A stretch of 47,215 bases of DNA from assembly GCA_036389795.1 (NCBI GenBank), contig DASVWD010000094.1:1-47215 (forward strand), read 5' to 3'. Shown here piece by piece: positions 1 to 47,215 of the stretch. The notes under the pieces were generated by a model that made no database searches, was not told where the DNA came from, and saw only the letters and a list, made by a program, of their open reading frames with translations. The position numbers and the translations under genes are program-made. Every line of letters starts with the position of its first letter. The first letter of the stretch is position 1. The stretch comes from Longimicrobium sp. Lineage in GTDB: Bacteria > Gemmatimonadota > Gemmatimonadetes > Longimicrobiales > Longimicrobiaceae.

Positions 1-57
1 CTACTCGCGGCCGGCAGGAGGCCGGACCGATGCATGGAGCCAGCGTCCGGGCGGGGT

Positions 58-130
58 GAGTAGATTCCTCGGGCGCCGCCCAGCTGAGGTGTGAAATCCG
101 GATCGGTGCTGCGGCGCCGCTCGGAATGAC
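58..130 (-). repeat. 72-bp GTCATTC/GAAGAATC element, copy 1
   Basis: Read on the minus strand this begins GTCATTCCGAG and ends near GAGGAATCTACTC, with inner GGCGCCGC and GGGCGGCGCC blocks that can pair. Three further copies of nearly the same length lie at 3996-4067, 4119-4189 and 40609-40680. All are intergenic and have no coding content. The function is unknown; a REP-like or transposase-mobilised hairpin is an inference. Confidence 0.55.
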
Positions 131-220
131 ATGGTTCGCGAGAGGACCGGATTGCACACTGATTCCTAGAATCCGGTATAATATAGAGGGGAGTCGACCG
201 GCCGATTACGAAGTTTGGAA

Positions 221-399
221 TACCAGATCGCCGAGCATTGTTCTGGTTCCGAACAGATTGGAATCACACAGAGGACACAGAGAACACAGAGAACACAGAG
301 AACACGGAGGAACTGAAGACGCGATCGAAGTTTCTCTGTGTCCTCTGTGTGAGGCTTTATCAGAAAGCTGTACCCGAACGATGCTCTGCAAAAGTGGTA
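221..399. repeat. Long imperfect palindrome (arm-core-arm), copy 1
   Basis: The core at 264-352 is a long hairpin built from short words of the type GAACACAGA on one side and their complement (TCCTCTGTGTGA) on the other. Each side carries an outer arm: TACCA...GAGCATTGTTCTGG on the left and ACCCGAACGATGCTCTGC...TGGTA on the right. The arms are imperfect inverted copies of each other. The same arms recur at 4188-4467 and 41510-41640. In translation the core gives a meaningless His-Arg-Glu repeat, so it is not a gene. Confidence 0.7.
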
Positions 400-657
400 T
401 GATCCCGCGATTGCCCCACCGTGACGCCGCGGACGGCTCCAGACGCACCGCGGTTCCTCCCGATCGGCCGTCGGTCTTCGCCGAGCGACGATTTGGTCTC
501 GGAGATCACCCATTCGTCCTCTTCGACCGACAGCCGCGCGCGCAGGGCATCTACGGATCGTGCGTCCGGAATGCGCCCCAGCCGAGCGTGCCTGGTCCGT
601 CCTCGAGGACACCTGCTTCTCGACGCCGCCGCGCGCGGTCGAGGCACGCGCCGGCAT
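400..657. other. Intergenic stretch, no gene supported
   Basis: This lies between the palindromic repeat and the MarR stop codon. Frames are open on both strands, as expected at this base composition, but none has a ribosome-binding site or a recognisable protein. I see no clear promoter or terminator. Confidence 0.5.
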
Positions 658-1101
658 TCATCGCCGCGCGTCGCAGTTCTCCATGATCCGTTTCAGCACC
701 GCACGCAGCCGCGCTACCTGCTCGGCATCGATTCCGTCCAGCGCCTGCCTGCGATTGGCCTGTGCGATCGGCTCCACCGTGCGGATCACCGACTCCCCCG
801 AGCTCGTGAGCACGAGCTCGGACCGGCGCCCGTCGTTCGGATGTGGCTTGCGGTGAAGCAGGCCCTTTCGCTCGAGCAGCTGAACGATACGAGTGACGGA
901 GGCGAAGTCCTTGAATACCGCGACGCCGACCTGCTGTAGCGTGACGTCGGGGGATTCGTGGATCGTCTTCAGCACCAGCCATTGGTCGATGGTGATGTCG
1001 ATCCCCGCTGCGTGCAGGCGGGCCTGCGCGAACCGCCGGTACGCCTTGGAGGCGGATTCGAGCGAATAAAAAAGTACGTCCTGCAGCCGGGTGTCAGACA
1101 T
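658..1101 (-). CDS. MarR-family transcriptional regulator
   Basis: This 147-residue protein has the usual MarR length and layout: an N-terminal dimer helix, a winged helix-turn-helix at about residues 50-110, and a C-terminal dimer helix. The recognition region VFKDFASVTRIVQLLERKGL and the wing with NDGRR are typical of the family. Such proteins bind palindromic operators as dimers and are usually released by small phenolic or oxidising ligands. The ATG at 1101 lies 12 bases from a near-perfect palindrome at 1113-1130, so autorepression is likely. The next gene upstream is the divergent Kelch lipoprotein, 266 bases away, which may or may not share the control region. The ligand cannot be inferred. 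Confidence 0.9.
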   Translation of the reverse strand: MSDTRLQDVLFYSLESASKAYRRFAQARLHAAGIDITIDQWLVLKTIHESPDVTLQQVGVAVFKDFASVTRIVQLLERKGLLHRKPHPNDGRRSELVLTSSGESVIRTVEPIAQANRRQALDGIDAEQVARLRAVLKRIMENCDARR

Positions 1102-1112
1102 TGCGCCCTGGA

Positions 1113-1130
1113 TCGTTGATATATCAATGA
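1113..1130. promoter_or_regulatory. Probable MarR operator (palindrome)
   Basis: The perfect 12-base palindrome TTGATATATCAA (1116-1127) extends to 18 bases with one mismatch (TCG...TGA). It is AT-rich in a GC-rich setting and lies just upstream of the MarR start codon. MarR dimers typically bind palindromes of this size; binding here is inferred. Confidence 0.6.
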
Positions 1131-1367
1131 CGTGAGCCGGAGCACGCGTCGTAACCTAGCGATCTTCCGCTCCGCGTGCACCCCTGCGTCCATCCGGGTA
1201 CCGGACGGGAGCCGATGCAGCGTACGAGGCGGTGGACGAGCGGACGGGGACGACCGATCCGCGCCGCGCCCCGGCGTCCGGCGGTCTCGTCCACCGGAGC
1301 CGCTGGCGAAGCAGGAGCAGCTGGTGGGCCCCATCGTCGAATCCATGATCTTCCCTGGAGAGTGCTG

Positions 1368-2606
1368 ATGAAACGGGCAATCGCGCTGGTGGCTGCATCG
1401 TTGTCGGCTGCCGCCTTCCTGGCGTGCGGCAAGGACCCGGTTGAACAGGGCGATGATCCGCAGCTCACGCTTTCCGCGGACAGCGTCACCGTGGACGTAG
1501 GCGTTTCCGCTTCGGTGACCGCCACGGTGCTCAACGCCAGTGAGCCGGCGCAGTTCGTCTCCCGCGACCCGGGCGTGGCTACCGTGGATGCCAGCGGCGC
1601 GATCAGGGGCGTCGCGATCGGCTCGACGTATGTAGTCGCTACGCTCTCCAACCACGCGGACGTGCGTGACTCCGTTCGCGTTCGCGTGCTGGCGCCGGGC
1701 TCGACCCCGGTCGCCGGCCAATGGGGGCTCCGGGCGCCATTGATCGAACCCAACTCCGAGCTGGCGTTCGCCGAATCGAACGGCAAGCTCTACCTCCTCG
1801 GCGGCTATCCGGCGAGTCGGGTGACGGCCCGTACGGTCCAGGTCTACGACGTCGCGAGCGACCGCTGGGAGCTGGGACCGCCGCTCCCGCAGCCCAACAA
1901 CCACGGGATGGCGGCCAGCGTCAACGGAAAAGTCTATCTGATCGGCGGCCAAACCTCGGATGTCTCGGACCAGGGCTACCAGGACACGGTCTACGAACTG
2001 GATCCGGCCACGGGTGTGTGGGTCACGAAGGCGCCGATGCCCACGGCGCGCGGCGCCGGGGTGGCCATCGTGCACGACGGCAAGATCTACGTCGCCGGTG
2101 GACGCCCGCCGCGGGGAAGCGATTTCGCCGTCTACGACCCGGCGACCGATCGCTGGGAGGTGCTGCCGGAGCTACCCTCCCAGCGCAACCACATTACCGG
2201 CGCGGCGATCAACGGCCGCATCCACGTCGTCGGAGGGCGTCTGGGCCACGGATTGTCGCCCGACATGACGGCAGTGCACGAAGTCTACGACCCGCAAACG
2301 CGGACCTGGACGACCGCAGCCCCCATGCTGCGGGCCCGCAGCGGCATGAACGGCGTCATGGCCCGGGGCTGCTTCCACGTCTGGGGCGGCGAGGGACCGG
2401 CCGGCATGTTTCCCGACCATGACTACTACGATCCGCGGACCAACCAGTGGTCACCACTCTCCGGGATGCCTACCCCCGTCCACGGCGTCTACGGCTCAGC
2501 CTATGTCAGCGGGCTGATCTGGGTCCCCGGCGGCGGCACCAATATCGGCGGCAACCACGGCAGCCATCAGCACCAGGTCTACCGGCCGGCAGTGAGCTGC
2601 GAGTGA
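1368..2606 (+). CDS. Kelch-repeat lipoprotein with N-terminal Big_2 domain
   Basis: This 412-residue exported protein starts at the ATG at 1368, preceded by CTGGAGAGTG as ribosome-binding site. The N-terminus MKRAIALV...AFLACG is a lipoprotein signal with the lipid-modified Cys in LAC. Residues about 28-110 resemble a bacterial Ig-like (Big_2) domain (LTLSADSVTVDVGVSASVTA). Six Kelch blades follow, each with a Gly-Gly turn and a later Tyr-Asp/Trp motif (for example YLLGGYPAS, VYDPATDRW). The last blade lacks the Trp. Kelch propellers mediate binding or, rarely, carbohydrate oxidation; no catalytic signature is visible, so a cell-surface binding role is most likely. Confidence 0.85.
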   Translation: MKRAIALVAASLSAAAFLACGKDPVEQGDDPQLTLSADSVTVDVGVSASVTATVLNASEPAQFVSRDPGVATVDASGAIRGVAIGSTYVVATLSNHADVRDSVRVRVLAPGSTPVAGQWGLRAPLIEPNSELAFAESNGKLYLLGGYPASRVTARTVQVYDVASDRWELGPPLPQPNNHGMAASVNGKVYLIGGQTSDVSDQGYQDTVYELDPATGVWVTKAPMPTARGAGVAIVHDGKIYVAGGRPPRGSDFAVYDPATDRWEVLPELPSQRNHITGAAINGRIHVVGGRLGHGLSPDMTAVHEVYDPQTRTWTTAAPMLRARSGMNGVMARGCFHVWGGEGPAGMFPDHDYYDPRTNQWSPLSGMPTPVHGVYGSAYVSGLIWVPGGGTNIGGNHGSHQHQVYRPAVSCE

Positions 2607-2790
2607 CGCTGTCTCCGTCCTGGACGGTGTTCGGCGTGATGGCGTCGCGCTTCGGCTCGTCGAGCACCGCCGCATCGAAGCGGTCTCCACCAGCACCCGC
2701 GCCCCCTTCCACAGGGAGGGCGGGAAGGGGACCACCAGCGAGGCGATCCAGTTCCGGCTCCGGCCGCATCCGCTGGCCAGGCAGGGCGAA
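2596..2790 (+). pseudogene. Possible coding remnant before the hydrolase
   Basis: The frame of the downstream hydrolase stays open back to a TGA at 2593-2595. Its codons have strongly GC-ending third positions and read as plausible protein (for example VALRLVEHRRIEAVSTST and EGGKGTTSEAIQFRLRPH). No ATG lies in this part; the first usual start is a GTG at 2791. It may be a decayed gene end, an N-terminal extension, or chance at this base composition. I do not recognise the family. Confidence 0.25.
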
Positions 2791-2904
2791 GTGCGAACGC
2801 GATCTCCGGTGCGGGTCGTCCTGCGCGTCCCCTACCCGATGGGGTTGTCGACGAGTGCAGCCGGGATGGGCGTCCCGAGTTCCAGCTCCTGCCGAGGTAC
2901 CACC

Positions 2905-3870
2905 ATGCTGATGCGCTCCGTCGGTCTCGCTCCACTGCTCTGGTTCCCGCTCGCCGGTGCCTGCGGCCAGCCGGCCGATCCCGAGCCGCCCGTCGACGCC
3001 TGCACCGTCCCGACGCTCAGCGCCGCGCCGGCACCCGCCTCCGCCCTGACCGCGTTCGCCTACGACCGCGCGGCGGCCTACGACCCGGTGCTCCAGCCGA
3101 TCGGCACCGAGCCGGGTGTGGAGATCCACGAGCTGAGCTTCCGCAGCCCGCGTGGCGCCGGCCGCGCCACGGGGCGGCTCTTCGTGCCCGAGGGTGTGGG
3201 CCCGTTCGCGGGATTGTTGCTGATGCACGGAATGCCGGGCAACGCCGAGCAGATGACGGGCCAGGCGGTGGTGCTGGCGCGCCACGGGGCGGTGGTGGCG
3301 GCGCTCGACGCCCCGTTCGCGCGGCGCGGGGGCAGCCCGGTGCGCTTCACCGAGGCTGACAGCGCGGAGCAGGTGCAGTTGATGACCGACCTGCAGCGCG
3401 CCGTGGACCTGCTCGTGGCGCGCCCGGACGTGGACGCGGGTCGGCTCGGCTACGTGGGCATCAGCTACGGCGGGGCGATGGGCGCGCTCTTCGTCGGCAT
3501 CGAGCGGCGGCTCAAGACGGGCATCCTCGTCGTAGCCGACGGCGGGCTCGTCTCGCACTTCACCGGCCCCGAGGACGGCAGCGCCTTCGCCGGGCTCACC
3601 TGCACGGAGCGGCGGCGCTGGCTCGAGTCGATGATCCCGATCGAGCCGATCAAGTACGTCGGCTTCGCGTCGCCGACGCCCCTCCTGCTGCAGTCGGGGC
3701 GGCAGGACAACCTCGTGCCGCCGCGCGACGCCGAGCTGCTGCACGCCGCGGTGCGCGATCCGAAGACGATCCGCTGGTACGACGCGGGGCACGGCCTCAC
3801 CGCCGAGGCCGCGCGCGACCGCCTGTTGTGGCTGCAGCAGCAGCTCGGGATGCGCGCCCCAGCCTTCTGA
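2905..3870 (+). CDS. Alpha/beta hydrolase lipoprotein (dienelactone hydrolase-like)
   Basis: The protein has 321 residues if translation starts at the ATG at 2905; a second ATG at 2911 gives 319. The start MLMRSVGLAPLLWF...LAGACG is a lipoprotein signal, so the enzyme is exported and probably membrane-anchored. The catalytic set is visible: HGMPG (about residue 108) forms the oxyanion turn, GISYGG holds the nucleophile Ser187, Asp268 sits in GRQDNLVPP and His296 in AGHGL. It most resembles dienelactone hydrolase/prolyl-oligopeptidase-type enzymes acting on esters or short peptides; the substrate is unknown. The GTG at 2791 in the same frame would remove the signal peptide, so it is less likely. 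Confidence 0.8.
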   Translation: MLMRSVGLAPLLWFPLAGACGQPADPEPPVDACTVPTLSAAPAPASALTAFAYDRAAAYDPVLQPIGTEPGVEIHELSFRSPRGAGRATGRLFVPEGVGPFAGLLLMHGMPGNAEQMTGQAVVLARHGAVVAALDAPFARRGGSPVRFTEADSAEQVQLMTDLQRAVDLLVARPDVDAGRLGYVGISYGGAMGALFVGIERRLKTGILVVADGGLVSHFTGPEDGSAFAGLTCTERRRWLESMIPIEPIKYVGFASPTPLLLQSGRQDNLVPPRDAELLHAAVRDPKTIRWYDAGHGLTAEAARDRLLWLQQQLGMRAPAF

Positions 3871-3995
3871 GCCGACGCCCGGGCGCGGCGCCGCGCCGCC
3901 CGAACCGCTGGCGAGGTAGCGCGAAGCGCCAGGGGGGCGAGCATCAGCAGAAACGACACTCATACCGGATCTCGAGACTGTTTGTGCAGATGGAT

Positions 3996-4067
3996 GTCAT
4001 TCCGAAGGCGCCGCTGCACCGAAACTGCGTCCGCACCGCAGTTGGGCGGCGCCTGAAGAATCCAGCC
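3996..4067 (+). repeat. 72-bp GTCATTC/GAAGAATC element, copy 2
   Basis: This begins GTCATTCCGAAGGCGCCGC and ends GAAGAATCCAGCC, closely matching copy 1 (58-130) in its GGCGCCGC and GGGCGGCGCC blocks. It faces copy 3 (4119-4189), and the shared GAAGAATCCAGCC ends form a 13-base inverted repeat. Confidence 0.55.
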
Positions 4068-4118
4068 GGCCTTCCTGGTGGCTGGCTGCGCTCGCTACGG
4101 CCGGCGCCCAGCCGCATT

Positions 4119-4189
4119 GGCTGGATTCTTCGGCCGCGTCCAGGCTCTCGTGCAGATGCAGCTTACGTCGGACGCTCCCTCAGAATGAC
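4119..4189 (-). repeat. 72-bp GTCATTC/GAAGAATC element, copy 3
   Basis: On the minus strand it begins GTCATTCTGAGGGAGCG and ends GAAGAATCCAGCC. It is inverted relative to copy 2, 51 bases away. Its outer end abuts the next repeat family at 4188 with no spacer, so one element may have inserted beside the other. Confidence 0.5.
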
Positions 4190-4467
4190 ACCAATTTGCA
4201 GAGAATCGTTCAGGTATCGGCTCTGAAAAGATCTCACACATAGAGAAACAGAGGAACAGAGAAATCCTCCGCTTCTCTGTTTCTCTGTGTGATACCACGT
4301 TTCCGAGCAATGTTCTGGTTCGCGAGAAACAGATTGGCATCACACAGAGGACACGGAGGACACGGAGAGAACTTCAATCTCTCCGCTGTTCCTCTGTGTT
4401 CTCTGTGCCCTCTGTGTGAGACCTTTTCAGGGCTGATACCCGAACGAGTCCCTGCGAAATGGTATGA
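4188..4467. repeat. Double palindromic element sharing an arm (copies 2 and 3)
   Basis: The order is outer arm (TTTGCAGAGAATCGTTC), hairpin core 1 (4231-4293, words GAGAAACAGAG), middle arm (GAGCAATGTTCTGG), hairpin core 2 (4340-4421, words GAGGACACGGAG), and outer arm in reverse (ACCCGAACGAG...TGGTA). The two cores have different sequences, yet each pairs with itself. The arms match those at 221-399. It is non-coding. Confidence 0.65.
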
Positions 4468-4500
4468 GGCTTTGCCGTTCATGGTCGGACACGCGAAAAA

Positions 4501-4528
4501 GGGCCGCCTCCGCGACGGGAGACGGCCC
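4501..4528 (-). terminator. Intrinsic terminator of the exported-protein gene
   Basis: GGGCCG..CTCC/GGGAG..CGGCCC forms a strong stem. On the minus strand it is followed at once by CCCTTTTTCG, a proper U-run. It lies 27 bases past the stop of the gene ending at 4556. The 28-base core is identical to that at 5345-5372. Confidence 0.8.
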
Positions 4529-4555
4529 TTCTTCGTTTCCGACCACGGACCGCCT

Positions 4556-5278
4556 TTACTCCGGCGGCGTGGCGTCGGCAGGCGCGGGCTTCACGCGGAA
4601 CGAGTCCAGCATGCGAGCCGCGGCCGCCTCGACGGCGGGCGTGCGCTCCACGGCGGCGTACAGCACCATCCACACCTCCAGCCCACCCTGGCGCGGCACC
4701 GATATGTCCGCGATGCCGTGCAGGGACGCCCTGTCCAGGTCCACGGTCACGGGGGAGCGGCGCGCCACCCGGTCCTCCGTCACGATCTCGCGGCCGTCTC
4801 CCTCCAGCCGGATCCAGTCGTCACCGCGCACGAACAGGGACTGGAGCAGCTCGAGCCCGGCCCGGCGGGTCGCCAGCGACGTGTCGCCCATCGCCTGCAT
4901 GAACGCGCGGCGCGCCGCGGCCGAGGTGTCGACCGGCGCCTCCCTGAGCTGCCGCACGCGGGCGGCGGAGGTGTCCGTCAGCAGCCGCCGCAGCGCGGCC
5001 GAGTCCGCCAGCGCGGGGTGTCTCGGCACGCCGCGCAGCACGGTGCGGTTCACCATCACCAGCCCGACGTCGTAGCCGCCGCCGACGTACCCCTCGAAGG
5101 CCGACGCCGGGTCTTCCACCTTGCGTATGAGCGTCAGCCCGGTGATGCCGCGCGGCAGCTCGATCGTGAAGCGGCCGCCGTCGTACGGACGCGTGGACTG
5201 CGCGGGGAGCGACGGGGCGGCCGCGAGCAGCGCGAGTACGACGAGGGAAGTGCGAAAGCTCTGCATCGTGAGGAACAT
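4556..5278 (-). CDS. Exported protein of unknown function
   Basis: A 240-residue protein with a clear signal peptide (SFRTSLVVLALLAAAPSLPAQ). The mature part is mixed alpha/beta with no motif I recognise. Its ends, RFTIELPRGITGLTL near the N-terminus and AAARMLDSFRVKPA at the C-terminus, recall small periplasmic proteins whose last helix follows a sheet. The start could be the ATG at 5278 or at 5266; neither has a good ribosome-binding site. It stands alone, flanked by two near-identical terminators, so it is probably transcribed as a single gene. Confidence 0.7.
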   Translation of the reverse strand: MFLTMQSFRTSLVVLALLAAAPSLPAQSTRPYDGGRFTIELPRGITGLTLIRKVEDPASAFEGYVGGGYDVGLVMVNRTVLRGVPRHPALADSAALRRLLTDTSAARVRQLREAPVDTSAAARRAFMQAMGDTSLATRRAGLELLQSLFVRGDDWIRLEGDGREIVTEDRVARRSPVTVDLDRASLHGIADISVPRQGGLEVWMVLYAAVERTPAVEAAAARMLDSFRVKPAPADATPPE

Positions 5279-5344
5279 GGGAGAGCAGGATGAAAGATCC
5301 GGCGGAGGGCGCGGCTTCTGCCGGTCGGCTGTGATTCCGGGAAA

Positions 5345-5372
5345 GGGCCGCCTCCGCGACGGGAGACGGCCC
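5345..5372 (-). terminator. Intrinsic terminator after metG
   Basis: The same 28-base stem-loop core as at 4501-4528, followed on the minus strand by CCCTTTCCC. It lies 27 bases past the metG stop codon. Two identical terminators 0.8 kb apart suggest duplication or a dispersed terminator element. Confidence 0.7.
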
Positions 5373-5399
5373 TTCCTGGTTTCTCGATGCAGAGGATGC

Positions 5400-6932
5400 C
5401 TACGCCGCCACCGGCTCGCGCTTGGGGCGCGGGAAGAGCGGGTCGCCGCCGGCCACGCTCCAGCCGGAGACGTCCAGCGCCGCCAGCTCGTCCAGCCGCG
5501 GCATCGCGCGGCCCCCGCCCAGGCGCTCCCACAGCTCGCCCATCTTCCCCGGCATGAAGGGGAAGAAGAGCACGCTGATCACCGCCAGCCAGCGCACCAT
5601 CGCGTGCAGCGTGGCGTCCAGCTCGCCCGCCGCGGCGGGGTCCTTCGCCAGCTTCCAGGGCGCCTTCTCGGCCACGAACGAGTTGGCGCGCCACACCAGC
5701 TCGAACGCCGCCGCGGCGCCCTCGTGCAGCAGGTTGGCCCCCATCGCCCGCCGGTAGTCCTCCAGCACGCGCCCGATCTCCCCGTCCTCCGCCGGCGCCG
5801 CCGCGGGGACCACGCCGTCCCGGTACTTCGCCACCATCGAGAGCGTGCGGCTGGCCAGGTTCCCCAGCCCGTTCGCCAGCTCCGCCGTGTAGCGCTCGGC
5901 GAAGCGCTCCCAGGTGAACGAGCCGTCGCTGTCCCAGGGCGCCTCGCGCAGCAGGAAGTAGCGGAACGCGTCGGGGCCGTACTTCTCCGCCGCCTCGGCC
6001 ACGTCCAGCGTCACCCCCGCCGACTTGCTGAAGCGCTCGCCCCCGTACAGCACCCAGCCGTGCCCCCACACCCGCTCCGGCAGCGGCAGCCCGGCGGACT
6101 CCAGCATCGCCGGCCACACCAGCGAGTGCAGCCGCACGATGTCCTTCCCCACCACGTGCAGCTGCGCCGGCCACCACCGCTCCCACTCCCCGTCGGGGTA
6201 GCCGGTGTCGGTGAGGTAGTTCGGCAGCGCGTCGAACCACACCCACGTCCCCTGCGTCTCTCCCGCCACGGGGCGCGGCCAAGGGATCGCCCAGGTGAGG
6301 TGCGCGCGGGTGATGGAGATGTCCTCCAGCCCCTGCTCGATCAGCGCCAGCATCTCGTTGCGCCGCGAGCGGGGCTCCAGCACCTCCGGCGTCTCCGTCA
6401 GCCGCTTCTCGAGGAAGTCGGAGTAGCGCGAGAGGCGGAAGAAGAGGTTGCGCTCCTCGGCCCACTCCAGCTCGCGCGTGGGGTGCAGCACGCAGCGGCC
6501 GTCCTCGATCTCGCTCTCGGTCTTGAACAGCTCGCAGCCGACGCAGTACCACCCCTCGTACGTCTGCTCGTAGAAGTCGTCCGGGCTCCGTTCGTAGATC
6601 CGTTCGATCAGCGCCGCGACGCCCCGCTTGTGGTGCGGCTGCGTGGTGCGCACCCAGCGGTCGTTGGAGACCAGCAGGCGCCGCCACATCCCCTCGAAGC
6701 GCGCCGCCAGCTCGTCCACCAGCTGTTGCGGGGTGATCCCGCGCGCCTCGGCCGCCTGCGCCACCTTCTGCCCGTGCTCGTCCATCCCCATGCAGAAGCG
6801 CACCTCCTCGCCCAGCAGGCGGTGGAAGCGCGCGATCGCATCGGCCCCGATCTTCTCGTACGCGTGGCCGATGTGGGGGTCGCCGTTCGCGTAGTCGATG
6901 GCCGTGGTCAGGTAGAAGCGGCGTCCGCTCAC
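5400..6932 (-). CDS. metG: Methionyl-tRNA synthetase
   Basis: This 510-residue class I synthetase charges tRNA-Met with methionine. The HIGH motif is at residues 20-23 (GDPHIGHAYEK) and the KMSKS loop is RFSKS near residue 300. A zinc-knuckle insert begins CVGCELF and continues with GRCVLHP; EWAEERNLFFRLSRY is characteristic. The C-terminal anticodon-binding helical domain is present, with no appended tRNA-binding domain, so this is the short form. The start is a GTG at 6932: it overlaps the upstream RicT/PSP1 stop as GTGA and gives the usual N-terminus (FYLTTAIDYANG). The overlap implies translational coupling. A terminator follows at 5345-5372. Confidence 0.95.
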   Translation of the reverse strand: MSGRRFYLTTAIDYANGDPHIGHAYEKIGADAIARFHRLLGEEVRFCMGMDEHGQKVAQAAEARGITPQQLVDELAARFEGMWRRLLVSNDRWVRTTQPHHKRGVAALIERIYERSPDDFYEQTYEGWYCVGCELFKTESEIEDGRCVLHPTRELEWAEERNLFFRLSRYSDFLEKRLTETPEVLEPRSRRNEMLALIEQGLEDISITRAHLTWAIPWPRPVAGETQGTWVWFDALPNYLTDTGYPDGEWERWWPAQLHVVGKDIVRLHSLVWPAMLESAGLPLPERVWGHGWVLYGGERFSKSAGVTLDVAEAAEKYGPDAFRYFLLREAPWDSDGSFTWERFAERYTAELANGLGNLASRTLSMVAKYRDGVVPAAAPAEDGEIGRVLEDYRRAMGANLLHEGAAAAFELVWRANSFVAEKAPWKLAKDPAAAGELDATLHAMVRWLAVISVLFFPFMPGKMGELWERLGGGRAMPRLDELAALDVSGWSVAGGDPLFPRPKREPVAA

Positions 6933-7927
6933 TCGGGCCTCCGCGGGGGCGGGGGCGTGCGGGGCCGCCGCGGCGGCCGCTGCGTCTGCGCGGGCGTGGG
7001 GAGCTGCGGGCGCGCCTCCGGCGGGGGCGCGCCCTCGCGCCCCGGCGGCGGCGCGGCCACCGTCTCGGCCTTGAGCTGCTCCAGCCCGATGGTGCGGCGC
7101 TGCCGGCTCTCGTCCTGCAGCGTCACCAGGTTCCGCCAGATGTCGATGGCCACCACCTTCTCGGCGCCCACCACCGTCCGCACCGTCTTCCCCTCGCGGG
7201 GGAAGCGCTTCTTGGCGGCGAGATACGCGTCGTGCTCGTACGTCAGGCAGCACATCAGCCGGCCGCAGGTGCCGGAGATCTGCTGCGGGTTGAGCGAGAG
7301 GTTCTGGTCCTTGGCCAGCTGCAGCGAGATCGGCTTGATCTCGCGCAGCCAGGTGGCGCAGCAGAGCTGGCGGCCGCAGCGGCCCACCCCGCCCAGCTGC
7401 GCCGCCTCGTCGCGCACCCCGATCTGCTTGAGCTCGATGCGCGTGCGGAAGGTCCGCGCCAGGTCGCGCACCAGCTGGCGGAAGTCGACCCGCTTCTCGG
7501 CCGTGAAGTAGATGGTCAGCTTGTTCCGGTCCCACTGCCACTCGGCGTCGCTGACCTTCATGTGCAGGCCGTGCTGCTCCACCAGCTCGCGCGTCTTGCG
7601 GCGCACGCGCTCCTCGTCGGCCCGCAGCACGTGCAGCTGGCGCACCTCGGGGGGCTCGGCGCGGCGCAGCACCACCGCGCCCGCCACGGGGTCGGTGGGG
7701 CCGCACTTCTTGCGCGCGATGCCGCCCAGCGACTTCACGCGGCCCAGGTCGCGGCCGCGCTCCACCTCCACCAGCACCCAGTCGCCCACGCGCAGCGTCA
7801 CGTCGGGCGAGGTGAAGAACGCCCTCCGCACCCCCTTGAAGGAGACTTCCACCAGGAAGCCGGCCTGCTCGGGAGAGGGGAGAGGCTGGATCACCGGAAG
7901 CTCGAGACTCACCGGTTTCGCCTCCAT
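6929..7927 (-). CDS. ricT: PSP1-domain protein (RicT/YaaT-like)
   Basis: The 332-residue protein carries a PSP1 domain at about residues 25-290. The Cys clusters GRCGRQLCC and GTCGRLMCC are those that hold an iron-sulfur cluster in Bacillus YaaT (RicT), part of the RicAFT complex that modulates RNase Y and mRNA processing. The last 50 residues are a Pro/Arg-rich disordered tail (PPRRPRTPPPPRRPE) not typical of the family. In firmicutes this gene also lies near metS, and here it overlaps metG by 4 bases. Whether RNase Y is the partner in this organism is not shown by the window. Confidence 0.85.
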   Translation of the reverse strand: MEAKPVSLELPVIQPLPSPEQAGFLVEVSFKGVRRAFFTSPDVTLRVGDWVLVEVERGRDLGRVKSLGGIARKKCGPTDPVAGAVVLRRAEPPEVRQLHVLRADEERVRRKTRELVEQHGLHMKVSDAEWQWDRNKLTIYFTAEKRVDFRQLVRDLARTFRTRIELKQIGVRDEAAQLGGVGRCGRQLCCATWLREIKPISLQLAKDQNLSLNPQQISGTCGRLMCCLTYEHDAYLAAKKRFPREGKTVRTVVGAEKVVAIDIWRNLVTLQDESRQRRTIGLEQLKAETVAAPPPGREGAPPPEARPQLPTPAQTQRPPRRPRTPPPPRRPE

Positions 7928-7985
7928 CTATGTCCTCGCGACGGGCTTCGCGCCCGCCGCGGGGCCGGTCAATGCAGTCGGGAGG

Positions 7986-8951
7986 TCAGCGGCCGGAGCG
8001 CCACTGTCCCATCCCCAGGTACTTCTTCCACCGCGCCCGGCGCAGCTCCTCCTCGGGAACCGCCCGCAGCTCGGCGAGGTGGCGGACGAGCGCCTCCTTC
8101 ACGCCCGCGGCGGTGGCCTCCCAGTCGGAGTGCGCGCCGCCCGCGGGCTCGGGGACCACCTCGTCGATCACCTCCAGCTCGGCCAGGTCCTCGGCCGTGA
8201 GCCTGAGCGCCTGCGCCGCCTTCTCGCGCTCGTTCCCGCTCTTCCACAGGATCGCCGCGCACCCCTCGGGGCTGATCACCGAGTAGACGCTGTTCTCCAG
8301 CATCAGCACCCGGTCGGCCACCCCGATCGCCAGCGCCCCGCCCGAGCCGCCCTCGCCGATCACCACGGCCACCGACGGAGTCCGGAGCGCCGCCATCTCG
8401 CGCAGGTTGCGGGCGATGGCCTCGGCCTGCCCGCGCTCCTCCGCCCCCAGGCCGGGGTAGGCGCCCGGCGTGTCGATCAGGGTCACGACGGGGCGGCGGA
8501 ACTTCTCCGCCAATTTCATCAATCGGAGCGCCTTGCGGTAGCCCTCCGGGTGGGGCATGCCGAAGTTGCGCCTGAGGTTCTCCTTCATGTCCCGGCCCTT
8601 CTGCTGGCCGATGAGCATGACGGACTCCCCGTCGAGCCGGGCCCAGCCGCCCACGATGCTCGCGTCGTCACGGAACTGCCGGTCGCCGTGCAGCTCCACG
8701 AAGTCGGCGAAGATCATCTCCACGTAGTCGAGCGTGTAGGGGCGCTTGGGGTGGCGGGCCACCATCACCCGCTCGATCGGGGAGAGGTTGCGGAAGGTCT
8801 CCTCTTTCAGCCCCTTCAGCTTGCGCTCCAGCGAGCGCAGCTCGGTGGAGACGTCCAGCCCACGCTCGCGCGCCAGCGTGCGGAGGTTCTGGATCTGCTC
8901 CTCCACCTCGCCGATGGCGCGCTCGAAGTCCAGGTGTGCGACCGTAGCCAA
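7986..8951 (-). CDS. accA: Acetyl-CoA carboxylase carboxyltransferase, alpha subunit
   Basis: AccA pairs with AccD to move the carboxyl group from biotin to acetyl-CoA, giving malonyl-CoA for fatty acid synthesis. The 321-residue length matches the family. The early LDFE box, PYTLDYVE, ELHGDR, the TLIDTPGAYPG segment with GAEERGQAEAIA, and the GEGGSGGALAIG oxyanion glycines are all present. I place the start at the TTG at 8951: it is preceded by GGAGGCAGAAGAG and gives the family N-terminus MATVAHLDFE. The frame remains open upstream into a repeat, which is not coding. No accD is nearby. Confidence 0.92.
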   Translation of the reverse strand: MATVAHLDFERAIGEVEEQIQNLRTLARERGLDVSTELRSLERKLKGLKEETFRNLSPIERVMVARHPKRPYTLDYVEMIFADFVELHGDRQFRDDASIVGGWARLDGESVMLIGQQKGRDMKENLRRNFGMPHPEGYRKALRLMKLAEKFRRPVVTLIDTPGAYPGLGAEERGQAEAIARNLREMAALRTPSVAVVIGEGGSGGALAIGVADRVLMLENSVYSVISPEGCAAILWKSGNEREKAAQALRLTAEDLAELEVIDEVVPEPAGGAHSDWEATAAGVKEALVRHLAELRAVPEEELRRARWKKYLGMGQWRSGR

Positions 8952-9060
8952 CTCTTCTGCCTCCAGCCCCGCGTCTCCCGTGAGGAGAGCGAAGCAGATT
9001 CGTTCAAGCTTCAGACCAGGCGGAATCGCGGCCCCGCAACTGCCTGGAACCGCGGGGTTC

Positions 9061-9203
9061 GGGCGTGTCCCTCCGCTGCGCTCCGGGCCGGGCTGCGCGC
9101 GCGGTAGGGCACGATACGACTGTGCCCAACCGCGCCGGGCCCGCGTCGGCCGAAACTGCCCGGCCGCCACGGTCCCGGCCCTACGGGCGCGCATCCCTCA
9201 CGC
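9061..9203. repeat. 143-bp structured repeat, copy A
   Basis: From GGGCGTGTCCCTCCGCTGCG to CATCCCTCACGC this matches 17938-18082 almost throughout. The centre folds as GCGCGGT.A.GGGCAC / GTGCCC.A.ACCGCGC. In the other copy the outer stem is GCGCCGT/ACGGCGC, a compensatory pair change. It lies in the accA upstream region, more than 100 bases from the start. Confidence 0.7.
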
Positions 9204-9219
9204 GGGGTTCGCGCGGTCC

Positions 9220-9297
9220 GCCGGCGCCGCGAGCGGCTGAAGCCGCCCGCTGGAACCACGGAAAGCCTCGCCAACCCCCGCGAGGCTTCAACCGCCT
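9220..9297. repeat. Two-hairpin repeat, copy A
   Basis: Hairpin 1 is GCGGC TGAA GCCGC. It is followed by the constant run CGCTGGAACCACGGAAAGCC and hairpin 2 (AAGCCTCGC ... GCGAGGCTT, then CAACCGC). The second copy is at 13963-14025, where hairpin 1 has a different stem around a similar CTGAAG loop. Confidence 0.6.
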
Positions 9298-9307
9298 CCC
9301 GCGCGCG

Positions 9308-9362
9308 GTGTCGTCGCGCGAAGCGCCGGGGGGGTTCCCCTCTACCGCGCAGCGGGGGAGGG
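9308..9362 (-). repeat. Hairpin plus CGGCGCTTCGCGCG module, copy 1
   Basis: On the minus strand a CCCTCCCCCG...AGAGGGG hairpin is followed by GAACCCC and CGGCGCTTCGCGCGACGA. The same order occurs at 47157-47212 on the plus strand. The rest of 8952-9463 holds no gene that I can support. Confidence 0.45.
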
Positions 9363-9463
9363 GAGCGCATCCTCCGGCTGCGAGGAACGAGCAGCCGAGG
9401 GTCGCGCGGGGGAGGGGGCCTCCCCGGCGGCGCAGCCGCCGGACGGCGAGGCAGGCCTCGCCC

Positions 9464-12400
9464 CTACTCCTCGCCCCCTCCGCGCTGCCTCCGCCCGCGC
9501 CACCCCTCCTCGCGCCCGCCGCCCACCGACCCCAGCGCCGGCGGGTCGCGGTGCAGGCGGACGCGCTCGTCGCCCAGCGCCTCGCGGAGCGCCACGAGCA
9601 GCTCGTCGCGCGGGGCCACCCTGAGCGTCTTCGAGCGCAGCCTGGGCGCCTCGCCCTCGCCGCCGCCGTTCCTCCAGAGCACGATCACGGGCCCCTGGCC
9701 CGCGTACTGCGCCAGCGCCGCCTTCGCGCCCTCGATCGCCGCCGGGTCGGGGCCGCCCGAGCCCAGCTCGATCAGCACGCCCACCTCGCCGCTCTCGCGC
9801 ACCTGCTCCAGCGGCACCGCCGAGTCCAGGAAGAGCGGCGGGTCCTCGTCGTCGCGCTCGCGGGAGCTGACGGCGCCCCGGATCACCACGGCCGCGTCCT
9901 GCCGGAGCACATCCTTGTATTTAGCCCACGAGTCGCCGAACGCAAGCACCGTGGCCGTGCCGTGGAAGTCCTCCACGGTGATGCGGCCCCACTCCGAGCC
10001 GTCCTTCTTCGAGACCTGGCGCGCCGCTTCGGTCACCACGCACGCCAGCTCCACCTTCTGGTCGCGCTGCGTCCGGAGCTTCACGGTGCTGGTGCGCCCC
10101 TCGAAGAGCGCCACGTCCTCGCGGAAGCGGTTGAGCGGGTGGCCGCTGATGAAGAAGCCCAGGATCTCCTTCTCGCGCGTGAGCCGCTCGCTCTCGGCCC
10201 ACTTCTCCACCTTCGGCAGCGGCGGGGCCTGCACCAGCGTGGCCGTGCCCCCGTCGCCGCCGCCCATCAGCACGTCGAAGAACGAGTCCTGCGCGCTCTC
10301 GCGCTCCTTCTGCAGGTTCTGCGCGGTGGCGAACGCCAGGTCGAGCCCCGCCAGCAGCTGGTTGCGACCGCCCCCGTCCTCGAAGCCGTCCAGCGCCCCC
10401 GCGCAGATCAGCGCCTCCAGCACCCGCTTGTTGCAGAGCCTCAGGTCGATGCGGCAGAGCAGGTCGAACATCGAGGTGAAGGGCCCCTCCGCCTCGCGCG
10501 CCGCCAGGATCGAGCGCACCGCCCCCTCGCCCACGCCGCGGATCGCCCCCAGCCCGAAGCGCACCTGCCCCACCCCCTCGCCCACCACGGTGAACTTCCA
10601 GTTCGACTCGTTCACGTGCGGCGGCAGCACCTCCACCCCGTCGCGCCCGATGCGCGGGAGAAACTTCCCCAACTCGCGGCAGTGCTGGATGTACGCCACC
10701 ACGTCGTCGGTCTTGTCCACCACCGACGACATCAGCGCCGCCATGAACTCGGCCGGGTAGTGGCACTTCAGCCACGCCGTCTGGTACGCCACCAGCCCGT
10801 AGGCCACCGAGTGGCTCTTGTTGAAGCCGTAGCGCCCGAACGCCTCGATCTGGTCGGAGAGGTCCTGGATGGCGCGGCGGTCGTGGCCCTTCTCCACGGC
10901 CTTCTCCACGAACTTCCCCAGCTCCTTCCGGATCAGCTCCGCGTCCTTCTTCCCCACCGCCTTGCGCAGCACGTCGGCCTCGGCCAGGGTGAGCCCGGCC
11001 AGGATCTGCGCGATGCGCATCACCTGCTCCTGGTACACGATCACGCCGTAGGTGGGCTCCAGCACCTCCTTCAGCTCGGCGAAGGGGTACTTCACCGGCT
11101 CCAGCCCCAGCTTGCGGCGGATGTACACCATGTCCATCCCCATGTCCAGCGGGCCGGGCCGCACCAGCGCGTTGGCCGCCACTAGGTCGTCGAAGCGGTC
11201 CGCCTTCATGGCGCGCAGCTTGTCGGTGGCGAGCGACGATTCGAACTGGAACACCCCCGCCGTCCCCCCGCGCGCCAGCATCGCGTACACCTCGGGGTCG
11301 TCCAGCGGGATGTCCTCGGGGCGCGCGTACTCCACCCCGGTCTGCGGGTGGCGGAGCGCCCCGTGCCGCGCGCGGATGAAGGCCACGGCGTCGTAGATCA
11401 CCGTGAGCGTCTTCAGCCCCAGGAAGTCCATCTTCAGCATGCCCGCCTTCTCCAGGCAGGTCATGTCGTACTGGGTGACGATGATCGACTCGCCGCTCCC
11501 GCCGCCGGAGCCCTTGGTGGACTGCGTGCAGACCGGCACGTACTCGTCCAGCGGCCCCGGCGCGATCACCACGCCGGCCGCGTGCACGCTGCTGTGGCGG
11601 CTGAGCCCCTCCAGCGTGCTCGAGTAGTCCAGCAGCTGCCGGTAGCGCTCCTCCTTCTCGTACAGCTCCCTGATCTCGGGGATCTTCTCCTTCGCCTCCT
11701 CCACCGTCATGGAGAAGTTGGGGGCGTTGGGGATCAGCTTGGCCAGCCGGTCCGTCTCCGCGGGGAGGAAGCCCAGGGTGCGCCCCACGTCCTTCACCAC
11801 CGCCCGGCTCTTCATCGTCCCGAAGGTGATGATCTGCCCCACCGCGTCGCGGCCGTACTTCTCGCGCACGTACTCGATCACCTCGCCGCGGCGCTCGAAG
11901 CAGAAGTCCACGTCGATGTCGGGCATCGACACGCGCTCGGGGTTCAGGAAGCGCTCGAAGAGGAGGTCGAACTTGAGCGGGCAGCAGTCGGTGATCCCCA
12001 TGCAGTACGCCACGATCGACCCCGCCGCCGAGCCGCGCCCGGGGCCGACGGGGATGTCGTGGTCGCGCGCCCAGCGGATGAAGTCGGCCGTGATCAGGAA
12101 GTAGCCCGAGTACCCCAGCTTGGTGATCACCCCCAGCTCGTACTCCACCCGGTCCACCACCTCGGCCGGGAGCACGGCCTTCGGGTCCGCGCCCTCCGGC
12201 GTCCCCGCGGGCGCGTAGTGCCGCATCGCCCCGCGCCACACCCAGGCGGAGAGCATCTCGTCTTCCGACGCGTACCCCTCGGGCTCGGTGGGGAAGTTGG
12301 GGACGTAGTACTTCCTGGGCATCGCGAGGTCCACCGACTCCGCGATCGCCAGCGTGTTCTCGAGCACGTCGGGCCGGTCGGGGAAGCGCTCGGCGATCTC

Positions 12401-13141
12401 CGCGTGGCTCTTGAAGTAGAGCTGGCCGTCGTACTTCATCCGGTCGGGGTCGGCGAAGTCCTTCCCCAGCCCGATGCAGAGGAGCACGTCGTGCGCCTGG
12501 TGGTCCTCGGCCTTCAGGAAGTGCGCGTCGTTGGTGGCCACCACGCGCACGCCCGTCTCGGCCGCCAGGCGGAAGATGCGCTCGTTGAGCCGCGCCTGCC
12601 CCGGGGAGTCGTGCGCCTGCACCTCCAGGTAGTAGCGCTCGCCGAACACCTCCTGGTGCCACTCGACCGCCCGGCGCGCCTCCTCCCACTGGTCTTCCAT
12701 CAGGTGCTGCGCCACCTCGCCCGCCAGGCACGCCGAGGTGACGATGAGCCCCTCGGAGTGCTTCGCCAGCACCTCGCGGTCGATGCGCGGCTTGCCGTAG
12801 AAGCCTTCCGTGTAGCCGATGGAGGTGAGGCGGGAGAGGTTCCTGTACCCCTGGTAGTCGCGCGCCAGGAGCACCAGGTGGTAGTATCCCTTCTCGCCCT
12901 TGGTCTTGGTGCGGTCGAAGCGCGAGGCGGGGGCGACGTACGCCTCCATCCCCACGATCGGCTTGACGCCGGCCTTCTTCGCCTGCTCCTGGAAGACCCA
13001 CGCGCCGAACATGCAGCCGTGGTCGGTGAGCGCCAGGGCGGGCTGCTCGAGCTCGCAGGCGCGCTTCACCAGGTCCTCGATGCGGTTGGCGCCGTCGAGG
13101 AGCGAGTACTCGGAATGGCAGTGCAGGTGGACGAACGACAT
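9464..13141 (-). CDS. dnaE: DNA polymerase III alpha subunit (replicative)
   Basis: At 1225 residues this is a full-length DnaE1-type replicative polymerase. The N-terminal PHP domain keeps its metal ligands: FVHLHCHSEYS (residues 3-13), ALTDHGCMFG, ATNDAHFL and DHQAHD. The polymerase core has the GPGRGSAAGS motif and the catalytic PDIDVDF near residues 404-410. Further on are YQEQVMRIAQ and the helix-hairpin-helix region (FNKSHSVAYG). An OB-fold (VELACVVTEAARQVSKKDG) and C-terminal tau-binding region follow. The start at 13141 (MSFVHLHCH) is fixed by alignment to the family; the frame is open further upstream but that part is not DnaE-like. No intein is seen. Confidence 0.97.
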   Translation of the reverse strand: MSFVHLHCHSEYSLLDGANRIEDLVKRACELEQPALALTDHGCMFGAWVFQEQAKKAGVKPIVGMEAYVAPASRFDRTKTKGEKGYYHLVLLARDYQGYRNLSRLTSIGYTEGFYGKPRIDREVLAKHSEGLIVTSACLAGEVAQHLMEDQWEEARRAVEWHQEVFGERYYLEVQAHDSPGQARLNERIFRLAAETGVRVVATNDAHFLKAEDHQAHDVLLCIGLGKDFADPDRMKYDGQLYFKSHAEIAERFPDRPDVLENTLAIAESVDLAMPRKYYVPNFPTEPEGYASEDEMLSAWVWRGAMRHYAPAGTPEGADPKAVLPAEVVDRVEYELGVITKLGYSGYFLITADFIRWARDHDIPVGPGRGSAAGSIVAYCMGITDCCPLKFDLLFERFLNPERVSMPDIDVDFCFERRGEVIEYVREKYGRDAVGQIITFGTMKSRAVVKDVGRTLGFLPAETDRLAKLIPNAPNFSMTVEEAKEKIPEIRELYEKEERYRQLLDYSSTLEGLSRHSSVHAAGVVIAPGPLDEYVPVCTQSTKGSGGGSGESIIVTQYDMTCLEKAGMLKMDFLGLKTLTVIYDAVAFIRARHGALRHPQTGVEYARPEDIPLDDPEVYAMLARGGTAGVFQFESSLATDKLRAMKADRFDDLVAANALVRPGPLDMGMDMVYIRRKLGLEPVKYPFAELKEVLEPTYGVIVYQEQVMRIAQILAGLTLAEADVLRKAVGKKDAELIRKELGKFVEKAVEKGHDRRAIQDLSDQIEAFGRYGFNKSHSVAYGLVAYQTAWLKCHYPAEFMAALMSSVVDKTDDVVAYIQHCRELGKFLPRIGRDGVEVLPPHVNESNWKFTVVGEGVGQVRFGLGAIRGVGEGAVRSILAAREAEGPFTSMFDLLCRIDLRLCNKRVLEALICAGALDGFEDGGGRNQLLAGLDLAFATAQNLQKERESAQDSFFDVLMGGGDGGTATLVQAPPLPKVEKWAESERLTREKEILGFFISGHPLNRFREDVALFEGRTSTVKLRTQRDQKVELACVVTEAARQVSKKDGSEWGRITVEDFHGTATVLAFGDSWAKYKDVLRQDAAVVIRGAVSSRERDDEDPPLFLDSAVPLEQVRESGEVGVLIELGSGGPDPAAIEGAKAALAQYAGQGPVIVLWRNGGGEGEAPRLRSKTLRVAPRDELLVALREALGDERVRLHRDPPALGSVGGGREEGWRGRRQRGGGEE

Positions 13142-13361
13142 CGGCCGGGGGTGCTTCCGCTCGTGGGGAAAACGAAGGTAACGCGAAGTACAACAACGAG
13201 ATGGCGGGGGGCTCGCCGCCTCTGGGCTTGTCGCGCCGGGTCGCCCTGAATATGCTCCCGCACCCCCCGTTTGGGAAGGGAACGGAGGGCACGCCCGCCC
13301 CCGGCGCGGCTTCCCGGCCACCCCGCGCACCGCGACAGACCCGTTGCCGCCAGATACCGCC

Positions 13362-13898
13362 ATGACCGCGATGCTTCACTCTCGACGGCCGCTTCGGCTC
13401 GCCGCCGCGCTCTGCCTGGCCCTGCTCGCGGCCTGCGGCGGCGGGGACGCGGGGGGCGCCGCGGACGACGCGCCGCTGCCGGAGGGCTTCACCACGCTCC
13501 CGGCGAGCGCGCGGGTGCCCGTCGCGCAGGCGGCCGAGCGCCGCTGCAACTCGCCCTCTTCGCGTTCCGTCTTCCGCCAGCCGATCGAGTGGGAGTCGTT
13601 CTGGGGCGTGAACCCGGGGTGCACGCCGCCCGCGCTGCCGCCGGGGATGGACTGGCAGAAGGAGATGCTGGTGCTGGCGGCGATGGGCAAGCGCAAGTCG
13701 GCGCAGGAGCGCATCGAGATCGTGGGGCGCGGCGAGAAGGGCGACACGCTGATGGTGCTGGTGCGCCGCACCACCCTGGTCGCCGGCTGCCCCGACGAGG
13801 GCGCCGAGGTCTACCCCGTCTCCGTGGTGCGCATCCCCCAGGACGAGCGCCGCGTCCGCTTCCTGGAGGAGCGGCGCCGCATCCCCTGCGGCGGGTGA
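13362..13898 (+). CDS. Lipoprotein with PrcB_C-like domain
   Basis: A 178-residue lipoprotein (signal RRPLRLAAALCLALLAACGG). The mature part contains IEWESFWGV, then PGMDWQKEMLVLAAMG, a basic beta-hairpin and PVSVVRIPQDERRVRF. This order of Trp-rich strand, 'DW/DF..MVL..G' strand and 'P..VV.IP' strand is that of the PrcB C-terminal domain, first described in a treponemal protease-complex subunit. The role here is unknown, probably binding in the periplasm. The ATG at 13362 is chosen; 13371 is possible. It is divergent from dnaE across a 220-base gap. Confidence 0.65.
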   Translation: MTAMLHSRRPLRLAAALCLALLAACGGGDAGGAADDAPLPEGFTTLPASARVPVAQAAERRCNSPSSRSVFRQPIEWESFWGVNPGCTPPALPPGMDWQKEMLVLAAMGKRKSAQERIEIVGRGEKGDTLMVLVRRTTLVAGCPDEGAEVYPVSVVRIPQDERRVRFLEERRRIPCGG

Positions 13899-13962
13899 GC
13901 CGGTGCGGCGGCAGGGCGTGAGTGCCGGAGGTGCGAGTGGCGTAGGGCGAGTGCCGGGCGCG

Positions 13963-14025
13963 AGTGCCTGAAGACACTCGCTGGAACCACGGAAAGCCTC
14001 GCAAACCCCGCGAGGCTTCAACCGC
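13963..14025. repeat. Two-hairpin repeat, copy B
   Basis: Hairpin 1 is CGAGTG cctgaaga CACTCG. It is followed by the constant CGCTGGAACCACGGAAAGCC and hairpin 2 (AAGCCTCGC...GCGAGGCTT, CAACCGC). Compare copy A at 9220-9297. Confidence 0.6.
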
Positions 14026-14050
14026 GAACGGCGACGAGCACCTGAGATGA

Positions 14051-14082
14051 CGACCCCGCGGCAGTTCGATGCCGCGGGGTCG
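14051..14082. terminator. Strong hairpin between convergent genes
   Basis: CGACCCCGCGGCA ttcga TGCCGCGGGGTCG is a perfect stem. It lies 26 bases past the PIN-toxin stop on the minus strand and also downstream of the PrcB-like gene on the plus strand. There is no clear U-run on either side, so the terminator call is by position and stem. Confidence 0.6.
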
Positions 14083-14108
14083 CTGATGTGCAAGGATGGC
14101 TCGGAAAG

Positions 14109-14519
14109 CTAGTCCTTTGCGTTCTCGTCTTCCAAGCGCCAGAACTCAGCTGGGCTCACGATGTCGATCGCGTCGTGTCGGCGGAGGACCAGGAGATCAC
14201 GGTCTCCGGTTACGATGCAACGGCACTGTCCCGTCACCGCCGTCGCCAGCACCCAATCATCGTCGGGATCGCGGCAGACAGGCACCGCGAGCGGCTCCGG
14301 GACTACCACCTTACTGTACGACCGCACCGCCGACATGATCGCCTCGACGTCATCGGGAGCGATCTTGATCTTCCGGAGCAGCTTGCTCTCGAGTTCTTGC
14401 AGGAGGAAGGCGGAAGTGACGAGCGAGTGGTTCTTCACGCAGTGGCGGAGCAGCCGGTAGCACTGGCCCTGGGTCGCAAAGGCGGCCACGAGCACGTTCG
14501 TGTCGAGGACGAGCCTCAC
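14109..14519 (-). CDS. PIN-domain toxin (COG1569 type)
   Basis: A 136-residue PIN nuclease-fold protein. It shows the early LVLDTNVLVAAF (first catalytic Asp), a helix with LQELESKLLRKI (Glu), VCRDPDDDWVLATA and IVTGDRDLL (further acidic residues), which together bind the metal that cuts RNA. This order matches the 'putative toxin component, PIN family' group rather than classical VapC. The start is a GTG at 14519 that overlaps the upstream antitoxin stop (GTGA), so the pair is translationally coupled, antitoxin first. The RNA target is unknown. Confidence 0.85.
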   Translation of the reverse strand: MRLVLDTNVLVAAFATQGQCYRLLRHCVKNHSLVTSAFLLQELESKLLRKIKIAPDDVEAIMSAVRSYSKVVVPEPLAVPVCRDPDDDWVLATAVTGQCRCIVTGDRDLLVLRRHDAIDIVSPAEFWRLEDENAKD

Positions 14520-14734
14520 GAGATGGCGCGGAAGACGTCCTCGTCCGTGAAGAATCCCTGCGCCCGCGCCTGCGGCACCACTCGCTCGCGGATCTCACCG
14601 AGCCGACGCGCAAGGACGTACTCTTCGACCGCCGCGCGAACGATGTCGTCCTGGGAAACGCCGTCCGCCCGTGACAACGCGTCCACCTCCGCCTTTGTCT
14701 CATCTGAAAGCATCACGACGATCGCTGCGCTCAT
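14516..14734 (-). CDS. Ribbon-helix-helix antitoxin partner of the PIN toxin
   Basis: A 72-residue protein, first gene of the pair. VVMLSDETKAEVDALSRADG followed by SQDDIVRAAVEEYV fits the strand-helix-helix pattern of small CopG/Arc DNA-binding antitoxins. The remaining C-terminus (VVPQARAQGFFTDEDVFRAI) would be the toxin-binding tail. Such antitoxins repress their own operon; no palindrome stands out in the short upstream region. Confidence 0.8.
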   Translation of the reverse strand: MSAAIVVMLSDETKAEVDALSRADGVSQDDIVRAAVEEYVLARRLGEIRERVVPQARAQGFFTDEDVFRAIS

Positions 14735-14798
14735 GTTACACTCTCCGTGATTGGACTTCAGAGGAATCTAACGCGGGACAGGCTATTCTCGGAACCTC

Positions 14799-14828
14799 GG
14801 GGCCGCACCCCTCGCGAGGTGCGGCCCC
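14799..14828 (-). terminator. Terminator after lemA
   Basis: GGGGCCGCACC cctcgcga GGTGCGGCCCC is a perfect 11-base-pair stem about 30 bases past the lemA stop. It also separates lemA from the toxin-antitoxin operon. Confidence 0.7.
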
Positions 14829-14859
14829 GTTGCGTCTGCCCGACCCGCCGATCCCGTCC

Positions 14860-15477
14860 CTACTTCGGCTGGCTGAAGTCGACCGTGGGCGCCTGCTCGC
14901 TGCCGGCGGGAGCCTGGTAGGGCTCCTTGCGGTCGGCGCCGGTGATCTTGGCGGTGATCGTCTGCGGGAACTGGCGGATGTACGTGTTGTAGTCGCGCAC
15001 CGCCGAGTTGTAGTCGGTGCGGGCCTGCGCGATCTTGTTCTCGCTCTCGGCCAGCTGGTCCTGCAGCGCCGTGAAGTTCTGCGTGGCCCGCAACTCGGGG
15101 TACGCCTCCACCGCGATGTTCAGGTAGGTGCCGATCGAGCGCACGGCGGCCGCGTCGGCCGCCTGCATCTGCTGCACGTCGCCGCCCTGCACCGCGGCCT
15201 GCGTCTGCTGGCGGGCCTGCGTGAGCTGCTGCTCGGCCTGCTGCAGCTGCCCGGCGCGGGCGCGCGCGATCTCGGTCTGGGTGCCGCGCTCGAACTCGGC
15301 GGCGCCCTTCACCGTGGCCACCAGGTTGGGGATCAACTGGTTGCGCGCGGTGAGCTGCACCCCGATGTTCGACTTCGCCTGCTCGGCGCGCTCGTCCAGG
15401 TCCTGGATGCGGTTGTAGCCGCACCCCCCGAGCCCCAGCCCCAGCGCCGCCGCCAGCACCATCTTCGCGAACCGCAT
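14860..15477 (-). CDS. lemA: LemA-family lipoprotein
   Basis: A 205-residue LemA protein: an N-terminal anchor, then a long helical bundle with the hallmark YNRIQDLDERAEQAKSNI, LIPNLVATVKGAAEFE, AYPELRATQNFTALQDQL and YNSAVRDYNTYIRQFP. Unusually, the anchor ends in LGGCG, so Cys19 is a likely lipid site in place of a plain transmembrane start. The ATG at 15477 has GGAGGAGA five bases upstream. It ends an operon with the TPM protein and a nucleotidyltransferase. LemA and TPM proteins are often neighbours and act at the envelope; the biochemical role is not established. Confidence 0.92.
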   Translation of the reverse strand: MRFAKMVLAAALGLGLGGCGYNRIQDLDERAEQAKSNIGVQLTARNQLIPNLVATVKGAAEFERGTQTEIARARAGQLQQAEQQLTQARQQTQAAVQGGDVQQMQAADAAAVRSIGTYLNIAVEAYPELRATQNFTALQDQLAESENKIAQARTDYNSAVRDYNTYIRQFPQTITAKITGADRKEPYQAPAGSEQAPTVDFSQPK

Positions 15478-15544
15478 CGTTCTCCTCCGGGAAAGCGGGT
15501 TCGTCTGCATCCTCGCAGCCTCTCGCAAGATCCGGGAACGAGCC

Positions 15545-16273
15545 TCACGCCGTCCCGTCCACGTAGCGGTCCACGTAGCGCACCACGCGCTCGACCGCGT
15601 CCAGGTACCCCACCACCACCGGCGCGTCGGAGCGCGCCTCCAGCTTCGCCCCGCCGTGCCGGGCGCGGTGCACCTCCAGCAGCGGCCCGGGATCGAACCC
15701 CGCGCGCTCCGCCGCCAGCCGCACCACGCCCTCCGCGTCGCGCGGCGCCTCGCCCCCGTCCAGCCGCAGCACGGTGCGGAAGAGCACCAGGAAGGTGGGG
15801 AACGAGTGCAGCAGCAGCGCCTCCAGCTCCGCCGGCTCCTCGGCCGACATCAGGTAGCGCTCGCGCAGCCGCACGTGCTTCCCCTTCAGCTCGCTCTCGC
15901 ACTGGCGCCGGAGGTCTGCCGGGTCGATCTCCACCTCCGCGAACGGGTCGCTCCCGTGCAGCACCAGGTGCGCGTCGCGGATGTCCGACATCTCGATCGG
16001 CCACACGTCCGCCGACGAGCGCCACTCCTCTTCCGAGAGCACCAGCGGCGGCGGGTTGCGCTCGGCCACCCACCCCCGCGCCAGCCGCGCCCCCCGGCGC
16101 AGCGCCGCGGGAGACGCGTCCTTGAGCAGCACCAGCAGGTTCAGGTCCGAGACCCCCTCGCGGTACTCCCCGCGCGCCGCCGAGCCGTAGAGTGCCGCCG
16201 ACACCAGCTCGTCGCCGTACACCCCCGCCAGCTCGGCCGCGAAGGCCCGCGCCCGCTCGATCTCCTTCCCCAT
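15545..16273 (-). CDS. Nucleotidyltransferase-fold protein
   Basis: The 242-residue protein opens with a polymerase-beta-type nucleotidyltransferase motif: ALYGSAARGEYREGVSDLNLLV. In the family the second part is usually D-x-D; here it is D-x-N (SDLN), so activity may be altered or metal use different. The C-terminal half is helical (ELKGKHVRLRERYL, LEALLLHSFPTFLVLFRTVL), resembling the HEPN-like or substrate-binding half of such enzymes. AGGAG lies 7 bases before the ATG. It sits between the TPM gene (23 bases) and lemA (67 bases), an unexpected position for such a protein. Confidence 0.8.
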   Translation of the reverse strand: MGKEIERARAFAAELAGVYGDELVSAALYGSAARGEYREGVSDLNLLVLLKDASPAALRRGARLARGWVAERNPPPLVLSEEEWRSSADVWPIEMSDIRDAHLVLHGSDPFAEVEIDPADLRRQCESELKGKHVRLRERYLMSAEEPAELEALLLHSFPTFLVLFRTVLRLDGGEAPRDAEGVVRLAAERAGFDPGPLLEVHRARHGGAKLEARSDAPVVVGYLDAVERVVRYVDRYVDGTA

Positions 16274-16296
16274 CCTCACGCTCCTCGCTCCTTGGC

Positions 16297-17169
16297 TCAC
16301 CAGCCCCGTTCGGAGCCGCCGCCGCTCCAGCCGCCCCCGCCGCCGAAGCCGCCGAACCCCCCTCCGCCGCCACCTCCCCCGAACCCGCCGCCGCCCCAGC
16401 CGCCTCCCATGGGGAAGGGAATGATGATCGGCCCGCCCCACCCGCGCCGGCGCCGCCGCCCGCCGCGCCCCCCGCCTCCCCTGCGGTTGATGAGGAAGTA
16501 GAGGACCATGAAGAGGATGAAGAGCAGGCCGGGCGGGAAGCCCCTGCTCCGGGTCGTCGGCCGCGGCTGCCGCTCGGAAACGGGGGGCGGCACGGGGGCC
16601 GCGCTCGGGTCCAGCTGGAAGCCGAAGTGCCGCGCGAAGTCGCCCGCCAGCGCCTGCACCCCCAGCCGGAGCCCCGCGGCGTAGTCGCCCCGGCGGAAGG
16701 CGGGGAGCATGTACTGGTCCTGGATGCGCCCCGACTCGGCCGCCGTGATGAAGTTGTTGGCCCCCTCCGACACGTGGATGCGCACCCGGCGGTCGCCCAG
16801 CGACAGCAGCACCAGCGCGCCCACGTTGCGCAGCGAGTCGCCGATCTCGCCGCGGCTGCCGATCCTCCACCCGCGCGCGATCTCGGTGGCGACCTCGAAG
16901 ATCGGCCGCCCCTCCAGCGAAGGCAGCGTGACCACCACGATCTCGGCGCCCCCGCTCTTCGCGCGCACGTCGTCCACGATCCCCTGGATCGCCGCTTCCG
17001 ACTGCGGGTCCAGGACGTTGGCGAAGTCGTTGACGTACCCCGTGGGCGCGGGGATGCGCAGCCCGCCGAGGTCGAGCGGGCCGGGCGCCTGCGCGCGCGA
17101 CGGGACGGCAAAGAGGAGCGCCGCGGCCACGAGCGTCGCGGTGCCAGGGAGCGGGCGCGGCCGTCGCAC
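16297..17169 (-). CDS. TPM-domain membrane protein (YgcG family)
   Basis: The protein has 290 residues from the GTG at 17169. The frame contains no ATG below 17337, and that one would overlap the divergent gene. A signal (TATLVAAALLFAVPSRAQ) is followed by a TPM domain at about 40-165 (GYVNDFANVLDPQSEAAIQG, AEIVVVTLPSL, NVGALVLLSL, RVRIHVSEG). A transmembrane helix (LLFILFMVLYFLI) comes next, then an Arg patch and a Gly-rich tail (GGGGFGGGGGGGG, ending GW). The layout is that of TPM proteins, with the domain outside the cytoplasm. It is the first gene of the operon with the nucleotidyltransferase and lemA. Confidence 0.88.
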   Translation of the reverse strand: MRRPRPLPGTATLVAAALLFAVPSRAQAPGPLDLGGLRIPAPTGYVNDFANVLDPQSEAAIQGIVDDVRAKSGGAEIVVVTLPSLEGRPIFEVATEIARGWRIGSRGEIGDSLRNVGALVLLSLGDRRVRIHVSEGANNFITAAESGRIQDQYMLPAFRRGDYAAGLRLGVQALAGDFARHFGFQLDPSAAPVPPPVSERQPRPTTRSRGFPPGLLFILFMVLYFLINRRGGGGRGGRRRRRGWGGPIIIPFPMGGGWGGGGFGGGGGGGGFGGFGGGGGWSGGGSERGW

Positions 17170-17247
17170 GCGTTGTGCGATGGGTGGGGCGCCCGTACGT
17201 TGCCTCGTCAGACCGGTCAGTCCAGCCTCCTCCAACGGAGCCGTTGC

Positions 17248-17862
17248 TTGAGAATCCCTCGAACCCTTCCACCGCCCGGGGCGCTCGCCCTGGCCGCGCT
17301 GGCCGCGTGCGGCGGCGGGCCGAAGGTGGTGGTCCACGCCGCCCTCGACGGGCAGCCGGTGGCCGACCTCCCCGTGCGGCTCCTACCGTACGACCGCGAG
17401 GCCGTTCTCGATTCACTGGCCGGCGAGCGCGGGGACACCATCCCCGAGGTTCCGCAGGAACTGCTCCAGCGCCTCTCGGCCCTCCAGGCGCGGGAGGCGC
17501 AGCTCCGCCAGCGCGGCGACACCGTGCCCGCGGCCGTGCGCGCGGAGCGGCAGGCGCTGCTGGCGCGCGCCGACTCGCTGCGCAAGGCGCGCGCGGCGTG
17601 GCTGGAGAAGATCCGCGAGCCGTACGAAGAGGCGGTGGAGAAGGCCGCCGCCGCCGCCGGCACCGGCGAGAAGGCCGACACCACCGACGCCGCGGGCCGC
17701 GCCGAGCTCGAGGCCGGCGAGCTCGCGAAGGGGTGGCTGGTGGCCACCTACGTGCTCCCCGAGACGGTGCTGGAGTGGGAGGTCCCCGTCACCCTCCGCG
17801 GCGACAGCACGGTGGTGCGGCTCACCCGCCGCAACGCCCGCGAGGAGCCGCTGCTCCCCTGA
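17248..17862 (+). CDS. Lipoprotein with coiled-coil middle
   Basis: A 204-residue protein from the TTG at 17248, chosen because GGAG lies 7 bases upstream and it yields a lipoprotein signal (PPPGALALAALAACGGG). After a beta segment (KVVVHAALDGQPVADLPVRLL) comes a long charged helix (LQRLSALQAREAQLRQR ... LRKARAAWLEKIREPYEEAVE), probably coiled coil. The C-terminal strands include LAKGWLVATYVLPETVLEWE and VPVTLRGDSTVVRL. I do not recognise the family. It is divergent from the TPM operon, 78 bases away, so the promoters must lie back to back. Confidence 0.65.
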   Translation: MRIPRTLPPPGALALAALAACGGGPKVVVHAALDGQPVADLPVRLLPYDREAVLDSLAGERGDTIPEVPQELLQRLSALQAREAQLRQRGDTVPAAVRAERQALLARADSLRKARAAWLEKIREPYEEAVEKAAAAAGTGEKADTTDAAGRAELEAGELAKGWLVATYVLPETVLEWEVPVTLRGDSTVVRLTRRNAREEPLLP

Positions 17863-17937
17863 GCCGCGCCGGTTCGCGCTGATTCTTACTGCCCGGACGG
17901 CGCAACGGCAACCGCCCGGACCGCGACGGCGTGGTGC

Positions 17938-18082
17938 GGGCGTGTCCCTCCGCTGCGCTCCGGGCCGGGCTGCGCGCGCCGTAGGGCACGATACGGCCGT
18001 GCCCAACGGCGCCGGGCCACCGCCGCCACGAAACCCCTGTGGCGGCGGCGTCCCGGCCCTGTCGGGCGCGCATCCCTCACGC
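17938..18082. repeat. 145-bp structured repeat, copy B
   Basis: Matches 9061-9203 end to end. The centre folds as GCGCCGT.A.GGGCACG / CGTGCCC.A.ACGGCGC. A second hairpin, GCCGCCAC...GTGGCGGC, follows. It is non-coding and lies between convergent genes. Confidence 0.7.
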
Positions 18083-18157
18083 AACCCCAGGGAACAGGGA
18101 ACAGGGAACAGCCGGCACCCCCGGTCCCGACCACCGCACCGGGCTACGTAAAGTCCA

Positions 18158-18208
18158 CCCTCTCCCGAAGTTGGGAGAGGGTTGCCGCTCTACGGCGGCG
18201 GGTGAGGG
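18158..18208 (+). repeat. CCCTCTCCCG hairpin repeat, copy 2
   Basis: ACCCTCTCCCGaagttGGGAGAGGGT is a near-perfect hairpin followed by a GGCGGGTGAGGGCC tail. A related hairpin is at 47157. Downstream, at about 18247-18265, is the CGCGCGAAGCGCCG module shared with 9308-9362. The 17863-18296 gap holds only repeats. Confidence 0.5.
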
Positions 18209-18296
18209 CCCCCGCGCGGCGCCGGTGCCGCCGCTCGTGAGGAATCTCCCCGCGCGACCGCCGCGCGAAGCGCCGAGATTTCAGCCAGCAAGCGGC

Positions 18297-18328
18297 AGGG
18301 CCCGCCCCGGTTCCCCGGGGCGGGCCCT
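18297..18328 (-). terminator. Terminator after tamB
   Basis: AGGGCCCGCCCCGG ttcc CCGGGGCGGGCCCT is a perfect 14-base-pair stem with a 4-base loop, three bases past the tamB stop codon. Confidence 0.8.
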
Positions 18329-18331
18329 GCG

Positions 18332-21300
18332 TCATCTTCGCTTCTCCTCCCGCCGCTCGTCCCGCTGCGGGCTCTCCGGGGGCGGCGGGGGCGCCGGCTC
18401 GCCCGTGGGCGTCGACGGCTTGCCGGGCTCCGGCTGGCGGGGGTCGCGCCTGCGCCGGCTCGGGCCGATGTCGGCCTGCACCTTGGGGCGGCCGTACTCC
18501 CAGCGCGCCCGCGCGTCCACCGTGATCTGGTTCCCCCGGTTGAACTCGCGCCGCACCAGCGGGTCGCGCCGCACCGGCTCGTACGCCGCCCGCAGGCGCA
18601 GCCGCCGCGTCACCTCCCAGTCGATCGCTCCGCCCAGCTTCTCGTTCCCCGAGAACACGTCCACCAGCTGGATCGAGGCGAAGACGTTGCTGACCACCTC
18701 CTTCCCCGCCTCGATCGACACCGGGCCCAGGAGCCCCAGCCCGAAGGTGCTGGCGCTCGCCCCCGACGCCCCCACCGAGGCCGCCGCGGTGCTGGTGCGC
18801 ACCCGCACGTAGTCCACGAAGCCGGTCTTGATCAGCGTCCGCTCGATCTGCCCGGCCAGCCAGTTGCCGATCGCCTCCTGGAAGAAGATCCCCCGCGTGA
18901 TCTCGTCGGGGAGCCCCTCCAGGTCCTCGAAGCGCCGCCCGAACACCAGCAGCTCCGCCAGCTCCGACGACGGCAGCGGCGGGCGCGTGTCGGAGGTGAG
19001 CTCCACCTGCGGGTTCTGCAGGGTGCCGGTGACGTGCACCAGCACCGTCAGCGGCTCGTCGCGCGTCCCCGAGCGCACCTCGTGCGCGGCCGTGATGTCG
19101 AGCGCCGGGTTCAGCTCCGGCGTCCCGAAGAAGCGCACCTCGCCCTCCACCACCTCGAACTCGCGCTCGACGGTGAGCACCTCCAGCGTGTAGGTGCCGC
19201 GCACCGCCTGCACCGCGCCGTAGATGAGCGGCACCTCCGAGCCCGGCGGCCGGTCCACCGTGATCCCCTCGTCGCCCGAGGCGATCTGGATGCGCGCCTC
19301 GGGCGACTCCAGCCACACGTTGTCGCCGATGTCGATGCGCAGGTCGCGCGGGACGAACGCCGCCAGGAGCGCCGCCGCCCCCTGCGGCGCCGTCGCCGTG
19401 TCGGCCCCCAGCGCGCCCACCTCCGCGGCCACGATCTCGCGCTCCCGCTCGGCCCCGAACTCCGGCAGGTAGATCACCGCGTCGTTGATCTCCATCCGCC
19501 CCGTGAGAGAGGCGCCGGGGAAGTTCCCCGTCACCCGCAGCCGCGCGTTGACCTCGGCCTCGGCCAGCTCGGGGTTGTCGGCCACCTTGAAGTCGTCCAG
19601 GACGAGCGCCAGGTCCAGCAGCGGCCGCGTGGGGTCGTCCAGCCGCACGGTGCCGTTCAGGAAGGCGCTCCCGTCGTTGCCGCTCCGGGCCCTGAGCGAG
19701 TCGATGCGGATCTCGTTGCCCGCCAGCGAGAGCCGGCCGTTGATCGCCGACCAGCGCGCCTTCAGCGGCACCACGGTGAGCGCGCCGCGCTCCACCGAGG
19801 CGCTCCCGCTCACCCGCGGGTCGCCGGGAGTGCCGCGCACCTCCACCTGCGCCCGCATCACCCCTTCCGCGTCCTCCACGAACTGCGGGAAGCCGGCCGC
19901 CACCAGCCCCAGCGGCACCGAGTCGGCCGCGATCGTCGCGGTGAGCGGCCCGTTCTCCAGCACGTCGAAGCCGGGGACGATCCCCCCCAGCGTGAGCGTC
20001 ATCGGCACCGTGGCGCGGGCGGCCAGCACCTCGCGAGAGCCCACCCGCACCCCCGCGCTCGCCTCCAGCCGCCCGGCCGCGTAGTTCGCCACCACGTGCA
20101 CCGAGTCGGCCAGCGCCCCGCCGAAGCGCAAGCTGTCGACCCGCGCGTCCAGGGTGAGCCGCGGGTCCTCCACCGTGCCGTGCAGGGTGGCGTCGACCCG
20201 CAGCATCCCCTCGGCGTCGGGGAAGGCGGGGAAGATGCGGTGCGCCTCGGCCAGGTCGATCCCCTCGGCGTGCAGGCGGAAGTCGGCGCTGCCGCGCGGC
20301 GGGATGGCGCCGTCCATCGCCAGGAAGCCGCTCCCCGCGCCCGTGCGCCGCAGCAGCAGGTTCTCCACCGCCAGCCCCCGCTCGGCCGCCCACCCCACGC
20401 GCGCCCGCTCGGCCAGGCGCCACTCGGTCCCCGCCACCCGCAGCGTCAGCTGGTCCAGGATGGCGCCCTGCACGGTGAGCCCGCCCGGGACCAGCTCCAG
20501 CGTCCCGGCCGCCGTCAGGTCGGTCTGCGGGTCGCGCCGCGCCGAGAGGCCGAACGAGGCCCGGCCGCGCGAGGCGTTCCCCTCCAGGGTGAGCGCCTGC
20601 AGGCGCAGCCCGCCCGACTCCAGGTCGGTCCCGTCCAGCTTGGCGGTGGCCGTCCACCCCGCCGGCTCCTTCACCCCGCGCGCGTCGAAGTCCAGCGACC
20701 CCGCCGCGTACTTCCCGTAGCGGAAGCCGCGCGCCTGCCCGGTGGCCGCGAAGGTGGGCATCCGGATCGTCCCGCCCACGCTCCCCCGCGCCAGGAGCGA
20801 CCCCGCCAGGTCCGGGAGCGTGTCGGCCCCGGGGACCAGCGGGCGGACGGCGGCCAGGTTGGGCACGTCGAGCGAGAAGGTGAGCGGCACCTCGGCCGGG
20901 CGGGTGATCCCCAGCGCCCCGCGCGCCTCCAGCCGCCCCCCGCGCACCGCGAAGAGGAGGGTGTCCACGCGCAGGATGTTGCCGTCGCTGGAGAGGCGCG
21001 CCACCCCCGCCAGGAGCGGCAGCCCGCCGATGGTGGACCCGGCCGCCAGGTTCAGGTCGACGCGGCCCACGAACGTCTCCGGCGTGGTCCCCCGCCCCTC
21101 GACCGACACCGTCCCCGTCACCCGCGAGCGCGGCAGGAAGGAGAGCAGCGGGAGCCCGGAGAGGTCCAGCCCGCCTACCGCGCCGCTGACCGCGTAGCGG
21201 GGCACCGTCCCCGGCTGGAACCACCCCTCCAGGTCCAGCGCGCCCTGCGGCCCGCGCAGCCCCACGTCGAAGCGGTACGGCTGCCCCCCGCCGCCGGCCA

Positions 21301-23356
21301 GCCGGATCGGCCCGCTCACCGGGCCCGGCAGCAGGTCGGGGCGGCCCAGGAGGAGCCCCAGCTGGAAGTCGTCCACCCGCCCGGTTACGTCGAACACCGC
21401 CGGCCCGCCGCCGGGGCGCCGCACGGTGCCGCCCAGGGTGAAGCGGCCCTGGCCCGCCGCCATGTTCACGTCGAAGCGGAAGTCCTCCGTGGTCCCCCGC
21501 GCCGCGAAGGTGCCGGTGAGCGGGCCCTCCACCGGCGTCCGCGTCGCCAGCACGCCGCCCGGCCGGAACGCCTCCACCCGCCCCGACACGTCGAAGCGCG
21601 GCGCCGCCCCGCCGAAGGCCAGCGTCCCGCGCGCCTCCAGCGCCCCCGCCGCCCCCTCCAGGTCCACGTCGAAGCGCGCCTCGCGGTTGGTCCCCGAGAG
21701 GCGGATCGGCCCCGAGAGGGTGGCCGAGCGGAAGGGGAGGGCGGGGAAGAGCTCGGTGAGCGTGGCGAGCGCCAGCGGCTCGGCGCGCGCCTCCAGCCGG
21801 TAGCGCATGGTCTTGCCGAGCGACAGCTCGCCCGAGAGGCCGGTGAGGCGCGTCTCCGGCGCGGTCCCCACCGCGTACGCCAGGTCGCCGCCGCTGATGC
21901 GCAGCTGCGCGAGCGTCCCCGAGAGGGTGGCCCCGCCGCGCAGCGTCCCCCGCAGCAGGCCGCGCTGGGCGGGCGCGGCGTCGGCGAAGAGCGCCAGGTG
22001 CACCGGGTCGGCGCTCACCCGCAGCCCGTCGAAGCGCACCCCCTCCGGGCCGAAGCGCACCAGGCCGCGCGCGGTGAGGGACGACGGCGGCACGTCGCGC
22101 GTCGTCTTCGGGGTCAGCGTCGCCGCCAGGTCCACGCGCAGCGGCCCGCCGCGCCCGGCCTCCAGCACGTCCAGCGAGGCCACCGTTCCGCGCAGCTCGC
22201 CGGCGACGGGGAGGTCCTGGGCGAACCCCAGCGTCTCCAGGTCGCGCAGGCGGAGCGGCGAAAGAGTCAGCCGCGTGTTGGAGAAGACCGGCTCCGCGCC
22301 GGGGGTGGTGACGGCCGTCAGGCGCCCGGAGACGCGCGAGTCGAGCACGGCCACGTCGGCGTCGGTCACCGTCCAGCGGGTGCGGCTGCCGGCGAGCGTC
22401 TCGATCGCCAGCGCGAAGCGGGCGGTCCCCTCGCGCGGCACGGGGAAGCCCATCCCGGCCAGGTCGCGCAGGTCGAGCGGGTGGGCGCGCAGCCGCACGT
22501 CGTAGCGCGGCGCGGGCCCGCCCGTGGCGATGGAGCCCTCGCCGTCGAACGAGGAGTACGGGGTGCGGAAGGTCTGGAGGTCGAAGCGGATCGTCTTGTC
22601 GCCGCGGTCCTCGAACCAGCCGGCCAGCGCCTCGATGCGCGTGTCGGGATTGGTGACGCGGGCGCTGGCGCGCGCGATCTCCACCCGCCACCCGGTGCTG
22701 CCGCCCACGCGCACCATCCCCAGCGTGGCGTCCAGGTCGTTCACGTAGTGGACGTTGAGCCACCGCCCGCGGTAGCGCACCACCTCGGGCGTGCCCCCGG
22801 AGGCGTAGCGCGCGGGCGGCCCCCGGCGCGGCGGCGTGGACGGCGTGGCGATGCGCGCCCGCCCGTCGACGATGCGTAAGCTTCGGAAGACGAGCGGGCG
22901 GGCGGCCGACTCCTCGTCGGCCGCGCCGGGACGCTGCACCGGCTGGCCGCGCGCCTCCACGGCGAAGATCTGGAAGACGTTCCACTCGCCGCGCGCGTCC
23001 TGCACCATGCTGAGCTTCGGCCGTACGATCTCGCCCTCGTCGAACACGATCGGACCGGTCCCCGCCAGCGAGCCGGCCAGGAGCCGCGCGCGGACCACGG
23101 GCGAGGCGGCGATGGTGTCGCCGCTCCGGTCCAGGAAGGCCACGTCGCGCAGGAGGATCCGCAAAGACCCGTCGGGCTCCACGTCCTCCAGCTTGAACGC
23201 CTGCTCGGGGAGGCCCAGCGCCACGCGGACTCGCTCCTCCACCACCCGGGTGCGCGCCGCGTTCACGTACAGGTACACCACCAGGAAGGTCCCCAGGAAC
23301 CCCGCCAGCACGCCCACGACGAGCAGGGCGACCCGGTCCAGGCGGCGGCGCGCCAT
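18332..23356 (-). CDS. tamB: Translocation and assembly module TamB
   Basis: A 1674-residue protein: an N-terminal membrane helix (VALLVVGVLAGFLGTFLVVYLY, residues 9-30), then a very long beta-rich region of repeated short strands, the periplasm-spanning groove of AsmA-like proteins. The DUF490/TamB domain follows (PLTVLVHVTGTLQNPQVELT, SSELAELLVFG, QEAIGNWLAGQIERTLIKTG). These proteins bridge the inner and outer membranes and move phospholipid and/or help insert outer-membrane proteins with TamA. After the last predicted strands the protein ends in a Pro- and Lys/Arg-rich tail (GEPAPPPPPESPQRDERREE), beyond the usual family end. The start lies one base past the tamA stop, so the two are one operon. 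Confidence 0.93.
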   Translation of the reverse strand: MARRRLDRVALLVVGVLAGFLGTFLVVYLYVNAARTRVVEERVRVALGLPEQAFKLEDVEPDGSLRILLRDVAFLDRSGDTIAASPVVRARLLAGSLAGTGPIVFDEGEIVRPKLSMVQDARGEWNVFQIFAVEARGQPVQRPGAADEESAARPLVFRSLRIVDGRARIATPSTPPRRGPPARYASGGTPEVVRYRGRWLNVHYVNDLDATLGMVRVGGSTGWRVEIARASARVTNPDTRIEALAGWFEDRGDKTIRFDLQTFRTPYSSFDGEGSIATGGPAPRYDVRLRAHPLDLRDLAGMGFPVPREGTARFALAIETLAGSRTRWTVTDADVAVLDSRVSGRLTAVTTPGAEPVFSNTRLTLSPLRLRDLETLGFAQDLPVAGELRGTVASLDVLEAGRGGPLRVDLAATLTPKTTRDVPPSSLTARGLVRFGPEGVRFDGLRVSADPVHLALFADAAPAQRGLLRGTLRGGATLSGTLAQLRISGGDLAYAVGTAPETRLTGLSGELSLGKTMRYRLEARAEPLALATLTELFPALPFRSATLSGPIRLSGTNREARFDVDLEGAAGALEARGTLAFGGAAPRFDVSGRVEAFRPGGVLATRTPVEGPLTGTFAARGTTEDFRFDVNMAAGQGRFTLGGTVRRPGGGPAVFDVTGRVDDFQLGLLLGRPDLLPGPVSGPIRLAGGGGQPYRFDVGLRGPQGALDLEGWFQPGTVPRYAVSGAVGGLDLSGLPLLSFLPRSRVTGTVSVEGRGTTPETFVGRVDLNLAAGSTIGGLPLLAGVARLSSDGNILRVDTLLFAVRGGRLEARGALGITRPAEVPLTFSLDVPNLAAVRPLVPGADTLPDLAGSLLARGSVGGTIRMPTFAATGQARGFRYGKYAAGSLDFDARGVKEPAGWTATAKLDGTDLESGGLRLQALTLEGNASRGRASFGLSARRDPQTDLTAAGTLELVPGGLTVQGAILDQLTLRVAGTEWRLAERARVGWAAERGLAVENLLLRRTGAGSGFLAMDGAIPPRGSADFRLHAEGIDLAEAHRIFPAFPDAEGMLRVDATLHGTVEDPRLTLDARVDSLRFGGALADSVHVVANYAAGRLEASAGVRVGSREVLAARATVPMTLTLGGIVPGFDVLENGPLTATIAADSVPLGLVAAGFPQFVEDAEGVMRAQVEVRGTPGDPRVSGSASVERGALTVVPLKARWSAINGRLSLAGNEIRIDSLRARSGNDGSAFLNGTVRLDDPTRPLLDLALVLDDFKVADNPELAEAEVNARLRVTGNFPGASLTGRMEINDAVIYLPEFGAEREREIVAAEVGALGADTATAPQGAAALLAAFVPRDLRIDIGDNVWLESPEARIQIASGDEGITVDRPPGSEVPLIYGAVQAVRGTYTLEVLTVEREFEVVEGEVRFFGTPELNPALDITAAHEVRSGTRDEPLTVLVHVTGTLQNPQVELTSDTRPPLPSSELAELLVFGRRFEDLEGLPDEITRGIFFQEAIGNWLAGQIERTLIKTGFVDYVRVRTSTAAASVGASGASASTFGLGLLGPVSIEAGKEVVSNVFASIQLVDVFSGNEKLGGAIDWEVTRRLRLRAAYEPVRRDPLVRREFNRGNQITVDARARWEYGRPKVQADIGPSRRRRDPRQPEPGKPSTPTGEPAPPPPPESPQRDERREEKRR

Positions 23357-23357
23357 C

Positions 23358-25577
23358 CTAGAACGCCGTCCCGATGCTGAGGTGCAGCGTCAGCCGGCGC
23401 GTGCAGACGCGCCGCCGGGTGGGGACGAACTCGCGGTCCAGCGGCCCCTCCAGCGAGCCGGTCTCGGTGATCTTGAAGAGCGGCCCCGGCACGCACCCGT
23501 ACGGGTTGTAGGCCAGGTCTGCGCGCAGCGGCCCCACCGGCGAGGCGTAGCGCAGCCCCGCCCCCGGCGTGAAGCGCAGGCCGGGATCGGAGGTGAGCGT
23601 GTCGGACGACCACACCCGCCCCGCGTCCACGAACGCCGCCAGCCGCAGGTTGTCGCGGAAGAACGGCGAGGGAGCGGTGAGCTCCGCGGTGCCCACCACC
23701 ATCCCCGTCCCCCCCGTCCCCGAGGCCACCAGGTCCACGTCCGGCTTCTCGTCGTCGTCGCCCTCGTCGGGGCGCACGCGGCGGATGTAGACCAGGGGGC
23801 CCAGCTGGTTGCGGCGGTAGCCGCGCACCGTGGTGGCCCCGCCCGCGTAGAAGCGCCGCTGCGGCGGGATGAAGCCGTCGCCCACCACCCCCTCCAGGAA
23901 GGTGCCGCCGGTGAGCCTGAGCTGCAGCACCCAGTCCTCGCGCAGCTCGCGGTAGACGCTCCCGTCGCCCAGCACGCGCAGGTACTCGTCTTCCGAGCCG
24001 ATGAAGCTGGAGGCGTAGTCGGTGCCCAGGCGCACCTGGTAGCCGCCGCTGGGGAAGGGGTCCAGCCGCACCCGGTTGCGAAGGAGCCCCAGCGACAGGA
24101 AGTTCGACCAGCGCGGCTCCTTGAGCGTGGCGATGTCGCCGGGCTCGCACACCTCGTACGCCACGCAGAAGAAGAAGTCGCTGGCCTGGGTGCTCCCCCG
24201 CTCCACCGTGAAGGTGGTGGAGAACACGGTGAAGGGCGCCACCTGCCGGATCAACCCCACCTGCCCGCCCAGCGCCGTGCGCACGTAGAGCCCCAGCTCG
24301 GAGATGCGCTCGGTGTACGCGCTGGCGCCGATGCTGGTGCGGGTGCCGAACCAGCGCGGCTGGAGGAAGTCGGCCGCCAGCCGGTAGTTGATCGCCTGCG
24401 CGATCAGCGTGTCCACCCGGGTGGGCTGGTTGTCGAGGCTGAACTCGCGGCAGAGCGAGTTCTCCAGCCCCGCGTCCAGCGGCGTCCCCACGCCCACCTT
24501 GGAGACCAGCCCCGAGACCTCCAGCCGCCGGGCGCCGCCCAGGAAGTTGCGGTCGGTGTGGCTGGCCTGGCCGCGGAAGCAGTCCAGCGTGCCGTACCCC
24601 GCCGAGAGGTCCACCGCGTAGCGCGGCGCCTCCACGATGCGCACCAGCACCGTGCTCCCGATGCTGTCGCGGTCCAGCTCCAGCGAGTCGGGGGTCACCT
24701 GCAGCGACTCGGGCGCCACCTCCACGGTGGCGTAGTCCACCAGCTCCAGGTCGTACAGGTTGCGCTGGCTCCGGGCCAGCTCCGTGCTCCGGAGCCGCTG
24801 CCCTTCGCGGAACGAGAGCGAGTGCAGCGCCGTGCGCTGGGTGAGCCGGTAGTTGCCCACGAAGATGATGCTGTCCACCGTCACCACCGGCCCGGGCACC
24901 GCCTGCAGCTGCACCTGGGCCGCGTCGGCGATGGTGTCGATCTGGTAGTTGCGCAGCACCTGCGCGTAGGCGTGCCCCTCCTCCAGCAGCGCGTTCCTCA
25001 CGGTGTCGACCGAGGCCACGAAGTCGATGCGCCGGAACGGCTCGCCCACCTTGAGCGGCACCCGCTTGACGAGCTCTTCCTCGGGGATCGCCCGCTCGGT
25101 GCCGTCGATCTCCAGCGCCGTGAGCCGCACCAGGTCGCCGGGGAGGATGGCGAAGCGCACCGCCACCTTGTCGTCGCCCGCGTCGGTGACCGAGGGGGTC
25201 ACGCGCGTGCCGTAGTAGCCCTGGTCGCGGTAGAAGAGCTGGATGCGCACCACGTCGCGCGCCAGCACCTCCAGGTCCAGGTGGTAGTCCTTGTCGAGGA
25301 GGCCGAAGGGGCAGACGTGGAGGAAGAGGAACCCGCAGCTGCTGGGGCGGGTGGTGACCACGGCGTTCAGCGAGTCCTCGGGGACCTGCAGGTCGCCCGA
25401 GAACTCCACCTCCTTCACCTCGCGCCCCTCGAAGGCCGAGAACTGGGGGAGGGGGCCGGCCGGCGCCCCGCCGCCGGCGCTCGCGCACGCGGCCAGCGCG
25501 GCCGCGGCCCAGAGCACGACGAGCGCGCGCGGGCCGCCGAAGGTCGCAGAGGCGCCGCGCTGGGGGCGTGCGAGCAT
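23358..25577 (-). CDS. tamA: TamA/BamA-family outer-membrane protein (Omp85)
   Basis: The 739-residue protein has an export signal ending in LAACASAGGG (possible lipid anchor). POTRA domains come next at about 50-330 (VKEVEFSGDLQVPEDSLN, LVRLTALEIDGTERAIPEEE, VVTVDSIIFVGNYRLTQRT). A C-terminal Omp85 barrel follows, with GGATTVRGYRRNQLGP (the conserved RGY/F loop) and a final aromatic end LHLSIGTAF recognised by the Bam machinery. It forms the outer-membrane half of the TAM complex with the adjacent TamB. Cysteines are unusually frequent for a barrel protein (SSCGFLFLHVCPFG, FFFCVAYEVCEPG). Confidence 0.92.
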   Translation of the reverse strand: MLARPQRGASATFGGPRALVVLWAAAALAACASAGGGAPAGPLPQFSAFEGREVKEVEFSGDLQVPEDSLNAVVTTRPSSCGFLFLHVCPFGLLDKDYHLDLEVLARDVVRIQLFYRDQGYYGTRVTPSVTDAGDDKVAVRFAILPGDLVRLTALEIDGTERAIPEEELVKRVPLKVGEPFRRIDFVASVDTVRNALLEEGHAYAQVLRNYQIDTIADAAQVQLQAVPGPVVTVDSIIFVGNYRLTQRTALHSLSFREGQRLRSTELARSQRNLYDLELVDYATVEVAPESLQVTPDSLELDRDSIGSTVLVRIVEAPRYAVDLSAGYGTLDCFRGQASHTDRNFLGGARRLEVSGLVSKVGVGTPLDAGLENSLCREFSLDNQPTRVDTLIAQAINYRLAADFLQPRWFGTRTSIGASAYTERISELGLYVRTALGGQVGLIRQVAPFTVFSTTFTVERGSTQASDFFFCVAYEVCEPGDIATLKEPRWSNFLSLGLLRNRVRLDPFPSGGYQVRLGTDYASSFIGSEDEYLRVLGDGSVYRELREDWVLQLRLTGGTFLEGVVGDGFIPPQRRFYAGGATTVRGYRRNQLGPLVYIRRVRPDEGDDDEKPDVDLVASGTGGTGMVVGTAELTAPSPFFRDNLRLAAFVDAGRVWSSDTLTSDPGLRFTPGAGLRYASPVGPLRADLAYNPYGCVPGPLFKITETGSLEGPLDREFVPTRRRVCTRRLTLHLSIGTAF

Positions 25578-25874
25578 TCAGGGACTCGGGAAGCGGGACA
25601 TGCCGCGGCGCCTGCGCGCGGCGGACGCCGGCGGTGCGGCAGGAGCCGCCGGCGCGACCGGCAATCTACATCGGCGCGGCGCGGGATCAAACGGCGCCGC
25701 GGTCGTCTCTGTCTCGGGAGCTCCGCCGCCGGAAGCGCGGCGGAAACGCTCGTCGCACAAGCATCCCGTGTGCCAGCCGCCCCGGAGCCGGGAATCCGCG
25801 CCGCTGCTGGCCCGGCCGCGCTCCGCCGCGCGGGGGTGTGTCTCCCCGCGCGGACGTGCTGTCCTCCCAACGGG

Positions 25875-26408
25875 TTACGATCCGCCGGGGAGCCGGCGCG
25901 GGCGGGTGCGCGGCGCGCCCTCCGGGCCCGGCGCCGCCGCGCGGTCCGCGGCCGGCGCGGCGATCGCGCCCCCCACGCTGGAGAGCGTGTACACGCCCTT
26001 CTCGCGCCGGTCCAGCGAGTTCACGCCGATGTAATAGGTGCCGGCGGGGAGGATGTCGATGATCCGCGCGTCCGTGCTGGCCGGGAGCTCGAAGTCGTCG
26101 TTCTGGACCACGACCGTGCTGTCCGAGTCCGCCAGGACCAGGTACGCGTCGAAGTCGTCGGAGCGCAGCGTGATGGTGACGGTGCGCGGGGACGCGAGGA
26201 CGAAGCGGTACACGTCCAGGCGCGAGCGGTCCTCGAAGCGGCAGTCGTCGTCGACCAGCGAGTCGACCACCACGTCACCCAGGCTGTAGTCGCGCACGGA
26301 GGCGGGGTGCTCGCGGAGGCACTCGGCCAGGTCCCCGGCGTCGGCGGGGTTGTCGCACGCCGCCGCCCACGCCAGCAGGAAGACGGCGGCCATGCAGAAG
26401 GCTCTCAT
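25875..26408 (-). CDS. Small lipoprotein with PPC-like beta-sandwich domain
   Basis: A 177-residue lipoprotein starting at the ATG at 26408 (MRAFCMAAVFLLAWAAACDN). The fold signature is that of bacterial pre-peptidase C-terminal (PPC) domains: RLDVYRFVLASPRTVTITL, FDAYLVLADSD, VVQNDDFE, ARIIDILPAGTYYIGVNS. PPC domains bind calcium and surface ligands. The tail is Ala/Pro/Arg-rich. It stands alone between tamA (about 300 bases without a recognisable gene at 25578-25874) and a repeat. Confidence 0.75.
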   Translation of the reverse strand: MRAFCMAAVFLLAWAAACDNPADAGDLAECLREHPASVRDYSLGDVVVDSLVDDDCRFEDRSRLDVYRFVLASPRTVTITLRSDDFDAYLVLADSDSTVVVQNDDFELPASTDARIIDILPAGTYYIGVNSLDRREKGVYTLSSVGGAIAAPAADRAAAPGPEGAPRTRPRRLPGGS

Positions 26409-26505
26409 GCGAATCGGGATCGTCCGTGGAGTAGAGGCGCCCCTCCCTGGCACCTGTTGCTTCTCGTCAAAATGAATGCCGGTGCGAAACGGGGAAAGAG
26501 CAAAG

Positions 26506-26590
26506 GCCTCACGCAGAGGAAGCAGAGGTAGCTGAGGAAACCCACACGGGCGGTGTGTTCTCTGCTTCCTCTGCTGACTCTGCGTGAGGC
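26506..26590. repeat. Palindromic hairpin element, copy 4 (degenerate arms)
   Basis: GCCTCACGCAGAGGAAGCAG ... CTGCTTCCTCTGCTGACTCTGCGTGAGGC folds on itself, with words GAAGCAGAG in place of the GAACACAGA of copy 1. The 3' flank TTTTAGATACCCTCGATAAC weakly recalls the conserved arm (TGATACCCGAACGA). Confidence 0.65.
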
Positions 26591-26618
26591 TTTTCTTTTA
26601 GATACCCTCGATAACGAC

Positions 26619-26653
26619 GAGAGGACGGCCCCCACGCGGGGAGCCGTCCTCTC
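26619..26653 (-). terminator. Terminator after the DEAD-box helicase
   Basis: GAGAGGACGGC ... GCCGTCCTCTC is a perfect 11-base-pair stem with an inner GC-rich loop (CCCC/GGGG). It is 23 bases past the helicase stop codon. Confidence 0.75.
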
Positions 26654-26676
26654 TGATTTCCGACTACCGGCCTGGC

Positions 26677-27930
26677 TCAGCCGACCTTGAGCAGCTTCTG
26701 CAGCTCCTCGGGGGTGAGCTCCTTGCCGGCGCGGGCGCCCAGGCGGCGGCCTCGGGTGGCGCGCTGCTCCTGCGGCGTGGGCGGCAGCTCCATCTGCGAC
26801 TCGTCGCCCTCGCCCAGCAGGCTGAAGCCGGGGACGTGCACGCGGGGGATGCGGCGGCCCAGCAGGTGCTCCACCGCGGCCACGTCGCCGATCTCGCCGC
26901 CCGACATGAAGGTGATGGCGATCCCCGTCTCGCCCGCGCGCGCCGTGCGGCCCACGCGGTGCACGTACCCTTCCGGGTCCTTGGGCGCGTCGTAGTTGAT
27001 CACGTGGCTGATCCCCTCGACGTCGATCCCGCGCTGCGCCACGTCGGTGGCGATCAGGATCTTCACCTCGCCCTCGCGGAACTTCTCCAGCGCGCGCACG
27101 CGCTGCGTCATGTTCCGGTCGCTGTGCATCACCTCCACCTGGTGCCCGGCGCGGGTGAGCTGGGTGGCCAGCCGGTCGGCGCCGAACTTGGTGCGGCAGA
27201 ACACCAGCGCCGAGTCCCACTGCTGCTCCTTGAGCAGGTGCAGCATCAGCTCGGTCTTTTGGCGCCCCTCCACGGGGTAGACGAACTGCTCCACCCCCTC
27301 GGCCGTGGTGACCTTCGGCGCCGCCTCGACGGTGACGGGGTCGCGCAGCATCTCGTACGCCAGCGACTTCACCGCGTTGGGCATGGTGGCCGAGAAGAAG
27401 AGCGTCTGGCGCTCCCTGGGCACGCGGCGCAGGATCTGGTCGATCTGCGGCTTGAAGCCCATGTCGAGCATCCGGTCCGCCTCGTCCAGCACCAGCACCT
27501 CGACCTCGGAGAGGTCCACGTTGCCGCGCTCCAGGTGGTCGATCAGGCGCCCGGGCGTGGCCACCAGCACCTCGAAGCCCGCGCGCAGGTCGCGCATCTC
27601 GCGGTCCAGCGGCACGCCGCCGTACACCACGCCCACGAACATCTCGACGCCCCTCGCGTACTCCCTCGCGTTGTCGGCCACCTGGATGGCCAGCTCGCGG
27701 GTGGGGCAGAGGACCAGCACCTTGAGGCCCTCCTTGCCGCGCATCCGGTGCAGGGAGGGCAGCATGAACGCCGCCGTCTTCCCCGTGCCCGTGGGCGCGC
27801 GGCCCAGCACGTCCTTCCCTTCCAGCGCCAGCGGGATCGCCTGCTGCTGGATCGGAGTGGGGGTCTCGTACCCCAGCTCCGTGACGGTCCGCACCAGCTC
27901 CGGTGCGAGGTTGAGCTCGTTGAATCGCAT
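26677..27930 (-). CDS. DEAD-box ATP-dependent RNA helicase (RhlE-like)
   Basis: The 417-residue helicase has every core motif: F4 and the Q motif (YETPTPIQQQAIP), Walker A APTGTGKT at 45-52, PTRELA, TPGRLIDHLERG, LDEADRML, SATMP, and the C-terminal domain with ATDVAQRGID and HRVGRTARAG. It ends with a short basic tail (RRLGARAGKELTPEEL). It unwinds or remodels RNA duplexes in ribosome assembly or mRNA decay. The start at the ATG at 27930 is supported by GAGGAAAC just upstream. The frame stays open above it, without DEAD-box similarity. No partner gene lies next to it. Confidence 0.92.
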   Translation of the reverse strand: MRFNELNLAPELVRTVTELGYETPTPIQQQAIPLALEGKDVLGRAPTGTGKTAAFMLPSLHRMRGKEGLKVLVLCPTRELAIQVADNAREYARGVEMFVGVVYGGVPLDREMRDLRAGFEVLVATPGRLIDHLERGNVDLSEVEVLVLDEADRMLDMGFKPQIDQILRRVPRERQTLFFSATMPNAVKSLAYEMLRDPVTVEAAPKVTTAEGVEQFVYPVEGRQKTELMLHLLKEQQWDSALVFCRTKFGADRLATQLTRAGHQVEVMHSDRNMTQRVRALEKFREGEVKILIATDVAQRGIDVEGISHVINYDAPKDPEGYVHRVGRTARAGETGIAITFMSGGEIGDVAAVEHLLGRRIPRVHVPGFSLLGEGDESQMELPPTPQEQRATRGRRLGARAGKELTPEELQKLLKVG

Positions 27931-28445
27931 TCGTTTCCTCGTGTGGCCCGGGCTTTTCTCTTCCGGGTCCGCTGCATGGAGGCGCGCGGCATTCTCGCCG
28001 TTTTTCTCGCGTCGCGCCTTAAGTTTTCGTGGATTTGCCCGGGGATTTCGTGCTCCCGCGAGGTCGGCCGCGCTTGCGTGGCGGCCGCGAGCACCCGTGA
28101 TCGGCTCCCGAGCAAGCTTTAAATCTAGCGAATTTCCAGCATTTACGCTACCCGTCCCCCGTATCCGCGCGCGGACCACCGTCGCGCATGCGTGCCGACC
28201 GGGGCCCGGGGACGACCTGATTGCAGTGGGGGATTGAATCGGACGGTTGAAATGGGCGATTGAAGCTGATTGACGATCTGCTTCGGTATTCGCGATCGAA
28301 GTTCCCTACGAGCCAGATTACCGGATCAGGTTCTCGAATCGGCATAAATCGTCCGCTACGACTGCGGGACGGGCGCGGCGGCGACTCCCCGGCGGCACTT
28401 CACGTGCTACGGGCCCGCAGGAACGCAGCCCTCCAAGGAGGCAAC
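27931..28445. other. Divergent intergenic region with GATTG(AA) array
   Basis: This separates the helicase from the divergent serine hydrolase. Positions 28000-28145 are locally AT-rich (CTTTAAATCTAGCGAATTTC) and probably hold the helicase promoter; no boxes are clear enough to place. At 28219-28273 the words GATTG, GATTGAA, GTTGAA, GATTGAA and GATTGA recur in one direction with spacings of 13, 14, 12 and 10 bases. No gene is supported. Confidence 0.4.
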
Positions 28446-29594
28446 ATGTGGAAGTCCCTCCCCGCTCTCGCCACCGCCGTCCTGTGCGGAGTCGCCCCCG
28501 TTCGCGCCCAGCTGCCCGAGGCGCAGGTCACGACCATCGAGCAGGCCATCACTTCGACGATGTCGCGGCTGCGCATCCCGGGCTTGAGCATCGCGATCAG
28601 CAGGGACGGAGACATCGTCTACGAGCGGGCGTTCGGCATGACGGATCTCGAGAACTCCGTCCCCGCCAGGACCACCACGGTCTATCGGATCGCGTCGAAC
28701 GTGAAGCCGATCACCGCCGCCGCCGTCATGCAGCTCGTCGAAAGGGGCCGGATCGACCTCGATGCGCCGATCCAGATGTACGTGCCGGATTATCCGCGCA
28801 AGCGTCGTCCGATCACCGTCCGGCAGCTGCTCACCCACACCAGCGGCGTGCGGCATCACAAGGACGATGCGGAATACCACACGACCCGCCACTGCGACCA
28901 GCTGAAGCAGGCGCTGGAAATGTTCGGTCGCGATTCGCTGCTGCACGCACCGGGCGAGAAAGTGACGTACTCGACGTACGGCTACGTGCTGCTCGGCCTG
29001 GCCGTCGAGGGGGCGTCGGGCATGCGCTACATCGACTACCTGCGCGAGCACATCTTCCGCCCCGCGGGGATGTCGCGAACCCGTGCCGACGAAGTGACGG
29101 ACATCATCCCCAACCGGGCGTCGGGCTACGGCGTGACGAGCGCGGGGGCGCTTCGCAACGCGAAGCTCGTAGACACGTCGTGCAGGATGCCCGGCGGCGG
29201 GATCGTCTCGTCGGCCGGGGACATGGCGCGTTTTCTCGCCGCGCTGTCGACCGGCGCGCTTCTCAGCCGTGAGAGCGTCGCGCGCATGCAGACGAACCAG
29301 CTGTCGGCCGGTGTGATGGAGCGGACGCTCGCGGGCGTCGCGCTGCCGCCCGGATACCGGCCGCCCGGATTCGGGTTCGGCTGGGCGATCGGCACCGATG
29401 CGCGCCCCGATGCCGTGTGGCATGGCGGGAATCAGCAGGGTGCCACTTCGATCATCTACTGGGTGCCGGACGCGAGGGTGGGCGTGGCAGTCCTCACGAA
29501 CCTGGAAAACCAGGGCACTGAGCTGGAGAACCTGGTGGAATCGATCGCCGAGATCGTGGCCCCGAACCGCCAGGGAGCACCGCCCGGGCGCTGA
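28446..29594 (+). CDS. Serine hydrolase, beta-lactamase/DD-peptidase fold
   Basis: A 382-residue exported enzyme starting at the ATG at 28446 behind a perfect AGGAGG. A signal peptide (LPALATAVLCGVAPVRA) leads to a Beta-lactamase (PF00144) domain. The nucleophile is Ser84 with Lys87 in SNVK (S-x-x-K). The second motif is Y175-S-T, where Y-S-N is more usual. The third is HGGNQQG. RQLLTHTSGV and MPGGGIVSSAGDMARFLAAL are typical of this family of esterases, DD-peptidases and D-aminopeptidases. The substrate cannot be assigned. Confidence 0.88.
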   Translation: MWKSLPALATAVLCGVAPVRAQLPEAQVTTIEQAITSTMSRLRIPGLSIAISRDGDIVYERAFGMTDLENSVPARTTTVYRIASNVKPITAAAVMQLVERGRIDLDAPIQMYVPDYPRKRRPITVRQLLTHTSGVRHHKDDAEYHTTRHCDQLKQALEMFGRDSLLHAPGEKVTYSTYGYVLLGLAVEGASGMRYIDYLREHIFRPAGMSRTRADEVTDIIPNRASGYGVTSAGALRNAKLVDTSCRMPGGGIVSSAGDMARFLAALSTGALLSRESVARMQTNQLSAGVMERTLAGVALPPGYRPPGFGFGWAIGTDARPDAVWHGGNQQGATSIIYWVPDARVGVAVLTNLENQGTELENLVESIAEIVAPNRQGAPPGR

Positions 29595-29728
29595 CGACGG
29601 AGGTGCCGGATCACGTTCTCGCAAGCGCGCCTCCCGGATCAGCCTTGTCCGGCTCTCGCGCGGCCGGTAGACTGGCCTGGAGAGGACCTTCGACCCGCCC
29701 GCCCCGTCCTCCTTCCTCCGGAGGCATC

Positions 29729-30157
29729 ATGCGCCGCTCGCTCGTCTCGTGGCCGCTCGTGCTGCTGCTGGTGGCGGTCATCCACGTGGACTGGCACGCC
29801 GCCCGGCCGCTGCACCACCGCCTGAGCCTGGACCTGGACTGCCACTGGACGCTGGCGATCCCCGTCTTCGCGCTGGCGGCGGCCTGGCTGCGCCGGCGCT
29901 CGCCCGGGCGGCTGTGGGAAGCGGCGGCCGCCAACCTGCTCCTGGCCACCCTCGGCGCGCAGGTGGTCGAGCCGCTGCTGTTCGAGGAGCTGTGGTACGA
30001 GCACCGCTTGGCGCTGATGACCGACGCGCTGCGGTGGACGGTGTTCGCTCAGTTCATGGCCGCCGGGCTCCTGGCGTTCGTGGCCACCGCCGCCGTGCTG
30101 GAGGCGCGCGCCCGGAGCGCGAATTCGTCTACGGGCACTCCCGACCCGGCCGTATAA
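29729..30157 (+). CDS. Small four-helix membrane protein
   Basis: The protein has 142 residues; the ATG at 29729 follows CCGGAGGC. Four hydrophobic helices are predicted: LVLLLVAVIHV, LAIPVFALAAAWL, ANLLLATLGAQVVEPLLF and FAQFMAAGLLAFVATAAVL. His and Asp residues (HVDWHAARPLHHRL, DLDCHW) sit between the first two, possibly a metal or haem site. I do not recognise the family. Confidence 0.65.
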   Translation: MRRSLVSWPLVLLLVAVIHVDWHAARPLHHRLSLDLDCHWTLAIPVFALAAAWLRRRSPGRLWEAAAANLLLATLGAQVVEPLLFEELWYEHRLALMTDALRWTVFAQFMAAGLLAFVATAAVLEARARSANSSTGTPDPAV

Positions 30158-30310
30158 AGCAGCGCGCGGAGCCGTTTTTCGCCGGTCCGGCTGCCCCGTA
30201 AACATTCGAATTAGATTTTTGGCGCCGTAGACACGCCGAATCCAAATACAAACCGAAAGCAAGAAACAGCAACGACTTACAAGATCGCGTCGTCGTTGCG
30301 GACAAGACTC

Positions 30311-30339
30311 TTGACGGCTCTGCGGCCGGAGATTATACC
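30311..30339 (+). promoter_or_regulatory. Sigma-70-type promoter for the structured RNA
   Basis: TTGACG (30311-30316), a 17-base spacer, then TATACC (30334-30339). This is the most consensus-like promoter I see in the window, lying in an AT-rich pocket (30200-30345). The start site would be near 30346, with no open reading frame behind it. Confidence 0.6.
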
Positions 30340-30345
30340 TATTCC

Positions 30346-30685
30346 TGTGCAGCGCGCGAGTCATCCCGGGGACGCTCGGGAGCCGCGCCCGGGGACCGTC
30401 AGGAAACCGGGGAACGCGGAAAAGGCTCTGCGACGTATGCGCCTGGATCGGCGGGAGTCCGATCGAAGGGCTGAGAAGGACAGGACGTCGCTGTTGCGCT
30501 CCGACGGCGCGGCGCAAGCCGGTCGAACGGGGTCCGAAAGGAGCCGGATGATGAATCCGGGGGTCGGGTCGACAGCCCGATGCAGCAGCCTCTCCAGAAG
30601 CCCGTACGGACCGGCTCTTCGTTAGGAAGCCTGTCGAACCAGTAGAGACGCCGCCCGTGCTGCAGCGCGGGTGGCGTCTCGTTTT
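30346..30685 (+). ncRNA. Candidate stand-alone structured RNA, about 340 nt
   Basis: Bounded by the promoter at 30311-30339 and an intrinsic terminator at 30655-30685. No credible ribosome-binding site or protein is seen inside. Stems visible by eye: GATCGG/CCGATC (30446-30464), CCGGAT gatga ATCCGG (30544-30560), and a long-range stem TCGACAG/CTGTCGA (30569-30575 with 30631-30637) enclosing the hairpin GGCTcTTC gtta GGAAGCC. The 5' part has CCCGGGGAC blocks. I compared it by memory with RNase P RNA, tmRNA, SRP RNA, 6S RNA and common riboswitches and found none of their conserved cores. The next gene starts 149 bases past the terminator, so it is not obviously a leader. Confidence 0.45.
30655..30685 (+). 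terminator. Intrinsic terminator of the structured RNA
   Basis: GAGACGCC.gCCCG ... CGGG.tGGCGTCTC is a near-perfect stem closed over a short loop, followed directly by GTTTT. Confidence 0.75.
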
Positions 30686-30833
30686 GCATCCCCGCTTCTC
30701 GTCTCCTCCGCTGCTCCGCGGATCTGGCATCTGCCACGGTTCATGCGTCTCCAGTCCGGGTTTGGCCTCGCGGGCGACCTCAGGGCGCCGGCGAGACGCG
30801 CTGCTGTCGGGGGACGGAATCGGAGGTGGGATC

Positions 30834-32018
30834 ATGCGCGCGCTCTTCGCCCTCGCCGCGGCCGGGCTGGCGGCCGTGGCCGTCGCGTCCGGCTCGGCCG
30901 CGGTCCAGAACCGCACCCTGACCGTCACCCCCGACTCGGCCACGCTGAGCGCCGTCGGGGCCACCGTGCAACTCACCGCCACCGTGCGCGACCGCCGCGG
31001 CGCCGTGATCCAGGCGAGCGGGACCACCTGGACGAGCCTGCAGACCGGCGTCGCCACGGTGAGCTCCACGGGGCTGGTCACCGCGCGCGCCGCGGGCACG
31101 GCGCAGATCGTGGCCACCTGGCGCAGCGCCGCGGACACATCGGTGATCATGGTCCAGGGCACCGCGCCCGCCCCGCCGCCACCGCCTCCGCCCCCTCCTC
31201 CTCCGCCGTCCGGCGGGGTGGTGATCAACGAGTGCGTGGCGCCGGGGCCGGGGTGGATCTGGTGCGACGACTTCGAGCAGGACCGGCTGAGCCGCTACTT
31301 CGAGTTCGTCACCAACAGCGGGAGCTTCTCACGCGCGGCCGGCGTGGGGGTGGCCGACTCGCACGGGATGCGGGCGCGCTGGGGGGTGGCGGGGCAGGTG
31401 GCGGCGGGGTCGCTCAGGGCGGCTTTCGGGCGCACGCCGTCCAGCTACTTCCGCCCGCTGGACGCGGGCACGGCGAACTACCGCGAGATCTACTGGCGGG
31501 TGTACCTGCGTCACGAGCCGGCGTGGACGGGCGGGGGCGGCTACAAGCTGTCGCGCGCCACCGTGCTGGCCGGCTCCAACTGGGCCCAGGCGATGATCGC
31601 CCACCACTGGAGCGGCGGGACCGGGCACAACTACCTGGTGCTGGACCCGGCCTCGGGCACCGACGAGGCGGGGAACCTGCGCACCACCATGTACAACGAC
31701 TTCGCCAACCTGCGCTGGCTGGGCGTGGCCACGGGCACCACGCCGCTGTTCGACTCGGCCCACGTGGGGCAGTGGTACTGCATCGAGACGCACGTGCGGC
31801 TGAACGACGCCGGCCAGGCGAACGGCGTCTTCGAGTTCTGGGTCAACGGCAGCCTCGAGGCGCGCCGGAGCAACCTGAACTGGCTGGGCTCGTACAGCGC
31901 CTACGGGATCAACGCCGTCTTCCTGGAGAACTACTGGAACGACGGCGCCCCCAAGGCCCAGGAGCGCTACTTCGACAACTTCGTCATCAGCACCCAGCCG
32001 ATCGGCTGCGGGGGTTGA
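30834..32018 (+). CDS. Exported Ig-like plus lectin-like (jelly-roll) protein
   Basis: A 394-residue protein from the ATG at 30834, preceded by GGAGGTGGG. After a signal peptide (FALAAAGLAAVAVASGSAA) comes a Big_2 Ig-like domain (LTVTPDSATLSAVGATVQLT, GVATVSSTGLVTARAAGTAQ). A run of 12 prolines is the linker, followed by a C-terminal beta-sandwich of about 250 residues (CDDFEQDRLSRYFEF, REIYWRVYLRHEPAWTG, GQWYCIETHVRLN, GVFEFWVNGSLEARR, RYFDNFVISTQPIGCGG). The last domain resembles concanavalin-A-like polysaccharide-binding or lyase folds; no catalytic set is evident. A surface role in glycan binding is inferred. Confidence 0.78.
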   Translation: MRALFALAAAGLAAVAVASGSAAVQNRTLTVTPDSATLSAVGATVQLTATVRDRRGAVIQASGTTWTSLQTGVATVSSTGLVTARAAGTAQIVATWRSAADTSVIMVQGTAPAPPPPPPPPPPPPSGGVVINECVAPGPGWIWCDDFEQDRLSRYFEFVTNSGSFSRAAGVGVADSHGMRARWGVAGQVAAGSLRAAFGRTPSSYFRPLDAGTANYREIYWRVYLRHEPAWTGGGGYKLSRATVLAGSNWAQAMIAHHWSGGTGHNYLVLDPASGTDEAGNLRTTMYNDFANLRWLGVATGTTPLFDSAHVGQWYCIETHVRLNDAGQANGVFEFWVNGSLEARRSNLNWLGSYSAYGINAVFLENYWNDGAPKAQERYFDNFVISTQPIGCGG

Positions 32019-32043
32019 AAGCGGGCGGATCCGATTGAAAAAG

Positions 32044-32076
32044 ACGAGGCGCGAGTGGGTTCCGCTCGCGCCTCGT
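32044..32076. terminator. Terminator after the Ig/lectin-like gene
   Basis: ACGAGGCGCGAG ... CTCGCGCCTCGT is a 12-base-pair stem followed by TGTGTTTGATG on the plus strand, 25 bases past the stop. It may also serve the small minus-strand gene ending at 32104. Confidence 0.75.
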
Positions 32077-32103
32077 TGTGTTTGATGGAAGTCGTGCGCG
32101 AAA

Positions 32104-32316
32104 TCAGCCTCTCGCGTCGTACCACGCGTTCACGTCGCGCACGATCTGGTCGAGCGCGGCATCCGTCAGGCTGTCGAAGCCCCGGCTGCCGCCGAGTTCC
32201 AGGCGTGCCTCGCCGTCCTGCACCCGCGGCTCGACGATCCAGCGGAAGTGGCCGCTGTCGTCCTCCATCGTGAAACGGAAAAGCCCAACAAAACGCGGTA
32301 GAACTCTGAGACGCAT
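32104..32316 (-). CDS. Small hypothetical protein at the island edge
   Basis: A 70-residue protein. The part from MEDDSGHFRW onward (VEPRVQDGEARLEL, DAALDQIVRDVNAWYDARG) has the GC-rich codon use of the chromosome. The first 16 residues (MRLRVLPRFVGLF) are encoded by the AT-richer side of the composition break near 32280. It is therefore either a complete small gene starting at the ATG at 32268 or 32316, or a gene whose true N-terminus was replaced when the island arrived. I do not recognise the family. Confidence 0.5.
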   Translation of the reverse strand: MRLRVLPRFVGLFRFTMEDDSGHFRWIVEPRVQDGEARLELGGSRGFDSLTDAALDQIVRDVNAWYDARG

Positions 32317-32356
32317 TCACATATCTCTGATCCAGCTCGCGGCCCAACTAGCACTC

Positions 32357-33823
32357 TCATGTGGAAGCGGTTGATTGATTCGCAGTTTCATATGGCTCTT
32401 TAGATCCAGACATTCTGGACAGGATTAAATAGGTGAGTGTCGCTAGCGCAATGCCGGGTAAGAAGGCCTCACGCGGTACGAAGAACGTCAATAGAAAGAC
32501 CGTCGCAACCCCTACTACAGAACTCCATAGCGCTGCCTTTTGTGGCGGGGTGGATTTTAGCAATCCTCCAACCAACCCAGGCACAAACGCGATGAGAAGA
32601 CCAAATGCGGAAGCGAAAAGGTCCACGATATCACGAAGTGTAAAAGCGAAAAGCATTGAAATTAGCGCGACCATCCAGGCGCTCACTTTGACAACTCGCA
32701 ACGACACATCAGACTGCTTCTCGTTGGGAAACTCAGTGCCGGCATGGGCAAGGCGGGCGCGTCTCCTAACCGATTGAACAACGCGAGCAGTCGAAATCGA
32801 GGCTACATTCAAGAACGTATCAGCGGAAGAAAGTACCGCAGCGAAGAAGGCAATGACGACCAGTGGGAAGGTGACATCAGTAGTCAGGAGGCCAATAATG
32901 TCAAGACCAGCGAATTGAGCACTTGAAAGTCCTTCAGCCTTTGCTGACAGTCCCAACAAACCAAAAGCTCCAAAGAAAAAGAAGCTCAATACACCACTAA
33001 GAACAAAACCGAATCTTGCGGCTTCGTCTGTTCGCGCTGTCACTATGCGTTGCCATAGATCAAAACGCACGAGAAAGGTAGGTGCAACGAAGAACAACGA
33101 CCCAACAAAGAAGATGAAACCACCTGATCCCAAGTGAAAGTAACTCTCTGGCAACGCCTTGATGTGTTCGGAAGCACCGTTTACCGAGAGTCTGGCCAAA
33201 AGCAATCCAACACCTATAGAAATGACAACAACCTGAAAGCAATCGGTTATCAGATCGCGTCTCAATCCACCAGTCACGATGTAGAGAGGGATAGAGATGC
33301 CGCCCACAATGGCCGCTACAATCAATATTCCGTGGCCAAGATCGACTCCCCAGAAGAACCTCAGGAAGATCGCAATAGCCACATACTGAGCGGCAAGCAT
33401 CAAGAAGAACACCAGGAGAGTAGCGATCGCAAATAATCCACTAAAGCTCACCCAGCCTTTCGTCGGATACAAGACCTCGAACAACTCGAACAGTGTCGTG
33501 ACTCCCCGCGCCTGGAGCACGCGGCGCACTGGTCCAGCCAGTACTCCCATCATGATTGAGCCCATCAGATACGATATGCCCAACGCGAGCGGCGTAATTC
33601 CTCCCTCATAGCCAAGTTGCGCAACGCCGATGAACATGCCTCCCCCGACGATAGTACCAAGGAGAGACATCGACAGCGTGAACCAACCCGTTTCTTTAGG
33701 TGCAGTAATGAAAACCTGAGTTGGTTCTCCGTTCTCCAAACGTCGGTTTCGCAATCTGCTAACCCCAAACACCAAGGCATAATAGATTGCTATAGTTAGA
33801 CTTAGAAGAACGGGATTGATCAT
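32357..33823 (-). CDS. Sodium:solute symporter (SSS family)
   Basis: A 488-residue integral membrane protein with about 13 helices. The TM1 region TIVGGGMFIGVAQLGYEGG has the unwound glycine stretch of SSS transporters, followed by GISYLMGSIMMGVLAGP. The later LSSADTFLNVASIS corresponds to the helix carrying the second sodium site (S-S-A-D). It imports a small solute, likely a carboxylate, amino acid or sugar, driven by sodium; the substrate is not readable from sequence. Its ATG overlaps the stop of the upstream membrane gene by four bases (33820-33823), so it is the last gene of the cassette. Codon use is balanced, unlike the flanks. Confidence 0.88.
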   Translation of the reverse strand: MINPVLLSLTIAIYYALVFGVSRLRNRRLENGEPTQVFITAPKETGWFTLSMSLLGTIVGGGMFIGVAQLGYEGGITPLALGISYLMGSIMMGVLAGPVRRVLQARGVTTLFELFEVLYPTKGWVSFSGLFAIATLLVFFLMLAAQYVAIAIFLRFFWGVDLGHGILIVAAIVGGISIPLYIVTGGLRRDLITDCFQVVVISIGVGLLLARLSVNGASEHIKALPESYFHLGSGGFIFFVGSLFFVAPTFLVRFDLWQRIVTARTDEAARFGFVLSGVLSFFFFGAFGLLGLSAKAEGLSSAQFAGLDIIGLLTTDVTFPLVVIAFFAAVLSSADTFLNVASISTARVVQSVRRRARLAHAGTEFPNEKQSDVSLRVVKVSAWMVALISMLFAFTLRDIVDLFASAFGLLIAFVPGLVGGLLKSTPPQKAALWSSVVGVATVFLLTFFVPREAFLPGIALATLTYLILSRMSGSKEPYETANQSTAST

Positions 33824-34509
33824 CTCGACCCTCCATCGGTTGACGGAAAATAGTGCGCGTAAGCAAGATATCGTGCGATCTTCAATGCTACATACACCGC
33901 GATTAAGGCGAGCATCTCTCGCTGAAATCCCGAATCCAACTCAGAAGGACCTAACCTTTCAAAGAAAAGGAGGCCAACTAACATAAATCCGGTAGTCAAA
34001 CGCAGGCCTAGAATGCAGTTAGTCGCCCAATAGCCATGATCAAGAGGGGACGCGCCTTGTTGCGCCACAATGTCGCTAGGGCGGCCTTGCGAATGTGGGG
34101 GATCAGATGATGATTTTCGAGGAACTAGCAGGTCCCACCAAGGCACAGTTACCGCGTACGTTGTGAATAGTATATAAAAATTCCACTGCGGCACAAACGA
34201 GAAGACAACGAGAATACCCAAGTAACTGATAAAGAACAGAAGCACGATCATCAGAAGGTGGTTCATCTGTCTCCTCAAATCAACTGTGATAGTTGCAGTC
34301 AGCCAATCGAACACGAAGTAAGTCACGAGCAAAGCCACTCCGAGCCAGTTCTCCCGCGTCAGATGAACAGCTACATCTGTAAGATTTCCTTTTGTATCTT
34401 GGACTTGTGAGACAAACTGAGTTGCGAGGAGCCCAAGGAACAGCGAGTAGAGTGTATTTAATATGATCTGTACTCTCTCTTGGGGGACCGCGAATTTAAA
34501 TGCTCTCAT
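33820..34509 (-). CDS. Six-helix membrane protein of unknown function
   Basis: A 229-residue protein with six predicted helices at about 13-34, 55-75, 84-104, 108-126, 164-185 and 200-220. Examples are ILNTLYSLFLGLLATQFV and HLLMIVLLFFISYLGILVVF. The loop between helices 4 and 5 is polar (VPRKSSSDPPHSQGRPSD). Aromatic and charged residues near the membrane face include WDLLVPRK and VVFSFVPQWNFYILF. It overlaps the genes on both sides by four bases. By analogy with small partners of some SSS permeases it might be an accessory subunit, but it resembles none that I know. Confidence 0.7.
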   Translation of the reverse strand: MRAFKFAVPQERVQIILNTLYSLFLGLLATQFVSQVQDTKGNLTDVAVHLTRENWLGVALLVTYFVFDWLTATITVDLRRQMNHLLMIVLLFFISYLGILVVFSFVPQWNFYILFTTYAVTVPWWDLLVPRKSSSDPPHSQGRPSDIVAQQGASPLDHGYWATNCILGLRLTTGFMLVGLLFFERLGPSELDSGFQREMLALIAVYVALKIARYLAYAHYFPSTDGGSR

Positions 34510-35024
34510 TGCTCCTCTGCGATCTCAACCGCGTGAACCTGTCCAAATAAACGATCGCCAATGCTAAATTCAAGAGTGCAAAACACAGCTGTCCCGAGAC
34601 GACGTATGTTTGTAATGCCCATTGTAGCCTCATGGATCTCGCTGTTCGAGAGTGAGCCGCGAAAGCGCATGGCTACTTCTGCAAAACGAAGACTCGCGTG
34701 GTCACGCCATCTGACAAACTCTTTCCAATTTGCATACTTGGAAACCGATGCGTTCGCACTTAGAACCAACCCGCCAATAAGCACGTATGCCATTTGGGCG
34801 ATGTACAGCGTGGCCGTCGGAGCGGTCACATAGGAAAATACTTCGTGTTCCGTATATGGGTATCTACTTGGCAAGATCATACACCTTAGTTTCAAATTCG
34901 AGATCTTCGCATTGGCTATATACCTGTGTTCTGTTCGGTACAAATCGAGAATCCGCCCAACTTCTTCCTCAGACAGCCTGACAGTCTGATTGTCAGTTTC
35001 AGCAACAGGCTCTAAGCTAATCAT
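34506..35024 (-). CDS. FcoT-like hotdog-fold protein (putative acyl thioesterase)
   Basis: At 172 residues it aligns by eye with mycobacterial FcoT, a long-chain acyl-CoA thioesterase of the hotdog fold. Shared points in order: an E-E-x-x-x-R-x-L-x-x-Y start (EEEVGRILDLY), a following RY-I-x-A, the central hotdog helix with Q-x-A-Y (YIAQMAYVLIG), the S-x-x-x-R-F-R-x-x-L segment (AEVAMRFRGSL), and a final strand pair with LEF...G-x-V. The FcoT Asn before that Gln is Ala here, so catalysis may differ. FcoT-type enzymes release acyl groups from CoA or carrier proteins. It overlaps the 54-residue peptide upstream by 8 bases and the membrane gene downstream by 4. Confidence 0.55.
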   Translation of the reverse strand: MISLEPVAETDNQTVRLSEEEVGRILDLYRTEHRYIANAKISNLKLRCMILPSRYPYTEHEVFSYVTAPTATLYIAQMAYVLIGGLVLSANASVSKYANWKEFVRWRDHASLRFAEVAMRFRGSLSNSEIHEATMGITNIRRLGTAVFCTLEFSIGDRLFGQVHAVEIAEEQ

Positions 35025-35181
35025 AATCCACCGATGCGAAGGCTTCGGTTATCTCACTGGAGCTAAAGTGCCGCTCGGAATTACTCTGGTCAAGACCGAC
35101 GTTTGTATACGAGCCAGCACCTGTGGAATAGAGAGCGATGCCGAATGATTGTCCCCCAAGATAGTTGTTGAGGTCCTTCAT
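35017..35181 (-). CDS. 54-residue peptide leading the cassette
   Basis: It runs from ATG 35181 to TAG 35017. The ATG overlaps the stop codon of the FAD oxidase (ATGA) and the TAG lies inside the start region of the FcoT-like gene, so translation of all three may be coupled. It begins MKDLNNYLGGQSFGIALYST and ends ITEAFASVDYD. It is polar, rich in Ser, Gly and Asn, without a signal or membrane segment. Balanced codon use places it inside the island. It might be a real small protein, a modified-peptide precursor (an LGG stands at 8-10, but the leader would be very short), or the tail of a gene cut by the insertion. No ribosome-binding site is clear. Confidence 0.45.
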   Translation of the reverse strand: MKDLNNYLGGQSFGIALYSTGAGSYTNVGLDQSNSERHFSSSEITEAFASVDYD

Positions 35182-38054
35182 TCCCGCGCCATCGCCAGCA
35201 GCTCGGCGGTGTGGATCGACTTGCGGCCGCCGCAGAAGTCGCCGATCTGGGTGCGGCAGCTGAAGCCGGGGGCCACCACCAGGTCGTCCGGCGCCGCCGC
35301 GCGCACGGCGGGGAAGAGGACGCGCTCGCCGCACGCCTTCGAGACGTCGTAGTGGCCGCGCTCGTAGCCGAACGAGCCCGCCATCCCGCAGCACCCCGAG
35401 TCCAGCACCGTGAACTTCAGCCCCTCGACGCGCGACAGCACCTCGGCCGTGGGGCCCATGCCGACGATCGCCTTCTGGTGGCAGTGGCCGTGGACCACGG
35501 CGCGGCGCTCCAGGCGGCCCGGGCGCCAGTCGGGGAGCGCGGCCAGGAACTCCTCCAGCGTCACCGCCGCGCCGGCCAGGCGCTTCGCCCGCTCGTCGCG
35601 CACCAGGTCGGGGAGCTCGTCGCGGAGCGTGAGGATGCAGCTGGGCTCCACGCCCACGATCCACGCCCCGCGCTCCACCGCGCCGGTCAGCGTCTCCAGC
35701 AGCTCGGTCTGCCGGTCGCGCGCGTAGTCGAGCAGGCCCTTGGAGACGGCCGCCCGCCCGCAGCACACCTGCCGCTCCGGGAGCCGCACCGCGTAGCCCG
35801 CGCGCTCCAGCACCTCCACCGTCGCCCGCAGCGGCCCCGGCTGGAAGAAGTTGTGGAAGGTGTCGTCCAGCAGCACCACCTCCGGCCGCCCGTCCCCCTT
35901 CCTCACCGTCCGCCGCCCGAACCAGCGGCGGAACGGCTCGCGCGCCAGCTCGGGGAGCTTGCGGTCGGGGTGCACGTGCGCGGCCGCCTTGATCAGCCCC
36001 CCCAGGACGCGGTTCCCCAGGTTGGCGAGCCCCGGCGCCAGGCTGCCGGCCTTCGCGAAGTCGTGGATGCGCCCGAAGAAGAGCGCCTCGCGGCTGGTGC
36101 CGTGCACCCGGTGGTGCTGGGCCAGGAACTCGGCCTTGTAGCGCGCCATGTCCACGCCCACGGGACATTCGGTCTTGCACGCCTTGCACTCCAGGCAAAG
36201 GTCGAGCGCCTCCAGCACCTCGTGGCTCCGCATCCCGGGGAGGCTCCCGCGCATCGCCTCGCGCAGCGAGTTGGCGCGGCCGCGGGTGGAGTGCTCCTCC
36301 TCCAGCGTCACCATGAAGGAGGGGCACATCGTCCCCGCGTCCAGCTTGCGGCAGACGGCCATCCCGTTGCACTTCTCCACCGCCACGTCCCACCCCCCCT
36401 CGTCGTAGCGGAACCACGTCTCGGGGGGATGGATGGCGTAGTCGGGCCCGAAGCGCAGGTTGTCGCTCATGCGCTGGTACGGCGGGGTGATCTTCCCCCC
36501 GGGGTTCATCCGCCCTTCGGGGTCGAAGACGGCCTTCACCCGCCGGTGCAGCTCGATCACCTCGGGGCCGAACATCACCGGGAGGAACTCGGAGCGCGAG
36601 AGCCCGTCGCCGTGCTCGCCCGAGAGCGAGCCGCCGAACTCCACCACCAGCTCGGCGACGTCGGCGCCGATGCGCTGCATGCGCTCGCGGTCGTCCCCGC
36701 GCTTGAGGTTCAGGTCCACGCGGATGTGCAGGCACCCCTGCCCGGCGTGGCCGAAGTACCCGGTGGTGGTCCCGTGCCGCTGCACGATCTCCTCGAAGCG
36801 GCGGGTGTAGTCGCCCAGCCGCTCCGGCGGCACCCCGGTGTCCTCGACGAACTCCTGCGGCTTGATGTCCTTGGACGGCGTGGTCAGGTAGAGCAGCCCC
36901 GTGGCCGCCTGGCGCAGCGCCCACGCGGCGTTCTGCTCGGCCTCGGAGAGGAAGACGCCCGCGTGCGGAGATCCGGGGAGCGCGCCCGCCCGCGCGGCGA
37001 AGTCGTGCGCCAGCCCCGCCACCTCGTCCTTCGCCTCGCCCGAGAACTCGCAGAAGAGCACCCCCAGCGCGTCGGGGGCGGCCATGGCGGCGGTGGGGCG
37101 GTAGAGGTGGATCTCCCGCGCGCCCCTGAGCACCCGCGAGTCCACGATCTCCAGGGCGGTGAGATTCCGCTCCTGGAGGATGGCGGGGACGGCGTCCATC
37201 GAGGTGAAGCGCTCGCGGAAGGAGAGGAGCACCAGCGAGCGTGCGGGAGGGACGGGGACCAGCCCCAGCTCGGCCTCGGTGACCGTGGCCAGCGTCCCCT
37301 CGGAGCCGACGACGAGCCGCGCCAGGTTCAGCTCCGGGTCCGCCAGCATCGCGTCGAAGTTGTAGCCCGAGACGCGGCGGGGGATCTTCGGGTAGCGGGC
37401 GAGGACCTCGGCGCGGTGCGGCTCCAGGATCGCCATCACCGCGCGCGCCAGCTCGCCCTCGCGCCCCGGGGCGCCGGCCAGCGCGTCGCGCTTCAGCGCG
37501 GCGAAGTGCGCGCAGGCGCCGTCGTGCAGCACGCAGCGCAGCGAGTGCACGTGGTCGCCCGTCTTGCCGTAGACGAGCGAGCGGGCGCCGCACGAGTTGT
37601 TGCCGATCATCCCGCCCAGGGCGCACTGGCGCAGCGTGGCCGGGTCGGGGCCGAAGTGGAGGCCGTAGGGGGCGGCGGCGCGGTTCAGCCGGTCGAGCCG
37701 GAGGCCCGGCTGCACGCGGGCGCGGCGGCGGTCCGGGTCGATCTCCAGCACCCGGTTCATGAGCTTGCAGAAGTCCAGCACCAGCGCGGCGCCCACGGTC
37801 TGCCCGGCGAGCGCCGTCCCGCCGCCGCGGGGGAGGACGGGGACGCCCGCCTCGGCGGCCAGGGTGACGGCGGCCACCACGTCGTCGTCGTCGCGGGGGA
37901 CCACGACGCCCACAGGGAGGATCTGGTAGAGCGAGGCGTCGGTGCTGTAGAGCAGGCGCGAGTGGGCGTCGAAGCGGACCTCGCCCCGGACGCGCTCGCG
38001 AAGGGCCCGCTCCAGGCGGGCGGCGCGGGCGTCGGGCTGGACGACGGGGAGCAT
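35178..38054 (-). CDS. FAD-linked oxidase fused to Fe-S/CCG domains (YdiJ-like)
   Basis: A 958-residue fusion. Residues about 20-470 form an FAD-binding PCMH domain (VLPRGGGTALAGQTVG, GMIGNNSCGARS, VVGSEGTLATVTEAEL) with the C-terminal FAD-oxidase cap (GHAGQGCLHIRVDLN, GEHGDGLSRSEFL). Then come two Cys groups (CNGMAVCRKLDAGTMCPS and CLECKACKTECPVG) for Fe-S clusters, and two CCG/GlpC-like modules (QVCCGRAAVSKG, GHCHQKAI, LDSGCCGMAGSFG). This is the layout of E. coli YdiJ and related D-2-hydroxyacid dehydrogenases that pass electrons on to quinone. Likely substrates are D-lactate or D-2-hydroxyglutarate; which one is not readable. The native context is GC-rich, and its stop is the island junction. 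Confidence 0.9.
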   Translation of the reverse strand: MLPVVQPDARAARLERALRERVRGEVRFDAHSRLLYSTDASLYQILPVGVVVPRDDDDVVAAVTLAAEAGVPVLPRGGGTALAGQTVGAALVLDFCKLMNRVLEIDPDRRRARVQPGLRLDRLNRAAAPYGLHFGPDPATLRQCALGGMIGNNSCGARSLVYGKTGDHVHSLRCVLHDGACAHFAALKRDALAGAPGREGELARAVMAILEPHRAEVLARYPKIPRRVSGYNFDAMLADPELNLARLVVGSEGTLATVTEAELGLVPVPPARSLVLLSFRERFTSMDAVPAILQERNLTALEIVDSRVLRGAREIHLYRPTAAMAAPDALGVLFCEFSGEAKDEVAGLAHDFAARAGALPGSPHAGVFLSEAEQNAAWALRQAATGLLYLTTPSKDIKPQEFVEDTGVPPERLGDYTRRFEEIVQRHGTTTGYFGHAGQGCLHIRVDLNLKRGDDRERMQRIGADVAELVVEFGGSLSGEHGDGLSRSEFLPVMFGPEVIELHRRVKAVFDPEGRMNPGGKITPPYQRMSDNLRFGPDYAIHPPETWFRYDEGGWDVAVEKCNGMAVCRKLDAGTMCPSFMVTLEEEHSTRGRANSLREAMRGSLPGMRSHEVLEALDLCLECKACKTECPVGVDMARYKAEFLAQHHRVHGTSREALFFGRIHDFAKAGSLAPGLANLGNRVLGGLIKAAAHVHPDRKLPELAREPFRRWFGRRTVRKGDGRPEVVLLDDTFHNFFQPGPLRATVEVLERAGYAVRLPERQVCCGRAAVSKGLLDYARDRQTELLETLTGAVERGAWIVGVEPSCILTLRDELPDLVRDERAKRLAGAAVTLEEFLAALPDWRPGRLERRAVVHGHCHQKAIVGMGPTAEVLSRVEGLKFTVLDSGCCGMAGSFGYERGHYDVSKACGERVLFPAVRAAAPDDLVVAPGFSCRTQIGDFCGGRKSIHTAELLAMARE

Positions 38055-38322
38055 CGGGCGCGGGTGCGGGTGGCGCGGGGCTGCGGCCCTGTAGAAAGTT
38101 CGTGCTTCCCGGGGGCCGCGCGGCTACATTTCCCCCGGAGCGTCCACGGCGCGTTCGGCGGGTGGGGCCGGGGGGAAGATACGCGGGGCGGGACGGGCGG
38201 CAATTCCCGCGCCCGGTCCGGCGCCCGGCCGGCGGAACCTGGGCCGGAGCCGGTGTATGAAGGCGGTCGGCGCGGCGGGTGTGCCCGCGCCGCCCAAGCG
38301 GTTCCCATCCATGGAGATACAG

Positions 38323-38877
38323 ATGCACGTCTACATTCGCGAAGAGCCGGTGGAGCTCGTGATGCGCGAGGTGGACCCCGAGGGGCTGGTGCCCGACGGC
38401 ACCGAGCTGGTCCCGATGGCCTTCTACGTCGACCGCAACGAGCGCCCCAGCTTCCGCGCCATGCTGCCGCCCGAGACGCTGGAGCTGCTGCAGCAGACGC
38501 TGCGCAACCCGGTGCAGCTGGGGCTGCTGGCCGAGGAGCCGGACGAACCCGGCGCCGAGATCAAGGCCATGGTGGGAATCTCCATCCCCGTGCACAGCCT
38601 TCCCGACGGGATGGTGCCGGAGGAGATGGAGGAGGAAGAGGACGACGACGAGCCGTGGAAGTCGAGCGCCAACTACGACGGCTGGCGCGGCGACGACTGG
38701 AAGGACGAGGAAGACCCCTCGCGCACGGTGCTGCTGGCCTTCGCGCCGCTGGTGCGGGTGGCGCGCCGCTGCCCCGACGACTTCGGCGAGGAGCTGGTGG
38801 ACCTGCTGGAGAGCGCCATCGCCGGCACCACCAAGCCCGCCCTGGAGGCCCGCGTCGACCGGATGCTCGGCCTCTGA
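38323..38877 (+). CDS. Acidic hypothetical protein
   Basis: The protein has 184 residues from the ATG at 38323, chosen because GGAGATACAG precedes it; the ATG at 38311 adds four residues. The N-terminal half is beta-rich (HVYIREEPVELVMREVDPEG, LVPMAFYVDRNERPSFRAML). A central, strongly acidic stretch (EEMEEEEDDDEP) is followed by a helical C-terminus (DDFGEELVDLLESAI). There is no signal or membrane segment. I do not recognise the family. It is divergent from the FAD oxidase. Confidence 0.7.
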   Translation: MHVYIREEPVELVMREVDPEGLVPDGTELVPMAFYVDRNERPSFRAMLPPETLELLQQTLRNPVQLGLLAEEPDEPGAEIKAMVGISIPVHSLPDGMVPEEMEEEEDDDEPWKSSANYDGWRGDDWKDEEDPSRTVLLAFAPLVRVARRCPDDFGEELVDLLESAIAGTTKPALEARVDRMLGL

Positions 38878-38908
38878 GCCGAATCGGGTCCACCGATACA
38901 CGACGACT

Positions 38909-38939
38909 CGCCCCCGCCGGGACTTTCCCGGCGGGGGCG
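38909..38939 (+). terminator. Terminator after the acidic protein gene
   Basis: CGCCCCCGCCGGG acttt CCCGGCGGGGGCG is a perfect 13-base-pair stem, then AAGTGTTTG. It is 31 bases past the stop codon. Confidence 0.8.
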
Positions 38940-38984
38940 AAGTGTTTGTAGACGGAGATTCGCTCGGGATCGAGATCCGAAATG

Positions 38985-39050
38985 CCTCACACGGAGTCAA
39001 CGAAGTTAACGGAGTTTTTCTCTGTTGACTCCGTTAACTCCGTGTGAGAC
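38985..39050. repeat. Palindromic hairpin element, copy 5
   Basis: CTCACACGGAGTCAACGAAG ... TTGACTCCGTTAACTCCGTG pairs with itself using words GAGTTAACG. The ends CTCACAC/GTGTGAG match the other copies, while the inner words differ. The right flank CAGTCTGAAAGG weakly recalls the family arm. The 39051-39270 stretch beyond it shows no gene. Confidence 0.6.
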
Positions 39051-39273
39051 TCAAACCAGTCTGAAAGGTTCGACAGGACCGGGAGCCGGCCATCCGATCG
39101 CCGTCGCCCGGCGTACCTGGGTTACAAGAGCGAGTCCTGGAGTTCCATATGGAAGCGGCATCAGCGCAGGGTCCGTCGCAGCGCACCGGGCCGGGAGCCG
39201 CCGCGCGGAGAAAAGTCGAACAGGAAATGAGCAGTTTTTGGACTGTCCGGTGAGCAATCGGCAGGACTACCAT

Positions 39274-39298
39274 GGCGGCCGTCCCTCGGGGCGGCCGC
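39274..39298 (+). promoter_or_regulatory. Leader hairpin before the membrane-protein gene
   Basis: GCGGCC gtccctcgggg GGCCGC is followed by TTTCGCTTCC, 48 bases ahead of the start at 39347. It could be a terminator for upstream transcription or an attenuator. Only stem and position support this. Confidence 0.35.
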
Positions 39299-39346
39299 TT
39301 TCGCTTCCGGGCCGCCCGCCGCAGCGAATCCACCCGGAGGAGTGCC

Positions 39347-40015
39347 ATGCAGGACCGCACGCTGGCTCGCACGACCGCCGCCGCGCTCGCCGCCGCCGGG
39401 CTCTCGTTCGTGCTGTGGGCCACCACGCACCCATGGGGGCACATCGACGGCGCGGAGCTGGGCCGCAGCGGGCGGTGGATCCTCTCGCACTCCCTCCACT
39501 TCACCGCCGGGCTCGCGCTCCTCGTGGGCGTGGCGGGGCTGGCGGCGCAGCGGCGGCAGGCGGCCGGGCGGCTGGAGACGGCGGCGCACGCGGTGGCCTT
39601 CCTGGGCGCCGCGCTCTTCACCGGCACGGGGCTCATCACCGCCTACGTCTGGCCCGTGCTGGCCGTGCACGCCCCCGAGCTGGTGGCGGCGGACGGGCCG
39701 ATCCTCTCGCCGCCGCACCCGCTGATCGTGGTCACCGGCGTCGTGATCGCGGCCGGGCTGATCCTGCTCGCCGTGGCGCTGCTGCGCGCGGGGGTGATCC
39801 CGCTCGGCGCCGCGGCGTGCCTGGTGGCGGGCGCCGTGCTCCTGCTGCTCCCCCCGGCCCCGCTCAGCCAACTGCCGTGGGTGCTCATCGTCGGCAGCGG
39901 CGTGGTGACGGGGATCGGGACGGCGTGGCTCGCCTGGGCAGTCCGCCACGGCGCCGCCGTCCCCCGCGCGAGCGAAGGGCGGGCGCCGCGCCGCGTGCGG
40001 GTGGCCCGCGCCTGA
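39347..40015 (+). CDS. Six-helix membrane protein of unknown function
   Basis: The protein has 222 residues; the ATG at 39347 follows CCCGGAGGAGTGCC. Hydrophobic helices include AAALAAAGLSFVLWATT, LHFTAGLALLVGVAGLAA, VAFLGAALFTGTGLITAYVWP, LIVVTGVVIAAGLILLAVALL, AAACLVAGAVLLLLPP and WVLIVGSGVVTGIGTAWLAW. A His-Pro-Trp (THPWGHID) and SHSLHF lie near the first loops. The tail is basic. It has no recognised family; the layout resembles small DUF4386-like integral proteins, but this is weak. Confidence 0.65.
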   Translation: MQDRTLARTTAAALAAAGLSFVLWATTHPWGHIDGAELGRSGRWILSHSLHFTAGLALLVGVAGLAAQRRQAAGRLETAAHAVAFLGAALFTGTGLITAYVWPVLAVHAPELVAADGPILSPPHPLIVVTGVVIAAGLILLAVALLRAGVIPLGAAACLVAGAVLLLLPPAPLSQLPWVLIVGSGVVTGIGTAWLAWAVRHGAAVPRASEGRAPRRVRVARA

Positions 40016-40091
40016 GGTCCGGCTTCAACCGGCGTCCCCGTTCATCGAAAGGACGCCCATCTCCCGAATCACCATCGAACGAGGAACGACC

Positions 40092-40577
40092 ATGAGCACG
40101 GAACAGGAGGTCCGCGCGGCCGTCAAGCGCTTCTACCAGGCGCTGAACCAGGACCTGAACGGCGACCCCTCGGCCATGCTGGAGCTGTGGACGCACGGGC
40201 CCGAGGCCACCGCCCAGCACCCCGGCGGCGGCCGGCACCTGGGCTGGGACGAGGTGCGCGGCGCCTGGGAGGCGTGGGCGCAGAACCTCGGCGGCGGCCG
40301 CATCGAGGCCGAGGATGTCGTGGTCCGCCTGGTGACGCCCGACGTGGCGGTGGTGACGGGCGTCGAGCGCGGCGAGGGGACGATCGGGCCGGAGACGATC
40401 GAGGTGGGCTCGCGGGCGACGCTGGTGCTGCGCCGCGAGGGGCGCGAGTGGAAGGCCGTGCACCACCACCTGGACGTGATCCCGCGCCTGCAGGCCATCA
40501 TCCAGGCCGCGGCCGGCGCCGCCACGGTCGACGTCGGGGCCCGGATCGGCGCGCCCGAGGCGGTGGCGAACGGCTGA
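40092..40577 (+). CDS. SnoaL-like/NTF2-fold protein
   Basis: A 161-residue cytoplasmic protein. VRAAVKRFYQALNQDLNGDP, MLELWTHGPEATAQHPGG, GWDEVRGAWEAWAQ, VVVRLVTPDVAVVTGVERG, ATLVLRREGREWKAVHHHLD give the cone-shaped NTF2 fold of the SnoaL/DUF4440 group. Members are small-molecule binders, isomerases or cyclases, and many have no known activity. The histidines near the C-terminal strand (VHHHLDV) line the usual pocket. GAGGAACG precedes the ATG. It lies 76 bases after the membrane gene on the same strand, perhaps co-transcribed. Confidence 0.8.
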   Translation: MSTEQEVRAAVKRFYQALNQDLNGDPSAMLELWTHGPEATAQHPGGGRHLGWDEVRGAWEAWAQNLGGGRIEAEDVVVRLVTPDVAVVTGVERGEGTIGPETIEVGSRATLVLRREGREWKAVHHHLDVIPRLQAIIQAAAGAATVDVGARIGAPEAVANG

Positions 40578-40608
40578 GGCCGATCCGGCCGATCAGCGGC
40601 TGCGCGCT

Positions 40609-40680
40609 GTCATTCTGAGGCCCGGCCACACGGAACCGGCATCCGCACGGATCGCCGCAGGGCCGAAGAATCTTCTCACC
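40609..40680 (+). repeat. 72-bp GTCATTC/GAAGAATC element, copy 4
   Basis: Begins GTCATTCTGAGGCCCGG and ends GGCCGAAGAATCTTCTCACC. The length matches the copies at 58-130, 3996-4067 and 4119-4189, while the middle has diverged. Confidence 0.5.
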
Positions 40681-40797
40681 TTGCCAGGTGGGTTGGGCGC
40701 GGCAGCGGCACGGATGCCGGCTGGCACGATCCCTCGATCGACTTCGTGTTCGACCGGATCATCTTCCTTCCGAACTCTTGCTCAGGTGACGATGACG

Positions 40798-41499
40798 ATG
40801 GACATGGCGCTCTCCCTCCCCGTTCCAGCCGCCATCTCCTGGTGGCCGCGCGCGGCCTCCCACCCCGCGCGGCCTGCGGAATCCCGCTCCCGGCGCGGCG
40901 CGCCCGCCGGCCAAGCGCTCGGTGCCCCCGCGGCGGAGCCGGTGGAAGACGACGCCGCGCTGGTGCGCCGCATGGCCGCGGGCGACGAGGCGGCGCTCGC
41001 CGAGCTGTACGACCGCTGGTGCCCGGGGGTGCACTCGCTGGCGCTGCACGTGCTGGGCGACCCCGACGAGGCCGAGGAGGTGGTGGAGGAGACCTTCTGG
41101 CAGGCGTGGCGCCAGGCGGGCCGCTACGACGGCGGGCGCGCGGCGGTGGGGAGCTGGCTGGTGATGATGGCCCGGAGCCGCTCGTTGGACCGGGTGCGCG
41201 CCCGTCGCCGCCTGCGCGACGCGCACGACGCCGCGGCCGCCGCCGAGCCGCGCGGCCCCGTGCCCGTGGCGGCGGACGACCCCCTGCGTGAGGTGGAGGC
41301 GGCCGAGACGCGCGCGGCGGTGCGGCGCGCGCTGGAGGAGATCCCCCCCGAGCAGCGCCGCGCGCTGGAGATGGCGTACTTCCGCGGGATGAGCCAGAGC
41401 GAGATCGCCGAGGCCACCGGGGAGCCGCTGGGCACCGTCAAGACCCGCACCCGCCTGGGGCTGCAGCGGCTGCGGCGCCTGCTGGGCGAGGCGGCCTGA
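40798..41499 (+). CDS. ECF-type RNA polymerase sigma factor
   Basis: The protein has 233 residues from the ATG at 40798, 8 bases after AGGTGA; ATG 40792 is also in frame. An Ala/Pro-rich N-terminal extension of about 45 residues is unusual. Region 2 follows (DDAALVRRMAAGDEAALAEL, DEAEEVVEETFWQAWRQAGR) and then region 4 (LEEIPPEQRRALEMAYFRGM, SQSEIAEATGEPLGTVKTRT). Without region 3 this is a group 4 (ECF) factor. No anti-sigma gene with a zinc or RskA-like signature is adjacent, since the next gene, beyond a repeat, is a Pro-rich membrane protein. Confidence 0.9.
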   Translation: MDMALSLPVPAAISWWPRAASHPARPAESRSRRGAPAGQALGAPAAEPVEDDAALVRRMAAGDEAALAELYDRWCPGVHSLALHVLGDPDEAEEVVEETFWQAWRQAGRYDGGRAAVGSWLVMMARSRSLDRVRARRRLRDAHDAAAAAEPRGPVPVAADDPLREVEAAETRAAVRRALEEIPPEQRRALEMAYFRGMSQSEIAEATGEPLGTVKTRTRLGLQRLRRLLGEAA

Positions 41500-41509
41500 T
41501 TCCACTCCG

Positions 41510-41640
41510 CAGAGCGTCGTTCGGATACAAGTCCTGAAAAGATCTCACGCAGAGACGCGGAGGCGCAGAGAGAACTTCCCGGGGTTTCTCTGCGTCTCCG
41601 CGTCTCTGCGTGATTCCAATCAGTTTGGATCGCGGCGGTC
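41510..41640. repeat. Palindromic arm-core-arm element, copy 6
   Basis: The left arm TCGTTCGGATACAAG and CCTGAAAAGATC matches that at 4200-4235. The core (41544-41613) uses words GACGCGGAG and pairs with itself. The right flank CCAATCAGTTTGG matches the inverse of the other arm (CAGATTGG). It lies between the sigma gene and the next gene. Confidence 0.7.
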
Positions 41641-41671
41641 TCGCCTGGTGCGGGGGTGAGGAGTATCTTGG

Positions 41672-42742
41672 GTGGACGGTATCGTGAGGTCAGCTCCCGA
41701 CCCGTTTCCCAGCCCGCCGATGAACCAGCCTCCGAACAACCAGGGACCTCCTCCGAACCAGGGTCCCCCGCCAAACCAGGGGCCGCCTTCGAGTCAGGGA
41801 TTTCCTCCGCCGCAGGGCCAGGGGCATTCTCCGCCATCCTCCGGCCAGGGAGATCCTCCGCCTTCCGGCCAGGGGCATTCTCCACCCCCGGGCCCGGGCG
41901 ATTCTCCACCTCCCGGCGGGGGCCATGCTCCGCCCCCCGGCCCGGGCCATTCTCCACCCCCGGGCCCGGGCGATTCTCCGCCTCCCAGCGGGGGCCATGC
42001 TCCACCTCCCGGCCCGGGTGATTCTCCGCCCCCCGGACCGGGCACTCCTCCGCCTCCCGGCCAGGGTCATCTTCCACCTCCCGGCCAGGGGCACCAGGGG
42101 TATCGTCCGCCTCCTGGCCAGGGATATCCGCCGCCGCGCTCGTCCGGCATGCCGCCGTGGGCGAAGTACCTGCTGATCGGCTGCGGGACGCTGCTGGTGC
42201 TCGGCGTCGTCGTGGTCGGCGCCGCGGTCTGGTGGATCTCGAAGAACTCCGGCAGGATCGCCTCCCGGATGGAGGGCGTGGTCGAGGAGGGCCGGCGCGC
42301 GGGGAGCGGCACCGACGAGCAGGGGTGCGTGGGGCTGGCGCTGGCGTACGGCGGCGAGGGGCTGCAGGGGATGGTGAACGTCCGCCCGTTCCTGGAAGGC
42401 TGCCTGCGCGCCGCGAGGGAGACGCCCGGGTTCTGCGAGGCCGTCCCGCAGCCCGACGAGTTCCGGCGGAGCATCGCCTGGTCCACCGCCCAGTGCCGCG
42501 GCTCCAACAACCCGCGCTGCTCCAGCGTGATGCAGACGAAGCTGCAGTACTGCTGGGAGGGCCGCCCCAAGGGCACGCAGCCGGTCCCGGGGATCGACGA
42601 TTCGCTTCCCTCGGACGCCGCCGCCGCGCCGACGGATGCCAAGACGCCGGACACGGAGCCGACCGGCGACGAGTCGGTGGACATGACGCCGATCGACCCC
42701 GCGACGCGGGAGGCCATCATGTCCGACACCGCCGGCCCGTAA
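41672..42742 (+). CDS. Pro/Gly octapeptide-repeat membrane protein with Cys-rich domain
   Basis: The protein has 356 residues from the GTG at 41672, which has GAGGAG 8 bases upstream; the ATG at 41720 is an alternative. Residues about 17-160 are low-complexity, rich in Pro, Gly, Gln, Ser and His, with nine exact-length octads. One membrane helix follows (YLLIGCGTLLVLGVVVVGAAVWW). The C-terminal domain of about 170 residues has six cysteines (EQGC, EGCLRAA, PGFCEAV, AQCRG, PRCSS, QYCWEG), likely paired as disulfides outside the cytoplasm, and an acidic tail. The Pro-rich part would then be cytoplasmic. I do not recognise the family. Confidence 0.7.
   Translation: MDGIVRSAPDPFPSPPMNQPPNNQGPPPNQGPPPNQGPPSSQGFPPPQGQGHSPPSSGQGDPPPSGQGHSPPPGPGDSPPPGGGHAPPPGPGHSPPPGPGDSPPPSGGHAPPPGPGDSPPPGPGTPPPPGQGHLPPPGQGHQGYRPPPGQGYPPPRSSGMPPWAKYLLIGCGTLLVLGVVVVGAAVWWISKNSGRIASRMEGVVEEGRRAGSGTDEQGCVGLALAYGGEGLQGMVNVRPFLEGCLRAARETPGFCEAVPQPDEFRRSIAWSTAQCRGSNNPRCSSVMQTKLQYCWEGRPKGTQPVPGIDDSLPSDAAAAPTDAKTPDTEPTGDESVDMTPIDPATREAIMSDTAGP
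41876..42091 (+). repeat. Nine tandem 24-bp units coding octapeptides
   Basis: Nine in-frame 24-base units encode (H/D)(S/A)PPPGPG-like octads: HSPPPGPG, DSPPPGGG, HAPPPGPG, HSPPPGPG, DSPPPSGG, HAPPPGPG, DSPPPGPG, TPPPPGQG, HLPPPGQG. The first six form a 72-base higher-order repeat of three octads, seen twice with few changes, a sign of recent duplication. Confidence 0.85.
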
Positions 42743-42767
42743 CGGGGTCGGCGAGGGATGAGAGGAA

Positions 42768-42796
42768 GGGGCTCCCCCAGCGGCGGGGGGAGCCCC
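42768..42796. terminator. Bidirectional terminator between convergent genes
   Basis: GGGGCTCCCCC agcggcg GGGGGAGCCCC is an 11-base-pair stem between the plus-strand repeat-protein gene and the minus-strand tdk gene. The flanks are TTCGATTTC on one side and TTCCTCTC on the other. Confidence 0.8.
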
Positions 42797-42825
42797 TTCG
42801 ATTTCACCGTCTTCCGGAGACCGGG

Positions 42826-43512
<687 letters not shown>

Positions 43513-43613
43513 GGAACTGCTGCGGGTGTGGAGGATGGGAAGCGTGGGACCGCGCGCGGGGGGCGGCGGCGAGGAAGAATTCTAGCCCGGCGCGGGGAGC
43601 CGGACAAGCGGGG

Positions 43614-44066
43614 CTACCGCCCGTGCCGGCGCTTGTTGCGGCGCTCGAACACCACCTCGTCTTCGACGATCATGTAGCGGATGGCGCGCTCGCGCGCGTC
43701 GGGGAAGCTCTCGATGCGGTCGCGGAAGCGGTCGTTGGAGACGATGTAGGCGTCCAGCTCGCGCGCGAAGGAGAGGATGAAGTAGTCGGCGTCGGTGCCG
43801 GCGGGCGCCTGGCGCACCATGCCCTGCTCCAGCAGCGCCTCGTAGCGCTCGGGCTCGTCGATCTGGTGGCGCAGCGCCGCGTCGGCCACCAGGATCGGCT
43901 CGAGCCCCTCTTCCTCCAGCTTCTCGGCCACCAGCTCGATGTTGCGCAGCCGCGCCTTCTCGCCCTCGCTGGAGTGCGCCACGTTCGACGCGTCGACCAG
44001 CGCCTTCCCCGAGCGCTCCCTGCGCTGGGCTGGCTGCTTCCCGTGATCCCCGCCGCTGTGTGCCAT
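43614..44066 (-). CDS. NYN-domain (Zc3h12a-like) ribonuclease
   Basis: The protein has 150 residues from the ATG at 44066; a GTG at 44096 would add ten. After a basic, disordered start comes the NYN/PIN-like fold: KALVDASNVAHS (first catalytic Asp), VAEKLEEEGLEPILVADAAL, GTDADYFILSFARE (second Asp) and IVSNDRFRDRIESFP (third Asp). These match the bacterial members of the Zc3h12a-type RNase family. It would cut structured RNA with a metal ion; the target is unknown. The C-terminus ends in basic RRNKRRHGR, suited to RNA binding. Confidence 0.75.
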   Translation of the reverse strand: MAHSGGDHGKQPAQRRERSGKALVDASNVAHSSEGEKARLRNIELVAEKLEEEGLEPILVADAALRHQIDEPERYEALLEQGMVRQAPAGTDADYFILSFARELDAYIVSNDRFRDRIESFPDARERAIRYMIVEDEVVFERRNKRRHGR

Positions 44067-44177
44067 GCCGTCCGTCTCGTGCTGGTTCCACCCCACGACG
44101 GCCGGAGGTAACGCAGGGGCGGTGCCAGCACGCGCCGGACGGCTCCGTCACATGCCGAATCCGGAGAAACAGCGGAT

Positions 44178-44264
44178 CTCACGCAGAGTCAGCAGAGTCA
44201 GCAGAGAAAAGCAGAGAACTCACCGCCTGGCATGGCTTCCTCTGCTACCTCTGCTCTGCGTGAG
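44178..44264. repeat. Palindromic hairpin element, copy 7
   Basis: CTCACGCAGAGTCAGCAG ... CTACCTCTGCTCTGCGTGAG pairs with itself, using words GTCAGCAGA. Left flank GGATCTCACGC as in copy 6. The 3' flank (CAATTTGTTCGGGGATC) only weakly matches the family arm. Confidence 0.6.
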
Positions 44265-44279
44265 CAATTTGTTCGGGGA

Positions 44280-44663
44280 TCACCTCGCCGGCATGGGGCG
44301 GGCCGCGGCCCACCACACCCAGTAGACCAGGACCAGCTGGAGCGGCAGGCGCGCCAGGAGAAGCGCCTGCCACCAGGGCGGGGCGCCGGACTCGCGCGCG
44401 TCCAGGAGCATCTGGAAGTTGGCCGGCCAGACGGCCAGGAGCAGGAGGACCAGGCCGAGCGCGGCCGCGCGCCGCGTGGCCGGAACTAGGAGCCCCACCC
44501 CGCCCGCGATCTCGCACGCGCCGCTCACGTACACGAGCGTCCGCGGCGCGGGGAGCCACGGCGGCACGATGCGCACGTACGAGTCGGCGATCGCGAAGTG
44601 CAGCACCCCGGCGGCGACGAAGATGGCGGCCAGGAGGTAGAGCGAGGCGCGCCGCCAGGTCAT
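44280..44663 (-). CDS. DoxX-family membrane protein
   Basis: A 127-residue protein of four helices: LYLLAAIFVAAGVLHFAI, LVYVSGACEIAGGVGLLVP, ALGLVLLLLAVWPANFQMLL and LQLVLVYWVWWAA. The early AGVLHF and the SGACEIAGGVGLLVPATR segment are those of DoxX/DoxD-like proteins. Such proteins are linked to respiratory or redox membrane chemistry, but the function is generally not established. The start at 44663 fits the first helix. The next gene upstream on this strand is the M48 protease, 55 bases away. Confidence 0.82.
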   Translation of the reverse strand: MTWRRASLYLLAAIFVAAGVLHFAIADSYVRIVPPWLPAPRTLVYVSGACEIAGGVGLLVPATRRAAALGLVLLLLAVWPANFQMLLDARESGAPPWWQALLLARLPLQLVLVYWVWWAAARPMPAR

Positions 44664-44718
44664 CGCGTCACCCCCGCGCGTCCACGGCGGGTCCCGCCGC
44701 CGGCCCGCCGCTCGCGCT

Positions 44719-46215
44719 TCAGACGGCGGCGGCGGGCGCCGGGACGGGCGAGCCCAGGTCGACGCCCGCGATCCCGGAGCGCCGGCAGACCTCGCGCCAG
44801 GCGTCGCGCGTGACCGTCCCCGCGGCGAGGTCGCGGAGGAGCTGGAAGGGGCGCACCACCGTCCCGTCCACCTCGACGGTGACGGGCGCGCCGACCGGGG
44901 CCTGGATCGGCGCGCCCGCGGCGTGGAAGGCGGTGAGCAGCGCGCAGCCCAGGATCCCCGCCGCCGCGGAGCGGTGCTCGTCGGTCAGCAGCGAGGGCGA
45001 GGCGGCGAAGCCCATCCGCAGGGGCGCCCAGGTCGGCGGGTCCGCCTGGTCCGCGACGGACTCGGGGGTGATCCCCCGCAGGCGCTTGGCGTTCTCCGCG
45101 GCCTGCTCGCGCCAGGTGGGGATCCACACCCGCTCCGCCGCGTCTTCCCATGCCAGCGGCTGGAGCGACGCGGCCCTGCCGTCGAGCAGCCACTGCACCA
45201 GCTCGCGCTCGCAGCGCTCCACGTCGTCCAGCAGGTCCAGCGCCCGCGCGCCGCCGTCGCCCGGGGCCCCGGCGGGGAGGCCGGCGAGGGCCGCGATCCG
45301 CTCGCGCAGCGGCGGATGCGTGTCGTACGGGTCGGACCGGGGCGAGGCCAGCTCCGCCTCCAGGCTCTCGCGCACGCCCCGCACCACCTCAGGCGAGGCG
45401 AGGAAGGCCGCGAACCCCTGCGTGAGGGGCGCCCGGAAGCCGCGCTCCAGGACGGGCGCGTACTCGGTGAGCCAGTAGGGGTGGAACGCGTTCCCGGCGC
45501 CGTGGACCGCCTTCAGCCCCGAGATCATGGCGTCGGAGCCGGCCACGCGCGCGGCCAGCGCGTCGGCCACGAACTCCTGCCGCCGCGAGATCGCGTGCGT
45601 GATGCGCAGGAAGCCGAGGCCGTACCACTCGAACGGCTTCATGAGCACGGTGCTGTGCCCCGCGAGCGCCTGCAGCGTGCGGCCGATGGCCGCGCGGGTC
45701 TTGTAGATCCAGGGCCCGAGCGCCGTGTCGCCCCCGTGGTAGTGCCCGAACTCGTGCGCGAGCACGGCCCGCAGCTCCCGGCTGGAGAGGGTCTGCAGGA
45801 GGGGGAGCCCCAGCCCCATCACCCGGCGGCTGCCGAGCCCCATCACCCCGCCGCGCTGCGCCACCCAGGCGTTCAGGTCAGGGACCAGGTACACCTCGGC
45901 GGGCATCGCCTGCCCCGTCGCGGCGGCCACCTCGCGGATCAGCGCGAAGAGGCGCGGGTGCTCGTCCGGGGCCAGGCGGGGGCCGGGCGGGTCGAAGCGG
46001 TCGGGGCGGGGGACGATCCCCCACAGCACGAGCGCCGCCCCGACCACGCAGAAGAGCGCGATCTTGACGCTGACGTGGTCGAGGTACCGCCACTCGGCGT
46101 ACGGGATCCAGAGCAGGCCCGCCGCGACCGCCAGGGCGAGCAGGTAGAAGCCCACCAGGAGCACCACGGCCAGCACGGCGCGCGCGGCCAGCGAGGGAGA
46201 GGAAGCGTTCTGCAT
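44719..46215 (-). CDS. M48-family membrane metalloprotease
   Basis: The protein has 498 residues from the ATG at 46215. Two N-terminal helices (AVLAVVLLVGFYLLALAVAAG, VSVKIALFCVVGAALVLWG) anchor it. The zinc site is HEFGHYHGGD (H-E-x-x-H) with the later Glu in RRQEFVADALAA. YLVPDLNAWVAQRGGVMG and LQTLSSRELRAVLAHEF are typical of HtpX/Ste24-like M48 proteases that cut misfolded or specific membrane proteins. The C-terminal 200 residues (DTHPPLRERIAAL, then LVQWLLDGRAASLQPLAWED) form an additional helical domain. The catalytic face is probably cytoplasmic. Confidence 0.88.
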   Translation of the reverse strand: MQNASSPSLAARAVLAVVLLVGFYLLALAVAAGLLWIPYAEWRYLDHVSVKIALFCVVGAALVLWGIVPRPDRFDPPGPRLAPDEHPRLFALIREVAAATGQAMPAEVYLVPDLNAWVAQRGGVMGLGSRRVMGLGLPLLQTLSSRELRAVLAHEFGHYHGGDTALGPWIYKTRAAIGRTLQALAGHSTVLMKPFEWYGLGFLRITHAISRRQEFVADALAARVAGSDAMISGLKAVHGAGNAFHPYWLTEYAPVLERGFRAPLTQGFAAFLASPEVVRGVRESLEAELASPRSDPYDTHPPLRERIAALAGLPAGAPGDGGARALDLLDDVERCERELVQWLLDGRAASLQPLAWEDAAERVWIPTWREQAAENAKRLRGITPESVADQADPPTWAPLRMGFAASPSLLTDEHRSAAAGILGCALLTAFHAAGAPIQAPVGAPVTVEVDGTVVRPFQLLRDLAAGTVTRDAWREVCRRSGIAGVDLGSPVPAPAAAV

Positions 46216-46298
46216 GGGAAGAAGAGATGGGGCGGGCGAGAGGTACCGGCAGGACAATCCTGCCAAGAATAAAAGCAGGCGGCCGATCTCCGCAAGCG

Positions 46299-47066
46299 TC
46301 ACCCGGTCCGGCGCGCCTGGTCCTCCCCGAGCCTGTCGGCCAGCCAGCGGGCGGCGTAGTCGATCGCCTCGGGGGGGAGGATGTGGCCGGCGCTCCACCA
46401 GCGGATCTCCCTGGGCTCGCCCGCGGCGGCGAAGAGGCGCTCGGCCTGGGCGGGTTTGACGGTGCGGTCGTTCTTGCCGTGCACCATCAGGAGCGGGCGG
46501 GGGGCCAGCCGGCGCACGGCGCGCAGGGGGTCGGCGAAGGTGCGCGCGACGGCGGCCAGCGGGGTGCCGTCGGGCAGGTCGCCGCCGGCGGCGAGGACCA
46601 CGGCGCGCAGCTCGGGCTCGTCGGCCGCCAGGAGCACCGCCAGGAAGCTGCCGAGCGAGTACCCGGCCACCGCCAGCCGCGCTTGGTCGACCTCGCCGCG
46701 CGCGCCCAGGTACCTGACCGCCAGGGCGCACTCGCGCCGCGCCTGGCGCCAGAGCGAGAAGACGGCGAGCGGGTTGCGCGCGGCCTGCAGCTGCAGCGGG
46801 TCGTGCCGGGTGCCGTGCAGCGGCAGGTCGATGGAGAGGCTGGCCACGCCGTGCTCCAGGAGTGCCTTGCCCACCTCGTCGGCCATGTGCTCGCGGCGCG
46901 ACGAGTAGCCGTGCAGCAGCAGCACGCCGGGGACGGGCCCGTCCGCGTCGGGGAGGAGGAGGATGCCGGGGACGAGGTCGTCCTTCACGCGGAAGTCCAG
47001 CACGATGCGGCGCCCGTGCCTGACGCGCTTCTCGGAGTGGACCGTCTGGTGGATCTTCGTCGCCAT
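46299..47066 (-). CDS. Alpha/beta hydrolase (prolyl-oligopeptidase-like)
   Basis: The protein has 255 residues from the ATG at 47066; a start at 47108 would add 14 non-conserved residues. VPGVLLLHGYSSRREHMADE gives the oxyanion HGY. VAGYSLGSFLAVLLAADE holds the nucleophile Ser in GYSLG. LLMVHGKNDRTVKPAQAERL provides the acid and WWSAGHILPPEAI the His. There is no signal peptide, so it is cytoplasmic. It acts on ester or peptide bonds; substrate unknown. The order hydrolase, M48 protease, DoxX on one strand could be one transcript, with gaps of 83 and 55 bases. Confidence 0.85.
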   Translation of the reverse strand: MATKIHQTVHSEKRVRHGRRIVLDFRVKDDLVPGILLLPDADGPVPGVLLLHGYSSRREHMADEVGKALLEHGVASLSIDLPLHGTRHDPLQLQAARNPLAVFSLWRQARRECALAVRYLGARGEVDQARLAVAGYSLGSFLAVLLAADEPELRAVVLAAGGDLPDGTPLAAVARTFADPLRAVRRLAPRPLLMVHGKNDRTVKPAQAERLFAAAGEPREIRWWSAGHILPPEAIDYAARWLADRLGEDQARRTG

Positions 47067-47156
47067 GCGGGGCGGGAGCGGCAAGAAGGCTGCCGCCCGA
47101 GCCCTCACCCCGCGCGTGAACCGTCCGCGAAAACAGCCTCGCGGACGGACAGCGCG

Positions 47157-47212
47157 CGACCCTCTCCCGCACTTCGGGAGAGGGTGAACCCCTCGGCGCT
47201 TCGCGCGACGAA
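47157..47212 (+). repeat. Hairpin plus CGGCGCTTCGCGCG module, copy 3
   Basis: ACCCTCTCCCGcacttCGGGAGAGGGT is followed by GAACCCCTCGGCGCTTCGCG and CGACGA, the same order as on the minus strand at 9308-9362. The element continues to the window end. Confidence 0.55.
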
Positions 47213-47215
47213 ACC

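Follow-up and report, generated by a model that had tools for sequence, protein, structure and literature searches.

Sodium:solute symporter (SSS) genes directly adjoining the gene of a small membrane protein are found in the ActP/YjcH, PanF/YhdT and DUF4212-type pairs, in which the partner has about two transmembrane (TM) helices. The SSF family (PF00474) includes SiaT, NIS and SMVT; in SiaT, mutating S342, S343 or D182 abolishes transport (PMC5931594). Proteins with the fold of FcoT (Rv0098 of Mycobacterium tuberculosis) are known from lipopeptide and beta-amino-acid pathways (PMC6211224, PMC11284099), and two members of the FcoT/CmiS1/SAV606/ScoD family, SAV606 and CmiS1, combine thioesterase activity with the addition of glycine to an unsaturated acyl thioester and act in beta-amino-acid and isonitrile pathways (PMC11284099). 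Moreover, Rhs/VgrG loci are known to undergo paired homologous and illegitimate recombination (PMC8125069), and there displaced C-terminal arrays have their older neighbours pushed downstream, each after a degraded 3' piece of the conserved gene. Here we describe a locus of Longimicrobium that we compared with each of these systems.

The window is a stretch of 47,215 nucleotides of Longimicrobium sp. (assembly GCA_036389795.1, contig DASVWD010000094.1, positions 1 to 47,215). It carries a block of ~2.9 kb (32275-35177) having a GC content of 47-54% in a host genome of ~72% GC; the left edge of the block is the stop codon of an oxidase gene and the right edge, set by composition, is approximate. 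Per kb, GC amounts to 0.48-0.54 within the block versus 0.62-0.79 in the remainder of the window, and the GC3 of the four block frames is 0.50-0.56, as compared with 0.99 for the oxidase upstream and 0.91 for a small gene downstream. Elsewhere in the genome 0 of 231 sampled 500-bp windows fell below 0.56 GC; in a background control covering 20 stretches only, 3.7% of 500-bp windows fell below 0.62. Given these low GC and GC3 values relative to both the window and the sampled genome, we consider the block as foreign DNA starting at the oxidase stop codon, and the best reading is that a high-GC host acquired a set of three genes horizontally from a low-GC source. Searches against Rfam and PHROG gave no matches, and a viral contig scan found nothing.

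All the frames lie on the minus strand and overlap: the oxidase with a 54-aa frame by 4 bp, this frame with the gene of a hotdog-fold protein by 8 bp, and the hotdog/six-TM and six-TM/SSS pairs by 4 bp each, with strong Shine-Dalgarno-like sequences (AGGAG, GGAGG) ahead of the six-TM and SSS genes. The coordinates thus agree with an earlier note on this DNA, which had described four minus-strand frames with overlaps of 4, 8, 4 and 4 bases, and the GC and GC3 values bear out its statement that their composition is unlike that of the flanks. Its proposal of one coupled unit is supported as a compact operon of foreign composition; from the span that it gave (32280-35181) the start at 35181 is correct, whereas the end at 32280 is not, the last frame stopping at 32357.

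The gene upstream (35178..38054, minus strand) encodes a host FAD-linked oxidase of 958 aa fused to a FeS/CCG module (YdiJ / GlpC-like), with the Pfam domains FAD_binding_4, FAD-oxidase_C, Fer4 and CCG and a partial match to NF049975 that falls under the cut-off of that model; orthologues are present in 9 out of 9 sister species. Past the block lies a small native high-GC gene on the same strand (32104..32268, 54 aa counted from an inner ATG), which has a 42% identical relative in G002, another genus member, on a separate contig from the oxidase of that genome. On its 3' side a terminator-like hairpin with a 16 bp stem (32043..32077, a consensus match only) would mark the end of the transcription unit. 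A search of the block for promoter-like sites on the minus strand found none, which is weak evidence in itself but makes transcription from the oxidase promoter likely, so that the block is probably co-transcribed with the oxidase. The unit had also been called self-contained, a description that does not sit well with this probable readout from the oxidase operon.

Neither did the unit turn out to have four conserved genes. The 54-aa frame (35017..35181, minus strand), which shares 4 bp with the end of the oxidase gene and 8 bp with the hotdog gene, had no family or homologue in profile searches, in 200 genomes or in PHROG. Its coding score under the codon usage of the block is positive (0.076, five other frames scoring <0), and for this reason it is read as most likely the tail of a truncated gene that lay upstream in the donor; possibly it is a real small gene.

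The other three genes recur together. In G006, another species of the same genus, a trio in the same order and on the same strand was located at C128, L039:9810-12406, behind a methyltransferase gene and downstream of ptsHI-like genes, also within a block of ~50% GC but at a locus unrelated to that of the window. It encodes a hotdog homologue of 169 aa, a membrane protein of 199 aa and an SSS protein of 486 aa. When the hotdog protein was searched against 99 relatives, the G006 protein was the one match, a weak one (23% identity, E 1.9e-5); compared pairwise, the two hotdog proteins share 22% identity (BLASTP E 9e-10) and the two SSS proteins 29% (E 2e-25). BLASTP between the six-TM proteins was not significant, and their local alignment reached a Z of 6.9 against shuffles and 9.0 over the N-terminal part, with a score that also exceeds the reversed and SSS-segment controls. 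As the three pairs are homologous at only 22-30% identity, the trio was either long kept together or twice acquired as a set. The association of the earlier note therefore stands in part: its genes would have been adjacent nowhere else had it been wrong, and the hotdog, six-TM and SSS genes do recur in order in G006, where the peptide is absent upstream.

A third copy of the hotdog gene was not found among 395 phylum genomes sampled, nor another copy of the six-TM gene in a 245-genome sample, in which G006 itself was not among the matches; thus, in these genomes, the hotdog and six-TM genes were never seen without the rest of the trio. Plasmid searches with both proteins found nothing, and the same was true of genome contig scans in which P0002 or the SSS alignment served as query. 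Although the examples of the module are two only, both within one genus, we think it quite probable that the three genes, Na+ symporter included, form a portable unit, and we found no literature report of a hotdog/six-TM/SSS gene association.

The first protein of the trio (34506..35024, minus strand, 172 aa) has an FcoT/SAV606-like fold according to an AlphaFold2 model, built on a two-row alignment and of low confidence (pLDDT 57), and to fold searches with it. The predicted order of elements is E-E-H-E-E-E-E with a long central helix (68-88), and fold, strand/helix order and length are those of the FcoT family. Foldseek placed two Rv0098 structures at ranks 1-2 (E 6.5e-5 and 9.1e-4), and VIA-align placed SAV606 at ranks 1-2 (first Z 10.9) and Rv0098 at ranks 4-5 (Z 10.2 and 10.1), with one FabZ tied with these and the remaining hotdogs 0.5-2 Z units lower. 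The structure comparison with FcoT that had been suggested earlier thus has Rv0098 and SAV606 as the top matches, the closest structural similarity being to these proteins, in a low-confidence model for which many hotdogs lie within Z 1-2.

Sequence profiles, in contrast, do not recognise the 172-aa protein. It has no hmmscan match to the FcoT profile PF10862, which matches nothing in the host genome at E<=1 and none of 200 genomes of the phylum, control genomes being likewise without a match; Pfam and NCBIfam gave nothing convincing, searches against PDB sequences gave chance matches only, and identity to the FcoT family is 13-18%. Before the central helix, the sequences of PDB 5wsy, 5wsx and 2pfc carry the FcoT motif Y-x3-TGH-x-N-x-VE (Rv0098 YIRSTGHFNAVE, SAV606 YIDDTGHLNSVE), which in an alignment by eye is absent from the window protein (YVTAPTATLYIAQMAY) and from that of G006 (YLSISELTIGAAQVTQ); at the motif position these read YVTAPTAT and YLSISELT, respectively. 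The Tyr near the motif and a central-helix Gln (Q77 / Q84) are shared with the family. The replacement of TGHxNxVE makes catalysis of the known FcoT kind doubtful in the window protein, and with the active-site motif lost and the Pfam profile unmatched, the label of FcoT-type enzyme claims too much. Hence, from what had been named an FcoT-like hotdog, the predicted hotdog fold stands, supported by Foldseek and VIA-align, whereas the assignment to the FcoT family falls. The neighbourhood differs as well, since the acyl-ACP ligase, ACP, NRPS and non-heme iron oxidase genes that accompany these proteins in the isonitrile cluster (PMC6211224) and in beta-amino-acid pathways (PMC11284099) are absent beside the window gene.

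The lost motif also bears on whether the protein is an enzyme at all. It could instead be a non-enzymatic ligand-binding regulator or sensor, gating or signalling for the symporter/six-TM pair, an idea favoured by T67 and T70, which occupy the positions of Rv0098 N74 and E77 (by eye, ungapped), and by FapR, a hotdog that binds malonyl-CoA, at rank 3 in Foldseek. However, both aligners score the FcoT/SAV606 enzymes above FapR, the G006 homologue, which may thus be catalytic, retains an acidic residue where Rv0098 has E77, and variable active sites are known among hotdogs; we regard a sensor as unlikely.

The last gene of the trio (32357..33823, minus strand) encodes an SSS family protein of 488 aa, with a match to PF00474 (E 1.5e-15, 57.4 bits, curated cut-off 22.8) which places it in the family; its profile match to the solved members is weak (E about 2e-5), as for a divergent subfamily. 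In the profile alignment, S332 and S333 align with the Na2 serines S342 and S343 of SiaT (5nv9), and the Na3 residues D182, S345 and S346 correspond to D194, D335 and T336, so the Na2 serines of TM8 and the Na3 aspartate of TM5 are conserved. As these are the residues essential for transport in SiaT, the symporter is likely Na+-coupled. Three members of the subfamily were found in the phylum samples, the third being in G101, next to a PLP-dependent enzyme in a low-GC block that follows argF; thus the partner of the symporter is not fixed. One SSS protein of 25% identity was found on a Peribacillus plasmid, beside an aminotransferase. The PLP-dependent enzyme and the aminotransferase weakly hint at an amino-acid-like solute.

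Between both genes, the six-TM gene (33820..34509, minus strand) encodes a protein of 229 aa of no known family, with no Pfam match, whose model shows six long helices at low confidence (pLDDT 44) and is unusable for structure search. The direct adjacency of an SSS gene and a small membrane-protein gene is the trait shared with the ActP/YjcH, PanF/YhdT and DUF4212-type pairs, from which the locus differs in the six predicted helices of the partner, the lack of a family match and the added hotdog gene.

Taken as a unit, the trio would have been acquired horizontally and inserted directly behind the oxidase gene, with which it is probably transcribed. The SSS protein would be a permease that couples Na+ to the transport of a small solute resembling a carboxylate or an amino acid, and the six-TM protein its dedicated membrane partner, whereas the hotdog protein, in the cytosol, may work on or sense a CoA or ACP thioester made from, or into, the transported solute. 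FcoT/SAV606 proteins act in this way on acyl thioesters; a role in the transport of an acyl-derived solute is a hypothesis. To the reading as a whole, a permease with a dedicated membrane partner and a thioester-handling protein, we would give roughly even chances.

The site of insertion proved to be used in related species as well, a separate result that lies outside the coordinates of the earlier note and is perhaps of greater interest. In 5 of 10 genus members, the 500 bp past the oxidase stop have 48-58% GC and carry unrelated genes; in the other 5 they have 68-73% GC. Thus the 3' end of the oxidase gene is an insertion hotspot for differing low-GC genes in the genus. Searches with the oxidase in the relatives also revealed additional short duplicates of the 3' end of this gene, and two of the five members with low-GC cargo (G007 and G009) have repeated, degraded copies. 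Behind the oxidase of G007 there are a SUKH gene, an oxidase fragment (186 bp, 92% identical), a gene of 108 aa, a second fragment (220 bp, 93%), a DUF4145 gene, a further oxidase fragment (176 bp, 85%) and more low-GC genes, while G009 has a gene of 224 aa, an oxidase fragment (177 bp, 94%) and then another gene. In G001 the oxidase is followed by a DUF4062 gene and a short oxidase fragment, with two more fragments on a separate contig, and in G002 by a small gene and a protein kinase. Isolated 3' fragments of the oxidase occur elsewhere in G006 and G005 too.

The well-preserved fragments share one end, the oxidase stop, and differ in their start points, a geometry that paired homologous and illegitimate recombination would be expected to produce. 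As in the Rhs/VgrG arrays, the older neighbours in G007 and G009 appear pushed downstream, each after a degraded 3' piece of the conserved gene; here, however, a metabolic oxidase takes the place of the conserved gene and retains its own 3' end, and the cargo consists of separate genes and not of toxin tips. Incoming DNA would bring in a new low-GC gene together with part of the oxidase 3' end and recombine at the oxidase; the new gene would take the first, co-transcribed position, and older genes would be displaced downstream, each marked by a decaying 3' fragment. An integron origin was dropped, as the SUKH cassette of G007 abuts the oxidase fragment directly with no attC-like spacer. No repeats of the oxidase 3' end were found flanking the block of the window, its right edge included, and our claim for the window is therefore restricted to the block sitting at the hotspot. 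Tentatively, the oxidase 3' end may be a cassette-capture site without an obvious integrase, with the trio as one cargo and as a new symporter complex with a hotdog partner. No report of a hotspot at the oxidase 3' end was found in the literature.

The company kept at this site matters for the reading of the trio. The neighbouring cassettes are functionally unrelated and the G101 symporter has a different partner, as could be expected if the three genes were unrelated cargo travelling together by chance; their order and approximate sizes match, however, at two independent loci and at 22-30% identity, and we hold such a coincidence to be improbable. Because accessory or conflict-type genes (SUKH, DUF4062, DUF4145, protein kinase) also enter the hotspot, and the hotdog FlK, a known resistance thioesterase, is at rank 23 in VIA-align, an export or detoxification cassette was considered, in which an acyl group would be removed or released by the hotdog protein and the resulting product would leave the cell through the membrane pair. 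Against this, SSS proteins are chiefly importers and the PADLOC models of known anti-phage defence systems gave no defence-system profile match, which leaves this function rather improbable. An assembly chimera, in which low-GC contaminant DNA would have become part of a high-GC contig, might be suspected in a draft genome of 285 contigs and 3.75% estimated contamination, but host DNA lies on both flanks, the block interrupts the host locus exactly at a gene end, different low-GC genes sit at the same point in other species, and the G006 trio is embedded in G006 host DNA; an artefact of this kind is very improbable.

In the reading as a horizontally acquired permease operon, a predicted FcoT-fold acyl-thioester protein is tied, within one portable unit, to a sodium symporter and a six-helix partner of no known family, and the trio offers a defined operon for studying SSS permeases that have an accessory membrane subunit. 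The hotspot, with a geometry that resembles the one described for Rhs/VgrG loci, indicates that in this little-studied high-GC genus the end of a metabolic gene can act as a landing place for foreign genes.

Behind the oxidase of G007, a genome of the same genus as the window, lies an array of low-GC genes read on the minus strand (G007:C84:1-7700, stretch L030), and between these genes there are three degraded copies of the oxidase 3' end, 176-220 bp in length. The 5' borders of the three copies differ; the border at the stop codon is common to all of them. A copy of 177 bp, 94% identical, was located in G009 3' of a 224-aa low-GC gene (L028 1784-1960, L028 being G009:C7:24000-36000). On G001:C10 (L029) the intact oxidase is followed by a DUF4062 gene and then by a truncated oxidase 3' fragment; two degraded fragments of the same end are found on a separate short contig, G001:C253 (L038).

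Isolated remnants of this 3' end were also detected far away from the oxidase, in G006 (L099 on C86, ~6045-6168) and in G005 (L100 on C230, ~5798-5999). The G005 remnant is adjoined by gene MSDKIKVLFLAADPFRD..., a relative of which is found in G009 downstream of the hotspot, the insertion site at the oxidase 3' end.

In the window, the low-GC operon shares a bidirectional hairpin (32043-32077) with a convergent gene (30657-32018, plus strand). By-eye reading of the product of this gene picks out a Big-2-like repeat as well as a proline-rich linker, and takes the C-terminal part to be lectin-like.

A relative of the window SSS symporter is encoded in G101 (L046, G101:C87, 6915-8348, minus strand), within a low-GC block behind argF; a 105-aa frame overlaps it and a PLP-dependent enzyme gene directly follows. 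The same stretch holds a near-perfect palindrome (L046:1008-1142, 135 bp, 97.8%), which may be a hairpin, an element end or an assembly artefact. The G101 arrangement is a second partner type for the window symporter subfamily.
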